From Marinobacter antarcticus (GTDB lineage Bacteria; Pseudomonadota; Gammaproteobacteria; Pseudomonadales; Oleiphilaceae): a stretch of DNA of 64,000 nucleotides. Position 1 is the stretch's first letter, and every line of letters begins with the position of its first letter. Below, piece by piece: positions 1 through 64,000 of this stretch. Below the pieces are notes generated by a model. The model did no database searches. It was not told the origin of the DNA and worked only from the letters and a program-made list of their open reading frames with translations. Location of the stretch: positions 1 through 64,000 of the forward strand of contig NZ_DRGY01000033.1 in assembly GCF_011049865.1 (NCBI RefSeq), given 5' to 3'. A program made the position numbers and the translations under genes.

Positions 1-28
1 GGTGGTTCGATTCCGCCTCCGGGCACCA
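1..28 (+). tRNA. tRNA 3' end, probably tRNA-Phe (cut by window edge)
   Basis: The first 28 bases form a T arm (GGTGG / loop TTCGATT / CCGCC), the 3' acceptor strand TCCGGGC, discriminator A and an encoded CCA. The implied 5' acceptor strand GCCCGGA is typical of gammaproteobacterial tRNA-Phe; some tRNA-Leu share it. The anticodon lies outside the window, so the amino acid is an inference. Confidence 0.75.
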
Positions 29-42
29 TAAGAATTCAGATG

Positions 43-66
43 AAACCCGCCTCGTGCGGGTTTTGT
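43..66 (+). terminator. Rho-independent terminator after the tRNA
   Basis: AAACCCGC (43-50) pairs with GCGGGTTT (56-63) across a short CTCGT loop and runs into a T-rich tract. It follows the tRNA by 14 bases and probably ends its transcript. Confidence 0.8.
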
Positions 67-235
67 TGTTTCTGAAGAACGAAATGTAAGCAGATTCATG
101 ACTCCTCTCCCCAAACTCCTCTCCGGTGAACTCTCCGTATCGAAAGCAGAGAATCAGTTGGCTGAAGTCGAAAAAGAGGCCTCCAATGTTTAAAAACAAA
201 CCTGCCAGCATGCTCAAGCGATAGTTTGTACTCCC

Positions 236-300
236 TGAGCCGAATAGTTACACTAATCGGCTCATACAATGAATTGAATAGGCAACCGATTCGGCTCATG
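236..300. promoter_or_regulatory. Triple operator-like half-sites at the fic start
   Basis: TGAGCCGAATAG (236-247) and CTAATCGGCTCA (253-264) form a near-perfect inverted repeat with a 5-bp spacer. A third half-site ending TCGGCTCA lies at 287-298, 34 bp after the second, and the fic ATG (298-300) overlaps its end. No clear Shine-Dalgarno precedes this ATG. A DNA-binding protein here could block both transcription and translation initiation; which protein binds is not shown. The Fic protein ends in a helix-turn-helix-like region, so autoregulation is possible. Confidence 0.5.
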
Positions 301-1431
301 TACATCTGGCAACAACCAAACTGGCCTCATTTTTTCTGGGACGAAACCGCACTTCGCCCTCAGCTGGATACCGTGCGTCTGCTGCAAGGGCGCCTGTTAG
401 GCCGCACAGAGCTGGCACCGAAGCAGGCCGATCTGGACGTGGAAATGGATGCGTTGGTTCAGAACGCCATCCGCACCAGTGAAATCGAGGGAGAGCACCT
501 GGATGTCGGCTCGGTGCGTTCGTCTGTGGCTCGCCAGTTAGGGCTTGAGCGAGCCGGAATGGCAGAGCGCGGCACCCCCGAATCAGACTCGTTGGTGACT
601 TTGCTGCTGGAAGCCACCCACGAACCAGACAAGCCGCTTACCAGCCAACAGCTGTGTCACTGGCAAGCACGGCTGTTCCCCGAGGGGCCTGGTTTACTGA
701 CCAAAATCCGTGTGGGTGATTGGCGCGGCAATCAACCCATGCAGGTTGTGTCTGGCCGCATTGATCGGCCCAAAGTACATTTTGAAGCGCCACCCCGCGA
801 GGGGCTGGAGGCTCAAGTTAATGACTTTCTGGCGTGGTTTAATGCACCGCCTGCGGGCCTTGATTCTCTGTTGCGCGCTGGTATTGCCCACCTTTGGCTG
901 ATTACCTTGCACCCGTTTGATGACGGCAATGGCCGCACCACCCGTGCAGTGACTGATCGCGCGCTGGCTCAGGCCGAGCGGCAGTCAATACGCTTTTATT
1001 CCCTGAGTGCTGCGATCATGGCACGTCGCAACGCTTACTATGAGCAACTGGAGCAAGCTCAGAGTGGCGACCTCGACATAACACCCTGGCTGGTCTGGTT
1101 TCTGGGCACCTTGGAAGAAGCGCTGCAGCAGGCACTGCTACGCGTGGAGCGGGTGTTAGCGAAGACTCTGTTCTGGCAGCGCCACGCAACCACAGTGTTC
1201 AACCGCCGCCAGATCAAAGTGCTGAATCGCTTGCTGGATACCGCAGGTAAAGAATTTGAACACGGCATCAATGCACGAAAATACCAGTCGCTCACCAAAG
1301 TCAGTAAAGCCACAGCCACTCGCGATTTGGCCGAACTGCTGGAAAATGGCTGCATTGATAAGCTGCCCGGCGGCGGGCGCAGCACTCGCTATACTGTACG
1401 GTTTGATAACAACGACAAGGATATGTCATGA
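298..1431 (+). CDS. Fic family protein (predicted AMP transferase), DUF4172-type N terminus
   Basis: A predicted enzyme that transfers AMP from ATP to hydroxyl side chains of target proteins. The Fic core motif HPFDDGNGR is at about residues 205-213 and supplies the catalytic His and the nucleotide-binding loop. A class-II-like inhibitory motif, T-x3-E-G, lies at residues 60-65, N-terminal to the core, so the enzyme is probably self-inhibited. The C-terminal 60 residues look like a winged helix (TKVSKATATRDLAELLENG). The start at 298 gives 377 aa and the typical MYIWQQPNWPHF beginning; an in-frame start at 226 would read through the operator repeats. Its stop overlaps the start of a RhuM-like remnant (ATGA), so the two were one operon. 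Cellular target unknown. Confidence 0.9.
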   Translation: MYIWQQPNWPHFFWDETALRPQLDTVRLLQGRLLGRTELAPKQADLDVEMDALVQNAIRTSEIEGEHLDVGSVRSSVARQLGLERAGMAERGTPESDSLVTLLLEATHEPDKPLTSQQLCHWQARLFPEGPGLLTKIRVGDWRGNQPMQVVSGRIDRPKVHFEAPPREGLEAQVNDFLAWFNAPPAGLDSLLRAGIAHLWLITLHPFDDGNGRTTRAVTDRALAQAERQSIRFYSLSAAIMARRNAYYEQLEQAQSGDLDITPWLVWFLGTLEEALQQALLRVERVLAKTLFWQRHATTVFNRRQIKVLNRLLDTAGKEFEHGINARKYQSLTKVSKATATRDLAELLENGCIDKLPGGGRSTRYTVRFDNNDKDMS

Positions 1432-1532
1432 CGGAACAACAAACCGCTTGGCTCAGCCTAGATCAGATAACCAGCCTGTTCGAGCGGGACAAATCCGTGA
1501 TTTCGCGCATGAGTCACCCACCACCGCTATAG
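1428..1532 (+). pseudogene. Truncated RhuM-like DNA-binding protein remnant
   Basis: A 34-codon frame starts in the ATGA overlap with fic. Its residues 9-27 (LSLDQITSLFERDKSVISR) match what I recall of the conserved N terminus of RhuM/virulence-type DNA-binding proteins, which are normally about 300 aa or more. After that it runs into MSHPPPL and a stop. The stop lies two bases before the stop of the convergent photolyase gene, so a deletion or rearrangement junction probably lies near 1515-1535. The peptide could still be made but lacks most of the protein. The family assignment is from memory of the motif. Confidence 0.6.
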
Positions 1533-1534
1533 CC

Positions 1535-3115
1535 TCAAAATAGCGACGGCTGCGAACCTTCCTCCCTTCCAATCTCCTGTTCAACAGAACCGCCCTTGCG
1601 ACCCTGATCGTTGTTCCTCAATTCTCTGATTCGGTCTTTCGCTCTTTTTGCCGTTTGCCGGTGATCAACAATAGCCTCGGGGTACATCAGGTAACTGAAA
1701 CGCTCGCGGCTCTGCGCCGTTTGGCGCCGGGTTTCCGCCAGATTGTGAATATCACTGGCGCTCAGGCCGGCAAGTTCCGGAACCCACTTTCGAATAAAGC
1801 ACCCACCAATATCATGATCTTTGCCCTGTTTTACGGGGTCATAAACCATCAACCCGCTGAATGTCGTTGTTCCCGCGATCAACTGATGAATCACATGATG
1901 AATGCCTGGCTCGTAGTCGAGGAATTCTGTCGCTAGGTACTCCGCCACTTTGGTGGTTGGTATCCATAGGTTCAGGGTGGCAAATGAGACCAGGGTTGCC
2001 CGAAGGCGCATATTGATCCAGCCGGTTTGATTCAGGCACCGCATCGCCGCATCAATATAGGGGAAACCGGTTCGCCCTTGTTTCCAGGCATCAAAGTGCG
2101 CGTCAGCATTCTCTACAGAACGTTCTCCAAAGCTCTCTCCTAAATTCTTTCGTTGATAGTCTGCCTCTCGAACTCCGTCGAACTGAGGAAGCATGCACTG
2201 AAATTCCAGCTCTGGGCTGCCCTCAAAGGTTTGCATGTACTTACGTCGCCAGCTCAACCGATCCAAAAAGAAGCGTGCATTTTTCTGGAATTTTTCAAAC
2301 TGGTCCGCATTCATTCGTCCATGGGCCTCAGTGACCACGCGATCCACCGCTTGAAAGGCCTCCCTGTCTGAAACAATGCCGTAGGCGAGATAGGTTGATA
2401 TGCGGGAGCAGCCCTCCCAGGCCGTATTCGGACTCGATATTTGAAACGGGTACTTTTTTAACGGCTGAATCTGGAAGAACCGGTTCAGGTTGCTGACCGC
2501 CTGTGAGCGCCCACCTTTTTGCCTCAACGGTTTGTCTGTGCCCGCAGCCGCTGGTATGGCCTTTTGCTCACAAGACAGAAACGGCAGGGGCGCAAAACGC
2601 TCGGAAAGATCCTTCCCGGTCGGGTCGCGAAGTGTGGCTAACCTGGAGAGTGCGAAGTAATCCGCAAAGGATTCAGGCTGCTGAAACCCTCTGACGATGC
2701 CATTTTGGCCAGTTTCTATCAGCTCCACACCCTGGACAGCACACCAGGCATTAACGGCTTTGTCCCGCTCAAACTGGCTGTGCTGAGTAGTTTCCTGGTG
2801 GGTCCATATTTTGGTTAACGGATGAACGCGATGGATCTGATCAAGGATATCAACGGTTTCGCCCACAGCCTGCAGCAGCTTGCCGCCAATCGACTGGAGC
2901 TCGGCATCAAGTTCTTCAAGCGTTTCGTGAACAAATAACTGGTGCTGCCTTGAGACATCAGGTTGCTGAATCAGCCTGGGCTCGTGGCAATAAAGCGGCA
3001 GCACTTTCCCGTTCTTGCGAAAGGTTCGCATACTTTCAAAAAAGGGCTCTGAGTCCTGAAGTCTCAGATTGCGTTTTAACCAGAATATCTGCACCGATTC
3101 ATTCCCGTAATCCAT
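1535..3115 (-). CDS. Cryptochrome/photolyase family protein with altered FAD pocket
   Basis: 526 aa with the photolyase layout. An N-terminal alpha/beta antenna domain begins VQIFWLKRNLRLQDSEP, and the helical FAD domain carries GRTGFPYIDAAMRCLNQTGW (about 347-366). Near residue 441 comes IRKWVPEL, a family signature. In Escherichia coli PhrB the FAD pocket reads D-G-D-L-A-A-N-N-G-G-W-Q-W; the matching stretch here (400-412) is D-Y-E-P-G-I-H-H-V-I-H-Q-L. By this ungapped comparison His406 stands where PhrB has Asn378, which faces flavin N5, and the Trp of the PhrB segment is missing. DNA repair activity is therefore uncertain; a light sensor or a divergent repair enzyme is possible. The gene is convergent with the RhuM remnant. 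Confidence 0.85.
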   Translation of the reverse strand: MDYGNESVQIFWLKRNLRLQDSEPFFESMRTFRKNGKVLPLYCHEPRLIQQPDVSRQHQLFVHETLEELDAELQSIGGKLLQAVGETVDILDQIHRVHPLTKIWTHQETTQHSQFERDKAVNAWCAVQGVELIETGQNGIVRGFQQPESFADYFALSRLATLRDPTGKDLSERFAPLPFLSCEQKAIPAAAGTDKPLRQKGGRSQAVSNLNRFFQIQPLKKYPFQISSPNTAWEGCSRISTYLAYGIVSDREAFQAVDRVVTEAHGRMNADQFEKFQKNARFFLDRLSWRRKYMQTFEGSPELEFQCMLPQFDGVREADYQRKNLGESFGERSVENADAHFDAWKQGRTGFPYIDAAMRCLNQTGWINMRLRATLVSFATLNLWIPTTKVAEYLATEFLDYEPGIHHVIHQLIAGTTTFSGLMVYDPVKQGKDHDIGGCFIRKWVPELAGLSASDIHNLAETRRQTAQSRERFSYLMYPEAIVDHRQTAKRAKDRIRELRNNDQGRKGGSVEQEIGREEGSQPSLF

Positions 3116-3336
3116 GTTCCGCTTTCGTTAGCAGCCGATTCAAATACTTATATTACAAAACCTATTTATATTTCAAGAACGTATAGGCTTGTAATCATTT
3201 TCCTCTGCCTTTGCGATTGGCGCCCTGCCAATCAGCGTATCACTCGGCGCAACCGCCAGCCCGGCTGATACTTCTTGATTCAGCCCTGCGATTTCCACAC
3301 ACTTGCAGGCCAGCCCTCAAGCGAAAAATTGCCTTT

Positions 3337-5076
3337 ATGCTCTACAAATTATTGCCCGGCCTGCTTTGGCTACAGGGATACACCGCCCATACGTTGCGAC
3401 AGGATGTGGTATCTGGCCTCGTTATCGGTGTTATGCTGATTCCGCAAAGCATGGGCTATGCCGTGCTCGCGGGCTTGCCACCGGAGTTCGGCCTCTACGC
3501 CTCTATCTTTCCACCGCTGCTATACGCTTTGCTGGGAACCTCCAACAAGATTTCCATCGGGCCTGTAGCCTTGGATGCGATACTTATTCTCTCTGGGCTC
3601 AGCGTGCTTGCCGAGCCAGGTTCGGACCAATACCTCAAGCTTGCGATTGAGTTGACGCTTCTGGTTGGTCTGATTCAGTTTCTGTTCGGGCTTTTGCGTT
3701 TCGGGTTTATCGTCAATTTTCTTTCCTATCCGGTGGTTGTTGGTTATACCTCCGCTGCAGCCGTTATCATCATTGGCAGTCAGCTCCAGAGCCTGACGGG
3801 CCTCCACGTGGAAAGTGCCAACGTGCTGGATCTTGCCTATCAACTACTGATACACATAAGCGACTGGCACGGCGTTACCATTGGTATTGCTGTCGCAAGC
3901 CTGCTGTTTATCTTTTTTTGCAAACGACTCGTACCAAAATCGCCTAACGCGCTGATTTTGCTGGTTGGCACTATGCTGCTGTCGGGATTGTTTCATGCGG
4001 GGCAAGCGGGTGTTGACGTTATTAACTCGGTACCGGCCGGTTTTCCGGCCCTGCGAGTTCCGGATATAGACTTCGCCAGGCTAGGCGAATTGTTGCCCGT
4101 GGCATTCACCGTTGCCCTGATGGGATTCGTGGGCACCATGTCAATATGCAAGTCGCAGGAATCGCCAAAAGACAAGCGTAGCGTGCAGCCAAACCAGGAA
4201 CTGATCGCGCTTGGGTTGGCAAACGCCCTGGGCGCCATGTTCCGAAGCTTCCCGGTTTCTGCCAGCTTTTCACGCAGTGCAGCGCTACGCGATTCGGGCG
4301 CGCTGACCCAAGTGTCGGCAATCATTTCCTCCGCTCTGATTGCCATCACGGTGGTCTTTCTTACGCCGTTGTTTACCGACTATCCCCTACCCAAAGCGGT
4401 TCTGTCTGCCATTATCGTGATGTCGGTACTGGGGTTATTCAAATACAAAGAAATGAAAATTCTGTTCCGGCAGGACCGAAAGGAATTTCTGATTCTGCTG
4501 GTCACGTTTGTGATCACACTGCTGTTGGGTGTTCAACAGGGATTATTGGTGGGTGTTGCGGTATCGCTGATGCTGGTTATTTACAACAGTACTACGCCGC
4601 ACATGACTGAGCTGGGGAAAATCGATGGCGAGGATCTTTATCGCAACATCCATCGCTTCGAAAGCATTAGCGTAAGGAAAGATTTACTGATTTTCCGATT
4701 CGATGCGCCTCTGTATTTCGCCAACAAGGATTTTTTCAAATCGCGACTGTACAGCATGATCAAGCGGCGCCCTGAGGGAGCTCTGAAAGCCGTCATAATG
4801 GATGCTCAGGCCATGAGTAGCATCGACAGCACGTCATTGATCATGCTGGAAAGCGTGATCGAAAACCTGCGGGAACAGGGTGTCCAGCTTTACTTGGTCA
4901 GCCTGATAGGCCCGGTGCGAGATACCCTCACTCACTCTACGGCTTTGCGCGAGTACGTGTTGAGCGAGCATATGTTCCCCCAGATAACGGATGCGGTGTT
5001 GTACATTGATCAAGGCATTAGTTCACGTGCAGCCATCGCCAAGCAAAGCAATGCCGCGAAGGCCCGACGACGCTAG
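3337..5076 (+). CDS. SulP family inorganic anion transporter with STAS domain
   Basis: An inner-membrane SLC26/SulP transporter of about 579 aa. The membrane domain starts with the typical LLPGLLWLQGY, followed by IPQSMGYAVLAGLPPEFG (about residues 35-52), then some ten more hydrophobic segments. The cytoplasmic C terminus is a STAS domain, with SSIDST near residue 490. Sulfate, bicarbonate or dicarboxylate are family substrates; the sequence does not decide between them. A longer frame from 3211 exists, but the extra 42 residues are not family-like and the ATG at 3337 fits the usual N terminus. No strong Shine-Dalgarno is visible. Its stop codon overlaps the stop of the convergent transporter gene within CTAG. 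Confidence 0.9.
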   Translation: MLYKLLPGLLWLQGYTAHTLRQDVVSGLVIGVMLIPQSMGYAVLAGLPPEFGLYASIFPPLLYALLGTSNKISIGPVALDAILILSGLSVLAEPGSDQYLKLAIELTLLVGLIQFLFGLLRFGFIVNFLSYPVVVGYTSAAAVIIIGSQLQSLTGLHVESANVLDLAYQLLIHISDWHGVTIGIAVASLLFIFFCKRLVPKSPNALILLVGTMLLSGLFHAGQAGVDVINSVPAGFPALRVPDIDFARLGELLPVAFTVALMGFVGTMSICKSQESPKDKRSVQPNQELIALGLANALGAMFRSFPVSASFSRSAALRDSGALTQVSAIISSALIAITVVFLTPLFTDYPLPKAVLSAIIVMSVLGLFKYKEMKILFRQDRKEFLILLVTFVITLLLGVQQGLLVGVAVSLMLVIYNSTTPHMTELGKIDGEDLYRNIHRFESISVRKDLLIFRFDAPLYFANKDFFKSRLYSMIKRRPEGALKAVIMDAQAMSSIDSTSLIMLESVIENLREQGVQLYLVSLIGPVRDTLTHSTALREYVLSEHMFPQITDAVLYIDQGISSRAAIAKQSNAAKARRR

Positions 5077-6278
5077 GCAAAACCCGACTCTCTCTCGACC
5101 GCTGTCGGCCCGCCTGCCGCCAATATGGCTGCACCGTATATACAAACAGCCATAGCCAACACAATAGGCAATAAGGTTCCACCAGCCAAAGGCGCCGACA
5201 ACGCGCTTACTGCGCCTGCAATCGTGAACTGCGCAGCGCCCAGCATAGCCGCTGCCGTGCCCCCAAGGTGGGGAAAGAACTCCAGCGCATTGGCCATGTT
5301 ATTGGGAATAATTGCCCCCATGAACCCGACCGATAAAATAATACAGGCGGCAACAACCCAATAGGGCGCTTCTGCCCAAGCGCTGACAACCAGAGCGGTA
5401 ACCGCTGTGGCCTGAAGAAATACGCACACTCGCAGTATCCGCACGGATGGGTAGCGATTGAGCAAACGCCGATTGAACAGGTTCAGGCTGGCCATGGTCA
5501 CTACGTTGGCGGCGAACAACGCCGAAAAGGTAACGTTGGAGAGGCCAAACCACTCCTGATAAATAAACGATGCGTGGGTGATAAAAACAAGCATCGCACT
5601 GAAACACAAAGCCTGAATCCCGACAAACCGCATGGTTACCCGGTGACGGAGTACCAACGCGTAATTGGTAACCAGTGTTGAAACCGGGGTTTTATCTTTC
5701 TGTCTAGACGGTAAACGGCGAAAAAGCACGAAGTGCAAGATGATCGCCAGCAAAGCTCCGTAGCCCGCCAACATCAGGAAGATTGCATGCCACTCACTGA
5801 AGTAAAGCAACATGGAGCCAATTGAGGGTGCCGCTGCCGGTGCTACAAACATCACAAGGCCAATAAGCCCGAACATACGAGCTGCATCCTGCCCGCTGGA
5901 CTGGTCACGAACGATGGCAGGAACGGATACCGCACAAAAAGCGCCGCCAACACCCTGAACAATCCGCCAACCAAGCATTTCCGGGAGTGTTTGTGCCTGA
6001 GCAATCATAAACGCAGCAAAGGAAAATACCGCCAACCCTGTGAATAGAACCTGCTGCCGCCCATAACGATCAGACAAGGGGCCACCGAGCAGTTGTGCGA
6101 GCCCCAAAGCCATCACATAGGCGCTCAATGTCAGCCCTACGCCACCATGGCCCACACCCAAATCATCCGCAATTTTCGGAAATGCAGGTAGATAGGCGTC
6201 GAGCGCCAACGGCCCCAGAGCAACGGTCATCCCCAGAAGGATGGCAAGTTGCGGATGAGATAACGATTTTGTGCTCAA
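5073..6278 (-). CDS. Bcr/CflA family multidrug efflux MFS transporter
   Basis: 401 aa with twelve predicted membrane segments. The N terminus (GPLALDAYLPAFPKIADDLG) and the GPLSDRYGRQQVL loop after segment 2 are hallmarks of the Bcr/CflA drug:proton antiporters. The frame opens with TTG at 6276-6278; the next ATG (residue 17) would cut into the first helix, so TTG is preferred although no clear Shine-Dalgarno is seen. A perfect 14-bp palindrome lies about 40 bp upstream and may be a repressor site. Substrate unknown. The gene is convergent with the SulP gene with overlapping stops. Confidence 0.88.
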   Translation of the reverse strand: MSTKSLSHPQLAILLGMTVALGPLALDAYLPAFPKIADDLGVGHGGVGLTLSAYVMALGLAQLLGGPLSDRYGRQQVLFTGLAVFSFAAFMIAQAQTLPEMLGWRIVQGVGGAFCAVSVPAIVRDQSSGQDAARMFGLIGLVMFVAPAAAPSIGSMLLYFSEWHAIFLMLAGYGALLAIILHFVLFRRLPSRQKDKTPVSTLVTNYALVLRHRVTMRFVGIQALCFSAMLVFITHASFIYQEWFGLSNVTFSALFAANVVTMASLNLFNRRLLNRYPSVRILRVCVFLQATAVTALVVSAWAEAPYWVVAACIILSVGFMGAIIPNNMANALEFFPHLGGTAAAMLGAAQFTIAGAVSALSAPLAGGTLLPIVLAMAVCIYGAAILAAGGPTAVERESGFA

Positions 6279-6318
6279 ACCGGAATAACCAAGCAGAACA
6301 TGAAATACCTTAGATTGT

Positions 6319-6332
6319 TAGTGAGCTCACTA
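6319..6332. promoter_or_regulatory. Perfect 14-bp palindrome upstream of the MFS exporter
   Basis: TAGTGAGCTCACTA is a perfect palindrome in the short gap between the exporter start (6278) and the stop of the DUF4124 gene (6350). Its position suits an operator for the leftward exporter promoter. No regulator gene is adjacent, so the binder is unknown. Confidence 0.4.
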
Positions 6333-6349
6333 CACGACAGTCTACAGCA

Positions 6350-6799
6350 TCAACGCAAAATACACTCTTGACTGAGCGACTGACTCAGCTTGCGACGTTT
6401 TTGGCGCAGGCTATTACCTTTGTTATTACCGTAGCCTGCCCTGAGTTGTGACTGAACCTGCGCCAGTTTGCGCCGATAGTTGGAACAGGCTTTGGCCTGT
6501 TTCGCCATTGCGTTTGCGCCCTTATGGTTACGCGGCGAAGCGCGTTTGCGATCAGATGACAGCAGGCTCTGCACCTGCTCGTGTATTTTTGAAACGCGCC
6601 TGTGCTGGCGAAGATTATTCGCCATTGGCACGGTCACGGGCGCGGCGACTTCAACGAGCCGGTGAGTTTCATCCGGTGGTGGAGTATCGGTGAAATGAAC
6701 GACGCCGTTGGCGTCCGTCCAGGAATAAATCTCGGCGTTGGCCGGTGATGATAAAACAACGATCAGAAACGCAGTTGCCAGCATCCTTGGCATAACCAT
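6350..6799 (-). CDS. DUF4124 domain-containing periplasmic protein
   Basis: 149 aa. Residues 1-22 form a Sec signal peptide ending ANA-E. The following YSWTDANGVVHFTDTPP is the DUF4124 signature, a short beta-rich motif found in many gammaproteobacterial envelope proteins. The remaining 100 residues are basic and probably helical (RRKLAQVQSQLRAG) with no recognised domain. The function of DUF4124 proteins is unknown to me. The gene stands alone between the exporter and the glc genes, all read leftwards. Confidence 0.8.
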   Translation of the reverse strand: MVMPRMLATAFLIVVLSSPANAEIYSWTDANGVVHFTDTPPPDETHRLVEVAAPVTVPMANNLRQHRRVSKIHEQVQSLLSSDRKRASPRNHKGANAMAKQAKACSNYRRKLAQVQSQLRAGYGNNKGNSLRQKRRKLSQSLSQECILR

Positions 6800-6878
6800 C
6801 CACTCCCTGTGGTGACGTTAATTGCCGAGGCAGTATAACGGTTACCAGAAGGAGTGTAAGGAGGCATTGCCTCGCAGT

Positions 6879-8087
6879 TTACTGATCGAGCAGCTCGATC
6901 CAGTGTTGTACGGGCACCTGGGATTTGGTCTCAAGATGCATCTGGCAGCCAATGTTGGCCGTTACGATGCGATCCGGATGATCTATTGTTAAAGCCTTGA
7001 GCTTGTTGCCCAGCAATTTCTGACTGAGTTCCGGCTGCAACACAGAGTAAGTGCCCGCCGAACCGCAGCACAGATGCTTGTCTTTGGTAATGGCCAGGTT
7101 GATGCCCGCTTTGATCAGCACTTGCTCCACCACGCCGCTCTGCTTCATGGCGTGCTGCAGTGTACAAGGGCAATGAAACGCTATTTTGTCGGTGCTTTGC
7201 TGAACCTTGAGGCTTTCAAGATCCTGCTTCAGCAGGAAGGCGCCCAGATCCGTACACAGCTCGCTGACTTTCTGAGCCTTCGCTGCGTATACGGGGTCGT
7301 CTCTCAGCAAGTGGCCGTAATCCTGAACCATGGCTCCACAGCCAGACGCTGTCATCACAAGGGCCTCTGCGCCGGATTCAATTGCTGGCCACCAGGCATC
7401 AATATTCTGACGCATACGTTCCAGACCCTTTTTATGCTCCGAGAGGTGATAGTTCACCGCACCGCAGCACCCGGCTTCCGGGGCTTCGACCATGGTAATG
7501 CCGAGTTTATCCAGCACCCTGGCAGCCGCTGCGTTGGTGTTGGGCGTGGCAGATGGCTGTACGCAGCCGGCCAGGGCCAGAACTATGCGGTTATGACTCG
7601 CAGCCGGCCAAGGGCTTGCCTGCTTTCTGGGCGGCACTTTGGCGCGCAGCTTGCCCGGCAATATGGGGGCAAATGTCTGCCCCAGGCGGAGCATGAATCC
7701 AAACAAAACCCGGTTAGGCAATACCCGCGCCAGAGCCCAGCGCAGCCATTTGTCTTTGGGGGACCGGGGCAGTTCTTTGTCAATAAGGCCCCGGCTGATG
7801 TCCACCAGGCGACCGTATTGGACGCCAGAGGGACAGGTGGTTTCGCAGCTGCGACAGGTTAGGCACCGGTCGAGGTGTTCGCGGGTTTTTTCGGTAACTT
7901 CGGCGCCTTCAAGAAACATTTTCATGAGGTAGATGCGCCCACGGGGGCCGTCGCGCTCGTCGTTCAGCTCCTGGTAGGTTGGGCAGGTTGCCGTGCAGAA
8001 TCCGCAGTGCACGCAGGCCCGCAGGATGGCTTCTGCCTCCTGTCCTTCCGTTGTATTGGCAAATTGTTGTACCAGATTTGTTTGCAT
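6879..8087 (-). CDS. glcF: Glycolate oxidase iron-sulfur subunit GlcF
   Basis: The electron-transfer subunit of the membrane-associated glycolate oxidase GlcDEF, which turns glycolate into glyoxylate. Two 4Fe-4S clusters are indicated by CVHCGFCTATCP (about residues 25-36) and CLTCRSCETTCP (about 75-86). Two CCG-type motifs follow (AGCCGAVNYH and LCCGSAGTYS), as in GlcF and heterodisulfide-reductase-like proteins. At 402 aa the length is normal. It is the last gene of the leftward glcDEF set, 18 bp after glcE. Confidence 0.95.
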   Translation of the reverse strand: MQTNLVQQFANTTEGQEAEAILRACVHCGFCTATCPTYQELNDERDGPRGRIYLMKMFLEGAEVTEKTREHLDRCLTCRSCETTCPSGVQYGRLVDISRGLIDKELPRSPKDKWLRWALARVLPNRVLFGFMLRLGQTFAPILPGKLRAKVPPRKQASPWPAASHNRIVLALAGCVQPSATPNTNAAAARVLDKLGITMVEAPEAGCCGAVNYHLSEHKKGLERMRQNIDAWWPAIESGAEALVMTASGCGAMVQDYGHLLRDDPVYAAKAQKVSELCTDLGAFLLKQDLESLKVQQSTDKIAFHCPCTLQHAMKQSGVVEQVLIKAGINLAITKDKHLCCGSAGTYSVLQPELSQKLLGNKLKALTIDHPDRIVTANIGCQMHLETKSQVPVQHWIELLDQ

Positions 8088-8105
8088 GTTTTACCTGTTT
8101 TGAAC

Positions 8106-9182
8106 TTACAACCAGCTATAAAGTCGACCCGGATTGAATATTCCGTCGGGGTCGAACGAGTTTTTCACTCGCTGCTGAATCGTTTTAAGCGCATTGGGTT
8201 GGCTGTGCATTACTTCTGCGCTGCGGTCGCCGCCCCGGAACAGGCTTACCTGGCCGCCTGCGGTCCGAGCCAGGGGTTCCAAATCGCCAAGCTCCGCCGT
8301 TCCCCGAAACCAACGCTGGGAGCCGGCCCAGTCGATAAACCACTGGCCCTCAATTTTGGGGGTGGCAGCCGTGGAGCCCACGGAGAAGCGCCAAAGAGGC
8401 TCGTCCTTATCGGCGAAGAATTCGTGTTGCATATCCTGCACTGAGCGCCAGAAAGCCTCGCCTTTTTCCATGACATCGCCGCTCCACTTTTCAGCGGTTG
8501 CTTCAACCGCCGATTTGGCACCGGAAAGACGGAGATACACTTTGCCATCGACCCAGCAGGCGGCAGTGATGGGCTTGGGTTCTGCGGCGCGGCTGTTCAT
8601 GTAGTGCAGCACCTCGTCCATTGCCATGTCTTGCACCAAGGTCAGGCTAGCGGCTGGGCCAGGCATCACTTTCAGGCTGATTTCCGTCATGACGCCCAGG
8701 GTGCCCAGAGCGCCTGCTTGCAGGCGGGACACATCGTAGCCGGCTACGTTTTTCATCACTTCACCGCCAAAGCGCAGGTGTTCACCTTTGCCGTTGAGCA
8801 AGCGTATGCCGAGCACCTGGTCTCGCACCGATCCCGCCCAGGGCCGGCCGGGCCCGGAAAGGTTGCAGGCGAACGTGCCGCCAATGGTGGACTCGGCGCC
8901 AAAATGGGGCGGTTCAAAATGCAACGCCTGACCCTGCTCGGCCAGAGCGGCTTCAATGTCACTCAGGGGCGTTCCTGCACGAACGGTCATGACCAGTTCG
9001 ACCGGGTGGTAGGCGACAATCCCGGTGTGCTCACCTACGTTGAGTACGTTAAGAGCACCGGCATCCGAGCTCGGTGCCCTTCCCATAAACGCCTTGGTGC
9101 CGCCACCGACAATGCTGAGCTTCTCCTTGCCAGAGCGGGCCTGAAGCACTTGCTCCTGCAGTTGTTGCGAGATATCAGGCAT
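8106..9182 (-). CDS. glcE: Glycolate oxidase subunit GlcE (FAD-binding)
   Basis: About 358 aa. A FAD-linked oxidase N-terminal domain of the PCMH type is shown by LSIVGGGTKAFMG and TIGGTFACNLSGPGRPWAGSVRD. GlcE is shorter than GlcD and forms the GlcDEF complex with it. The ATG at 9182 overlaps the glcD stop (ATGCCTGA) and has GGAAG upstream at proper spacing; a start 24 bases earlier is possible but would overlap glcD more. The tight overlap implies translational coupling. Confidence 0.93.
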   Translation of the reverse strand: MPDISQQLQEQVLQARSGKEKLSIVGGGTKAFMGRAPSSDAGALNVLNVGEHTGIVAYHPVELVMTVRAGTPLSDIEAALAEQGQALHFEPPHFGAESTIGGTFACNLSGPGRPWAGSVRDQVLGIRLLNGKGEHLRFGGEVMKNVAGYDVSRLQAGALGTLGVMTEISLKVMPGPAASLTLVQDMAMDEVLHYMNSRAAEPKPITAACWVDGKVYLRLSGAKSAVEATAEKWSGDVMEKGEAFWRSVQDMQHEFFADKDEPLWRFSVGSTAATPKIEGQWFIDWAGSQRWFRGTAELGDLEPLARTAGGQVSLFRGGDRSAEVMHSQPNALKTIQQRVKNSFDPDGIFNPGRLYSWL

Positions 9183-10650
9183 GTTGTGCAGCTTCCGTGT
9201 GTTCATGCTGGTGTTGTTTGTATTCGAGCGCGCGGTATTCCTGACAAAACTTGAGCGCAGGTACGCCCTTGCCGGGGTTGAGAATGCCCGCAGGGTCGAA
9301 GGCTGCTTTCACATCGTGGAACTGTTGCAACTCCAGGTCGTTGAACTGAATCGCCATCTGTCGAATCTTTTCCACGCCCACACCGTGTTCGCCGGTAATG
9401 CAGCCACCCACTTCCACGCACATGTTCAGAATACTGGCACCAAAGGCCTCCGTTCGCTCGAACTCGCCCGGAACGTTTGCATCAAACAGAATCAGGGGAT
9501 GGAGGTTGCCATCACCAGCGTGAAACACGTTGGCCACACGCAGACCGAACTTTTCAGACATTTTCTGCATTTCAATCAACACGTGGGCGATGTGACGGCG
9601 GGGAATCGTGCCGTCCATGCAGTAATAATCCGGAGAGATGCGGCCCACCGCCGGGAACGCGGACTTACGGCCGAGCCAGAGCAATACCCGCTCCTCTTCG
9701 CTTTGGGAGGTGCGCACAGACGTGGCGCCGAGTTTTCGGAAAACCGCCTCAGCGGCAACAATGTGCTCGAGCACCTCCTCTTCCGTGCCGTCTACCTCAC
9801 ACAGCAGCAACGCTTTTGCCTCACGCGGATAACCCGCTCCGGCAAAGTCATCGGCGGCAACAATCGCATAGCCGTCCATCATTTCCAGTCCGGCTGGAAT
9901 AATGCCGTGGGCAATGATGCCGCCAACCGCATCACCGGCGTTCTGAACGCTGTCAAAACCGGCCATTACAACCCGCGCCACTTCGGGCTTGGGCAGCAGT
10001 TTTACTTTCACTTCTGTGACCACACCAAGCAGGCCTTCAGAACCGGTCAGCAACGCCAACAGGTCCATGCCACCGTTATCGAGACCGTCACTTCCAACCG
10101 TCACGACATCGCCTTCGGCGGTCACCATTTCTACACTGAAAATATTGTGTACCGTTAAACCGTATTTCAGGCAGTGCACACCGCCTGAGTTTTCGGCGAC
10201 GTTGCCGCCAATAGTGCAGGCAATCTGTGACGAAGGATCCGGGCCGTAGTACAAGCCATATTGAGCCGCCTCCTCACTGATGGCGAGGTTGCGAACGCCC
10301 GGCTGAAGGCTGGCCGTTCGCGCTAACGGGTCGATATGTAAAATGCGATTGAACTTGGCCAGCGAGAGCACCACGCCTTCCTTGTTGGGCATGGCGCCGG
10401 CACTGAGGCCGGTGCCTGCGCCCCGCGCAACCACCGGAACCCCGTGCTCGTGGCAAATTCGCATAATCCGCTGCACTTGCGTGACGGTTTCAGGCAGCAC
10501 TACCAGCAACGGCATCTCGCAGTACATCGACATGCCATCGCATTCGTAGGGCTTTATGGTTTCGTTATCGGTGATAACGAAGTCCGCATCAACAAAGGTC
10601 CGGAACTGTTCCGCCAGGTCTGCTTTGCTGATGTTCGGTCTGGTTGTCAT
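9175..10650 (-). CDS. glcD: Glycolate oxidase catalytic subunit GlcD
   Basis: 491 aa, the FAD-containing catalytic subunit that oxidises glycolate and often other 2-hydroxy acids such as D-lactate. The PCMH-type FAD domain is marked by PVVARGAGTGLSAGA (about residues 70-85) and GGNVAENSGGVHCLKYG; the C-terminal FAD-oxidase domain ends with GEHGVGVEKIRQM and the common FDPAGILNPGK. It is the first of glcDEF and follows glcG by about 38 bp in the same direction. Confidence 0.95.
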   Translation of the reverse strand: MTTRPNISKADLAEQFRTFVDADFVITDNETIKPYECDGMSMYCEMPLLVVLPETVTQVQRIMRICHEHGVPVVARGAGTGLSAGAMPNKEGVVLSLAKFNRILHIDPLARTASLQPGVRNLAISEEAAQYGLYYGPDPSSQIACTIGGNVAENSGGVHCLKYGLTVHNIFSVEMVTAEGDVVTVGSDGLDNGGMDLLALLTGSEGLLGVVTEVKVKLLPKPEVARVVMAGFDSVQNAGDAVGGIIAHGIIPAGLEMMDGYAIVAADDFAGAGYPREAKALLLCEVDGTEEEVLEHIVAAEAVFRKLGATSVRTSQSEEERVLLWLGRKSAFPAVGRISPDYYCMDGTIPRRHIAHVLIEMQKMSEKFGLRVANVFHAGDGNLHPLILFDANVPGEFERTEAFGASILNMCVEVGGCITGEHGVGVEKIRQMAIQFNDLELQQFHDVKAAFDPAGILNPGKGVPALKFCQEYRALEYKQHQHEHTEAAQHA

Positions 10651-10688
10651 AAGGTTTCCCTCAACCTGTCAATTTCGACTCGCCTATC

Positions 10689-11114
10689 TCAACCGCGCTG
10701 GGTTTCCAGGTGGTCGATGCCCGCTTGAGCGCAATCCATATCTTGCTGCGGCGTTCCGGAACTGATCCCGATACCGCCCACCACCTCGCCACCAACAACC
10801 ACCGGTAAACCACCACCAACGGAGCTTATTCGCCCACCCACTTCGGTGTGGATACCGAAAGCCAGGCTACCAGGCACATTGACGGCGTTGTATTCATGGG
10901 TCGCTTTCTTTGCGGCCGCAGCGGTAAAAGCCTTGTCTTGTGCAATGGTGACGCTGGTAATTTTGCCGCCGTCCATGCGCTCGAAAGCGATCAGATTGCC
11001 CGACTCATCCACAATGGCAATACACATGGGCACACCAATCTCCCGCGCCTTGACGGCCGCGCCCTCAATCAACAGGCGAGCTTCCGCAACATCAAGTCTT
11101 TTTATCGTCAACAT
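10689..11114 (-). CDS. glcG: GlcG/HbpS family protein
   Basis: 141 aa from the ATG at 11112-11114, which has an AAGGAG Shine-Dalgarno; the upstream in-frame start lacks one. It is a single-domain GlcG/HbpS protein with the conserved GVPMCIAIVDESGNLIAF and a glycine-rich C-terminal part ([20 protein letters not shown]). GlcG is encoded in glycolate operons of many bacteria with no settled enzymatic role; HbpS relatives bind haem. Here it sits between glcD and the TRAP permease, so its role is probably tied to 2-hydroxyacid use. Confidence 0.88.
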   Translation of the reverse strand: MLTIKRLDVAEARLLIEGAAVKAREIGVPMCIAIVDESGNLIAFERMDGGKITSVTIAQDKAFTAAAAKKATHEYNAVNVPGSLAFGIHTEVGGRISSVGGGLPVVVGGEVVGGIGISSGTPQQDMDCAQAGIDHLETQRG

Positions 11115-11133
11115 AAAACGTTTCTCCTTTTCA

Positions 11134-12669
11134 TTAACCGTAAACAAGTCCGGGTAGCCATGTTACAACGCCTGGAACAATGATGCAGACCATTAATCCG
11201 AACGCCTGAATGGCCAGGAACACCAGGGCCGATTTGAAAATAGTGCCCATGGATATTTCCGGCGGGCACACGCCACGTATGTAAAACAGGGCATAGCCAA
11301 AGGGCGGACTGAGGAACGACATCTGCATGTTAACCAGATACAAAACCCCGAACCAAAGCACCACGTCGTCCCCCTGTACCGGCGCGAAACCGAAAAGCCC
11401 GTCAAACGTCAGGGCCTTGACGATCGGAATGAAAATCGGAACGGCCAGTAGCAGAATACCAACCCAATCGAGGAACATGCCCAGTACCACCAGCAGCACC
11501 ATCAACAAAAAGAGAATGCCGTAGGAGGACATACCCGTGCCCAGAATGGCGTCTGTTACAAACTGCTGACCACCCTGAAGAATGTAAAACCCGACAAACA
11601 CCGACGCGCCGAACATAATCCACAACACCATGGCGGTTGCCTTGGCCGTGGTTATCGAAGCCTCTCGCAGGCCACCGATGGTAAACTTGCGATGCATCAT
11701 CGCGACCACAATGGCACCGAACGAGCCGATACCTGCCGCTTCAACCGGTGTTGCGATGCCGCCGAACAACAACCCAAGAACCAGAGCCACCAGAATCAAA
11801 GGCGCAACAAGACCTCTCAGCAGACGCAGTTTTTCGCGCAAGGAAATGCGCTCGTCTATCGGTATCGGGGGCCCCAGCTTCGGATTTAACCAGCTGCGAA
11901 TCAGAACATAGGCGATATACAGGCTTGAGAGCATCAGCCCCGGAATCACCGAGCCCAGATAGAGTTCACCCACCGACTGTTGGGCCACAACCGCATACAG
12001 AATGGCCAGGATAGACGGCGGGATAAGAATACCCAGAGTGCCACCGGCCATAATGGAGCCTATGGCAATCTTATGATCGTAGCCCCGTTTGAGCATGGCA
12101 GGCAGAGCTATGATGCCCATGGTGACAACCGCCGCGCCGATTACCCCGACCATCGCCGCCAAAAGGGTGGAGGCCAGTATGGTTGCTGTCGCCAACCCAC
12201 CGCTGAGCCCACCCATCCATTTGTAGACCACGCTGAACATTTCCTCGATCAGCCCGGCACGCTCGAGCATGGACGCCATGAAAATAAACAGGGGAATCGC
12301 CGCCAGATCGGAGTTGGTCATCATCGGGAAAATTCGGCTGGGCACGATGTTCAGCATCATCGAGTCGCCGACCAGATAAACAAACAGCACCCCGAGGCCA
12401 CCCGTCACGAAGGCCAGCGGCAAGCCCATCATCAACGCCACAAACAGCGAGCCAAACATCAGGTACGTCAAGGGGCCAATTTCAACACTGGACAAGCTGC
12501 CCGCCAGCTTGAACAGGAATTTGTCGTCGCTGAACGGATCGTAGAAAAGAATGTTGATCATCTCGACACAGATGATCAACCCGAACCCTACGGTCGCCAG
12601 GATCATCAACCAGGTGCCGAACTTACTCATCAGGCCCGAGCCTGACGTCGTTGCTGTGTTAGTGGTCAT
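11134..12669 (-). CDS. TRAP transporter large permease (DctM type)
   Basis: The large membrane subunit of a tripartite ATP-independent periplasmic transporter, driven by an ion gradient (usually Na+). About 511 aa and strongly hydrophobic, with DctM features such as PLFIFMASMLERAGL and AGGTLGILIPPSILAILYA. The ATG at 12667-12669 overlaps the TGA of the small permease gene (ATGA) and gives the expected N terminus; an in-frame upstream start would add 38 residues that are not family-like. glcG follows after 19 bp, so transporter and oxidase genes probably share one transcript. Confidence 0.92.
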   Translation of the reverse strand: MTTNTATTSGSGLMSKFGTWLMILATVGFGLIICVEMINILFYDPFSDDKFLFKLAGSLSSVEIGPLTYLMFGSLFVALMMGLPLAFVTGGLGVLFVYLVGDSMMLNIVPSRIFPMMTNSDLAAIPLFIFMASMLERAGLIEEMFSVVYKWMGGLSGGLATATILASTLLAAMVGVIGAAVVTMGIIALPAMLKRGYDHKIAIGSIMAGGTLGILIPPSILAILYAVVAQQSVGELYLGSVIPGLMLSSLYIAYVLIRSWLNPKLGPPIPIDERISLREKLRLLRGLVAPLILVALVLGLLFGGIATPVEAAGIGSFGAIVVAMMHRKFTIGGLREASITTAKATAMVLWIMFGASVFVGFYILQGGQQFVTDAILGTGMSSYGILFLLMVLLVVLGMFLDWVGILLLAVPIFIPIVKALTFDGLFGFAPVQGDDVVLWFGVLYLVNMQMSFLSPPFGYALFYIRGVCPPEISMGTIFKSALVFLAIQAFGLMVCIIVPGVVTWLPGLVYG

Positions 12670-13370
12670 GCAACACGCTCCTGGCCAAGACGGACAAACA
12701 GAACAATGTCCTTGATAAGTTTGGAAATACCCGCAAGCAGAAGCAGCGCGGAGCCGAGCAGCATCATGCCTTTGACCGGCCAATACTCAATGCCCCAGGT
12801 CTCAACCGTGGTTTCGTTCATGGAGTAGGAGTTCTCAAAAAAGGTCCAGGACGTGGTCATCAGCACAAACGCGAACACGAAGAAAAACATCGAAGTGAAA
12901 ATGTCCATGCCAACACGGCCGCGCACCGGCAAAAGGTTGTACACCACATCCACACGCACGTGGGCGCCATGCAACAACGCAAAGCCGCCTGCAAGCACAT
13001 ATTGCATGCCAAGCAACAGGAAACTGGCCTCATGTACCCAGACCGTCGGCTGATTGAACAGATAGCGCATGATCACTTCGAAAAAATAGAAAACAACCGC
13101 GTTGATTGTCCAGAAAGACACAATCTCGCCCGACATTTCGCTGGTCCAATCGATGGCGCGGGTAAACCAGTTGCCTTCGAATTTAAGATAAATCAGAGGG
13201 TCGTCTGCTTCCGCCTGTAACTCGCCGGGCGTCATTTCAGGCTCTGCAGGTGCAGCGCCCCTGGCACGGGCCCATCTATCCCAAGCCATCATAATCAGCG
13301 GCATCACCGCCAGCCAGCCCCAATAAAACCAGTGCGGCATTACGAATCCGAAGCCTTCTAGGTCAGACAT
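12666..13370 (-). CDS. TRAP transporter small permease (DctQ type) with N-terminal extension
   Basis: 234 aa, longer than the common DctQ length of about 160-180. The C-terminal 160 residues contain the four expected membrane helices, with FFEVIMRYLFNQPTVWVHEASFLLLG typical of DctQ split across helices. Before them lie an extra hydrophobic segment (about residues 13-30) and an acidic linker (EPEMTPGELQAEADDP). The extra helix may change topology or contact the binding protein. It is co-operonic with the binding protein upstream and overlaps the large permease by 4 bp. Confidence 0.88.
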   Translation of the reverse strand: MSDLEGFGFVMPHWFYWGWLAVMPLIMMAWDRWARARGAAPAEPEMTPGELQAEADDPLIYLKFEGNWFTRAIDWTSEMSGEIVSFWTINAVVFYFFEVIMRYLFNQPTVWVHEASFLLLGMQYVLAGGFALLHGAHVRVDVVYNLLPVRGRVGMDIFTSMFFFVFAFVLMTTSWTFFENSYSMNETTVETWGIEYWPVKGMMLLGSALLLLAGISKLIKDIVLFVRLGQERVA

Positions 13371-13476
13371 GTTGTTACTACCTCAGCCACAAAACAGGGA
13401 AGGAGAACCGCCTCTTTTCCGGAGCAGTCCCTGCCCTTCCCTACCGTGTTTTTTATTGTTGTCAGATAACGCGGTT

Positions 13477-14613
13477 TTACCTGCCTTCCACGCCTTCAAG
13501 ATCGGCTTCCGTCACATAACCAACGGTATCGTTCATCATGTACTTAAGCTGCATATCAAATATTGCGCGGGCGTCTTCGTCCTTGTTGGCCCACTTGTAC
13601 CAGATAGGAATAGCCGCACGGCGGAACTCGGCAAGATCTGCCTGGCTAAGCCGGGTTACCGTATCGCCATCTTTTTTGAACTTTTCCATGGCTTCGATGT
13701 TGCGCTTCTGAATGGTGAGATAATGGCGCTGTGAATAATTTCGAACCTCTTCTTCCACCAGTTTTTGCAGTTTCGGATCCAGGTTGTTCCAGTTCCGCAA
13801 GTTAACGGTAAGATCCATCAGATCCACCGGCTGGTAGATAGACATAACGCCAGGAGGCCCGAATATGATGTAGTCGGTAACCTGGGAAAAGCCCAATTCG
13901 TAATTCACAGCAGGACCCACATAGTCCGCTGCATCGATGGTGCCTTTCTCAAGCGCCGGAAAAATATCGGAGCCCGGCAAGCTGACCGTTGACACACCAA
14001 ACTGCTGGAAGACTTCCGCAACCATGCCACCCGGCACGCGAATCTTCATGCCTTTCAGATCGTCCAGACTGTTAACCGGCTTCTTGGAGTGAATAATATT
14101 GGAGTCATGCTGAATAGGGCCAACGTAAAAAAGACCGTATTTCTTATAAATTTCCCGGGTCTTTTCCAGCATTCCCAGAGAGTAGAACATGGTATCCCAC
14201 TGGTGCGGCTGATCCGGGCCCGCAGGGTAGGACGACAGAAACACCGAGGCGGGGATTTTGCCAGACCAATAGAGGGTGAACGGGTTCATGCCCTGCAAAA
14301 CACCATTGCGCACAGCTTCGAACAGCGCGTTGTTATCGGCGGCAACGGCTTTGGCCGGGAAAGGTTTGAAAATAAGCTCTCCGCCGCTTTTTTCCTTGAT
14401 GCTGTTGCACCACTCTTCAAACAGGTCGTAGCCGACAGTACCCGCATCCCAGACCGACTGAATTTTCCAGGTTGTTGCGGCGTAAGCCTGGCCGGCGGCC
14501 ATCATCAGCGCGCCGGCGAAGGCGGTGCCAAGGACGGCGGATTTGAGAAAGCGTCGGGGCTGCGAAGCCGCGCCGATTTCGCGATTATTGGTAAGGGTCT
14601 TGCTCGGTTTCAT
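13477..14613 (-). CDS. TRAP transporter substrate-binding protein (DctP family)
   Basis: About 378 aa. The ATG at 14611-14613 has GGAGA upstream; a start at 14727 would read through the operator. The N terminus carries PRRFLKS and a hydrophobic stretch ending AYA-A, which resembles a Tat signal more than a plain Sec one. The mature part resembles DctP proteins of the 2-oxoacid/lactate-binding group (for example KGMKIRVPGG and DAADYVGPAVNYELGF). Next to glcDEF, glycolate or another 2-hydroxyacid is the likely ligand; this is inference from context. Confidence 0.9.
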   Translation of the reverse strand: MKPSKTLTNNREIGAASQPRRFLKSAVLGTAFAGALMMAAGQAYAATTWKIQSVWDAGTVGYDLFEEWCNSIKEKSGGELIFKPFPAKAVAADNNALFEAVRNGVLQGMNPFTLYWSGKIPASVFLSSYPAGPDQPHQWDTMFYSLGMLEKTREIYKKYGLFYVGPIQHDSNIIHSKKPVNSLDDLKGMKIRVPGGMVAEVFQQFGVSTVSLPGSDIFPALEKGTIDAADYVGPAVNYELGFSQVTDYIIFGPPGVMSIYQPVDLMDLTVNLRNWNNLDPKLQKLVEEEVRNYSQRHYLTIQKRNIEAMEKFKKDGDTVTRLSQADLAEFRRAAIPIWYKWANKDEDARAIFDMQLKYMMNDTVGYVTEADLEGVEGR

Positions 14614-14725
14614 TGAGACATCTCCGCTGAAATTGTTTTTATAGAGGTCAGAGCAACACCGGCATAAATACCCGGCATCAGACAGGATATTCGTAGGCGC
14701 CACCGGTTTAGTCCAGCAAAGAGAC

Positions 14726-14742
14726 AACTGGTCCTACCAGTT
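14726..14742. promoter_or_regulatory. GntR/FadR-type operator proximal to the TRAP-glc operon
   Basis: AACTGGTCCTACCAGTT is a perfect 17-bp palindrome with a TGGT-N3-ACCA core, the pattern known for PdhR, LldR and related FadR-subfamily regulators. It lies about 113 bp upstream of the TRAP binding-protein start and faces a divergent gene for such a regulator. Confidence 0.7.
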
Positions 14743-14844
14743 TTTAAATTTGGAAAAATGGACGAATCCCCCGGAATCAGCCATATTCAGTGGGCTTGCA
14801 TGCAATCAGAAGCAACTACTAAATAACAACAAAGACAACAGGCG

Positions 14845-14857
14845 CTGGTCAGACCAG
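14845..14857. promoter_or_regulatory. GntR/FadR-type operator proximal to glcC
   Basis: CTGGTCAGACCAG repeats the TGGT-N3-ACCA core of the site at 14726, about 117 bp away centre to centre, and lies 19 bp before the regulator start. The two sites could allow looping, or separate control of the two divergent promoters including autoregulation. Confidence 0.65.
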
Positions 14858-14876
14858 TGACCTCACAGGCAATAAA

Positions 14877-15635
14877 ATGGCTATTTCACAGGAAATCTCC
14901 TATCGGCTGGAGCGGCTCATCCTCGATGGCGGGCTGGCGCCAGAACATAAAATACCGTCAGAACGGCAACTGGCAGCGAGTCTGCGGGTGTCGAGATCGG
15001 TTATCCGCGAAGCGCTCCACGAACTGCAAGGGCGCGGTGTCATCGAAACCCGCCACGGGAAAGGCTCCTTTGTTTCCACAATGGTGCCCGGGTCTGGTGA
15101 TCTTCGCGAACAAGGCCCCTTGATGCGCCTTTTCGAAGGTCACCCGCGCACGCTTTACGATTTACTGGAGGTTCGTGAACAGTTGGAAGGACAAGCAGCC
15201 TGTCTGGCCGCGCAGCGGGCAACCAGCCAGGATCGGCACCGGATAACCAAAGCCTTCCGCGATCTGGAAGACACCGACCCGCTGAGCAACGCGCGCCCGG
15301 ATCACGGCTTTCATCAGGCCATTGTGGAGGCCTCCCACAATCCGATTCTGGTTCACGTGCTTAACAGTCTCAAAAACATGATGCTGATGACCGTGCAGGC
15401 ATCCGTAGCCAATCTCAATCCGCGCGCCGAGATGCGCAAGAAGATTGTTCTTCAGCACCGCCAGCTTTACGAAGCCATTATCTCCGGAAGACCGACCAGC
15501 GCCCAGAAAATTGCTATGGCCCACGTGCGCTTCGTGAGCAAATCCATGCGCGACATGGAGCAGGAAGGCAGTACACTTATTCGTATTCCGGTTGAACATG
15601 AAGCACTCAGCAGCCACCATCATGCCAACCGCTGA
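14877..15635 (+). CDS. glcC: FadR-type GntR regulator, probable GlcC
   Basis: 252 aa, close to E. coli GlcC in length. The N-terminal winged helix has the GntR signature IPSERQLAASLRVSRSVIRE (about residues 26-45) and GRGVIETRHGKGSFV. The C-terminal FCD effector domain has conserved D and H residues (D-x3-E in YDLLEVREQLE, later DHGFHQAIVEASHN). FadR-subfamily proteins of this kind bind glycolate, lactate or pyruvate; the position divergent to TRAP-glcDEF supports glycolate or a related acid. Two matching operators lie in the intergenic region. Confidence 0.88.
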   Translation: MAISQEISYRLERLILDGGLAPEHKIPSERQLAASLRVSRSVIREALHELQGRGVIETRHGKGSFVSTMVPGSGDLREQGPLMRLFEGHPRTLYDLLEVREQLEGQAACLAAQRATSQDRHRITKAFRDLEDTDPLSNARPDHGFHQAIVEASHNPILVHVLNSLKNMMLMTVQASVANLNPRAEMRKKIVLQHRQLYEAIISGRPTSAQKIAMAHVRFVSKSMRDMEQEGSTLIRIPVEHEALSSHHHANR

Positions 15636-15727
15636 AATCGGCAAAACGCTTGCATCGAACACTCATTCCGCCACAATAAGCTACGCAATTTGGCGCTGAA
15701 AAACCGTAAATCTGTGTGTAAAAGGTA

Positions 15728-15756
15728 TTGATTTCGCCTTCCACAGCCCGTAAAAC
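15728..15756 (+). promoter_or_regulatory. Possible sigma-70 promoter for the ABC transporter operon
   Basis: TTGATT (15728-15733) and TAAAAC (15751-15756) are separated by 17 bp, each matching 4 of 6 consensus bases. They lie about 35 bp upstream of the ATPase start, which has an AGGAG site. Weak evidence. Confidence 0.3.
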
Positions 15757-15790
15757 CGTTGCCTTAGAATAATAGCTTCAGGAGCCACGC

Positions 15791-16561
15791 ATGGCGGACC
15801 AAGCGCCTTTGATCTGCAAGGATATTTACAAAACGTTTGCCGAGCTTGAAGTACTCAAAGGTATCTCACTCGAAACCTGTAAAGGCGATGTGATTTCACT
15901 GATTGGCAGCTCCGGCTCTGGCAAGAGTACCTTCCTTCGATGCATTAACCTGCTGGAAACACCTACCTCCGGTGACATTATTGTTCACGGCGACCCTATC
16001 CGGTTTACCAGCAACCGAAAAGGCGAACGCATCCCGGCGGATAACAAGCAAGTAGAACTGATTCGCGCCAAGCTTTCCATGGTGTTCCAGAGCTTTAACC
16101 TGTGGTCACACATGACCGTGCTGGAAAACATTACTGAAGCACCTATCAACGTGCTCAAGGTTCCCAAAAAAGAAGCTATCGAGCGTGCCGAGGCCTACCT
16201 GAATAAAGTGGGCATCTATGAACGCAAAGACTATTATCCAGCCCAAATGTCCGGTGGCCAGCAGCAGCGCGCAGCCATTGCCCGGGCTCTGGCAATGGAG
16301 CCAGAAGTGATGCTGTTTGACGAACCAACGTCAGCGCTAGACCCGGAACTGGTTGGAGAAGTGCTGAAAGTTATGCAGAGCCTGGCCGAGGAAGGCCGCA
16401 CAATGATCGTGGTTACTCACGAAATGGCATTTGCAAAGGATGTGTCGTCTCAGGTGTTGTTTTTGCACCAGGGCGTCATCGAAGAACAGGGCACTCCTGC
16501 GAAGGTATTTGATAATCCCGATTCGGAACGCATGAGGCAGTTTCTGGCTCCCAAGTTCTGA
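15791..16561 (+). CDS. Polar amino-acid ABC transporter ATP-binding protein (HisP/ArtP/AotP-like)
   Basis: 256 aa, the cytoplasmic ATPase of an amino-acid importer. It has Walker [11 protein letters not shown]-loop in MVFQSFNLW, signature MSGGQQQR, Walker [13 protein letters not shown] and the switch His in VVTHEM. The insertion around residues 70-85 ([14 protein letters not shown]) is typical of HisP and AotP. It is the first of five genes running to astE, which suggests arginine or ornithine as substrate. Confidence 0.92.
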
Positions 16562-16645
16562 CGTGCAGTGCTATCTTGACGATTGTCATATATAAATTTT
16601 CCACAAAAATAACGCCCATGAGGCGGCCCATTGGAGAAATGACAC

Positions 16646-17422
16646 ATGAAAAACCTGATTATTGCAGCAAGCTGTGCTCTCGCCTTTATGGCTGGAGGTG
16701 TTCAAGCCCAGGACACAAGCATCGGGAGTTCCGCCCCCAGAAGCCTGCGCATCGCATTCGACGTGCCTTATGAGCCTTTCGAGTACAAAGGTGAAAATGG
16801 CGAGCTGACCGGTTTCGAAGTGGAGCTGGCTGACGCGATGTGTGAGCAGATGAACGCAACTTGCGAGTTCGTGATCCAGGCATGGGACGGCATGATCCCC
16901 GGCCTGCTCGCTCGCAAGTTCGATCTGATCATGTCGTCCATGTCGATCACCGCAGAGCGTGCGGAGCGGATTCTGTTCTCTGAGCCATACTACAACACTC
17001 CGGGCGGATGGTTTGGCCCCGAGAGTTTTGACACCGACGTTACTGACATGAGCGCCATGAAAGGCAAAACCGTCGGTGTTCAGCGTGGCACCACTATGGA
17101 TACCTTTGTGACCGAAAAAATGAGTGGTGTAGTCACCATCAAGCGTTACACCACTGCCGATGATATGGTTCTGGATCTCGAGGGCCAACGCCTGGATGTC
17201 GTGTTTGTCGATTACCCGGTAGGCGAACAGACCGTTCTGACCAAAGATGGTTTCAAGGAAGTTGGTGAGGCCGTAAAGCTGGGTAAAGGCGTTGGTGTTG
17301 CCATGCGCAAGCGCGACGCAGATGTTGCTCGGGAAGTGAACTCTGCCCTTCGCACCCTGAAAGAAGATGGTACCTATGACACCATCATGCAGAAGTACTT
17401 CGCTTACGACGTAAAGATCTGA
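16646..17422 (+). CDS. Polar amino-acid ABC transporter periplasmic binding protein
   Basis: 258 aa. A Sec signal peptide (residues 1-22, ending VQA-Q) precedes a type-II binding protein of the lysine/arginine/ornithine-binding group. Visible family features are the AFDVPYEPFEY ligand loop, LTGFEVELADAMCE, WDGMIPGLLARKFDLIMSSM and the AERAERILFSEPYY hinge. The ligand is most likely arginine or ornithine, judged from astE at the end of the operon. GGAGA precedes the ATG. A stable hairpin follows the stop. Confidence 0.92.
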   Translation: MKNLIIAASCALAFMAGGVQAQDTSIGSSAPRSLRIAFDVPYEPFEYKGENGELTGFEVELADAMCEQMNATCEFVIQAWDGMIPGLLARKFDLIMSSMSITAERAERILFSEPYYNTPGGWFGPESFDTDVTDMSAMKGKTVGVQRGTTMDTFVTEKMSGVVTIKRYTTADDMVLDLEGQRLDVVFVDYPVGEQTVLTKDGFKEVGEAVKLGKGVGVAMRKRDADVAREVNSALRTLKEDGTYDTIMQKYFAYDVKI

Positions 17423-17434
17423 AAAACACCAGCC

Positions 17435-17463
17435 TCAGGGGTAGCCTTTGCGACTGCCCCTGA
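17435..17463 (+). other. Intercistronic hairpin after the binding-protein gene
   Basis: TCAGGGGTAG (17435-17444) pairs with CTGCCCCTGA (17454-17463) over ten pairs, including one G-T, with a 9-base loop. No T tract follows, so it is probably an mRNA-stabilising stem rather than a terminator. Similar stems after hisJ and malE keep the binding-protein mRNA more abundant than that of the permeases. Confidence 0.6.
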
Positions 17464-17478
17464 CTACCGGACACGTCC

Positions 17479-18183
17479 ATGTTTGATCTCAAAGGCTATG
17501 GCCCGGAACTGCTGAGCGGAGCAGTTGTCACCATAGAACTTGCCTTCCTGTCTCTTGCCCTCGCATTAGCCCTCGGGCTAATCGGTGCGGCTGCAAAGCT
17601 GTCGAACAGCCGTGTAGCTGTTGGCATTGCCACCACCTATACTACCTTGATTCGGGGCGTCCCCGACCTGGTAATGATGCTGCTGTTCTACTACGGCGGC
17701 CAGGTGGGCGTAAACATGATCTCGGACTACATCTGGGCCACCTACGAAGTCGATTTTTTCTTTCAGTTTGATCCGTTTATTGCAGGTACCGTAACGATCG
17801 GGCTTATTTTTGGCGCCTACATGACCGAAACGTTCCGAGGCGCTTTTCTGGCCGTTGAAACCGGGCAGGTTGAAGCCGCACGCGCTTATGGCTTTAGCCA
17901 GTGGCACACGTTTCGCCGAGTGATGATTCCACAGATGATGCGCCACGCGCTGCCGGGGATTGGCAATAACTGGCAGGTGCTGCTTAAAACCACGGCGCTG
18001 GTTTCCATCATCGGTCTCACCGACATGGTGCGTGTCGCAGAGGAAGCGGCCAAAGCGGAGCGCATGCCGTTCCACTTTTTCATTCCGGTGGCGTTTGTCT
18101 ATCTGGCCCTCACCGCGGGCTCGGAACTGTTTATAAAGTGGCTCGATAAACGAGCCAACGCTGGCGTGATTCAGGAGAACTAG
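17479..18183 (+). CDS. Polar amino-acid ABC transporter permease (HisQ/AotQ-like)
   Basis: 234 aa inner-membrane permease. It has about five membrane helices and the EAA loop that contacts the ATPase (EAARAYGFSQWHTFRRVMIPQ split at residue 20 or so, near residue 135). It pairs with the next permease as a heterodimer. The small C-terminal part ends 2 bases before the next ATG. Confidence 0.92.
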   Translation: MFDLKGYGPELLSGAVVTIELAFLSLALALALGLIGAAAKLSNSRVAVGIATTYTTLIRGVPDLVMMLLFYYGGQVGVNMISDYIWATYEVDFFFQFDPFIAGTVTIGLIFGAYMTETFRGAFLAVETGQVEAARAYGFSQWHTFRRVMIPQMMRHALPGIGNNWQVLLKTTALVSIIGLTDMVRVAEEAAKAERMPFHFFIPVAFVYLALTAGSELFIKWLDKRANAGVIQEN

Positions 18184-18185
18184 TG

Positions 18186-18908
18186 ATGCCTGACTTCCTT
18201 GCCGCCTGGCTCGACAAGAACGACATTTTTACCGCCATGACGATCCTGGAATACTGGAACGGTATGGTGACCACCGTTCAATTGGTCTTCCTGTCTCTGA
18301 TTATCGGGCTTATGTTTGCCGTTCCCCTGGCCATACTGCGCACGGTCAAAAACCCGTTCATATCCGGCCCTGTGTGGTTTTACACCTATCTGTTTCGTGG
18401 CACGCCGCTGCTGATTCAGCTTTACATTATTTACTATGGTGTCGCCCAGATACCTGGCATTCAGGAAACATTCTGGTGGGCGATCTTCCGGGAGCCCTTC
18501 TACCCGGCTCTATTGGCGTTTGCATTAAACACCTGCGCCTACACCACGGAGATCATTCGAGGTGCGATTGTGTCGACGCCCCACGGCGAGATTGAGGCCG
18601 CGAAGGCCTACGGCATGAGTTGGTTTATGCGAATGCGACGGCTTGTATTGCCCAGCGCGGCAAGACGTGCGGTTCAGGCATACTCCAACGAAGTCATTTT
18701 CATGCTGCACTCCAGTGCCATTGCGAGCGTGGTTACGATTGTGGATCTCACGGGTGCGGCACGTAATATTTACTCACGGTTTTATGCACCGTTCGATGCG
18801 TTCATCTTCGTGGCGTTTTGCTACATGGCGCTCACGTTTACGATGGTGTTTGTGTTCCGCAAACTTGAAAATCACTTGTTAAGGCATCAGCGGCCCGTGG
18901 GCTCCTGA
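18186..18908 (+). CDS. Polar amino-acid ABC transporter permease (HisM/AotM-like)
   Basis: 240 aa inner-membrane permease with YLFRGTPLLIQLYIIYYG, typical of the HisM side, and an EAA loop (EIEAAKAYGMSWFMRMRRLV). A GTG start at 18183 is possible, but AGGAG in the end of the preceding gene is better spaced for the ATG at 18186. The gene is tightly packed with its neighbours and is followed by astE after 17 bp. Confidence 0.92.
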   Translation: MPDFLAAWLDKNDIFTAMTILEYWNGMVTTVQLVFLSLIIGLMFAVPLAILRTVKNPFISGPVWFYTYLFRGTPLLIQLYIIYYGVAQIPGIQETFWWAIFREPFYPALLAFALNTCAYTTEIIRGAIVSTPHGEIEAAKAYGMSWFMRMRRLVLPSAARRAVQAYSNEVIFMLHSSAIASVVTIVDLTGAARNIYSRFYAPFDAFIFVAFCYMALTFTMVFVFRKLENHLLRHQRPVGS

Positions 18909-18925
18909 ATCCGTCGGGGGATCCT

Positions 18926-19957
18926 ATGGACGCTTATCAGGATCTTTTTGAATCCAGCCTCGATTGGCTGTCGCACACGTTGGCCAACCCCTCTACCACT
19001 CTACCCGGCACTGAAACCACACTTGCTGACGGCACCTGCATACGCCGGGACAGTGTCGGTGTGTTGCGTTTCACGCCGCCAGCCAGTCGCAACAATCCAA
19101 ACCAAGAGGCATTGATTGTTTCCGCCGGCGTTCATGGCAATGAAACCGCGCCCATTGAGGTTCTGAACACCTTGGTAAGCGAGCTGCTGGACGGAGAATG
19201 GCCACTGGCCTGCCCACTGCTACTGATTCTGGGGAACCCGCCGGCCATGGCGGCCGGGCAGCGGTTTTTGGATGCAAATTTAAACCGCTTGTTTGGCGGA
19301 GCCCACGGCAAGCCAGAGTATGAGGGGCTGCCCGAAGCAGCCCGGGCGCGGTTTCTTGAGAACACTTGCCGTCAGTTTGCCAAAGCACACCCACAAGCCT
19401 TATCCCATTACGATTTGCACACGGCCATAAGGCCGTCCCATCGCGAGAAGTTTGCGCTTTATCCGTTTGTGCAGGGCCGGCCAGTGCCGGAGGCGCAGTG
19501 TGATTTTCTGCGGGAAGCCGAAGTAGGAACGTTGTTGCTGCAGCACAAGGCGGGAAGTACCTTTTCATCGTTTTCATCCTCTGCGCTGGGCGCTGAAAGC
19601 TTTACCGTGGAATTGGGCAAAGTCCAACCGTTCGGCAAGAACGATCTGAGGCGTTTTGAGGGAATCAAAACGGCACTGCGGCGTCGTTTTTGTGGCGAGG
19701 CAAGCCCTGCAGAGCAAGCACCGACCACCGCACTCACCGTGTTTGAAGTGGTGCACGAAATTCTGAATACCGGAAACAACTTTCAGTTTCATATTCCGGA
19801 TGAGGTGGCCAACTTTACCGAATATCCGCCAGGCACCGTCATCTGGGAGGATGACCGTGCCTGTTATCGGGTGGGACTGTCACCCGAGGCCATTGTGTTC
19901 CCGAACCGGGATGTACCGGTTGGCCAGCGCGTAGGCCTGATGATCAGGCCCCGTTAG
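18926..19957 (+). CDS. astE: Succinylglutamate desuccinylase AstE
   Basis: 343 aa. This zinc enzyme performs the last AST-pathway step, splitting N2-succinylglutamate into succinate and glutamate. Zinc ligands are expected in SAGVHGNETAP (H and E) and HYDLHTAIR (second H); TVELGKVQPFG holds the conserved catalytic Glu region. The overall match to E. coli AstE is clear. Pseudomonas aot operons carry an AstE-like gene (aotO) in a similar place, so orthology to AotO is the main alternative. No other astE is in the window, and GGGGGA precedes the start. Confidence 0.88.
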   Translation: MDAYQDLFESSLDWLSHTLANPSTTLPGTETTLADGTCIRRDSVGVLRFTPPASRNNPNQEALIVSAGVHGNETAPIEVLNTLVSELLDGEWPLACPLLLILGNPPAMAAGQRFLDANLNRLFGGAHGKPEYEGLPEAARARFLENTCRQFAKAHPQALSHYDLHTAIRPSHREKFALYPFVQGRPVPEAQCDFLREAEVGTLLLQHKAGSTFSSFSSSALGAESFTVELGKVQPFGKNDLRRFEGIKTALRRRFCGEASPAEQAPTTALTVFEVVHEILNTGNNFQFHIPDEVANFTEYPPGTVIWEDDRACYRVGLSPEAIVFPNRDVPVGQRVGLMIRPR

Positions 19958-19985
19958 ACCGGACCGTTCCCATCATCTCCCACCA

Positions 19986-22900
19986 TTAGGCCGGTGCGTT
20001 TTCAGGCTCAGCGACTCCGCTCTTGATCAGTTGCGTGCACACCGCTGGAATCACCAGCAGGGTCAGCAACGTTGAGGCCAGCAACCCTGAAATAATCGCC
20101 CAGGCCATGGGCGGCCAGAGTGTGGAACTGGAGAACGCCAAAGGCAGCAGGCCGGCCACGGTGGTTGCCGTGGTCAACAGGATTGGCCGGGTCCTTTGCA
20201 CAACGGCTTTGCGCATGGCTTCATGAATGTTCTCGCCGTTCTCCAGCTCTCTGTCCATGACATCAAGCAGGACGATGGCGTTGTTCACCACAATGCCCAC
20301 GAGCGCGATCACACCCAGCAACGATTGAAATCCGAAGGGTGAGCCCGACAGCACCAAACCCGGAAAGATACCCACCGTTGCCAGAGGCACGGTCAGCAGA
20401 ATAATACCGACGCGTCGGAACGAATTGAATTGCAGCAGCAAGAAGAAGAGCAGTAACAGCACGCCAATCGGTGCCGCGGTGAGCAACGCGCCGTTTGCGT
20501 CGCCGGAGCCTTCAGCGTCACCGCCCATTTCGATGCGCGTACCGTCTGGCAGAGGGTTGTCTTCCAGCGCGTGATTCAGACCCTCTAGCACCTGGCTGAA
20601 GCTATACCCCGTCAGCAGGTTGGCGGTTACGGTATTCAGCCGAGTGCCGTTACGCAAATAACGCACAGCCGGCTCCCACGTGGTGTCTACGCTCGCGACG
20701 GCCGACAGCGGAACCGCCTGGCCCTGTTTGTTGTAGATGTTCACGGAAAGCAGGCGTTCCAAAGGCAGTGATGTGCCTTCCTGTGACCGGAGCACCAGCG
20801 GAATAGGGTCTTTTTCCTGGCGATAACGCTCAGCAACAACCCCGAAGCTCTGACCATAGAGACTCTGAGCCACATCGGCCCGGGTAAGCCCAAAACGTGC
20901 CGCGGTGGCGTCGTCTACGTTAATAGCTATGCTGGGCACGCCAATGTCCAGATCGTGATGCACATCCACCGTACCCTCCACCCGGCGCAGCGCGCTGAAC
21001 ACCTGCTCTACCGCTTGGGAACGCACTTTCTCATCGGCGTGATACACGCGCACCTCAACCGGCGCAATTCTTGGCGGGCCCTGCCCGAGAATGCCAACGT
21101 TTACATTTAATTCCGGCATCTGTTCGTTCACATACGCGCGAATCCAGCGAATCATACCGGTGGTGTCTTCGAGCGTTGGCGTGGTTATCACTAGCCGGCT
21201 TCTGTTCGGCGCCTGGGGCGCGCGCTGGAGATTGTAGTAGAACGCGGGCCCGGTAAAACCGACAAAACGGTGAATTTCGAGCGCATCTGCCTGGGTGAGT
21301 ATGGCCTGCTCCAGACTGGCGGCGGCCTCTGCCGTTCGCGCCTGATCGGTGCCTTCGGGCATGTAAAGTTCAACAATAACCCGGGGCCGATCGGCATTGG
21401 GGAAGAACTGCTGCGCCATAAACGGCGTCAGCGCCAGACTACCAACAACCAGCAAAGCGCCGGCTGCGATCAGTCGCCTCGGATGGCGATAGACCAGGCT
21501 CCCGAGAAAGCGCGCCAGACCAATCAACCGGTCGGCCTCGGCATTGCGGCGACGCTTGAGGAACCGCGCGGCCAGCAAAGGAACCACTGAAATCGCCAGC
21601 AAATAACTGACCGATAACGTAAGCATGATCATTACGGGCACGCCCCGGGTAAAGTCGGCCGTCCCGCCTTTGGCGAGCAGCAGCGGCGCAAAGGCGGCAA
21701 GCGTCGTGCCGGTAGACGCCCCGAGCGGGCCCGCAAGCTCGCTGACGGCTTTGCCCGCGGCGTCCAGGCGGCGCATGCCCTCGTCCAGATGCCCCTGAAT
21801 GTTTTCAACAATCACAATCGCGTTGTCGATCAGAATACCCAGGGAGATCACCATACCGATCACCGCAATCTGGTGCAGAACGCCCCCGCCAAGATCGTAG
21901 AGCCCAACGCTGATCAGCGCCACCATGGGCAGAATAGAAGCCACCAACAAGCCCATTCGAATGCCCATACCAATAAACACGACCGCAACAATAATCAGAA
22001 CAGACAGCACCAGGCTCCAGGCGAGGTTGTCCAGGCGATCCGAAACCTTGTCGGGTTGAAAGAACATCTCGCGAATTTCATAGGGCTGGAACTCGGCCCG
22101 TATCTGATCAATGCGCTCCCGTACCCGCTCTCCGAAACGAATGGCATCCGTTGTGCCCTCCTCCATAATCAGCGCCAGCAATACGACCCGCTCACCGTCA
22201 AACCAGGTTTCCGGCTGACGCGGCTCGGCGGGACCACGCCATACATCGGCCGCCGCCGCCAGCGGCACCTGAGAGCCATCAGGAAGCTCAATAGGCGTGG
22301 CGCGAATAGCCTCAATATCTGCAAACTCCGTGTTGGGCAACACCGAGAACCGGCGGCCATCCACAACCACGAAACCACCGGGCGTGGTCTGATTGCGCTG
22401 CGCCAGGGTTTCCAGAATCCGGGCCGGAGAAATGCCCAGCCGGTAAAGTGCCGCATCGTCCAGCGCCAGGGTGATCTGTTCGTCCGCGTCGCCTTGCAGT
22501 TCAATGCGAGACATACCGGCAAGATTGGAGAGATTTTGTTTGAGCCGTTCAGCCACGTCCGACAGCTCACTCACCGACGGCGAACCGCCAATGGCCAGTA
22601 CAACAACAGGGTTATCAATCAGCCGGTCGTCCAGCACCATCTGGCCTACGTCGTCCGGGAAATCCTGCTTTGCACGTTCCATCGCCTGACGAATGCGATC
22701 CCAGGCCGCATCGGTGTCGTAAATATCGTCGTCGAGGCGCAGCCTGACAAGCGCCACGCCGGTACGAGCGGTGCTCTGGGAATAATCCACCTCGTCTACC
22801 TGGCGTAATTCTTCTACCAAAGGCCGGAGTACCAGCCGCTCCACAGCGTCGGCGCTCGCCCCGGGATAACTCACCGAAATCAGCCCCGCCCGGTACGGAA

Positions 22901-23012
22901 ATGAAGGGTCTTCCTGGCGCGGCATGGTGCTGTATGCCGCCACGCCAAGCAAACAGAGCATCGTAACCACCATGCCCAGCAAGCGTTGGAAATTGAGCAG
23001 CCGGCGCCTCAT
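19986..23012 (-). CDS. RND efflux transporter permease subunit
   Basis: About 1008 aa inner-membrane proton-driven pump of the AcrB/MdtBC superfamily. An N-terminal helix precedes the PSFPYRAGLISVSYPGASADAV porter region, helix 4 contains GILIDNAIVIVENI with the proton-relay acidic residues, and helix 10 contains GIVVNNAIVLLDVM. It lacks the long N-terminal features of the metal-exporting CusA type and looks like an organic-solute or drug pump. The ATG at 23010-23012 overlaps the TGA of the adaptor gene by one base. Substrate unknown. Confidence 0.92.
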   Translation of the reverse strand: MRRRLLNFQRLLGMVVTMLCLLGVAAYSTMPRQEDPSFPYRAGLISVSYPGASADAVERLVLRPLVEELRQVDEVDYSQSTARTGVALVRLRLDDDIYDTDAAWDRIRQAMERAKQDFPDDVGQMVLDDRLIDNPVVVLAIGGSPSVSELSDVAERLKQNLSNLAGMSRIELQGDADEQITLALDDAALYRLGISPARILETLAQRNQTTPGGFVVVDGRRFSVLPNTEFADIEAIRATPIELPDGSQVPLAAAADVWRGPAEPRQPETWFDGERVVLLALIMEEGTTDAIRFGERVRERIDQIRAEFQPYEIREMFFQPDKVSDRLDNLAWSLVLSVLIIVAVVFIGMGIRMGLLVASILPMVALISVGLYDLGGGVLHQIAVIGMVISLGILIDNAIVIVENIQGHLDEGMRRLDAAGKAVSELAGPLGASTGTTLAAFAPLLLAKGGTADFTRGVPVMIMLTLSVSYLLAISVVPLLAARFLKRRRNAEADRLIGLARFLGSLVYRHPRRLIAAGALLVVGSLALTPFMAQQFFPNADRPRVIVELYMPEGTDQARTAEAAASLEQAILTQADALEIHRFVGFTGPAFYYNLQRAPQAPNRSRLVITTPTLEDTTGMIRWIRAYVNEQMPELNVNVGILGQGPPRIAPVEVRVYHADEKVRSQAVEQVFSALRRVEGTVDVHHDLDIGVPSIAINVDDATAARFGLTRADVAQSLYGQSFGVVAERYRQEKDPIPLVLRSQEGTSLPLERLLSVNIYNKQGQAVPLSAVASVDTTWEPAVRYLRNGTRLNTVTANLLTGYSFSQVLEGLNHALEDNPLPDGTRIEMGGDAEGSGDANGALLTAAPIGVLLLLFFLLLQFNSFRRVGIILLTVPLATVGIFPGLVLSGSPFGFQSLLGVIALVGIVVNNAIVLLDVMDRELENGENIHEAMRKAVVQRTRPILLTTATTVAGLLPLAFSSSTLWPPMAWAIISGLLASTLLTLLVIPAVCTQLIKSGVAEPENAPA

Positions 23013-24103
23013 CAACGCACCTCCACGGCATCGCCATCCACGAGGCGGGTTATACCTGCGTAAACCACTTGGTCTCCTGGTTTCAATTCGCCCGCGCGCA
23101 CCACAACCCGCTCTCCTACCACGCGCTCAACGTCTATCGGGACCCGACGGGCCACACCGTTGCGCACCCGGAAAACGGTAATACCCCCTGCGTTACGAAC
23201 CACCGACAAGAGTGGAACGGTGATTGCCGATTGGTGAATGGGCGTAATACCCACTTCAACGGGCTCGCCTGGCTCAAGAGTTTTCACTGGCAAACTGACC
23301 AGAATCGAGTGCAGTTCGCCGCGAATTGCGCCCGCCTGGGCGATCTCAACCACAGAGCCAATGACCGGTGCGTCGTTGCGATTTTGCACCGACCATACCG
23401 GTACTTCTTGACCCACTGATACATGCGCCAACAGGTAAGCTGGCACCCGGATTTCCACTTCCTTACCCTTGGTAGAAGACAAACGTATTACCGGCTGACC
23501 CGCAGCCACAAATTCATCTTTCTCGACCAGCAATGCTTCAACACGCCCGGCAAACGGCGCTCGCAACAGACTCTCTTGTAGCATCTGACTGGCCTCGACC
23601 AGTTCGGCCCGAGCTGTGGCAACGCTCGCTTTCAGGGCATCGCGGCTGGCGGCTATCTGCTCCAGATTCTGCTCGGAAATCACCCCACTTTTACGCAGCC
23701 GTGTGGATCGTTCCCACTCCCGTTTAGCCTGGTCATACTGGGTATTCAGCTCGTCCAGCCTGGCTCCCGCCGAATCCCGCGCGGGCTCCAGCGCGGGGTT
23801 GTACACACGCGCAAGCACATCTCCGGCGGCAACCTTCTCGCCCAGCTCTACCGCCCGTTCTTTCAGGGCACCGCCGACCTGAAACGTCAGCGTTGCCCTT
23901 TGCGTTGATCTTACAATGCCCGAAAAGCGCAGGGTTATTTCCTGGGCCTGGCCACCAGTAACACCTGAAACACGCACTGATACCGCCTGCTCGCTGGGTG
24001 TCTCCGGTGCGCCTGCGGCGTCGCAACCGGAAAGAAAAAGGCCGCCAACAAGGAGCAAAACAAGGGCAACAAGATTGCGAAAAGGGATACGGAACTGTGT
24101 CAT
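23012..24103 (-). CDS. RND efflux periplasmic adaptor (membrane fusion) lipoprotein
   Basis: About 363 aa. The ATG at 24101-24103 has AAAGGA at good spacing and is preferred over one five codons earlier. The N terminus has a lipobox, GLFLSGC, so the protein is probably acylated and anchored in the inner membrane. The lipoyl and hairpin parts follow (KVAAGDVLARVYNPALEPARDSAGARLDELN is split around the coiled coil). It bridges the pump to an outer-membrane channel not encoded here, so TolC-like help from elsewhere is needed. Confidence 0.9.
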   Translation of the reverse strand: MTQFRIPFRNLVALVLLLVGGLFLSGCDAAGAPETPSEQAVSVRVSGVTGGQAQEITLRFSGIVRSTQRATLTFQVGGALKERAVELGEKVAAGDVLARVYNPALEPARDSAGARLDELNTQYDQAKREWERSTRLRKSGVISEQNLEQIAASRDALKASVATARAELVEASQMLQESLLRAPFAGRVEALLVEKDEFVAAGQPVIRLSSTKGKEVEIRVPAYLLAHVSVGQEVPVWSVQNRNDAPVIGSVVEIAQAGAIRGELHSILVSLPVKTLEPGEPVEVGITPIHQSAITVPLLSVVRNAGGITVFRVRNGVARRVPIDVERVVGERVVVRAGELKPGDQVVYAGITRLVDGDAVEVR

Positions 24104-24174
24104 AAGGTGTCCTTTCATCCATGCTCATGTTTGTGTGGATGCCGCTCCCTGCGGAAATCCCGTTTAATGATTGC

Positions 24175-24205
24175 GACATAATGTCATTGTTTGACATTAT
24201 GTCAA
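24175..24205. promoter_or_regulatory. Paired palindromic operators in the tetR/RND divergent promoter
   Basis: GACATAATGTC (24175-24185) and GACATTATGTC (24193-24203) are each perfect 11-bp palindromes and reverse complements of each other, 18 bp centre to centre. The right one extends to TTGACATTATGTCAA (24191-24205). A -35-like TTGACA is embedded in each direction: 24191-24196 on the plus strand and 24205-24200 on the minus strand. A TetR-family dimer pair would block both promoters. Confidence 0.75.
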
Positions 24206-24282
24206 TAATCGGCTTTTATCCTCCACTGGCATAAGGGCCACCGAGCCAAGTAACCCCGGAAGAACTCTAGCGAGAAAGCCCA

Positions 24283-24927
24283 ATGACCGAACCACTAAAA
24301 ACGCGACGTGAACAGGAGAAACAGGCCCGTTACGACGCGATTCTGAACGCCGCAGAGCGGGCTTTCTCCCAGAAGGGTTACGAGCGCACATCCATGGATG
24401 ACATTGCACGCACGGCCAGCCTGAGCCGCGCTCTGCTGTATGTGTACTTTACGGATAAAGCCGCTATTCAAAGAGGGATTATGTTGAGGGCTGGACACAG
24501 TCTTTCCGAACGCTTTCGACAGGCTCGACAAACCGCAAATACCGGACTGGCGCAGATACGCGCGATGGGAGAATCCTATTATCGTTTCTACCTGGACGAA
24601 CCGGACTACTTCTCCGCACTCACCAAAGCCTCAACGGCTATGGCAGATGCAGACGAAACCCAGGCCAGGGAAATGCTGTGCTCGAAATCAGAGCTGATGA
24701 GCTTTATGACAGAGGCCATTGAACTGGGGCTGGAAGACGGCACCATGAGCCGCCAGCGCATTCTTAACCCGGAACAGACCGCTCTTTACCTTCGTGGTGC
24801 GCTGCACGGCGCGGTACTGCTGTGCCAATCAGAAGTGAGCGAAACCGGTGACAGCTTCCCGGCTGATAGCCTGATCCGACACACGATGGATATGCTGACG
24901 TCATCTCTCGCCGCTGCGCCTTCCTGA
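24283..24927 (+). CDS. TetR/AcrR family regulator, probable repressor of the RND operon
   Basis: 214 aa. The N-terminal TetR helix-turn-helix is clear (ILNAAERAFSQKGYERTSMD, then ARTASLSRALLYVYFTDKAA, about residues 20-65). The C-terminal ligand domain is divergent, as is usual. It is divergent from the adaptor gene, and two palindromes fill the shared promoter, so local repression and autoregulation are likely. Inducer unknown. Confidence 0.9.
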   Translation: MTEPLKTRREQEKQARYDAILNAAERAFSQKGYERTSMDDIARTASLSRALLYVYFTDKAAIQRGIMLRAGHSLSERFRQARQTANTGLAQIRAMGESYYRFYLDEPDYFSALTKASTAMADADETQAREMLCSKSELMSFMTEAIELGLEDGTMSRQRILNPEQTALYLRGALHGAVLLCQSEVSETGDSFPADSLIRHTMDMLTSSLAAAPS

Positions 24928-24950
24928 CGGACGTCTCTCCTGTCCTGCCA

Positions 24951-24997
24951 AAAGCTGCCTAAAGCTGCCTAAAGCTGCCTAAAGCTGCCTAAAGCTG
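24951..24997. repeat. Short tandem repeat, 10-bp unit, about 4.7 copies
   Basis: AAAGCTGCCT occurs four times in direct succession (24951-24990), followed by a partial copy (24991-24997). The stop codon of astB (24989-24991, minus strand) lies at the junction with the last, partial copy, so copy-number change would alter the 3' untranslated region or, if it touched the last copy, the C terminus. Confidence 0.9.
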
Positions 24998-26329
24998 AAA
25001 ATCGTAAATCGAGCCCAGCGCCAGAATGCCCGTTAACTCATCCAGCGCCTTGCGAACTTCATCCAGCAGCATCGGATCAGCAAGATCTTCCCGCGCCAAC
25101 CGGTCACGATAATGGGCTCCCACCCAGGTTGTGAGACGCTCGTAAAGACGATCCGTTAGAATCACACCGCGATGCATCGCCTGCAGCTCTTCATCGTTCA
25201 GAACCACGCGCAACCGCAGGCACGCGGGGCCACCGCCGTTGCGCATGGATTGCTTCACATCAAACACTTCCACTGCGGTAATCGGCCCACCGGCGGCCAA
25301 CAGCTTATCCAGATACTGGCTCACCGAGGCCACTTCCCGGCACTCACCCGGAACGGCCAGCAGCATGCCATCCGGCGTGTTCAGCAGTTGGCTGTTGAAC
25401 AGATATGAGGCCACTGCGTCGTTAAGTGGCACGTCTTCGCTGCTCACACGAACGGCCTCAAAATCAGCCCCGATCAGGCGTGAACGGATGTCTGCCAGTA
25501 TTTGCTCTTCGTTCAGGAACGCCATGCTGTGATAGAACAGGGTGTTGCCGTTGCCCACCGCAATAACGTCATTATGGAACACGCCGGCATCAATAGACGC
25601 CGGGTTCTGCTGGGCAAATACCAGGTTTTTGTCTCTCAGCCCGTGCAGTCGGGCGATGGCTTGAGAGGCTTCCAGAGTTTGCCTGGCGGGATATCGTTTC
25701 GGCGCCGGTGCGCGTTCGTTAAACGCAACCTGACCATAAACAAACAGCTCTACCCCTGGCTCGCCATAGCGGCCGCAAAGCCGGGTGTGGTTGGCCGCGC
25801 CTTCGTCACCAAAATGGCTGCCCAAAGGCAGCGCAGGATGATGGGCAAAATAGGCCTCATCCGCGAAGATAGATTTCAGCGAACGGCCGGTCACGGTATG
25901 TTCAATGGAACGATGAAACTTGGCACTCAGATTGGCAGGGGTAAAGTGCACCCGATGATCTGTGGTATCGGAGCTGGGTGAAACGGTTGCCGCATTGGCC
26001 GTCCACATCGAAGAAGCAGAAGAGACAGCCGCAAGAACGGAGGGACTGGATTTTGCAGCCTGCGCCAGTATCTGCGCATCCGTGCCGCTGAACCCGAGTG
26101 CTTTGAGAGAAGGAATATGAGGGCGCTCGTGGGGAGGAAGAATGCCCTGAACGTAACCACGATCGGCCAGACGCTTCATTTTTGCCAACCCTTGAAGCGC
26201 CGCTTCCCGAGGGTTTGACACTGCGTTCACATTGGATTTAGACGCCACATTACCCCAGGACAAGCCCGCGTAATTGTGGGTAGGGCCAACCAGGCCATCA
26301 AAATTCGCTTCTACCGCATGCTTTGCCAT
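24989..26329 (-). CDS. astB: N-succinylarginine dihydrolase AstB
   Basis: 446 aa. AstB is the second AST enzyme: it hydrolyses N2-succinylarginine to succinylornithine, CO2 and two ammonia. The start at 26329 gives the family N terminus ([20 protein letters not shown]) and matches the known length; an ATG at 26374, overlapping the astD stop, would add 15 residues. Conserved features include [20 protein letters not shown] and [15 protein letters not shown], containing the His and the active-site Cys. The 3' end runs into the 10-bp tandem repeat. Confidence 0.94.
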
Positions 26330-26366
26330 GACTTCGGGTTCCGTCTGTCCGACTTTAGAAGAAAAC

Positions 26367-28940
<2,574 letters not shown>

Positions 28941-28947
<7 letters not shown>

Positions 28948-29969
28948 GGCGCTACCCTCACCTCATCACCCGCTGTTTTGCCCAGCACCTCCCAAATACC
29001 CACAGACACCTTGACCGGACCCTCGAGCGTGTCGGCAACACGGGCCAGGGTACACCGGAATCCGGCGCCGTCACCGGCGCATATCAGGCAGGTATCGCCA
29101 CCGTCTTCGGTGGTTCCGTGAAGGGTTCTGGATTGGCTGGTAACCAGCGTATGCAGAGCATCGGTTCGTGCTTCGAGCACGGGGCCGGCATCAAAAATAT
29201 CCAGATAACACCCCGCCTGAAAGCCTTCCCTGTGCAGCAGCTCAAAATTCGGCACGGTCAATTCATGGGGTTTGCCAAGCGCTGCCTGGGCCGCATCTGA
29301 AAGCAGGGTGACATAAACAGGATTGGGCGGCATGAGCTCCGCAATAAACGTTTTGCTGAGCGTGCCTGAGTGCTGGTCCGCCGTTTCAAAATCCATATCA
29401 AAAAAATGGCGCCCCAGACTGTTCCAGAACGGGACGCTGCCATCCGGACATTGAACACCCTGAATTTCGACCACGGCGTGCGCGCTGAACCATCTGCGAT
29501 GGCTGGCGATGAAAAGAATCCGGGCTCTCGATAACAGCTCAAAGGCGTCGGTGTTGCGCAACTCGGGCGTAATCGAAAATGAACACAGTAGCGTGTGATC
29601 GGTCAGTGCGTGGCTGGGATACAGAACCTCCACCCGGCTGGAAATGCCAAGTTCATGAGACGCGTGAATGAGCGCATCGCGGCGATAGTTGTAGAACGGC
29701 TGGCCATTGCCTGCCCGGGCGTCAATGCCCGCCGTGCCGTGAACCTTGCCTGTGACCGTATCTTCCAGCACAAACAGAAACCGCTGAGGCCTGTCACCGG
29801 CGGTCATTTTACCGGCGAGAGACGTCAGCGAGTGCTCTATTTTTTCCGCAAGCGCGGCCTGTTGCCTGGGCAACGTGGATGACAGGCGAGCGGCTTCAGT
29901 GCCGGCCGTGCCTGCAATCTCAAGTATCTGGTTTACGTCATCCGGTAAGGCCGGGCGTACCAGCCACAT
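28941..29969 (-). CDS. aruF: Arginine N-succinyltransferase, alpha subunit type (AruF)
   Basis: 342 aa, a paralogue of the next gene with the same block order: VRPALPDDVNQILEIA, PFYNYRRD, LGRHFFDMDFETADQHSG and SKTFIAELMPPNPVYV. E. coli has one AstA; Pseudomonas has the AruF/AruG pair, so this locus is of the pseudomonad type. It lies 8 bp after astC. Assignment of alpha and beta rests on gene order. Confidence 0.9.
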
Positions 29970-29977
29970 AAAAGCTC

Positions 29978-31192
29978 CTAGGCTGTGAGTGTCTTCACGG
30001 CCGCCTCAAAGCGCTCAAGCGCCTCATCAATATCGGCATCCGGAATAATCAGCGAAGGCGCCAGTCGAATCACATTGGGGCCTGCGATCAGCACCATCAC
30101 TCCCTCATCCAGGCCTGCGTTCAGGAATTCCTTGGCTCTTCCCTGCCATTTTTCGGTCAGCACGCAGCCCAGCAAAAGACCCGCTCCGCGAACCTCGCTG
30201 AATATTCCGTAACGCTCGCCTAAATCCATCATGCCTTTGCGCAGATGATCAGAACGGACCTTCACACCCTTGAGGATCTCTGGCTGGCTCACCGTGTCGA
30301 TCACCTTCTGGGCAACCGCGCAAGCCAGCGCGTTGCCGCCGTATGTGCTGCCGTGGGTGCCTACGCCAAGACTGGCCGCAATGTTTGCGGTGGTTAGCAT
30401 GGCCGCTACCGGAAACCCACCGCCCAGGCCTTTGGCGCTGGTTAGAATGTCCGGCACAACTCCGTACATCTGGTACGCATAAAGATGGCCGGTGCGGCCC
30501 ACACCAGACTGAACTTCATCGAAAACAAGCAGTGCATCGTGATCGTCGCAGAGCTGACGCAAACCTTTCAGAAACTCGAGGTCACCGGGTACCACACCGC
30601 TTTCGCCCTGAATCGGCTCAACCACCACCGCGCAGGTTTTTTCCTTCGAGATCAATTTTCTGACGGATTCCAGATCATTGAAGTCGGCGTGGTGAATGCC
30701 GCCCGGCGCCGGCTCAAATCCTTCGAGGTATTTGGGCTGGCCGCCAACACTCACGGTAAACAGCGTGCGGCCATGGAAGGCGCCCTTAAAGGAAATGATC
30801 TCGTGCTTTTCTGGCCCGGAGTGTTCCCACGCATACCGGCGCACCAGTTTGAAAGCCGCTTCGTTGGCCTCGCCTCCGGAGTTGGCAAAAAACACCCGCT
30901 CCGCAAAGGTAAGATCACACAAGGTTTTCGCCAGGCGCAAAGCCGGCTCGTTGGTCATCACGTTGGAAAGGTGCCAGATTTTCTCTGATTGTTCCTGCAG
31001 AGCCCCAATCAGCCCAGGGTGTGAATGCCCCAGGCAATTCACGGCAATGCCGCCCTGAAGATCTATAAACTCGCGCCCCTCCTGATCCCAGATTCGGGAA
31101 CCCTCGCCTCGCACCGGAATAATCGAACCGGGGGCGTAATTGGGCACCATGACGTCATCAAAAAGCTCGCGGCTGACAGGTTCTTTGTTCAT
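29978..31192 (-). CDS. astC: Succinylornithine transaminase AstC (AruC-like)
   Basis: 404 aa PLP-dependent class-III aminotransferase. It moves the delta-amino group of succinylornithine to 2-oxoglutarate and may also act in arginine synthesis (ArgD activity). The Schiff-base Lys is in [13 protein letters not shown], with [15 protein letters not shown] upstream of it. It is the first gene of the leftward ast operon. Confidence 0.93.
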
Positions 31193-31235
31193 AGATCTCT
31201 CTCAGGAAAACAGTTAGGCCTACAAAATAGTAAAA

Positions 31236-31251
31236 TTGCCTGCGCGGGCAA
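31236..31251. promoter_or_regulatory. Palindrome upstream of the ast operon
   Basis: TTGCCTGCGCGGGCAA is a 16-bp near-perfect palindrome 44 bp upstream of astC on the operon's promoter side. It does not resemble the arginine-regulator boxes I know. Operator function is a guess. Confidence 0.3.
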
Positions 31252-31290
31252 GTAAGTAGGTGTGCGGATCAATAACTTATGATACGCCAC

Positions 31291-32742
31291 TCAGGGCATA
31301 AGCACATCCGGCTCGCCAACCGCCGGCAGCTCGATTATTGAATGCGCGGTTTCTGTGCGCCCCATCAGCGCCTTTACCAGCAGCTTGTAGGAATCCAGAT
31401 CAAAGGTGACCGACTGGCCTCGCAATGAAAGCTCGCGCAGCTCGTTTTCATCATGCAACGTGGCAACGTGCATCCAGTTGTAGACAACCAGAATGTCAGG
31501 CTGATCCCGCCCGTCGCGCCGCTCCACAATCGCCACCGGTCCGGGCCAGGGCCAGGTTCGCAAGCGCAGCTCGTGAAACGCAATCTGCACCCGAAGGTTA
31601 TAGCGTGCAACATCCTCTGTGCCCTCACAGGCGCCTTTGCAGCGACCCAGCGCACGCTGAAAACAGGGGCCTTCGTGTTCCGGTTCCAGGCCCAACAACC
31701 GATTGCATAACTCATTTTTCGCCGCAATACCGCTGAGCGCCCGTTCCGCATCGCGCTTGCTGCGAAACAATCCGAAGTAATAACCCAGCCGATGCGGCTC
31801 TACCTCCCGAACTAACCGCGCCTGCAAATAACCGGAATCGTTCAGAGCCAATTCAATGCTCACCAGTTTTTTAGCGGCACGGGAACGACGGTTGAAAAGC
31901 GGGCTCAACGTTTTGATCTGCTGAAGTTCCAGCAACAAGGCCCCGAGCTCACCGGCGGTTTCCGTGCATTCCACGCGCCGCAGGCTTTCGGAAATTCTGA
32001 GACCGCGGCTGGTGTTGTGATCCCCGGAAAAATGCGACGCCACTCGCTGGGCGATGTTTGCGCTCTTGCCAACGTACAAAAGCACGTCGTTTTCGCCGTA
32101 AAACCGGTATACGCCCGGTGCGCGCGGAAGATTATTCAGCGTATCCAGAGGTAGGTTTGAAGGAATGCTGGGGCGCTGCATCAGCGCAGCAATAGCCTCG
32201 CCTGTTTGCTCATAACCCTTCTGGGCAAGAGCATGAGTAAAAAACGCGAGCATGGCAGACACATCCCCCATGGCCCGATGCCGCTGCACCTGCTCAAGCC
32301 CGTGGCGCTCAATCAGCGCATCCATATTGTGGCGGCGAAACTCGGGGTAAAGTCGCCGGGAGAGCTTCACGGTGCAAAGCACCGGAGCGGAAAACAGCCG
32401 CCCCAACCGGCGGAACTCCGATTTAATAAAACCGTAATCAAAGCGGGCGTTGTGAGCAACGAACACCGTATCTCGCAGTTTTTCCTCCAGGGTATCCGCC
32501 ACGCTCTCAAACGCAGGCGCATCGGAAACCATGGCATTGGAGATGCCCGTCAGCTGCTCGATAAACGGCGATATTCGCGTGCCGGGGTTCAGCAACGTTT
32601 GCCACTCACCTACCGTTTCACCCGCGCGCCAGAACCGGATGCCAATCTCGGTAACGCGGTCGTGGGACACACTTCCACCGGTAGTCTCAATATCGAGAAA
32701 CGCAAATGTGGTTAGCTTCAAATCACTATTTTTAGATGCCAT
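31291..32742 (-). CDS. DEDDh exonuclease fused to a GIY-YIG/UvrC-like nuclease domain
   Basis: 483 aa. Residues about 10-180 are a DnaQ-like 3'-5' exonuclease: FLDIETTGG, VFVAHNARFDYGF and HRAMGDVSAML hold the DEDDh residues. Residues about 205-290 are a GIY-YIG domain (APGVYRFYGENDVLLYVGKS). The remainder resembles the Cho/UvrC-associated region, with CFQRALGRCKGACEG. Fusions of this type are annotated as DNA polymerase III epsilon-like/Cho excision endonucleases, and a role in DNA repair is inferred. It is not the replicative epsilon subunit. Confidence 0.9.
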   Translation of the reverse strand: MASKNSDLKLTTFAFLDIETTGGSVSHDRVTEIGIRFWRAGETVGEWQTLLNPGTRISPFIEQLTGISNAMVSDAPAFESVADTLEEKLRDTVFVAHNARFDYGFIKSEFRRLGRLFSAPVLCTVKLSRRLYPEFRRHNMDALIERHGLEQVQRHRAMGDVSAMLAFFTHALAQKGYEQTGEAIAALMQRPSIPSNLPLDTLNNLPRAPGVYRFYGENDVLLYVGKSANIAQRVASHFSGDHNTSRGLRISESLRRVECTETAGELGALLLELQQIKTLSPLFNRRSRAAKKLVSIELALNDSGYLQARLVREVEPHRLGYYFGLFRSKRDAERALSGIAAKNELCNRLLGLEPEHEGPCFQRALGRCKGACEGTEDVARYNLRVQIAFHELRLRTWPWPGPVAIVERRDGRDQPDILVVYNWMHVATLHDENELRELSLRGQSVTFDLDSYKLLVKALMGRTETAHSIIELPAVGEPDVLMP

Positions 32743-32802
32743 GAATCAATGTTAATACGCCAAAAGAAGTGCAGATACCTGTATCAAAACAAAAAGCTTT
32801 CC

Positions 32803-32816
32803 TAGACCTTTGTCTA
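32803..32816. promoter_or_regulatory. TAGAC-N4-GTCTA dyad upstream of the porin gene
   Basis: TAGACCTTTGTCTA is an inverted repeat with a 4-bp spacer, 97 bp before the porin start. The position suits an activator or repressor site. The region between it and the start is AT-rich, but no convincing -35/-10 pair was found. Confidence 0.4.
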
Positions 32817-32912
32817 ACCAAGGTGAAAATTTATTTGAATTGTCACGAAATGGTAACTATCTTGGTCGTGGGTCCTACAAAAATAATTGTCTAATGTGTG
32901 GAGACGACAACA

Positions 32913-34103
32913 ATGCAAAGCAACAAACTGAGAATGGCCATTCGTGTGGCAGCTGCTGTGACCGTTTTTGGAATGGCTGGTCAGGCAAGCGCGATGAAAA
33001 TCCTGGGCGATGTAAACCATAAGAATGATCTGGAGGGCTACGAGATTGATGTTTACGGTTATGCCCGCCTTAACGCCAGCTACGACATTAACGAGGATAT
33101 TTCGACGTCAACCCGTGCCGGCGACTTCAGTAAGGTGAACACCGGTTCAGCCGAAAACAACGAGGCGACGGGCTTTTTTGGCGCTGACGCCTTCCAGAGC
33201 CGCCTTGGCGTGCAAGCAATGACGCCACAGGGTGTCAAAATAGTCGTTGAAGGCGATTTTCGTGGTAATGGTGGAGGTACACTGCGCATTCGCCATGCCT
33301 ATGGCGAATACAAGGGGGTTATGGCTGGCCGCAACTGGTCAAACTACCTCAGTTTTGTTGGCTACGTCCCAACGCTCGAATTTGACGGCATGCCGGGCAA
33401 CGCAGGCAGCCAGTTCCGGACATCTCAGCTGCGTTACACCAGCGGCCCGTTTTCCGTTTCCCTCGAACAACCCTTTAATTTCGCAGGCCTTATCACGCCT
33501 GCTGGCTCAAACATAGAGCAAAAAACAAGTCTGCCCATTGTAACCGCACGCCTAGAGGACAGCGCTGGCGCTGTTTCCTACTCGACCGCCGCATTCGTGC
33601 GCCAGATTGATTACGATACTGGCACACAGGACGACAGCGCGATCGGTTACGGCGCATTTGGCGCGCTTACCGTGGCAGTCACGGACACAGTCTCACTGCA
33701 TGGCGTTATCAACTACGTAACCGGTGGCGACATCTACTTATATCGTTCCGGCGAAAATTATGCTGTACAGGACGCTTATGTGGACAGCTCGGGTAACCTT
33801 GAACTGATCAGCGGGTACAGTGCGTCGCTCGGCGCGTCCTTTGACCTTGGGGGCGGCCGTTCAATAAACACCGGCGTTGGCATGGTAGACGTAGACTGGG
33901 ATGACGCGCTGCGTGATCTCCCCGCCTCAGCTAACATTGGTAGCAAACAAGAGACCAACACCAGTGCGATAATTAACTACCAGTGGTCTCCTGCGAAAGC
34001 TGTGACCATGGGCGTTCAATACGGCTACTACATGGTTGATGACGTTAACGGTGACGATGGCGACGCAAGTCGACTGATGTTTGCCGCCCAGTACAGCTTC
34101 TGA
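32913..34103 (+). CDS. DcaP-like outer-membrane porin
   Basis: About 396 aa from the ATG at 32913, which has GGAGA nine bases upstream. Residues 1-27 form a signal peptide ending QASA-M. The mature protein is rich in alternating beta segments and ends in F (AAQYSF), as outer-membrane barrels do. YEIDVYGYARLNASYDI and MTPQGVKIVVEGDFRGNGGG fit the DcaP family of trimeric porins, which pass dicarboxylates or other organic acids. Substrate not determinable. A strong terminator follows. Confidence 0.85.
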   Translation: MQSNKLRMAIRVAAAVTVFGMAGQASAMKILGDVNHKNDLEGYEIDVYGYARLNASYDINEDISTSTRAGDFSKVNTGSAENNEATGFFGADAFQSRLGVQAMTPQGVKIVVEGDFRGNGGGTLRIRHAYGEYKGVMAGRNWSNYLSFVGYVPTLEFDGMPGNAGSQFRTSQLRYTSGPFSVSLEQPFNFAGLITPAGSNIEQKTSLPIVTARLEDSAGAVSYSTAAFVRQIDYDTGTQDDSAIGYGAFGALTVAVTDTVSLHGVINYVTGGDIYLYRSGENYAVQDAYVDSSGNLELISGYSASLGASFDLGGGRSINTGVGMVDVDWDDALRDLPASANIGSKQETNTSAIINYQWSPAKAVTMGVQYGYYMVDDVNGDDGDASRLMFAAQYSF

Positions 34104-34126
34104 ACCAGTCAGAAGTTTAAAAACCG

Positions 34127-34155
34127 AAACCCTGGCATTTGCCAGGGTTTTTTTT
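34127..34155 (+). terminator. Rho-independent terminator after the porin gene
   Basis: AAACCCTGGCA (34127-34137) pairs perfectly with TGCCAGGGTTT (34140-34150), and a T run extends to 34155. Confidence 0.92.
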
Positions 34156-34492
34156 GGAAAACGATGAACGATATTCAGTTGGAGATACAAAGCTCACGGA
34201 TAAACCATGGAGAAGGACAAAGACCAGCTGTTGCGGAACAGCCGTATAGGCGGGAAAGAGTGTAGACGTACACACCTTTGGAGGGTCGCCAAGCGTTTGA
34301 TGGCATCTGATTATTTCATCTCAACCTCTTGATCGGCGATAACTACATCTTTTCATGCAGTTAATGTCCACATAATAAATCAAGATGGTCTGACTTGACG
34401 CTTTAACGTGTTTTTCGTGTCCGCTTACAGGAAATTTCTGACGCACATCAAAAGGCCGCCCCACAACCTGCAGAGCGGCTAGTCACCGAACA
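34156..34492. other. Non-coding gap between porin and aceF
   Basis: No convincing gene is seen in these 337 bases. A GTGTA/TACAC dyad lies near 34260-34275. At 34455-34479 a GCCGC/GCGGC stem on the minus strand is followed by CTTTT and may weakly terminate aceF. Nothing else stands out. Confidence 0.5.
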
Positions 34493-36199
34493 TCAGAGAA
34501 GAAGCGAGCGAATGTCCCCAAGCAACTGACTCAGCGCGGCCGTAAACCGCGCTGCGTCCGCCCCGTTTACCGCACGATGATCGTAAGACAACGACAGTGG
34601 CAGCATCAGCCTTGGCTGAAACGCACTGCCATCCCACACCGGCTTCATGGCGGCCTTGGAAACACCCAAAATCGCGACTTCCGGAGCATTCACAATGGGC
34701 GTGAACGCCGTGCCGCCGATACCGCCGAGGCTTGTAATGGTGAAACAGGCACCCTGCATTTCTGCAGGCTTCAGCTTCTTGTCCCGGGCTTTCTGGGCAA
34801 GCTCCGCACTTTCTGCTGCCAGCTCCCAAAGACCCTTCTTGTCGACATCGCGAATCACCGGAACCATCAATCCGTTCGGCGTGTCCACAGCAATACCAAT
34901 GTGAATGTAGTGCTTGCGAATGACCTCTTTGCGTTCCATGTCCAGAGACACATTGAACTGCGACAACTCTGCCAACGCCGTTGCACAGGCTTTCAGGATG
35001 AAAGGTAGCGGCGTCATCTTCGCGCCTTTTTTCTCACCGGCGGCTTTCAGCGATTTGCGAAATGCCTCCATATCGGTGATGTCCGCATCCTCAAACTGGG
35101 TCACGTGGGGCACGTTTAGCCAGTTGCGCTGCATGTTAGTTGCGGTGACCGCCATCATCCGCGACATCGCTTCTTTCTCAATGTCACCAAACTGGCTGAA
35201 GTCCGGCAGCTTAACGCCAGGAATACCAGATCCGGTCGCAACGGTGCTGCCCTGCTGGGTCTGTTGCAGCTGATTTTTCACATACGCTTGCACATCGTCT
35301 TTAAGAATCCGGCTTTTGGGGCCAGACCCTTTGATGCGGGTCATGTCTGCGCCCAGCTCCCGGGCAAGTTTGCGCACCGCGGGGCCAGCATGAATCTTGG
35401 CTCCCGGCGCAGGCGGCTCGTAAGTTGAGCCCTGCGGCTGCGCCTCAGGTTCTTTTGGCTGAGCCTTGTCATCCGGCTCAGGCTTTGCTTCCTGCTCGGA
35501 ATCAGCAGGCGCTGCGCCCTGCTCTTCGTCCTGTTCTTCGTTTTCTTCTGCGCCTTCGCCGGCAACGGTCAATTCCAAAAGCTTATCGCCTTCAGACAAC
35601 TTGTCGCCTTCGGTCACCAGAATCTTGACGACTTTGCCGCCATAAGGCGACGGGATTTCCATAGAGGCCTTGTCGGACTCAACGGTTACCAAGGCATCGT
35701 CAGCCTCAACGGTATCGCCTTCGGACACGTTGATCTCGATAACCGGCACGTTTTCCATGCCATCCAGCGGCGGAACCAAAACGATTTCCTTGCGAGAGCC
35801 ACCGGATTTTTTCGCCGGCGCGGGTTTGCTCTCGGCCGGTTCATCCTGGCTTTTGGCGCTGGATTTGGCCTGCGGCTTTTCCTCGGCTTTCGGTTCCGGC
35901 TCATCACTTGAGCCTTCATCGGAGCTTTCATCAGAGCCGCCCGCGTCGCTGTCAGATCCCTCGCTAGCGTCCATCAAGCCAACAACGTCGCCTTCTTTCA
36001 CCTTGTCGCCCACCTTTACGGTGAGCTTAATGATTTTGCCGGCGCCAGGGGATGGCAATTCTACGGAGGCTTTGTCGGTCTCAATGGTCAGAATCGGATC
36101 TTCTGCTTCAACCGAATCGCCAGCGCTGACCAGAAGCTCGATAACCTCAACTTCGTCTGCCCCGCCGAGATCGGGAACCTTGATTTCCTGTTCACTCAT
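34493..36199 (-). CDS. aceF: Pyruvate dehydrogenase E2, dihydrolipoamide acetyltransferase AceF
   Basis: 568 aa core of the pyruvate dehydrogenase complex. Two lipoyl domains carry ETDKASVE (Lys43) and ESDKASME (Lys177), separated by an acidic, Ala/Pro-rich linker. The peripheral subunit-binding domain is around residues 275-315 (HAGPAVRKLARELGAD). The catalytic acyltransferase ends with DHRAVNGA; the usual DHRxxDG Asp is Asn here, as I recall for Azotobacter and Pseudomonas E2p. E. coli has three lipoyl domains, this protein two. It follows aceE by 10 bp; no E3 (lpd) gene is present. Confidence 0.96.
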   Translation of the reverse strand: MSEQEIKVPDLGGADEVEVIELLVSAGDSVEAEDPILTIETDKASVELPSPGAGKIIKLTVKVGDKVKEGDVVGLMDASEGSDSDAGGSDESSDEGSSDEPEPKAEEKPQAKSSAKSQDEPAESKPAPAKKSGGSRKEIVLVPPLDGMENVPVIEINVSEGDTVEADDALVTVESDKASMEIPSPYGGKVVKILVTEGDKLSEGDKLLELTVAGEGAEENEEQDEEQGAAPADSEQEAKPEPDDKAQPKEPEAQPQGSTYEPPAPGAKIHAGPAVRKLARELGADMTRIKGSGPKSRILKDDVQAYVKNQLQQTQQGSTVATGSGIPGVKLPDFSQFGDIEKEAMSRMMAVTATNMQRNWLNVPHVTQFEDADITDMEAFRKSLKAAGEKKGAKMTPLPFILKACATALAELSQFNVSLDMERKEVIRKHYIHIGIAVDTPNGLMVPVIRDVDKKGLWELAAESAELAQKARDKKLKPAEMQGACFTITSLGGIGGTAFTPIVNAPEVAILGVSKAAMKPVWDGSAFQPRLMLPLSLSYDHRAVNGADAARFTAALSQLLGDIRSLLL

Positions 36200-36209
36200 A
36201 ACGGCCTCC

Positions 36210-38873
36210 TTAGCTTTGCGCCGGGTTCGGTTTGTTGCGATCGATTCCGTACTTGCGCATGGCGTCGAGAACCTGCTCTTCCTTGATCTCGCCGTCTTTG
36301 GCCAGAGCAGACAAGGCGGTTACGGTTACGTGATAACGATCCACCTCAAAGAAACTGCGCAACTTCTCCCGCGTATCACTGCGGCCGAAGCCGTCTGTTC
36401 CGAGGGTAAGGAACGTTTTCGGGATAAATCCACGCAACTGATCGGAGTGCAGCTTGATGTAGTCCGTGGCGGACACAACCGGGCCGGTTTGGGCTTCCAA
36501 ACACTTGGTGACGTAAGCGGTACGGCCTTTGTCGTCCGGGTGTAGCAGGTTCCAGCGCTCAACGTGCTGCCCATCACGGGCCAGTTCGTTATAGCTGGTC
36601 ACGCTCCACACATCCGACGCCACGCCCCAGTCATCTTTCAGCATTTGAGCCGCTGCGCGAACCTCGTTCATGATGGCGCCGGCGCTCAACAACTGCACGC
36701 GCAACTTTTTCTTGGCGCCTTTCACTTCTACCGACTCGAACTTGTACATGCCTTTGATGATGCCGTCTTCACATCCCTTGGGCATAGCGGGGTGTTCGTA
36801 GTTCTCATTTTCCATGGTGATGTAGTAGAAAACGTTTTTGTTTTCTTCAAACATTTCCTTCATGCCATGGTGAATGATCACCGCCATTTCATAACCGTAA
36901 GACGGGTCATAAGCTCTGCAGTTCGGGATGGTGTTGGCCAGAATGTGGCTGTGGCCATCCTGGTGCTGCAGGCCTTCACCGTTGAGAGTAGTCCTGCCCG
37001 CGGTACCGCCAATCAGGAAGCCCCGCGCCTGCATGTCGCCGGAAGCCCAGGCCAGGTCGCCAACGCGCTGAAAACCAAACATGGAATAAAACGCGTAGAA
37101 CGGAATCAGCGGGAAATTGTTGGTGCTGTAGGAGGTTGCAGCCGCCATCCACGCGGCCATGGCGCCGCCCTCGTTAATACCTTCTTGCAGAATCTGGCCT
37201 TTTTTGTCCTCACGGTAATACATAATCTGATCACGATCCTGAGGCACGTATTTCTGGCCTTCGGCGGTATAAATGCCGAGTTGCCGGAACATGCCCTCCA
37301 TACCAAACGTGCGGGCTTCATCCGGAACGATCGGCACGACACGCTTACCAATGCGCTTGTCTTTGACCAGCGCGTTCAGCAGGCGAACAAATACCATGGT
37401 CAGGGAGATTTCCCGGCCGTTTGAGCCGTCCAGAACCTGCTTGAAAATATTCAGCTCGGGAATTTTCAGGGGCTGACTGTCCTTACGGCGCCGGGGATAG
37501 AAACCTCCCAACTCTTGGCGACGCTTCTTCATGTATACCAACTCGGGGCTATCGGGCGCCGGGCGGTAGTAGGGTGCGCTCTCGAGCTCTTCGTCTTTTA
37601 GCGGGATCGCAAAGCGGTCACGGAACGCCTTCAGAGTATCAAGATCCAGTTTTTTCAGAGAGTGCGCCGTATTCTGGGACTCACCCGCCGCGCCAAAGCC
37701 ATAGCCTTTGATGGTGTGAGCAAGAATTACCGTTGGCTTACCGTTGGTCTCGGTTGCGGCCTTTTGATAGGCAGCATAAACCTTATAAGGATCGTGACCA
37801 CCGCGATTCAGCTTGTTGATGTCGTCATCTGACCAGCCTTCGACCAGCTTGGCCATCTGGGGGTACTTGCCGAAGAAATGCTTGCGGGTATGCGCGGGGC
37901 CATTGTGGGTAAAGTTCTGCAAATCACCGTCACAGATTTCATCCATGGCCCGCTGCATAACGCCGTTCTCATCCTGATCAAACAGAGTGTCCCACACCCG
38001 GCCCCAAACCACTTTGATAACGTTCCAGCCGGCACCACGGAATGCTCCCTCCAGCTCCTGGATAATCTTGCCGTTACCGCGCACCGGTCCGTCCAGGCGC
38101 TGCAGGTTACAGTTCACCACAAACACCAGGTTATCGAGATTTTCGCGGCCGGCCTTGGAAATACACCCCAGGGTTTCAGGTTCGTCGGTTTCGCCATCAC
38201 CCACAAAACACCAGACTTTACGATTACCCATTTCAATGAGTTCGCGGCCATCCAGATACTTCATTATGTGGGCCTGATAAATGGCCTGAATTGGCCCAAG
38301 CCCCATGGATACCGTGGGGAACTGCCAGTAATCCGGCATCAGCCAAGGATGCGGATAGGAAGACAGCCCGTCGCCATCCACCTCCTCACGATATTTATCG
38401 AGCTGCGCTTCGGTGAATCGCCCCTCCAAAAAGGAGCGCGCATAATTACCCGGTGACGCGTGACCCTGGAAATAGACCAGGTCGGACTCACGCTTTTCAT
38501 CACCACCGTGGAAGAAATAGTTAAAACCTACGTCGTAAAGCGTTGCTGCAGACGAGAAGGTGGAAACATGGCCACCAAGATCACCCGGACGCTTGTTTGC
38601 ACGTACGACCATCGCCATGGCGTTCCAGCGAATCAAAGAACGAATCCGGCGTTCCATAAACAGGTCACCCGGCATACGAGCTTCCTGTGCAGCCGGAATT
38701 GTGTTCCGGAACGGTGTCGTGATCGAATAAGGCAGCTCGGTGCCATCCCGGCTTGCGCGCTCAGAGAGCCGCTCCAGAATGTACTTTACCCGGTCAATAC
38801 CTTCGTTTTCGATCAGTGACTCGAGCGCATCAAGCCATTCACCGGTTTCAATGGGATCATCATCCTGGTACAT
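36210..38873 (-). CDS. aceE: Pyruvate dehydrogenase E1 component AceE (homodimeric)
   Basis: 887 aa, the usual length for homodimeric E1. It decarboxylates pyruvate with thiamine diphosphate and acetylates the lipoyl groups of AceF. The ThDP motif GDGETDEPE...VVNCN lies at about residues 227-257. The ATG at 38871-38873 is preceded by GGGGGAGG; a TTG one codon earlier is less likely. It heads the aceE-aceF operon. The upstream 641-bp spacer contains several inverted repeats, one of them a perfect 17-bp palindrome. Confidence 0.96.
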   Translation of the reverse strand: MYQDDDPIETGEWLDALESLIENEGIDRVKYILERLSERASRDGTELPYSITTPFRNTIPAAQEARMPGDLFMERRIRSLIRWNAMAMVVRANKRPGDLGGHVSTFSSAATLYDVGFNYFFHGGDEKRESDLVYFQGHASPGNYARSFLEGRFTEAQLDKYREEVDGDGLSSYPHPWLMPDYWQFPTVSMGLGPIQAIYQAHIMKYLDGRELIEMGNRKVWCFVGDGETDEPETLGCISKAGRENLDNLVFVVNCNLQRLDGPVRGNGKIIQELEGAFRGAGWNVIKVVWGRVWDTLFDQDENGVMQRAMDEICDGDLQNFTHNGPAHTRKHFFGKYPQMAKLVEGWSDDDINKLNRGGHDPYKVYAAYQKAATETNGKPTVILAHTIKGYGFGAAGESQNTAHSLKKLDLDTLKAFRDRFAIPLKDEELESAPYYRPAPDSPELVYMKKRRQELGGFYPRRRKDSQPLKIPELNIFKQVLDGSNGREISLTMVFVRLLNALVKDKRIGKRVVPIVPDEARTFGMEGMFRQLGIYTAEGQKYVPQDRDQIMYYREDKKGQILQEGINEGGAMAAWMAAATSYSTNNFPLIPFYAFYSMFGFQRVGDLAWASGDMQARGFLIGGTAGRTTLNGEGLQHQDGHSHILANTIPNCRAYDPSYGYEMAVIIHHGMKEMFEENKNVFYYITMENENYEHPAMPKGCEDGIIKGMYKFESVEVKGAKKKLRVQLLSAGAIMNEVRAAAQMLKDDWGVASDVWSVTSYNELARDGQHVERWNLLHPDDKGRTAYVTKCLEAQTGPVVSATDYIKLHSDQLRGFIPKTFLTLGTDGFGRSDTREKLRSFFEVDRYHVTVTALSALAKDGEIKEEQVLDAMRKYGIDRNKPNPAQS

Positions 38874-39403
38874 CAAACCTCCCCCTTCACATCAAAAAAA
38901 TGCAGCAGGTGCCGAGTTTGGCATCCGCGCTTGCGATATCAGTAAGCTGCATAATGCAGCTGTTTTACTATGGATAGTCTGCCGGACGCAGTGCCGGCTA
39001 ACGGCACTGCTTGTGTTCATCAAGCATAGAACAGCTTTCACCACCCGTCCTTGCTGAACCACCAACTTCTGCCTTGAAACTCCCCGGTCGCACCAAATAT
39101 AATCAAATTCTCGTAGTGTTTTTACTACGCATTACCCATAAATTTGGATCGAAACCCGAGACCTTCCGACAAACCACAAAGATAATTACGATTAGTTACG
39201 TAATAATGCCCTTTTTTCCACCGTCAAACAACCTGACCCCGACCAACGTCTTAGAGCCAGCAGTTCGCCTCTTATCCTTATTGGGCTAAGCATTATAGGC
39301 ATGGGAAATAGCGGTTAAAATTTACACATTCCCAACATCTTCAATAGCTTAAAAACCAAACCAGAAAAATTTACGATCGTCTCTGCCGCTTCTTTTATTA
39401 GAT

Positions 39404-39432
39404 CTGAAACTAAACAGCAATTTATGTATACT
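39404..39432 (+). promoter_or_regulatory. Candidate sigma-70 promoter for the KamA-like gene
   Basis: CTGAAA (39404-39409, 4 of 6) and TATACT (39427-39432, 5 of 6) are separated by 17 bp. Transcription would start near 39439, giving a leader of about 75 bases that contains the hairpin at 39471-39511. Confidence 0.4.
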
Positions 39433-39470
39433 CCTCTGCCGATTTTTTGACCATTGGAGCGGTGTCATTT

Positions 39471-39511
39471 TCGCCCTTCTGCATTTTCAGACTTTCAACC
39501 ACAGAGGGCGA
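39471..39511 (+). promoter_or_regulatory. Leader hairpin that can mask the ribosome-binding site of the KamA-like gene
   Basis: TCGCCCTTCTG (39471-39481) pairs with CAGAGGGCGA (39502-39511) over ten pairs with one bulged T and a 20-base loop. The right arm includes the GAGGG Shine-Dalgarno just before the ATG at 39515. Folding would block initiation, so translation may depend on opening of the stem. No known riboswitch class was recognised. Confidence 0.55.
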
Positions 39512-39514
39512 ACC

Positions 39515-40879
39515 ATGAACTCCATCGTTACCTTTCCCAACCGAATTCCCACCACGGAATTCGAGGAACGACGCTTCAAGGTTTACACAGACCGCCAACT
39601 AGACAAGATTGAGGTTATCCAGAGCCTGCCGGAAGACACCCTGTTTGAAATGAAGGTGGTCGCAAGCGTGTTGCCCTTCCGGGTGAACGAGTATGTGATC
39701 AACGAACTGATCAATTGGGACAAGGTACCCAACGACCCCATCTATCAATTGGTATTCCCGCAGAAAGGCATGCTCAAAGATGAACACTTTGAGCGCATGG
39801 CTCACATGCACCGGGACGGCGCCGATAAAAAAGAGATTCAGGCCGTCGCAAAAGAAATCCGTGATGAGCTAAACCCCCACCCGGCTGGCCAGATGGAAAT
39901 GAATATGCCGGAACTGGAAGGTGAAGTGCTCGACGGCGTGCAACACAAGTACCGCGAGACGGTGCTGTTCTTCCCTGCACAAGGCCAGACATGCCACTCC
40001 TATTGCACCTTCTGCTTCCGCTGGGCGCAGTTCGTGGGCGATAAAGACCTGAAAATGTCGAGTACCGAGGCCGACAAGCTGCACGGTTACTTGCAGGAGC
40101 ACACCGAAGTAACCGATTTGCTGGTGACCGGTGGTGACCCCATGGTGATGAAAACCAAGAGCCTGGCTCAGTACCTTGAGCCGCTATTGCAGCCAGAGTT
40201 CGATCATATTCAAACTATCCGCATCGGCACCAAGGCCCTGACCTTCTGGCCATACCGTTTTGTGACGGACAAGGATGCGAACGAGCTGATTGATCTGTTC
40301 GCAAGACTTGTGGACGCAGGCAAGCACGTTGCGATTATGGCGCATTACAACCACTGGCAGGAAATCACGACCGACATCGCCGAAGAGGCTATCCGCCGCA
40401 TCCGCGCAACCGGAGCGGAGATTCGTGCACAGGGCCCGCTGATCAAACATGTGAACGACAGTGCAGACGCCTGGGCCAGGCTTTGGAAAAAAGAAGTGCA
40501 GCTTGGCATCATCCCCTACTACATGTTTGTAGAGCGTGACACAGGCGCCAAGAACTACTTTGAAGTGCCGCTGGCGGAAGCTTTTGAGATTTATCGCGAA
40601 GCCATGAAAAAAGTCAGCGGTCTGGCTCGCACCGCTCGTGGCCCCAGCATGAGTGCCGGGCCAGGCAAAGTGGAGATACAAGGGATAGCCGATGTGAGCG
40701 GCGAGAAAGTTTTTGTACTGCGCTTTCTACAGGGCCGCAATCCGGACTGGGTTCAGCGCCCGTTCTTTGCCAAGTACAGCGAAACCGCAACCTGGCTGCA
40801 CGAGTTGGAGCCAGCCTTTGGTGAGGAGACGTTTTTCTTTGAAGATGGGTTTGAGCAAATGAAGAAGGGAAATAGCTGA
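39515..40879 (+). CDS. KamA family radical SAM enzyme (lysine 2,3-aminomutase-like)
   Basis: 454 aa. Cys160, Cys164 and Cys167 in TCHSYCTFCFRW form the CxxxCxxC site for the 4Fe-4S cluster that cleaves S-adenosylmethionine. LLVTGGDPM matches the GGEP-type SAM-binding stretch, and GPGKVEIQG is the best candidate for the PLP-lysine region, where classical KamA has GGGGK. The classical CxxxCRHCTRR is changed to CTFCFRW, so the substrate may not be lysine. It is longer than EpmB (about 340 aa), and no EpmA, EF-P or beta-lysine acetyltransferase gene is in the window. It has its own promoter candidate and a strong terminator, so it is probably monocistronic. Confidence 0.85.
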   Translation: MNSIVTFPNRIPTTEFEERRFKVYTDRQLDKIEVIQSLPEDTLFEMKVVASVLPFRVNEYVINELINWDKVPNDPIYQLVFPQKGMLKDEHFERMAHMHRDGADKKEIQAVAKEIRDELNPHPAGQMEMNMPELEGEVLDGVQHKYRETVLFFPAQGQTCHSYCTFCFRWAQFVGDKDLKMSSTEADKLHGYLQEHTEVTDLLVTGGDPMVMKTKSLAQYLEPLLQPEFDHIQTIRIGTKALTFWPYRFVTDKDANELIDLFARLVDAGKHVAIMAHYNHWQEITTDIAEEAIRRIRATGAEIRAQGPLIKHVNDSADAWARLWKKEVQLGIIPYYMFVERDTGAKNYFEVPLAEAFEIYREAMKKVSGLARTARGPSMSAGPGKVEIQGIADVSGEKVFVLRFLQGRNPDWVQRPFFAKYSETATWLHELEPAFGEETFFFEDGFEQMKKGNS

Positions 40880-40904
40880 AGCCTTCCGACTTCAATCGCT
40901 GAAC

Positions 40905-40938
40905 AAAAACGGGGGCGCCGAGAGGCGCCCCCGTTTTT
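40905..40938. terminator. Bidirectional terminator between the KamA-like gene and cnoX
   Basis: A perfect 15-bp stem (40905-40919 with 40924-40938) with a GAGA loop is flanked by A5 and T5, so it can end transcription from both convergent genes. Confidence 0.95.
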
Positions 40939-40957
40939 GTTTCTGACTGATTTACGA

Positions 40958-41833
40958 TCAATGCATCAGCGTATAAAGCTTGCGCCTATAAATACGCACG
41001 TCCGGATTGCTGTTGCCCAGCTTCTCAAATAACTCAACCAGCGTGGTTTTGGCCACCTCATCTTTGTATTTGCTATCTGCCTGCATCAGACGAACCAGTA
41101 ACTCCATCGCATCGGCATTGTTTTCCTGCAACACTCTATGAAGTGCCAGCAGGTGCAAGGCGTTGGGGTCTTTCGGATTCTGTTCCAGCGCCATCTCCAG
41201 ATCCTTTGCGGGCGGAAGCTCTGCAGACTGCTTCAAAAACTTTATTCTGGCCGCCAACTGCTTTGCCTGGTGCTGCAGTTTTTCCTCTGGTGGCAGGCTT
41301 TCAAGCACCTGCTCAGCGGTTTCAAGATCTCCGGATTCAGCTTTCAACTGAGCCAGATCAATCAGCACTTTGAGGTTCTCAGGGTCTTCGCGGTTCATAT
41401 CGGAGAGGATTTCCAGCGCTCCGTCGATATCGCCCTCTTCCCATATTCGATGGGCTTTATCGTAAGAATCTTCCTCAGGAAGCGCTGCGGGCAAACCCAC
41501 ATGCTTCTCCAGCACCTTGCGAATTTCACTTTCTGGCAGCGCTTCGCTAAAACCATCAACCGCCTGGCCATCTTTCACCAGAATAATCGTGGGCAGGCTG
41601 CGTACGCCCAAACTGGCTGTGAGCTCCTGCTGCTCATCCGCATTAACCTTCGCAAGCCGGAATGCCCCCTGATACTCCTGTGCCAATTTTTCCAACACGG
41701 GCATAAGCTGCTTACAGGGCGCGCACCACTCAGCCCATACATCCACAATGACGGGTGCAACCGAGGATGCATCCATGACCTCCTGCTGGAAGTTTTCCAT
41801 GGTGGCTTCAAATATATGGGGAGAACTGCTCAT
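40958..41833 (-). CDS. cnoX: Thioredoxin-TPR co-chaperone CnoX (YbbN-like)
   Basis: About 291 aa. An N-terminal thioredoxin domain with an intact WCAPC active site (residues about 37-41) is followed by TPR-like helices (EGDIDGALEILSDMNREDP and later repeats). CnoX holds oxidised client proteins and delivers them to GroEL or DnaK. E. coli CnoX lacks the CxxC pair, so this version may also be redox-active. The ATG at 41833 is preferred over a GTG three codons upstream. Confidence 0.9.
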   Translation of the reverse strand: MSSSPHIFEATMENFQQEVMDASSVAPVIVDVWAEWCAPCKQLMPVLEKLAQEYQGAFRLAKVNADEQQELTASLGVRSLPTIILVKDGQAVDGFSEALPESEIRKVLEKHVGLPAALPEEDSYDKAHRIWEEGDIDGALEILSDMNREDPENLKVLIDLAQLKAESGDLETAEQVLESLPPEEKLQHQAKQLAARIKFLKQSAELPPAKDLEMALEQNPKDPNALHLLALHRVLQENNADAMELLVRLMQADSKYKDEVAKTTLVELFEKLGNSNPDVRIYRRKLYTLMH

Positions 41834-41998
41834 GTCGGGCACCTGAAATGTTCATTAAGAGTTAAAGCCTAGATGGGGCACGCGGGGCCGGAATTCAAGA
41901 GCGTCAAATCAACGCATTAGTCGCAACTATGCTTGAAAATGGGACTTTAGGCTCTAGTTAGTAAAGAGACACTTCTCCTATCAGGAAGCAGATACGGC

Positions 41999-44449
41999 AT
42001 GAACCACGACAAAGACAGCGACTCGCTGGCAGAGTTCGAAGAAGACCTTACCGAATACATCGGCAAGAACGAACACAGCAAGGATCTTGCCCTCCCCCAG
42101 CAATCCATGCCCAAACGGATGTATGTACTGCCTGTCTCGAACCGGCCTTTTTTTCCGGCACAGGTGCAACCCGTCGTGGTCAACCAGAACCCGTGGCAGG
42201 AAACACTCAAGCGCGTTAGCGAAACCGATCACAAAATGCTCGGCATCTGCTTTGTGGATGATCAGCAGCCCGGGCAGAGGGTGCCCCAGAGCAGTGAGCT
42301 GGCCACCGTTGGCTGCGCAGTGCGCATCCATCACGCGCAAAACAAAGACGGTAATGTTCAGTTTATTGCGCAGGGTTTGCAGCGTTTTCGCATTGTGCAG
42401 TGGTTGCGCCGCAAGCCTCCGTATCTGGTGGAGGTAGAGTACCCGCAAGAGCCTCAGGAAGATGCGGATGAAACCAAGGCCTATACCCTGGCAATCATTA
42501 GTGCGATCAAAGAACTCCTTCGTACCAACCCGCTGTATGGCGAGGAAGTAAAGCAATACCTCTCGCGTTTTGGCCCTGAAGACAGTTCACCGCTGACAGA
42601 TTTTGGCGCCTCCATGACCAGCGTTCCCGGCAAGGAACTGCAGGATATCCTGAACACGGTGCCGTTGCTGAGGCGCATGGAAAAAGTGCTTTTGTTGATG
42701 CGCAAAGAGCTGGAGGTGGCGCGCCTGCAGTCTGAAATCAGCGAAGAAGTGAACGAGAAGGTGCAAAAGCATCAACGTGATTTCTTCCTGAAAGAACAGC
42801 TCAAAGTTATCCAGCGCGAGCTTGGGATGTCGAAAGACGACAAAACGGCAGACGCCGAGCGCTTTGAAACCCGAATGGCCGAGCTCAAGCCCCCAGAGGC
42901 CGTGCAGGAACGATTCGCGGAGGAATTGCAGAAGTTGCAGATTCTGGAACAGGGCTCGCCGGAGTATGGCGTCACCCGCAATTATCTGGACTGGCTGACT
43001 CATGTACCCTGGGGCGTGCACTCCGAAGATCAATTTGATTTGGCCAAGGCCCGCAGCACACTGAACCGCGATCACGACGGCCTTGGCGATGTAAAAGACC
43101 GGATTATCGAATTCCTGGCAGAGGGTACGTTCAAGGGCGAAATCAGCGGGTCCATTCTTCTGCTTGTTGGCCCGCCGGGCGTGGGCAAAACATCAATAGG
43201 CCATTCCGTCGCGGACGCGCTCGGGCGTAAATTCTATCGCTTCAGCGTTGGTGGCATGCGTGACGAAGCCGAGATCAAGGGCCACAGGCGTACTTACATC
43301 GGAGCGATGCCGGGCAAGTTTGTACAGGCTCTGAAAGACACCAAAGTTGCCAACCCCGTCATCATGCTGGACGAGATCGACAAAATTGGCGCCTCTTACC
43401 ACGGCGATCCGGCCTCGGCTCTTCTCGAAACACTCGACCCGGAGCAAAACAAGGAGTTTCTGGACCACTACCTCGATGTTCGCCTGGATCTGTCAAAGGT
43501 ACTGTTTATTTGCACGGCCAACCAGCTAGACACCATTCCGAGACCGCTTCTGGATCGCATGGATGTTATCCGCTTGTCTGGCTATATCGGGGAAGAAAAG
43601 CTGACGATCGCCAAACACCACCTGCTTCCCCGCCTTTTGAAACGGGCCGGGCTTCTGAAAAAGCAGTTCAACATTACCGATGCCGCTATTCGTCAGGTTA
43701 TTGAAGGCTATGCTCGTGAAGCCGGTGTGCGGAGCCTGGAAAAGCTGCTGCACAAGATCATGCGCAAGGGCATCGTGAAACTACTGGAAGCCCCGAATGA
43801 CCCTGTGAGAGTGGGCATATCCGATCTGCAGGAATACCTGGGCCAACCGGCCTTCCGAAAAGAAAAATCACTCAAGGGTACCGGCGTGGTCACGGGTCTC
43901 GCCTGGACGGCCATGGGCGGCGTAACCCTCAGTATAGAAGCCACCCGGGTGCACAACACTCAACGCGGTTTCAAGTTAACCGGGCAGCTTGGCGATGTGA
44001 TGAAAGAATCGGCAGAAATCGCGCACAGCTATGTCAGTTCTAACCTGAAACGCTACAAGGGCGATCCCGGATTTTTCGACAAATCGTTCATACATCTTCA
44101 TGTGCCAGAGGGCGCAACACCCAAAGACGGCCCGAGTGCCGGCGTCACTATGGCAACGGCCCTGTTGTCTATTGCCCGCAGTGAAGTGCCTCAGCAAAAC
44201 ACCGCAATGACCGGAGAATTGACCCTCACCGGACAGGTTCTTCCCGTAGGCGGTATACGCGAGAAAGTCATCGCAGCCCGTCGGCAAAAAATCAGCAATC
44301 TTATTTTGCCAGAAGCGAACCGCGGAGATTATGAGGAGCTACCGGACTATCTCAGGGACGGCCTGACCGTCAACTTCGCCCGGCATTACAACGATGTGTT
44401 TCAGGTGTGCTTTGGCCATAAGCCGAAGACGGGGTCGTCCGTTCACTGA
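41999..44449 (+). CDS. Lon family ATP-dependent protease, probable second Lon
   Basis: 816 aa. A LON substrate-binding N domain (MYVLPVSNRPFFPAQVQPVV is close to its start) is followed by the AAA+ module with Walker A GPPGVGKTS and Walker B MLDEIDKIG, then the S16 protease domain with the catalytic Ser in PKDGPSAGV and Lys in GIREKVIAARR. It degrades unfolded and regulatory proteins. It is not next to clpX or hupB, where the main lon usually is, and its N-terminal motif is divergent, so it is probably a paralogue. AGGAAG precedes the start. Confidence 0.9.
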   Translation: MNHDKDSDSLAEFEEDLTEYIGKNEHSKDLALPQQSMPKRMYVLPVSNRPFFPAQVQPVVVNQNPWQETLKRVSETDHKMLGICFVDDQQPGQRVPQSSELATVGCAVRIHHAQNKDGNVQFIAQGLQRFRIVQWLRRKPPYLVEVEYPQEPQEDADETKAYTLAIISAIKELLRTNPLYGEEVKQYLSRFGPEDSSPLTDFGASMTSVPGKELQDILNTVPLLRRMEKVLLLMRKELEVARLQSEISEEVNEKVQKHQRDFFLKEQLKVIQRELGMSKDDKTADAERFETRMAELKPPEAVQERFAEELQKLQILEQGSPEYGVTRNYLDWLTHVPWGVHSEDQFDLAKARSTLNRDHDGLGDVKDRIIEFLAEGTFKGEISGSILLLVGPPGVGKTSIGHSVADALGRKFYRFSVGGMRDEAEIKGHRRTYIGAMPGKFVQALKDTKVANPVIMLDEIDKIGASYHGDPASALLETLDPEQNKEFLDHYLDVRLDLSKVLFICTANQLDTIPRPLLDRMDVIRLSGYIGEEKLTIAKHHLLPRLLKRAGLLKKQFNITDAAIRQVIEGYAREAGVRSLEKLLHKIMRKGIVKLLEAPNDPVRVGISDLQEYLGQPAFRKEKSLKGTGVVTGLAWTAMGGVTLSIEATRVHNTQRGFKLTGQLGDVMKESAEIAHSYVSSNLKRYKGDPGFFDKSFIHLHVPEGATPKDGPSAGVTMATALLSIARSEVPQQNTAMTGELTLTGQVLPVGGIREKVIAARRQKISNLILPEANRGDYEELPDYLRDGLTVNFARHYNDVFQVCFGHKPKTGSSVH

Positions 44450-44455
44450 CGCGAA

Positions 44456-44492
44456 AAAGAGAAAGAAAAGCTTATGCTTTTTCTTTCTCTTT
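44456..44492. terminator. Bidirectional terminator overlapping the end of the marR gene
   Basis: AAAGAGAAAGAAAAGC (44456-44471) pairs with GCTTTTTCTTTCTCTTT (44476-44492), with a TTAT loop and one bulge. It lies 7 bases after the lon stop; its right arm encodes the KEKEKA tail of the convergent MarR protein. Confidence 0.75.
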
Positions 44493-44972
44493 CCAGCCAT
44501 CGTCCTTCAACATGGGGCCAACATCCAGCACCGGTGATGCATCTATGTGGTCCGCATCCATCATGTTCGCAACCCGCTGAAGAGACGCCAGAATCATGTT
44601 CTGCTCCCATTCATGAAGGCTCTGGAATTTTTTGATGAAGTCTTCCTGTAAAGGATTCGGCGCACGGGAGAGTATATCTGCACCATCCTCGGTTAGGTGC
44701 GCATGAACTTTGCGTTTATCCTGCGTACTGCGAACCCGATAAACCAGTTTTCGATGCTCAAGCCGATCAAGAATAGTGGTAACCGTGGCCTGACTCAGGC
44801 TGACTTTGTCGGCAATCGTGCCGATGGTAACCTCACCCAGATCACGGATTGTTCGCATGATTAACAGCTGCGGGCCGGTGAGCCCCGCGTTCTTGCTAAG
44901 ACGTTTGGAATGAAGATCCGTTGCCCGGATCACCCGCCTCAGCGCTACCAGAACATGTTCATAATTATTCAC
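44472..44972 (-). CDS. MarR family transcriptional regulator
   Basis: 166 aa. The winged helix has GEVTIGTIADKVSLSQATVT and ILDRLEHRKLVYRVRSTQDKRKV, the recognition helix and wing of MarR proteins. A charged C-terminal tail of about 30 residues (PMLKDDGWKEKEKA) is unusual and partly overlaps the terminator. It is convergent with lon and divergent from livJ across a 348-bp gap. Target and ligand unknown. Confidence 0.9.
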   Translation of the reverse strand: MNNYEHVLVALRRVIRATDLHSKRLSKNAGLTGPQLLIMRTIRDLGEVTIGTIADKVSLSQATVTTILDRLEHRKLVYRVRSTQDKRKVHAHLTEDGADILSRAPNPLQEDFIKKFQSLHEWEQNMILASLQRVANMMDADHIDASPVLDVGPMLKDDGWKEKEKA

Positions 44973-45320
44973 TGTGTACTGCCCCGCTGACGCCTTTCGG
45001 CCGTTTGTTTACACCACTAACGATTAGAGGTCTTCGCACTCTCGAATGCAAGTCGCATTTCCCCCAATCTCCCCTGTAAATGAACCGGGAGCGATATGTA
45101 GAGCAATATCAGCCCCAAGCAGTTGCGTGACTATGAAAGCTTCCGCACACTGGCGTCCCCGGAGCATCTTGAGAAAAATACAGAAAACCCCCGGGATCAG
45201 ACCGGCGGATGTTTAAAACTTAAAGAAGCCTCGGGCTAGCTTGACAAGTCTGGATGTGTAGTGTTTGTTTAGCTTTCTGAGAACATAAGAATAACCCTGA
45301 ACCAAAACAGGACAGACACA
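44973..45320. other. Intergenic region between marR and livJ
   Basis: 348 bases with divergent promoters expected for marR and livJ. TTGACA at 45241-45246 could be a -35 element for livJ, but no good -10 follows at standard spacing. No riboswitch, tRNA or small gene was recognised. Confidence 0.4.
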
Positions 45321-46433
45321 ATGACAACTTCACTGAAAAAACTCGTAATCGCTGTTAGCACGTCCGTTGCCCTCATGGGCGCCGGCCAGGCAACCGCAGA
45401 CATCAAAATCGGTATTGCAGGCCCAATGACCGGCCCAGTTGCCCAGTACGGCGACATGCAATTTTCCGGCGCCCGTATGGCAATTGAGCAAATCAACGCC
45501 AACGGTGGGGTAATGGGCGAGAAGCTCGTTGGCGTCGAATACGACGACGTATGCGACCCCAAGCAGGCCGTTACGGTGGCCAACCGGATGGTTAACGACG
45601 GCGTCCGTTATGTTATCGGCCACCTGTGCTCCAGCTCTACCCAGCCCGCCTCAGACATTTATGAGGACGAAGGCATTCTGATGATCACGCCCGCCTCAAC
45701 CAGTCCCGAGATCACCGAGCGCGGCTACGAGCTGGTCTTCCGCACCATCGGTCTCGACAGCATGCAGGGCCCTGTTGCAGCCAACTACATCGCGAGCCAG
45801 AACCCCAAACGCGTCGCAATCGTGCACGATAAGCAGCAATATGGTGAAGGCATCGCAACCGCAGTGCGTGACACCTTGAAAGAAAAAGGCGTCGAGATTG
45901 CGATGTTTGAAGGTGTTACCGCAGGCGCCAAAGACTTCTCATCCCTGGTCACCAAGCTCAAGCAGGCCAATGTGGACTTTGTTTATTTCGGCGGCTACCA
46001 CCCAGAACTGGGCCTGATTCTGCGCCAGGCGCGCCAGGCTGATCTGGATACGAAATTCATGGGCCCTGAGGGCGTTGGCAACAAAGATATCAACACCATT
46101 GCCGGTGAAGCAGCGGAAGGGCTTCTGGTAACTCTGCCACCTAGTTTCGACGAAAAAGAAGAAAACAAGGATTTGGTAAAAGCGTTCGAAGACAAAGGTG
46201 AAGACCCTTCAGGCCCGTTCGTGCTGACGTCTTACGCAGCCGTTCAACTGGTTGCTGACGGTATCGAAGCTGCACAATCCAAAGACCCATTCGACGTTGC
46301 TGCAGCGCTGCGCAGCGGCACGTTTGAGACGCCTATCGGAACGGTCGAGTACGACAAAGCGGGTGACATGAAGTCATTTGAGTTTGTTGTATACGAATGG
46401 CATTCAGATGGCAGCAAAACTCCGGTAAACTAG
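45321..46433 (+). CDS. livJ: Branched-chain amino-acid ABC transporter binding protein
   Basis: 370 aa. A Sec signal peptide ends ATA-D near residue 26. The mature part is a type-I periplasmic binding protein like LivJ/BraC: IKIGIAGPMTGPVAQYGDM, GHLCSSSTQPASDIYEDEG and TPASTSPEITERGY form the ligand loops. CDPKQAV and HLCSSS hold the two conserved cysteines. The likely ligands are Leu, Ile, Val and perhaps Ala. A terminator separates it from the permease genes, keeping it in excess. Confidence 0.94.
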   Translation: MTTSLKKLVIAVSTSVALMGAGQATADIKIGIAGPMTGPVAQYGDMQFSGARMAIEQINANGGVMGEKLVGVEYDDVCDPKQAVTVANRMVNDGVRYVIGHLCSSSTQPASDIYEDEGILMITPASTSPEITERGYELVFRTIGLDSMQGPVAANYIASQNPKRVAIVHDKQQYGEGIATAVRDTLKEKGVEIAMFEGVTAGAKDFSSLVTKLKQANVDFVYFGGYHPELGLILRQARQADLDTKFMGPEGVGNKDINTIAGEAAEGLLVTLPPSFDEKEENKDLVKAFEDKGEDPSGPFVLTSYAAVQLVADGIEAAQSKDPFDVAAALRSGTFETPIGTVEYDKAGDMKSFEFVVYEWHSDGSKTPVN

Positions 46434-46463
46434 GCCAAGTCATTAACAGACAGTAATCATGAG

Positions 46464-46500
46464 AACACCTTCTCACCGCGATCCGGGAGAAGGTGTTTTT
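46464..46500 (+). terminator. Terminator between livJ and livH
   Basis: AACACCTTCTC (46464-46474) pairs perfectly with GAGAAGGTGTT (46487-46497), followed by T's. It probably stops most livJ transcripts, with partial readthrough into livHMGF. Confidence 0.85.
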
Positions 46501-46594
46501 CTAGGACCCTTTTGATCCTGCCTCACTTCCAGCCCGGCTACCCAGCGTTTGGAGTGTCTCAGGGGAGGGAACAGGCCTCCGGAGTCAAACAACA

Positions 46595-47518
46595 ATGCAA
46601 GACCTCCTGTATTTCTCCCAGCAGCTCATAAACGGGCTGACGATCGGGAGCGCCTATGCCCTGATCGCCATCGGTTACACGATGGTTTACGGCATTATCG
46701 GCATGATCAACTTTGCCCACGGCGAGATCTATATGATCGGCGCTTATACCGCGCTTATCGCCATTACTGGCCTGACTGCGCTCGGCCTTGCCTGGCTTCC
46801 GCTGATTCTTATCGTTGCGCTTGTGTGCGCTATCATCGTTTCCAGCACCATGGGCTGGGCCGTGGAACGAGTGGCTTACCGCCCTGTGCGGGGACGTCAT
46901 CGTCTGATTCCGCTGATTTCTGCAATCGGTATGTCTATTTTCTTGCAGAATTATGTTCATCTCGCTCAAGGCTCACGCAACATTGGTTTCCCCCTGCTTA
47001 TTGAAGGTGGATTCAAATTTGGCTCTGACGGGCATTTCGAGATGTCGCTGTCTTATATGCAGATCACAATTTTTGTGACCACGCTGATCTGCATGACCGT
47101 ACTTTCACTGTTCATTTCGCGCTCCCGCACCGGGCGTGCCTGCCGGGCCGTTTCACAGGACCTTGGCATGGCCAGCTTGTTGGGCATTGATACCAACCGC
47201 ATTATATCCGCCACCTTCATAATCGGTGCGGCACTGGCCGCCGTGGCTGGCTTGCTTCTGGGCATGTACTACGGCTCGGTTGATCCTCTGTTCGGCTTTA
47301 TCGCGGGGCTTAAGGCCTTTACCGCAGCTGTGCTCGGCGGCATTGGCAGCATTCCGGGCGCCATGCTCGGCGGTCTGATTCTTGGCGTCTCCGAAAGCAT
47401 GACTTCCGGCTACCTCAGCGGCGAATACAAAGACGTCGTCTCTTTCGGTTTGCTGATACTCATCCTACTGTTCAAACCTACCGGCCTGCTTGGCAAACCG
47501 GAGGTTGAGAAAATCTGA
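46595..47518 (+). CDS. livH: Branched-chain amino-acid ABC transporter permease LivH
   Basis: 307 aa inner-membrane permease starting [20 protein letters not shown], the usual LivH opening. About eight helices follow, with the [20 protein letters not shown] loop that contacts the ATPases. Its TGA overlaps the livM ATG by one base. Confidence 0.94.
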
Positions 47519-48789
47519 TGGCTTCCAACAATTACAGACACGCGGTGTTCTGCGCAATTGTCACACTGATTATCTCTTTCCCAATCCTCGGGCTTAACCT
47601 GGAGGCCCAAGGCGTCAACATTACCCTTACCGGGGCGAAAACGTCGACCATTGTTGCCATTTTCCTGGCCGCCGGAGCAGTGTTTGTTTTTCAGGCGTTC
47701 CGGGACTCGTTCTCGGGCCTGCTGGGTAAACTGCCGAAACTCAACCCGCTTGCAGACAAAGAGCCCATGGAGCAATCCAAGCGGGTAAAGCTTGAATCCT
47801 GGATACTGACCGGCATCGTGGTGCTTGCACTGTTCTGGCCATTTGTTGTGTCGCGGGGCTCAGTGGATCTGGCCACGCTGGTGCTGATTTACATTATGCT
47901 GGCCCTCGGGCTTAACGTGGTTGTTGGCCTCGCGGGCCTGCTGGATCTTGGGTATGTGGCGTTCTACGCGGTTGGCGCCTACACCTTCGCCCTGCTGTCA
48001 CAGTACACAGGCATTTCGTTCTGGATGGCTCTGCCTCTGGGTGCGCTGCTCGCCGGCACGTTCGGGTTATTACTAGGCTTCCCGGTATTGCGACTGCGGG
48101 GGGATTATCTGGCGATCGTCACCCTCGGTTTCGGCGAGATTATTCGTATTTTGCTTAATAACTGGACATCGTTGACCGGTGGGCCCAATGGCATAGGCGG
48201 TATCCCCGAACCGACGCTGTTCGGTATGGAGTTCGGCCGACGCGTAAAAGGCGAAGGCAACACGTCTTTCCACGAGACGTTTGGCATTGCGTACAGCGGC
48301 GAACACAAAGTCATTTTCTTGTACCTGATCGCTCTGGTGCTGGCCGTTATTACCGCGCTGATCATTCGCCGCTTCATGCGCATGCCGGTTGGTCGAGCCT
48401 GGGAAGCTCTGCGCGAAGATGAAATCGCCGCTCGCTCGTTGGGCCTCAGCCGCACGGCCGTTAAACTCTCTGCCTTCACCATTGGCGCTTTCTTTGCAGG
48501 CTTTGCCGGCACCGTGTTCGCCTCCAAGCAGGGCTTCATCAGCCCGGAATCGTTCGTGTTCCTTGAGTCTGCCATCATTCTGGCGATTGTGGTTCTGGGT
48601 GGTATGGGATCGCAGCTCGGCGTCATATTGGCGGCTATTGCGGTGACCATCCTGCCGGAGCTGGCACGGGAGTTTTCGGAATACCGCATGCTGATTTTCG
48701 GCGCCGCCATGGTGTTAATGATGGTCTGGCGACCGCAAGGTCTGTTACCTATGCGCCGTATTCATATCAAACTGAACCGGCAGGAGTGA
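47518..48789 (+). CDS. livM: Branched-chain amino-acid ABC transporter permease LivM
   Basis: 423 aa inner-membrane permease, partner of LivH. The first 120 residues form two extra helices and a hydrophilic stretch, as in longer LivM proteins. The core has [23 protein letters not shown] (helical, split here as one segment of the family) and [20 protein letters not shown]. It is coupled to livH and lies 6 bp before livG. Confidence 0.94.
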
Positions 48790-48795
48790 CAGACA

Positions 48796-49551
48796 ATGCT
48801 TGAAGTACAGAATCTGTCCATGCGCTTTGGCGGCCTGTTGGCGGTAGATCAGGTGTCACTGAACGTTCAGGAGCGGGAGATTGTTTCCATTATTGGCCCC
48901 AACGGCGCCGGGAAAACCACCGTATTCAACTGCATGAGCGGCTTTTACAAGCCTACCGGCGGCAAAATCCTTTTCGAAGGCAAGGAAGTACAAGGCAAGC
49001 CCGATTACCGGATTTCCCGGCTGGGGATGGTGAGAACCTTCCAGCATGTTCGCCTGTTCACTCAGATGTCCGTAGTGGAAAATCTGCTGGTAGCCCAGCA
49101 CCGCCATCTCAACACCAACATGCTGGCCGGGCTTTTAGGCACGCCCAATTACAGAGCACGCGAACAGAAAGCACTGGATCGCGCCGCTTACTGGCTGGAA
49201 CGTGTGGGGCTTTTGGAATCTGCCAATCGGGATGCGGGCAACCTGTCATACGGCCAGCAGCGCCGGCTTGAAATAGCTCGCTGCATGGTCACCGAACCCA
49301 AGCTGCTGATGCTCGATGAACCAGCCGCTGGCCTTAATCCGGCGGAAACCCAAGAACTCAATCAGCTGATCGTGAGCCTGAAGGAGGACTACAACGTTTC
49401 GGTGGTGCTGATTGAGCACGACATGAGCCTGGTAATGGATATTTCCGATCGGATAAACGTCATCAATCAGGGTCGCCCCCTGGCCTGTGGCACACCGGAA
49501 GAAATTCGCCAGAACGACGACGTGATCAAAGCCTACCTGGGCGAGGAATGA
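48796..49551 (+). CDS. livG: Branched-chain amino-acid ABC transporter ATPase LivG
   Basis: 251 aa ATPase with Walker A GPNGAGKTT, signature LSYGQQRRLE, Walker B LLMLDEPAAGLNP and switch His in VLIEHDM. The 24-residue loop between Walker A and the signature (HLNTNMLAGLLGTPNYRA) is typical of LivG rather than LivF. It follows livM directly. Confidence 0.95.
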   Translation: MLEVQNLSMRFGGLLAVDQVSLNVQEREIVSIIGPNGAGKTTVFNCMSGFYKPTGGKILFEGKEVQGKPDYRISRLGMVRTFQHVRLFTQMSVVENLLVAQHRHLNTNMLAGLLGTPNYRAREQKALDRAAYWLERVGLLESANRDAGNLSYGQQRRLEIARCMVTEPKLLMLDEPAAGLNPAETQELNQLIVSLKEDYNVSVVLIEHDMSLVMDISDRINVINQGRPLACGTPEEIRQNDDVIKAYLGEE

Positions 49552-49554
49552 GAA

Positions 49555-50262
49555 ATGACAATGCTTGTACTGGAAGATGTCCATACTCATTACGGTAAAA
49601 TCGAGGCTTTGCACGGGGTTTCTGTTGAGGTTAAGCGGGGTGAAATCGTCTCGCTAATAGGCGCTAACGGTGCCGGAAAGACCACTCTGCTGATGACCGT
49701 TTGCGGCGCGCCACAGGCCACGTCAGGTCGCATAATCCTGGAAGGCCGGGACATCACCAGAGAGCCCACCGCCCAGATTATGCGCTCAGGACTGGCAATC
49801 GTACCCGAAGGTCGACGCATATTTTCCGGCCTGACGGTAGAGGAAAACCTGCACATGGGTGGTTTTTTCAACACCAAATCCGAGATCCGCCAAAGCCAGG
49901 CTTACGTTTACGAGTTGTTTCCGCGCCTGAAAGAACGTGAACAGCAGCGTGCGGGCACCATGTCTGGCGGTGAGCAACAGATGCTGGCCATAGGGCGGGC
50001 TCTGATGAGCCGACCAAACATGATTATTCTCGATGAGCCATCACTGGGCCTTGCCCCTTTGATTATCAAACAGATCTTCGAGATCATCGGTCACCTTCGC
50101 GACGAAGGCATTACTGTATTTCTGGTTGAGCAAAACGCGCACCAGGCACTGCACCTCGCCGATCGCGGCTATGTGCTGGAAACCGGCAAAATCAGACTTC
50201 ACGATACCGGCAAGAACTTGCTTAAAAATCCGGACGTACAAAACGCGTATCTGGGGGGCTGA
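49555..50262 (+). CDS. livF: Branched-chain amino-acid ABC transporter ATPase LivF
   Basis: 235 aa ATPase with Walker A GANGAGKTTL, signature MSGGEQQMLA, Walker B MIILDEPSLGLAP and VEQNAHQAL, all typical of LivF. It lies 3 bp after livG and closes the operon before a strong terminator. Confidence 0.95.
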   Translation: MTMLVLEDVHTHYGKIEALHGVSVEVKRGEIVSLIGANGAGKTTLLMTVCGAPQATSGRIILEGRDITREPTAQIMRSGLAIVPEGRRIFSGLTVEENLHMGGFFNTKSEIRQSQAYVYELFPRLKEREQQRAGTMSGGEQQMLAIGRALMSRPNMIILDEPSLGLAPLIIKQIFEIIGHLRDEGITVFLVEQNAHQALHLADRGYVLETGKIRLHDTGKNLLKNPDVQNAYLGG

Positions 50263-50283
50263 ATTCGCCGTCGCAATACCTTG

Positions 50284-50309
50284 AAACCGGAGCCTGCTCC
50301 GGTTTTTTT
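50284..50309 (+). terminator. Rho-independent terminator after livF
   Basis: AAACCGGAGC (50284-50293) pairs perfectly with GCTCCGGTTT (50296-50305), followed by T4. Confidence 0.93.
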
Positions 50310-50536
50310 ATACCTCCGGCTTTATACTCTTGGCTACCGAGGCCCGTTAAATAATCTGTTAAAATCAAATAGTCACAGAAATGTAGACTTGCCATTATCG
50401 AATCTGCACTATACTGATTGTATCGGTCTTTGCACTTGTTTCCACAGGAATACGTCAGGGCCGTTACTGCATAGCCTGCATCAGGATCGGCTATGTTGAT
50501 TTTGCGACGACTGAAAAATATACAAAGGAGTGGATA

Positions 50537-51001
50537 ATGAAAAAATTGATCGCAGGTGCAATTCTTCTGGGTGCTTCTTCTATGGCCTTTGCCCAACCGG
50601 GCTGTGGCGTGGGCGCCATGATCTGGAAAGGACAATCCGGCATTGCTCCCCACGTACTGGCTGCAACAACCAACGGTTCGTTCGGCAACCAGACATTCGG
50701 CATGACCACGGGTACCCTTGGCTGCCAGACCAACGAGTCAGTGCAATCCATGGCCATGTACATGGACAGCAACATCGACAAGGTCGCCCGTGATATGTCT
50801 CGCGGTAACGGCGAAAACCTGGACACCCTGGCCGTTCTGCTGGGCGTTGAAGCAGCAGACCGCGGCGCTTTCAGCAAGGTACTGCAGGATAACTTCGCGG
50901 CCATTTTTCCAACGTCCGACACCACGTCCGGTGAAGCAGTAGACGCCATCGTCGCCCTGCTGGAAAAGAATGAGTCGCTGAGCAAATACGTAGCGGCCTG
51001 A
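50537..51001 (+). CDS. DUF3015 family periplasmic protein
   Basis: 154 aa. Residues 1-19 form a signal peptide ending AFA-Q. The mature part starts with PGCGVGAMIW and contains TTNGSFGNQTFGMTTGTLGC, both conserved in DUF3015 proteins; the two cysteines in these blocks may form a disulfide. The C-terminal half is helical (LDTLAVLLGVEAADRGAFSK). No biochemical role is known to me. It has a good AAGGAG site and sits directly before a DUF4105 gene, as I recall for related genomes. Confidence 0.85.
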   Translation: MKKLIAGAILLGASSMAFAQPGCGVGAMIWKGQSGIAPHVLAATTNGSFGNQTFGMTTGTLGCQTNESVQSMAMYMDSNIDKVARDMSRGNGENLDTLAVLLGVEAADRGAFSKVLQDNFAAIFPTSDTTSGEAVDAIVALLEKNESLSKYVAA

Positions 51002-51088
51002 TAGCCCAATAGCAGGGATGCACCCGCGCCAAGGATGGCGCGCTTTCCCATTTATCATTCCCGATCTGATTGGAACCTGCATTTACCC

Positions 51089-52954
51089 ATGGGCAACTCG
51101 CTTCGTATTGGGCCAGTGATGCTTTGGCTCATCATCAGTTTACCTCTGCAGGCTCAAGCGCGGGTTGCAGACAATCCGCTGCACCTTGACCCGGCCTGGC
51201 TCACCCTCATTCACTACCAGCCCGACCGATTTGGCGGTGGTTATACCAGTGAAGCCGATGATTCTGCGTTTTTTCTGAGCGCAGACGGCAAAACCTCTCC
51301 GAAAGCGGAATTGGAGGCAACCCTGAAGGCCATCCAGCAACCAGGAGATGGGAACGAACACGCACGATGCCGCTTTCCGGCAAGAGACACCTGGCTCCGC
51401 GAGCATCTTGATCTGCCAGCAAAAAAAGCAGATTGCCCAGCTTACAAAGAATGGACAGAAACCCTGAACACGCAAAGCGTTACGCTGGTTTTTGCCGCCT
51501 CTTACCTGAACAGCCCATCATCGATGTTCGGCCACACATTCCTGAGGCTGGACCCGCCGCAGAAAGATCAGCAAACCAACCTGCTGCTTGCCAGTACTAT
51601 TTCATACGCCGCTGATGCCGCTGCCCATGACAGCGAATTACTGTTCGCCTACAGAGGCATTTTCGGCGGCTACCCGGGCATCACAACGGTGCAGCCTTAT
51701 TACGAAAAAATCCGCCTCTACTCGGATATCGAACATCGGGATCTTTGGGAGTACACCCTGAATCTCGGCCAACAGGAAGTGGAGCTCATGCTGGCCCATG
51801 CGTGGGAAATTCGGGATATAAATTTCGACTACTATTTTTTCGATGAAAATTGCGCCTACCGACTGCTTGCGCTGATCGACATCGCCCGCCCCGGAACCAA
51901 TCTACTGGACGAGGTAACCACTCACGCCATTCCGTCTGACACCGTTCGCTGGGTAGTCGACAAAAATCTGGTAAAGAACGTGCACTATCGCGCATCGGCG
52001 GCCAGCGCCGTGGCCCATAGTCTGTCGGCGCTACCCCCATCCAGCCAGACGCTTGCCGCCGCCATAGCCGATGGTTACGTAAAACCCGACAGCGACGAGG
52101 TGCTCGCGCTTCCACCCGAAGAACGGGCTCATGTGCTCGATGCCACTTACGATTACGTGCGCTACCGAAGCGAAGCAGACAGTTGGCCAAGGGAGATTGC
52201 GGCGCCACTCTCATACAACCTGTTGCGGGCTCGCAGTAAGATTGATGGCATTGCACCACTTGAACAACCACCAGAGCCGACAGTTCGTGACGATCAAGGC
52301 CATGATACGTTTAGGGTAAGCTTAGGCGTTGGGCAGCAGGCGCACCGGGAATTTACGCAATTGACGTTCCGGCCCGCCTACCATGACATTCTCGACCCGC
52401 CTGCCGGGTATCGCCGTGGCGCACAACTGCAGTTTCTTCGCCTGGATGCGCGCTATTACACCGACAACAACGAGCTGCAAATAGAACAGCTCACCGGCGT
52501 GGAAATCCGCTCCCTGAGCCCAAGGAATGCATTCTTTTCACCGTTATCCTGGCAAGTTGGCTTTGGCGCCCGTCGCACCGATACCGGGGAAAAACGGGTT
52601 TTGGCCCCGTATCTGGAGGGCGGTGCAGGCGGTAGCTGGAGCCTTGGCCTACGAACTCAGGCCTTTGTCATTGCCACCGCAGATGCGGAAATCGACGATG
52701 ACCTGCGCCGTGGTTACGACCTGGCGCCCGGGGCCGATATTGGAGTGCTGCACCAGAGCAACCGATTCAGTTTCGCGGGCGGAGTAAAAACCAAAGCCTG
52801 GATCGCCGGCAGTCAGTATCGGCAGGATGAGCTGTATACCAAAGCCAGTTGGCACATTGGCCGCGAGTTCAGCCTGTTCGCCGAATTCACCCGTGTAGAT
52901 CACTACGACAGGTACCAGAGCACATGGCAAGCAGGGCTGCACGCATATTTCTGA
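51089..52954 (+). CDS. DUF4105 (Lnb N-terminal-like) domain joined to an outer-membrane barrel
   Basis: 621 aa from the ATG at 51089, which gives a normal signal peptide ending QAQA-R; a start at 51035 adds 18 unlikely residues. Residues about 110-290 are DUF4105, with SPSSMFGHTFLRL (His149) and YYFFDENCAYRLL (Cys255), the two most conserved blocks. The His/Cys pair suggests a permuted cysteine-hydrolase-like site; this is inference. Residues about 400-621 are beta-rich and end in an aromatic Phe (GLHAYF), as in an outer-membrane barrel. So a periplasmic domain is probably tethered to the outer membrane. It overlaps the hydrolase gene. Confidence 0.82.
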   Translation: MGNSLRIGPVMLWLIISLPLQAQARVADNPLHLDPAWLTLIHYQPDRFGGGYTSEADDSAFFLSADGKTSPKAELEATLKAIQQPGDGNEHARCRFPARDTWLREHLDLPAKKADCPAYKEWTETLNTQSVTLVFAASYLNSPSSMFGHTFLRLDPPQKDQQTNLLLASTISYAADAAAHDSELLFAYRGIFGGYPGITTVQPYYEKIRLYSDIEHRDLWEYTLNLGQQEVELMLAHAWEIRDINFDYYFFDENCAYRLLALIDIARPGTNLLDEVTTHAIPSDTVRWVVDKNLVKNVHYRASAASAVAHSLSALPPSSQTLAAAIADGYVKPDSDEVLALPPEERAHVLDATYDYVRYRSEADSWPREIAAPLSYNLLRARSKIDGIAPLEQPPEPTVRDDQGHDTFRVSLGVGQQAHREFTQLTFRPAYHDILDPPAGYRRGAQLQFLRLDARYYTDNNELQIEQLTGVEIRSLSPRNAFFSPLSWQVGFGARRTDTGEKRVLAPYLEGGAGGSWSLGLRTQAFVIATADAEIDDDLRRGYDLAPGADIGVLHQSNRFSFAGGVKTKAWIAGSQYRQDELYTKASWHIGREFSLFAEFTRVDHYDRYQSTWQAGLHAYF

Positions 52955-53832
52955 GGATTTCGTGGCTCAGAGCTTCAGGAACGAAAGCTTCCAGGCTGAA
53001 AACGCCCTTACTGGCACTGGGCGTCTTTGCCGCTGCGCTCCTGCAAAGCGGTTGCAGCAGCCTGTTCTTCTTTCCCGACCAGACCACCTACATAACGCCC
53101 GATCGCCTCAATCTCGAATACGAGAACGTTTATCTGGACACAACTGATGGCGAAACCCTTCATGGCTGGTGGTTACCGGCTGAGGGCCAGTCCAACGGCA
53201 CCGTTTATTTCCTCCACGGCAATGCCCAGAACATCAGCAGTCACCTGCTCAACGTCGCGTGGCTGCCTGCTGAAGGCTACAACGTGTTCACGATCGATTA
53301 CCGGGGCTACGGAAAATCCACCGGCGCGCCGGATATAGAAGGCGCCCTGCACGATTCCGAAACCGGCCTGCGCTGGCTGGTCAGCCAGCCTGATGCTCTG
53401 AGCACGCCCGTTTTCCTCCTTGGCCAAAGCCTTGGGGGCGCCCTAGGACTGAATCTCGCAAGCGAATGGGTTCAACGCAACGAAAAACCTGAACTCAGCG
53501 GTGTGATCCTTGACGGTACTTTTTCCGGCTACCGCCGGATCGCGCGTGAAAAGCTCGGGAGCTTCTGGCTCACCTGGCCATTCCAGATCCCCCTGAGCTG
53601 GACCATCCCGGACGAATACGAAGGTATCGACCAGATTGCGAACATCAGTCCCGTCCCCCTCATGCTCATCCACAGCGTCCGCGATGGCATCATTCCCTTC
53701 CACCACGGCCAGGCACTTTATGAAGCCGCCGGCGAGCCAAAGGAATTTCTGCAAACGGATACACCCCATGCGGCAACATTCATCATTCCTGCTTACAAAC
53801 ACTCTGTGCTGGAGTTTCTAAGGCGGGAATAA
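52924..53832 (+). CDS. Alpha/beta hydrolase, predicted lipoprotein
   Basis: About 302 aa from the ATG at 52924, which overlaps the DUF4105 gene by 31 bases. A long N-terminal region ends in a lipobox-like LLQSGC, so membrane anchoring is likely. The hydrolase core has YFLHGNAQN (oxyanion), the nucleophile elbow GQSLGGALG, the acid in HSVRDGIIP and a late His in TPHAATF. It resembles BEM46/YfhR-type hydrolases; the substrate is unknown. It closes a three-gene cluster with DUF3015 and DUF4105. Confidence 0.85.
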   Translation: MASRAARIFLRISWLRASGTKASRLKTPLLALGVFAAALLQSGCSSLFFFPDQTTYITPDRLNLEYENVYLDTTDGETLHGWWLPAEGQSNGTVYFLHGNAQNISSHLLNVAWLPAEGYNVFTIDYRGYGKSTGAPDIEGALHDSETGLRWLVSQPDALSTPVFLLGQSLGGALGLNLASEWVQRNEKPELSGVILDGTFSGYRRIAREKLGSFWLTWPFQIPLSWTIPDEYEGIDQIANISPVPLMLIHSVRDGIIPFHHGQALYEAAGEPKEFLQTDTPHAATFIIPAYKHSVLEFLRRE

Positions 53833-53865
53833 TAAAAAACCCGCCAATCCAGAGGAAAGGCGGGT
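53832..53865 (-). terminator. Terminator for pnp (minus strand)
   Basis: ACCCGCC (53839-53845) pairs with GGCGGGT (53859-53865). Read on the minus strand the stem is followed by TTTTTATT, just after the pnp stop. The plus-strand T tract is weaker, so it mainly serves pnp. Confidence 0.8.
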
Positions 53866-53884
53866 CTTTAGTAGCTGCTAGCGA

Positions 53885-56005
53885 TCAGTCAGAAAAATCA
53901 GTCGGCTGCTCGCCTTCTTTCACTTCCTTCATGGACAGCTTCACACGGCCACGATTGTCCACATCCAGAACCTTGACCAGAACTTCCTGACCTTCTTTCA
54001 ACTCGTCAGTTACGTTCTCGATCCGGCGATCGGAGATCTGGGAAATGTGCACCAGACCATCCTTGCCAGGCAGGATGTTAACAAAAGCACCAAAATCCAC
54101 AATCCGCTCAACGCGACCCTTGTAGATAGCACCCACTTCGATCTCGGCAGTGATTTCCTTAACACGGTTAACCGCCGCCTGGGCCGCTTCCATGTTGTCT
54201 GCGTAGATTTTTACGTTACCGTCATCATCCAGATCAATAGACGCACCGGTCTCGTCACAGATTGAGCGGATCATGGAACCGCCCTTACCGATAACGTCGC
54301 GGATCTTCTCAGGGTTGATCTTGATGGTGGTAATGCTCGGAGCACGCGGAGAAAGCTCAGTGCGCGACTCGGAGATAACCTTGTTCATCTCACCCAGAAT
54401 GTGCTGACGGGCTCCGTGAGCCTGTTCCAACGCAAGTTCCATGATCTCGTCGGTAATGCCCTGGATTTTGATGTCCATCTGCAGAGCAGTAATGCCGTCT
54501 TTGGTACCGGCAACCTTGAAATCCATGTCACCCAGATGGTCTTCGTCACCCAGAATGTCGGTCAGAATGGCAAACTTGTCGCCTTCCTTAACCAGACCCA
54601 TGGCAATACCGGCTACGGCCGCTTTCAGCGGAACACCCGCATCCATCAGCGCGAGGCTGGAACCACAAACCGACGCCATGGAGCTGGAGCCGTTGGATTC
54701 CGTGATCTCGGAAACCGCACGAATGGCATACGGGAACTCATCCATGGTCGGCATAACCGCCATCACACCGCGCTTGGCCAAACGACCGTGACCCACTTCG
54801 CGACGGCCAGGGGTGCCAACACGGCCAGCTTCACCTACCGAATAAGGAGGGAAGTTGTAATGGAACAGGAACGGATCCTTACGCTCGCCTTCCAGCGCGT
54901 CGATTGTCTGCACGTCGCGGGAGGTGCCCAGCGTCGTCGTAACAATCGCCTGAGTCTCGCCACGGGTGAACAACGCAGAACCGTGAACGCTGGGCAGAAT
55001 GCCCACTTCAATTTCGATCGGACGAACGGTTTTGTTATCACGCCCGTCGATACGTGGCTTGCCATCAATCACTTGCTGGCGAACGACTGACTTCTCGATC
55101 TTGCCGAAGTTCTTTTTGACGTCGTCTGCAGAAGGCTGGCCTTCCTCTTCGCCCGCAAGCTTCTCAACTGCGGCCGTTTTGATTTCGCCAAGACGCGCAT
55201 AGCGAGCCATCTTGTCGTGAATGCCATAGGCTTCTTCGATAGCACCGGCAAATTCGGACCTGATCGCACCCAGTAGTTCGGTGTTTTCAGCGTCTGGCTG
55301 CCAATCCCAACGAGGCTTGCCGTTTTCAGCGGCAAATTCCTTGATTGCTGCAACCGCCGTCTGCATTTCCTGATGAGCGAACAGAACGCCGCCCAACATC
55401 TGATCTTCGCTCAGGCCCTTGGCTTCTGACTCAACCATCAGAACCGCGTCCTCAGTACCGGCAACGATCATGTCCAGCAGGGAGGTTTTCAGGTCTTCGA
55501 AGCTTGGGTTCAGGAAGTAGCCTTTCTCGTTGGTGTAACCAACACGGCTAGCGCCGATTGGACCCGCGAAAGGAATACCAGAAATCGCCAAGGCGGCCGA
55601 AGCGGCCAGCATAGCGGCGATATCCGGATCCTGGTTCTTGCTGGACGACATAACCGTGCAGATAACCTGCGTTTCGTTCATGTAGCCGTTCGGGAACAGC
55701 GGACGAATCGGACGGTCGATCAGACGGGATGTAAGTGTTTCTTTCTCTGAAGGACGACCTTCACGCTTGAAAAAACCACCCGGGATTTTGCCAACGGCAT
55801 AGGTTTTTTCAAAGTAGTTAACGGTCAGCGGGAAGAACGGCTGGCCCGGCTTGGCTGTTTTGGCACCGACAACAGTACCCAGAACCGAAATATCACCCAC
55901 GGTGACCAGAACGGAACCTGTAGCCTGGCGAGCGATACGGCCCGTTTCCAGAGTGACGGTTTCGCCGCCCAATTCAAATGATTTTTTACGCGGTTGCAGA
56001 TCCAC
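53885..56005 (-). CDS. pnp: Polynucleotide phosphorylase Pnp
   Basis: 706 aa trimeric 3'-5' phosphorolytic exoribonuclease, part of the RNA degradosome. Two RNase PH domains are joined by a helical domain; a KH domain ([14 protein letters not shown]) and an S1 domain ([20 protein letters not shown]) lie at the C terminus. The start is GTG at 56003-56005, with AGGAG six bases upstream. A long hairpin lies 69-147 bases upstream in the leader and suggests RNase III-dependent autoregulation as in E. coli. Confidence 0.96.
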
Positions 56006-56073
56006 AACGAACTCCTGCGTTATCTGTTCAGAATGATGAAAGTGTGACCCTGAAAGTGCTCTGCCTGAAAGCT

Positions 56074-56151
56074 AACAGGCTGTTGCAAAACCCCGGCCAG
56101 GCCTTTGTCACGCATAAACTGCGTAACGCCCGGGCTTTCAACAACCTGCTA
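56074..56151 (-). promoter_or_regulatory. Long hairpin in the pnp leader, probable RNase III target
   Basis: On the minus strand TAGCAGGTTGTTG pairs with CAACAGCCTGTTA over 13 pairs (two G-U). After one bulge the stem continues through AAAGCCC/GGGGTTTT and closes on GTTACGCA/TGCGTGAC at the apex. The position, about 70 bases before the pnp start and after rpsO, matches the E. coli pnp leader stem that RNase III cuts and PNPase then removes. Confidence 0.7.
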
Positions 56152-56307
56152 TCAAATTTCGGCTTTCCAATACGACAGGAAACTCCGGATTCACTGAAAT
56201 ACATGATGCGGTGATGAAAAACACAACCGGCTGGCCCCCTTGGGAGCCCACCGGCTGGTGGCTGCAACCGAAAAATACGGAGCAGCCGTCAGGTCGCAAG
56301 ACCGGAC

Positions 56308-56577
56308 TTAGCGACGTAGTCCCAGGCGCTTGATCAGCTCCAGGTAACGATCGCCGTTCTTCCGGCGGAGGTAGTCCAGCAGTTTACGACGCTGGTTTAC
56401 CATCCGGATCAGACCACGGCGGGAATGATGATCCTGCTTGTTGATCTTGAAGTGACCCTGCAGTTTGTTGATGTTGGCGCTCAGCAGTGCAACCTGCACT
56501 TCCGGGGAACCCGTATCACCATCAGCCTGCTGATAATCCTGAACGATCTGTGCTTTTTCATTGGCATCTAATGCCAT
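56308..56577 (-). CDS. rpsO: 30S ribosomal protein S15
   Basis: 89 aa, the standard size. The whole protein matches S15: [40 protein letters not shown] and the [15 protein letters not shown] end. It binds 16S rRNA early in small-subunit assembly. It lies between truB and pnp as in E. coli. Confidence 0.97.
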
Positions 56578-56653
56578 AAATCACCTCATGTTTGCGATGC
56601 TGTTAAATCCGGCCGAACCGCGCATCTCTACAGCCCGGCTAAGCAGCGGTAAA

Positions 56654-57583
56654 CTAGTGTTTGCCGCTGCTACTTACCAGACGACGAGGCACCAGTTCGG
56701 TTTCCTCGCCTTCCGGCAATGCTTCTGCCAACCCTACAAACCCTTCGTTGCCATAAATTCGCACGAAGCCCTCGTAGGCCCGGCCCGGTATTCTAACCGG
56801 TTGCCCGTTCAATATCGACACCAATGGCTGTCCTGACAAACGGTGCTCAGGAAACATGGAAAGCGCTGCATCCGGCGCAACAAGGAGGCTATCCAGGCTT
56901 TCGCCACGCTCCCGCATTGCCTCAAGATCCGGCACTGCGTGCACGTTGGCAAGAGTGAAGCCGGCGGCCAGCGTGCGTCTCAGTTCGATCACATGAGCTC
57001 CGCAGCCCAGAACCTCGCCTATGTCTTCAACGAGTGAGCGGATGTACGTACCTTTGGTGCACTTTACGGCGATGTCTATTTCGTTTTCACGCACGTCAAG
57101 CAAGCGCAACTCGTAAATGGTGACAGGGCGCGCCGGGCGCTCCACTTCAATACCCTCACGGGCATATTCATAAAGCGGACGTCCATTGTGCTTGAGCGCG
57201 GAATACATAGAGGGGATTTGCTGGATATTGCCCCGGAACTGCTCGAGCATTGGTTCAAGCACGTCTGGGGACAAGCCAGCCGGCACGGGTCTTTTTTCAA
57301 CCACTTCGCCTTCGCTGTCACCGGTTTCTGTGCGCTCGCCGAGCCGCGCGGTTGCAATGTATGCTTTATCGCTGTCCAGCATCATCTGCGAAAACTTGGT
57401 CGCTTCACCAAAGCAAAGAGGAAGCACGCCGGTCGCCAGCGGATCCAGTGCACCGGTATGACCCGCCTTGGCTGCGCCGTAAAGACGTTTGACCTCCTGA
57501 AGGATACCGTTGGAGGTAATACCCAACGGCTTGTCGATCACCAGAATGCCATTAACATCACGGCCTTTGCGTCTGCGGCTCAA
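56654..57583 (-). CDS. truB: tRNA pseudouridine-55 synthase TruB
   Basis: 309 aa. It makes pseudouridine 55 in the T loop of tRNAs. The catalytic Asp is in [14 protein letters not shown] (about residue 46), and [14 protein letters not shown] is also conserved. The start is TTG at 57581-57583, overlapping the rbfA stop (TTGA) with GGAG upstream; it gives the family N terminus ending [13 protein letters not shown]. Confidence 0.95.
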
Positions 57584-58002
57584 ACGGTCGACTCCGGATC
57601 ATTCGGGTTGTTATCGTTCTGCTCAACAGCTGTTTTATCACCAACCGCTTCACGGATAAGACTGTCCATTCTGCGACTGTAGCCCTGCAGCGCATCAAAG
57701 TGGAACCGAAGCTGCGGTATGACCCGCAGCTTCATCGCTCTTCCCACTTGGCCGCGAAGAAACCCCGCAGCCCTGTTCAGTACCGAGATCGAGTCCTTGA
57801 CCTCCGGAGACTCAGCCGTGAGCTCCTCCGTGGTCAGCAGCGAGACATAAATATCAGCGTAGCCAAGGTCTTTGCTGACCTTGACTGCATTGACCGTTAC
57901 CATGCCTAACCGCGGATCCTTGACCTCGCGCTGAATCAGCTGGGCAAGCTCTCGCTGCATCTGATCGCCAATGCGATCAATACGACTGAACTCTCTAGGC
58001 AT
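57580..58002 (-). CDS. rbfA: Ribosome-binding factor A
   Basis: 140 aa KH-like factor for 30S maturation at low temperature. [20 protein letters not shown] and the [19 protein letters not shown] segment are typical. It overlaps infB by one base (TGATG) and truB by four. Confidence 0.95.
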
Positions 58003-60563
58003 CAGGCCCCCGTAGATTCGAGTTTACGCTCGACTCTGACACGGTCGAAGACTTCGATCTGGTCACCGACCTTCACATCGTAGCCTTTCACACCGATACC
58101 GCATTCCATGCCGTTGCGAACTTCTGGCACGTCATCCTTGAAGCGGCGCAGGGATTCCAGCTCACCCTCAAAGATAACCACGTTATCACGCAGTACACGG
58201 ATCGGCTTGTTCCGATAGACATTGCCCTCGATCACCATGCAGCCAGCAACCTGGCCAAACTTCGGTGAACGGAACACATCGCGAACGTCTGCAATACCGA
58301 TGATGTCTTCGCGGAATTCCGGTGCCAACATGCCAGTCAGCGCAGCTTTCACATCGTCTAACAGGTTGTAGATGATGCTGTAATAGCGAAGATCCAGGCC
58401 TTCCTGCTCAACCAGACGTTTAGACGCAGTGTCAGCACGCACGTTGAAGCCGAAAATCACGGCGCTGGTTGCCATCGCAAGGCTTACGTCCGTCTCGGCA
58501 ATACCACCAACACCAGAAGACACAATCTTGACCTGAACTTCTTCGTTACCCAGATCCATCAGCGACTTGGTAATCGCCTCAAGGGAGCCGCGAACGTCTG
58601 TTTTAAGAACAACGTTAAGGGCTTTAACTTCATCCTTGCCCATGTTTTCAAACAGGTTCTCAAGCTTGGCAGCTTGCTGGCGCTGCAACCGCTGCTCGCG
58701 CTCACGAACGTGACGGAACTCCGCCAGCTCTTTGGCTTTGCGCTCATCGGCGACTGCGAAAAACTCGTCGCCCGCATTCGGCGTGCCATTGAGGCCAAGG
58801 ATCTCAACAGGAATAGACGGTCCCGCTTCTTTTACTTGTTTGCCAGCTTCGTCAGTCATTGCACGCACTTTGCCGAAGCAGGCGCCTGCAACAACCATAT
58901 CGCCCTGGCGCAACGTACCATTCTGCACCAGCACTGTCGCAACGGGGCCACGACCACGTTCGAGGCTGGATTCAACCACAACGCCCTGAGCAGGCGCGTC
59001 CGGCGATGCTTGCAGCTCAAGAATCTCAGCCTGCAGCAACACGGCTTCCAGCAGATTGTCGACGCCCTCACCTGAGTGAGCGGAGATCGGTACAAACTGA
59101 ACGTCGCCACCCCAGTCTTCCGGGATAACGTCGATTGCCGCGAGCTCGTTCTTCACGCGGTCGGGGTCTGCCTGTTCTTTGTCCATCTTGGTGATGGCAA
59201 CAACGATCGGCACGCCCGCAGAGCGGGCATGCTGAACCGCTTCTTTGGTTTGCGGCATCACGCCATCGTCTGACGCAACCACAAGGATAACGATATCGGT
59301 GCACTGAGCGCCACGGGCGCGCATTGAGGTGAAAGCCGCGTGGCCCGGCGTATCCAGGAACGAGATCATGCCGTGGTCGGTTTCTACGTGGTATGCCCCA
59401 ATGTGCTGAGTAATACCACCTGATTCGCCTGAGGCCACCTTGGTGCGCCGGATATGATCCAGCAGCGATGTTTTACCATGGTCAACATGCCCCATTACAC
59501 TTACGACCGGAGCACGTTTGGACTTGACCTGACCCTCAACGCTGAATTCGCTGAGCACACCTTCTTCGAAGGCATCGTCGCTGATCGGCTTGGCCTTATG
59601 GCCCAACTCTTCAACCACCAGAGTTGATGTTGCCTGATCAAGCGGCTGATTGATGGTTGCCATCACGCCCATGCCCATCAACGTTTTGATGACATCACCG
59701 GATTTGACGGCCATCCGCTGGGCAAGATCGCCAACGGTAATAATTTCGGGAACTTCTACTTCTCTGACCATTGGTTTGGTCGGCCTCTCGAAGCCATGAC
59801 GCTTCTCTTTGGGTTTCTTTTTCGCACGCAGTGGTTTGCGCAACGTGGTGTCATCGTCGTCGTCCGAAATCACCAGCGGTTCGTCTGCGGAGCGACCACG
59901 CGGGCCACGGTGGCCGGCCTGCTTCTTCTTGGGCTTGCCATCGTCCGTTTCGTCGCCACGTTCACGAACTTTTTCTTTCTTTTTCTTCGGCTTCCGATCC
60001 TTGCCTTCGCCATCTGCCGGTGGCGGAATCGGCATATCTTCCGGAACGGTAACAGGCTTCGGCTCTGGCGCTTTTTTCGGCTCAGCTTTCTCGGTAACCA
60101 CCTTGTCTTCAGCAACGGGCTCTTCTGCCTTTGCTGCTTCAGCCGGCGCCTCAGCACCAACCTCAGGGGTCTGATCAACTGCGGCACTTACGACCGGTTC
60201 TGCCTGCGGTTGCTCTGCGCTCTGCTCTTCATGAATCACTTCCGGAGCATCGGCTTCCGACTCGGCCGTCGGCTCGTCGCGTTTTATGTAGGTGCGACGT
60301 TTACGCACCTCCACATTGACGCTTTTTGCCTTACCTGCCTTGAGCGTGGTCGTGGTTTTGCGCTTCAACGTAATCTTGCGCGGCTCAGCGTCTGCTTCAC
60401 CGTGGGTTTTTCTCAAATAGGCCAGCAACTGCTGTTTCTCATCGCTGGATACAGCGTCGCTTTCCGAGCGGGCCTTCAAGCCTGCCTCCACGATCTGCTT
60501 CAGCAAACGATCCACGGGAGCGCCTACATCTTCGGCCAGTTGTTTTACCGTTACTTCAGCCAT
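58002..60563 (-). CDS. infB: Translation initiation factor IF-2
   Basis: 853 aa GTPase that brings initiator tRNA to the 30S subunit. An IF2-N domain ([20 protein letters not shown]) is followed by a long charged, low-complexity linker (about residues 60-260), a second IF2-N unit and the G domain: [21 protein letters not shown] (usually NKMD) and SAHSGEG. Internal starts giving shorter forms are common in this gene but were not assigned. It lies between nusA and rbfA. Confidence 0.96.
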
Positions 60564-60580
60564 ATTGGTCTCCTCCCGAA

Positions 60581-62074
60581 TTAAGCCTGGTCTTCAAACC
60601 AGGGGGCGCGTGCAGTCATAATCAGCTGACCTGCACGCTCTTCATCCATACCTTCGATATCGAGCAAGTCGTCTACCGACTGCTCCGCCAGATCTTCCAT
60701 GGTCCGCACACCCATACCTGCGAGCTTGAACGCCAGGCTGCGATCCATTCCGTCCATACCCAGAAGATCTTCGGCCGGCTCGGCGCCGTCGAGGGCTTCT
60801 TCACTGGCCAGGGCCTGATTCAACAGAGCATCCTTGGCACGGCGACGTAATTCAGTGACGGTATCTTCATCAAAACCTTCAATTGCCAGCATCTCATCCA
60901 TAGGTACATAAGCGACTTCTTCGATGGACGTAAAGCCCTCATCAATCAGCACGCCGGCGAATTCTTCATCCACGTCGAGGTGAGCGGTAAAGTGCTCAAC
61001 CAACGTATTATACTCCTGCTCCTGGCGCTCACCGGCTTCTTCTTCGGTCATCACGTTCAGGGTCCAGCCGGTAAGCTCGGTCGCCAGGCGCACGTTCTGC
61101 CCGTTACGCCCAATAGCCTGCGCCAGATTATCCTCTGCAACAGCGACTTGCATTGTGTGGCCGTCTTCATCCATCACGATGGAGGCCACTTCTGCTGGCG
61201 CCATTGCGTTTATAACCAGTTGCGCGGGGTTGTCGTCCCACAACACTATGTCGACACGCTCGCCGCCCAGTTCATTGGATACAGCCTGAACCCGGGAGCC
61301 GCGCATACCAACGCAGGCGCCAACCGGATCGATACGACGGTCATTAGTCTTCACCGCAATCTTTGCGCGGGAGCCGGGATCCCGGGCTGCGCCCCGAATC
61401 TCAATCAGTTCTTCTGCAATTTCTGGCACTTCAATACGAAACAACTCAATCAGCATCTGTGATGAAGAGCGACTCAGAATCAGTTGAGGGCCACGGTGAT
61501 CAGTGCGAATCTCCAGCAGCAAAGAGCGCACCCTGTCGCCCATGCGGAAGGTTTCACGGGGGATCAGGTTCTCTCTTGGCAGCAAGGCTTCGGCGTTCGC
61601 GCCCAGATCTACGATGACGTTATCGCGAGTCACCTTCTTCACAGTACCGGAAACCAATTCGCCTACGCGATCACGATAGCTGTCGACGATTTTGCTGCGT
61701 TCGGCTTCACGGACTTTCTGGAAAATGATTTGCTTCGCAGCCTGTGCGCCGATACGGCCGAACGCAACAGATTCTGCCTTCTCTTCGTAAGTATCGCCCG
61801 GCTTCAGCGCAGGATCAATTTCCTCGGCTTCCTGAAACGTCAGCTCGGTGCCCAGTGCTGGCACAGCATCGTTATCAACAATCAGCCAACGGCGGAAGGT
61901 TTCATACTCACCCGTGCGACGGTCGATCGATACGCGCACGTCTGACTCTTCATCGTCGTAACGTTTTTTGGCAGCGGTGGCCAGCGCCAACTCGATCGCT
62001 TCGAAAATGACTTCCTTCTCGACGCCTTTTTCGTTCGAGACGGCCTCAACGACCAGCAAGATCTCTTTACTCAT
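60581..62074 (-). CDS. nusA: Transcription termination/antitermination factor NusA
   Basis: 497 aa. The N-terminal RNA polymerase-binding domain is followed by S1 ([20 protein letters not shown]), two KH domains ([20 protein letters not shown] is in the first) and two acidic C-terminal repeats (about 365-497), as in gammaproteobacteria. It lies 17 bp before infB. Confidence 0.96.
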
Positions 62075-62129
62075 TGGATTGCCCTGCTCTGGAAATAAAA
62101 CTGTGCATCTACTGAGTTATTCAATTGGC

Positions 62130-62591
62130 TCACTCGAATACCGGAATGATTTGAGCTTTGTCGATGCTATCGAAAGGCAACAGATATTCGTGATCGTCAA
62201 CGACCACAACCACATCATCGCCTTCCACACCCTTGATAAGCCCTTGAAACTTGCGACGGCCTTCAAACGCCATTCGCAAACGGATTTGTACCTGATGCCC
62301 CACAAACTCCTGATATTGTTCAGGCCGAAAAAGGGGACGATCCATGCCTGGGGAAGAAACCTCCAGTGTGTACTCGGTTTGGATAGGATCTTCGACGTCC
62401 ATCACGCCGCTGATCTGACGGCTGACTTTTTCGCAATCATCGACGCCAATGCCGTTTTCGACATCGTCTATGAAGACTCGAAGAAGCGATTGATAGCCCT
62501 GGGAGCGGTACTCGATGCCCCAGAACTCATATCCCAAACCTTCCACTACAGGCCGAAGAATGTCTTCCAGTTGTTTAAGCTTGCCTGACAA
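62130..62591 (-). CDS. rimP: Ribosome maturation factor RimP
   Basis: 153 aa, normal length. [20 protein letters not shown] and [14 protein letters not shown] are the family blocks. It assists 30S assembly. It is the first gene of the rimP-nusA-infB-rbfA-truB-rpsO-pnp set; two hairpins upstream separate it from tRNA-Leu. Confidence 0.95.
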
Positions 62592-62634
62592 GTTAGGCGG
62601 TCTCCGTTGTGAAATTTACCGGCATTAAAAACAA

Positions 62635-62662
62635 AAAAAGGGCTGTTCAATCAGCCCTTTTT
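62635..62662. terminator. Bidirectional terminator-like hairpin upstream of rimP
   Basis: AAAAAGGGCTG (62635-62645) pairs perfectly with CAGCCCTTTTT (62652-62662). The A-rich left flank and T-rich right flank fit both directions. On the minus strand it lies between tRNA-Leu and rimP. Confidence 0.8.
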
Positions 62663-62697
62663 ACGCACCAAGGGCCGCTGCGTCAGGCCCCTTAGTC

Positions 62698-62726
62698 AAA
62701 AAACCCCGGTAACCGAGGCTTTTTGT
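62698..62726. terminator. Second, imperfect terminator-like hairpin upstream of rimP
   Basis: AAAAAACCCCGGT pairs with ACCGAGGCTTTTT with two mismatches and is flanked by A and T runs. It backs up the stem at 62635. Confidence 0.5.
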
Positions 62727-62869
62727 TGCGAGAACTCGCAAGAAGCAAACCGGTATACCGCTTCCTGCTGACAGGCACCTTGCCTGCCAAAAACCCGACA
62801 ATAAAGAATGTCAGACTCCAATATCGGCCGGAGTATAGAGACGCTGAACGGGCTGGTCAAGGACTGACC

Positions 62870-62897
62870 AAAAAAACGGCCTGGAAAATCCAAGCCG
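62870..62897 (-). terminator. Terminator after tRNA-Leu (minus strand)
   Basis: On the minus strand CGGCTTGG pairs with CCAGGCCG (8 bp, one G-U), with an ATTTT loop, followed by seven T's. It starts 15 bases after the tRNA end. Confidence 0.85.
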
Positions 62898-62911
62898 CTT
62901 TACTTCGTAAT

Positions 62912-62996
62912 TGGTGCCCAAGGCCGGACTCGAACCGGCACGGCTTTCGCCACTACCCCCTCAAGATAGCGTGTCTACCAGTTCCACCACTTGGGC
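62912..62996 (-). tRNA. tRNA-Leu (anticodon GAG)
   Basis: 85 nt including encoded CCA. Acceptor GCCCAAG pairs with CTTGGGC; the anticodon stem CTATC/GGTAG holds the loop TTGAGGG with anticodon GAG; a long variable arm and GGTTCGAGTCC T arm are present. It lies 7 bases after the secG stop, as leuU follows secG in E. coli, and is probably processed from a shared transcript. Confidence 0.96.
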
Positions 62997-63003
62997 AAAC
63001 TCC

Positions 63004-63384
63004 TCACTCGAGTGCAGGAAGATCAGACTTCCCGTCCCCGGTTTCGCTTTTGACGCCTTCGCCATTGTCAGCAGCGTCTGGGGCCGGCACCTGACTGGAT
63101 TCCTGAACGACCGGAATACCTGCCTCACCTGCAACCTCTGCACGCTGCTTGGCAAACACCGCCAGCGAGAAACTCGTTACAAAAAATACCAGTGCGAGCA
63201 ACGTTGTCATGCGGGTCAGAAAATTGCCACTGCCCTGACTGCCGAATACGGTTTGAGACGCGCCGCCACCACCGAAGGCTGCGCCAGCGTCTGCACCTTT
63301 ACCCTGCTGGATCAGCACCAGACCCACCAGCGCCACCGCGATTACCACGTGCACAACGACTACCAGTGTTTCTATCCAATCCAT
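63004..63384 (-). CDS. secG: Preprotein translocase subunit SecG
   Basis: 126 aa. Two membrane helices flank a glycine-rich loop (AAFGGGGASQTVFGSQGSGNF), the SecG pattern; the first helix runs from residue 5. The C-terminal 45 residues are acidic and variable. It belongs to SecYEG. tpiA lies 24 bp upstream and tRNA-Leu follows. Confidence 0.95.
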   Translation of the reverse strand: MDWIETLVVVVHVVIAVALVGLVLIQQGKGADAGAAFGGGGASQTVFGSQGSGNFLTRMTTLLALVFFVTSFSLAVFAKQRAEVAGEAGIPVVQESSQVPAPDAADNGEGVKSETGDGKSDLPALE

Positions 63385-63408
63385 ATCGACTCTCGCGAAC
63401 CTTTAATT

Positions 63409-64000
63409 TTAGGTGCCTGCCGACAAAGACCGGCAGATACTCATAAATTCTTTTGCGACCAACGATGCGCCGCCAATTAAACCGCCGTCTACATCCGGCT
63501 CTGAAAAAAGATCCGCTGCATTATCGGCCTTTACACTGCCACCGTAAAGCAAAGCAATCTCATCAGCCGGTGCACCCATATCTCTCAAAACATCGCGTAT
63601 GGCAGCGTGCATTGCCTGGGCGTCATCAGATGTTGCTGTTTTACCGGTGCCTATCGCCCAAACTGGCTCGTAGGCTAATACGATATTTTGCCAATCACCC
63701 TGCTTGACTGATGACAAGCCTTCGCGCACCTGACCCGCAACGACCACTTCAGCCCGCCCGGATTCTCGCTCTTCAAGCGTTTCACCCACACACACGATCG
63801 CTGTTAAACCGCTACCAACAACAATCGAAACCTTTTCGGCAACCATTTTGTCGGTTTCACCAAAAAGCTGACGGCGCTCGGAATGGCCTACAAGCGCAAA
63901 GCAACACCCTGAATCTTTCGCCATCTCCGAGGACACTTCCCCCGTGTAGGCGCCAGACTGCCACCGGGCTACATTTTGAATGCCTACTGAGATGTTGCCC
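63409..64000 (-). CDS. tpiA: Triosephosphate isomerase TpiA (5' part outside window)
   Basis: The C-terminal 196 or so codons; the frame stays open to the window edge and reads GNISVGIQNVARWQSGAYTG there. The catalytic His is in LVGHSERRQLFGE, the catalytic Glu in VLAYEPVWAIGTGK and the phosphate loop in LYGGSVKADNA. It interconverts glyceraldehyde 3-phosphate and dihydroxyacetone phosphate. The start lies beyond 64000. Confidence 0.95.
   Translation of the reverse strand, partial: GNISVGIQNVARWQSGAYTGEVSSEMAKDSGCCFALVGHSERRQLFGETDKMVAEKVSIVVGSGLTAIVCVGETLEERESGRAEVVVAGQVREGLSSVKQGDWQNIVLAYEPVWAIGTGKTATSDDAQAMHAAIRDVLRDMGAPADEIALLYGGSVKADNAADLFSEPDVDGGLIGGASLVAKEFMSICRSLSAGT

Follow-up and report, generated by a model that had tools for sequence, protein, structure and literature searches.

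In lysine 2,3-aminomutase (LAM), Arg134 binds the alpha-carboxylate of the substrate, and two aspartates, Asp293 and Asp330, hold the ammonium group of the lysine side chain. The clostridial glutamate 2,3-aminomutase reportedly has Lys and Asn at these two positions (Ruzicka and Frey, 2007), and beta-aminoglutaric acid is said to have been found in marine bacteria by Henrichs and Cuhel in 1985. According to the excerpted text of PMC8269262, beta-glutamate is an osmolyte of methanogens, reaches a reported 730 mM in Nitrosopumilus maritimus and, in two ocean profiles, was reported at higher abundance in deep than in surface water. The Na+ riboswitches that are found with the eam (beta-glutamate) genes, as described in part of PMC9337991, provide a precedent for salt control. 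In Streptomyces, the 3-aminobutyrate of incednine is made via beta-glutamate: IdnL3 accounts for the beta-glutamate decarboxylation, and the preceding conversion of glutamate to beta-glutamate is assigned to IdnL4 by gene disruption, which confirms the involvement of IdnL4, combined with feeding; the activity of IdnL4 was not seen in vitro (PMC11284099, in the portions available). Both IdnL4 and IdnL3 serve as query genes for this class of macrolactams, as stated in an excerpt of PMC10662134. The available portions of PMC8281238, PMC11428151, and PMC8443644 added nothing on beta-glutamate biosynthesis. Among the matches listed in the open-licence literature, no title or abstract start dealt with beta-glutamate or a KamA-like enzyme in Marinobacter, and the articles naming an aminomutase together with Marinobacter concerned, by title, heme only.

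Here, we describe a KamA-like gene from Marinobacter antarcticus whose product is probably a glutamate 2,3-aminomutase of the IdnL4 type, a radical enzyme that would depend on PLP and SAM. The gene lies in a 64,000-nucleotide stretch of DNA (hereafter, the window) that is part of contig C33; the draft genome measures 3.93 Mb and is 95.5% complete. Its reading frame (39515-40879, forward strand) is open from the ATG to the TGA (Table 1). The best relatives, among the best 80 of at least 591 related stretches (the 80-locus set), are Marinobacter proteins whose full-length identity to the query reaches 96%. The gene is under strong purifying selection, with dN/dS of 0.017-0.060 in all eight comparisons with relatives, and in an alignment of 23 rows (A1), 188 of the 460 columns are invariant, and a further 55 reach 90% agreement or more; the low dN/dS and the conserved columns together indicate that the gene is functional.

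Table 1. Features of the KamA-like locus (positions in the window)
Feature	Positions	Strand	Basis or remark
Conserved promoter-like block, TTAGATCTGAAA-N17-TATACT (35 bases)	39398..39432	+	Conservation; about 115 bases before the start
KamA-family radical SAM enzyme gene	39515..40879	+	454 aa; predicted IdnL4-type glutamate 2,3-aminomutase
[4Fe-4S]/SAM motif CHSYCTFC + F-R-W, residues 160-170	39992..40024	+	Position arithmetic
Codon of Arg341, at the LAM Asp293 position	40535..40537	+	60-row alignment
SMSAGPGK, residues 378-385; Ser378 at the LAM Asp330 position, Lys385 at LAM Lys337	40646..40669	+	60-row alignment
Stem-loop and T-run just past the stop codon	40901..40942	+	Fold -37.1 kcal/mol, z -7.9

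The AlphaFold2 model of the protein (pLDDT 84.3, pTM 0.86; pLDDT below 50 for residues 1-13, 123-126 and, within the cluster loop, 167-176) has the full-length LAM fold of the KamA-type superfamily. VIA-align matched this model to LAM (2a5h_B) with a Z of 30.5 and an rmsd of 3.2 over 333 residues (query 16-448), the next entry reaching a Z of 13.6, and LAM (2a5h) was also the sole sequence relative found in the PDB with phmmer. Foldseek ranked LAM first too, with a TM of 0.57-0.60 by query length and an rmsd of 7.9-8.5, so that the domain placement may differ from that in LAM.

The active site was compared in an alignment of 60 rows: the query, 40 chosen family rows, 3 near rows, and 16 reference rows. 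The 41 family rows thus consist of the query and 40 sequences picked from the best-80, phylum-level, plasmid, and order-level sets. Fourteen of the 16 reference rows (L152 and L156 being the other two) were scanned with the curated models; by cut-off, 4 are LAM, 2 EpmB, 2 arginine aminomutases, and 1 AblA-like, and the other 5 pass the general KamA model only, one of them lying just under the LAM cut-off. The substrates of the 8 function-assigned reference rows we take to be lysine, the lysine of EF-P, or arginine, all cationic.

An earlier reading made from the sequence alone (hereafter, the sequence-only reading) described the CxxxCxxC site as intact, and it does read CHSYCTFC, the cysteines C160, C164, and C167 being present in 41/41 family rows. 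The counterparts of LAM Arg134 and Gln258 (R169 and Q306) are likewise kept in 41/41 family rows, and that of His230 (H277) in 40/41. K385 of the GPGK motif aligns with the PLP lysine of LAM, Lys337, in all 41 family rows, in agreement with the phmmer match to 2a5h, from which we infer PLP binding through K385. The same reading had singled out CFRW in place of CTRR and GPGK in place of GGGGK as pointers to a new substrate. The letters are indeed F-R-W and SAGPGK, but both changes are minor and less unusual than implied: CFR is shared by reference rows of the EpmB and AblA-like kinds, the arginine is kept, and the PLP lysine is in place. The two motifs do not themselves indicate a new substrate.

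The change that appears to tell the substrate, and that the sequence-only reading missed, is at the LAM Asp293 position. It is occupied by Arg in 41/41 family rows and 3/3 near rows, whereas Asp is found in 16/16 reference rows, although Asp293 is not a proven marker of cationic substrates only, because 7 of these 16 are KamA proteins with no assigned function and an eighth is an AblA-like protein of unknown function. At the Asp330 position, the family rows have Ser (34) or Val (7) and the near rows Ile (2) or Ser (1), vs Asp (12), Glu (2), or Thr (2) in the reference rows. Thus, the family lacks the Asp293 and Asp330 pair expected of a lysine 2,3-aminomutase and combines the loss of the acidic pair with a basic residue at position 293, as would be expected of a glutamate 2,3-aminomutase. 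The invariant Arg in place of Asp293 suggests that the side chain of the substrate is anionic and, together with the Asp330 to Ser/Val replacement, suggests an acidic substrate. The view that the enzyme is an aminomutase with an amino acid substrate different from that of LAM is therefore supported, by residues that the sequence-only reading did not cite.

Under the glutamate 2,3-aminomutase reading, the reaction would proceed in analogy to that of LAM. PLP on Lys385 would form an aldimine with L-glutamate, and the [4Fe-4S] cluster on C160/C164/C167 would cleave SAM to give the 5'-deoxyadenosyl radical, which would abstract the beta-hydrogen; the amino group would then shift from C2 to C3 via a cyclic radical, and beta-glutamate (3-aminoglutarate) would be released. 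The alpha-carboxylate would be bound by R169, like Arg134 in LAM, and the side-chain carboxylate by the invariant Arg341, at the Asp293 position. In Marinobacter, the product would probably build up, or be put to use, as an osmolyte in the form of a stable organic anion, and in actinobacteria it would serve as a building block for natural products; substrate, product, and osmolyte role are all what we infer from the comparisons presented here.

In Streptomyces NBC_00334 (L099), a family member with 51% identity to the Marinobacter protein lies among type I polyketide synthase (PKS) genes, 50 bases from a PLP enzyme of the class I/II aminotransferase fold. The cassette further includes a VinK_C acyltransferase, a stand-alone carrier protein, two AMP-binding enzymes, and a hydrolase of the prolyl-iminopeptidase type (for L099, L165, and L166, VinK_C was identified with Pfam and the other parts from the record annotation and general Pfam domains). 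This set matches the gene set described for beta-amino-acid macrolactams in the available text of PMC11284099, so that a member of the clade, with a PLP enzyme as its neighbor, is found in a starter cassette for such a macrolactam (L099/L165/L166). An Amycolatopsis member (L098) adjoins a PLP enzyme that is 50% identical to the Streptomyces one; no annotated PKS was found within the 19 kb stretch around it. Further members lie beside nonribosomal peptide synthetase (NRPS) genes or, in another case, in a region with NRPS and type III PKS genes. On a Rhodococcus plasmid (L102), the gene is clustered with genes for a lysine/ornithine N-oxygenase, a cupin, and a methionyl-tRNA-synthetase-like protein, a set known from hydrazine-forming pathways. 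The surroundings of a Nocardia member showed no natural-product cluster of this kind. In three of three loci from one bacterial family (L172-L174), the gene shares its last 29-32 bases with a gene for a RimK-like ATP-grasp ligase that follows it, which hints at ligation of the enzyme product.

Several other arrangements were noticed. In 7 Halomonas-type loci (L186 and six Halomonas/Billgrantia loci, with the domains of the binding protein scanned in 3 and those of the permease in 1), the gene is followed, 187-275 bases downstream, by a TAXI-type solute-binding protein and then by a TRAP permease; these loci are orthologous and therefore count as one observation. Two rhizobial plasmid proteins of a neighboring clade (L103 and L114), which likewise have Arg in place of Asp293, are encoded beside ATP-grasp genes, one of them with genes labelled ectB and glutamate 5-kinase nearby, a context that possibly points to a glutamate-derived small molecule. 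The most distant family member, with 42% identity (L167, genome G037), has a SAM-dependent methyltransferase gene 69 bases downstream.

This variety leaves some room for a 2,3-aminomutase acting on another acidic or polar substrate, such as 2-aminoadipate, glutamine, or a glutamyl residue, be it in a peptide or in a glutamate-derived intermediate. Arg341 calls for no more than a side chain that is negatively charged or an acceptor, the natural-product clusters (NRPS, NRPS with type III PKS, and the N-oxygenase cluster of Rhodococcus) are varied, and L172-L174 show the ATP-grasp overlap; nevertheless, we regard such a substrate as rather unlikely, given that the sole context of the family found to have published chemistry, the macrolactam cassette, points to glutamate.

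Less probable still is a KamA-like radical enzyme that is independent of PLP or otherwise repurposed and carries out no 2,3-amino shift. The active site differs from that of LAM beyond the choice of substrate, because the Arg116 position is occupied by Thr in 41/41 family rows (and in 3/3 near rows, vs Arg in 16/16 reference rows) and the Arg112 position by Lys in 41/41 family rows (also in 4/16 reference rows). By the cluster motif, a one-residue insertion, W170, is present in 41/41 family rows and in none of the near or reference rows, and an ERDTGA/GPSMS signature of the family is missing from the reference rows. The failure to observe IdnL4 activity in vitro goes in the same direction. Against such repurposing, the equivalents of Lys337, Gln258, and Arg134 are invariant and that of His230 nearly so, and the genetics and feeding results for IdnL4 fit an aminomutase, as far as the excerpted text of PMC11284099 goes.

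The curated profiles place the protein as kin to all the NCBIfam aminomutase models and, by score, as a member of none. It stays below the cut-off of the KamA family model TIGR00238 (153.4 bits vs 199.2), the LAM model TIGR03820 (126.6 vs 525.4), the AblA-like model (120.2 vs 396.25), the EpmB model TIGR03821 (108 vs 369.3), the clostridial glutamate 2,3-aminomutase model TIGR04368 (96.9 vs 650), and the arginine 2,3-aminomutase model TIGR04468 (87.4 vs 600). A maximum-likelihood tree (52 rows) sets the query apart, together with 33 selected family rows, behind a branch with 100/100 support, and the AblA, EpmB, and arginine-aminomutase rows lie elsewhere; the comparison with LAM and EpmB that the sequence-only reading had proposed thus yields a separate clade, and the grouping with classical lysine 2,3-aminomutase that would have spoken against that reading is not seen. 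Two rhizobial plasmid proteins and one Paenibacillus protein fall between the family and the references, a placement that is unsure, given a long-branch warning and a midpoint root used for drawing. The tree is without the clostridial glutamate 2,3-aminomutase: members of TIGR04368 were sought in 6 plasmid records, 398 Pseudomonadota genomes (E <= 1e-60), and 4 more records, and none reached the cut-off. The clade of the protein thus falls under none of the curated aminomutase models; its one counterpart that has been studied genetically, judged by context, is IdnL4.

Database labels suggest a simpler identity, a lysine 2,3-aminomutase that makes beta-lysine as an osmolyte or for catabolism. 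Plasmid relatives with 48-55% identity come from Burkholderiaceae and Actinomycetota, and 13 of the 19 best plasmid records bear this label; the only PDB sequence relative is LAM as well. We consider this identity very improbable in view of the large shortfall on TIGR03820, the separate clade, the absence of both LAM aspartates from 41/41 rows, and the lack of a match to AblB in the window.

In Marinobacter, the gene is flanked on the 5' side by the pyruvate dehydrogenase E2 and E1 genes on the opposite strand and on the 3' side by a thioredoxin-TPR protein gene (opposite strand), Lon, a MarR regulator, and a periplasmic binding protein. A stem-loop past the stop codon (Table 1) is likely an intrinsic terminator; it was not picked up by the consensus scan. 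When the ORFs of the window were compared with EF-P, EpmA, and EpmB of the genome and with an AblB acetyltransferase (blastp, E <= 0.01), EpmB matched the KamA-like gene only, and EF-P, EpmA, and AblB had no match, in accord with the earlier statement that no such partner is nearby, except that, by eye, arginine N-succinyltransferase-like genes occur some 10 kb off. These belong to what looks like an ast-type (arginine succinyltransferase) operon at 24989-31192 on the reverse strand; no tie to the KamA-like gene was seen. Nor did the window contain a match to the PLP enzyme found in the Streptomyces cassette. The neighborhoods of 51 chosen loci, clustered with a crude gene caller that gave no target row in 3 of the 51, contained no conserved partner gene in Marinobacter and none common to several clades; response regulators recurring in 5 loci looked, by eye, like different regulators. 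The description of the gene as stand-alone consequently holds for Marinobacter, but not for some of the other hosts, which have likely partners.

That the enzyme is a second EpmB, with EF-P or some other protein of translation as its target, is extremely unlikely, even though the C-F-R motif is shared with EpmB: the protein scores 108 bits on the EpmB model, is longer than the EpmB of the genome (454 vs 344 aa), as the sequence-only reading had noted, and the genome has a true EpmB (455.5 bits, cut-off 369.3) grouped on contig C138 with EF-P (237.3, cut-off 185.8) and EpmA (379, cut-off 286.9). Lysine aminomutase, EpmB, and arginine aminomutase were thus rejected as identities on model scores, tree, and residues.

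The block upstream of the gene (Table 1) is conserved across Marinobacter. The motif TTAGAYCTGAAA-N17-TATACT occurs once in the draft genome, and TTAGAYCTGAAA is present without mismatch in 58 of 65 loci (L003-L066 and L074, nearly all Marinobacter); among the 7 misses, L054 has 3 mismatches, L055 has 4, and L060 has no site better than 5. The remaining 15 of the best 80 loci, outside the Marinobacter group, have no exact copy. In an alignment of 24 upstream regions, the conserved parts are this block, the bases right after it, and the ribosome-binding region. A plain consensus scan does detect the site at 39398..39432, but it found 2 promoter-like sites vs 1.8 expected in shuffles, so that the case for a promoter rests on conservation. 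Near the ectoine genes (8.5 kb around ectC), the best match to the motif was a single site with 3 mismatches, and a riboswitch search of 38000-42500 returned 9 Rfam matches up to E 5, with none at the gathering score. Seven Halomonas/Billgrantia loci (L073, L075, L076, L077, L079, L081, and L082) share an upstream block of another kind, in which GTTGCAA-like words recur.

The gene was found in 54 of 390 genomes of an order-level sample (E <= 1e-40), these 54 including its own genome and 15 others of the same genus, and in 13 of 398 genomes of a phylum-level sample (E <= 1e-60, own genome counted). No Marinobacter genome lacking it was seen among the 20 of 336 non-carriers listed, with other genera listed first; in two other genera of the same family, it is present in one genome (G563) and absent from another (G721). 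By these counts, the gene is regularly present in Marinobacter and scattered beyond it. In the list of the best 80 loci, which is biased by closeness to the query, the hosts given by name are largely Marinobacter, Halomonas, Billgrantia, Ectothiorhodospira, Thioalkalivibrio, and Tamilnaduibacter, six genera that we take to inhabit saline, marine, or haloalkaline environments. Soil actinobacteria carry the gene too, often within natural-product clusters. At the order level, ectoine synthase is encoded in 44 of the 54 carriers of the gene and in 157 of the 336 non-carriers (odds ratio 5.0, uncorrected for kinship); with the own family left out, the counts are 27/37 and 156/335 (odds ratio 3.1, also uncorrected). 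This co-occurrence, weaker once the own family is removed, is suggestive only.

A role as a source of an osmolyte, with beta-glutamate as the candidate, is plausible on indirect evidence. A broader proposal, which we offer tentatively and with considerable doubt, is that the family is a second, so far unrecognized lineage of glutamate 2,3-aminomutases that would let aerobic Gammaproteobacteria of marine and halophilic habit (Marinobacter and some Halomonas, Billgrantia, Ectothiorhodospira, and Thioalkalivibrio) make the compatible solute beta-glutamate in one step under salt control and would thereby supply part of the oceanic beta-glutamate, with actinobacteria using the same enzyme for antibiotics. 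A Marinobacter gene for beta-glutamate would name a bacterial source of this compound and correct the common label 'lysine 2,3-aminomutase'. The family would then also let the Asp293 to Arg substrate switch be tested directly, and its orthologs would be new material for looking again for the activity of IdnL4.

Compared with known systems, the protein shares with EpmB the KamA superfamily and the CFR motif, and differs from it in belonging to a separate clade, in the Arg at the Asp293 position, and in its greater length, with EpmB itself encoded elsewhere in the genome. The clostridial glutamate 2,3-aminomutase (TIGR04368), compared here by model score, has the reaction proposed for the protein and reportedly replaces the same two aspartates, by Lys and Asn; if the predicted function is right, the gap between the score and the cut-off makes the protein a separate lineage. 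LAM (AblA/KamA, 2a5h) has in common with it the whole fold, the cluster motif, and the equivalents of Arg134, His230, Gln258, and the PLP lysine Lys337, and is distinguished by Asp293 (here Arg), Asp330 (here Ser), Arg116 (here Thr), the absence of the inserted Trp, and an identity of about 21% over the structural alignment. IdnL4, the predicted glutamate 2,3-aminomutase of the incednine pathway in Streptomyces, is a radical SAM enzyme predicted to depend on PLP (in the portions of the source available), like the KamA-like protein; the likeness is one of gene context, in that the Streptomyces relative L099 holds the place of IdnL4 beside a PLP enzyme, whereas the gene in Marinobacter has no partner and is preceded by a promoter-like block of its own.
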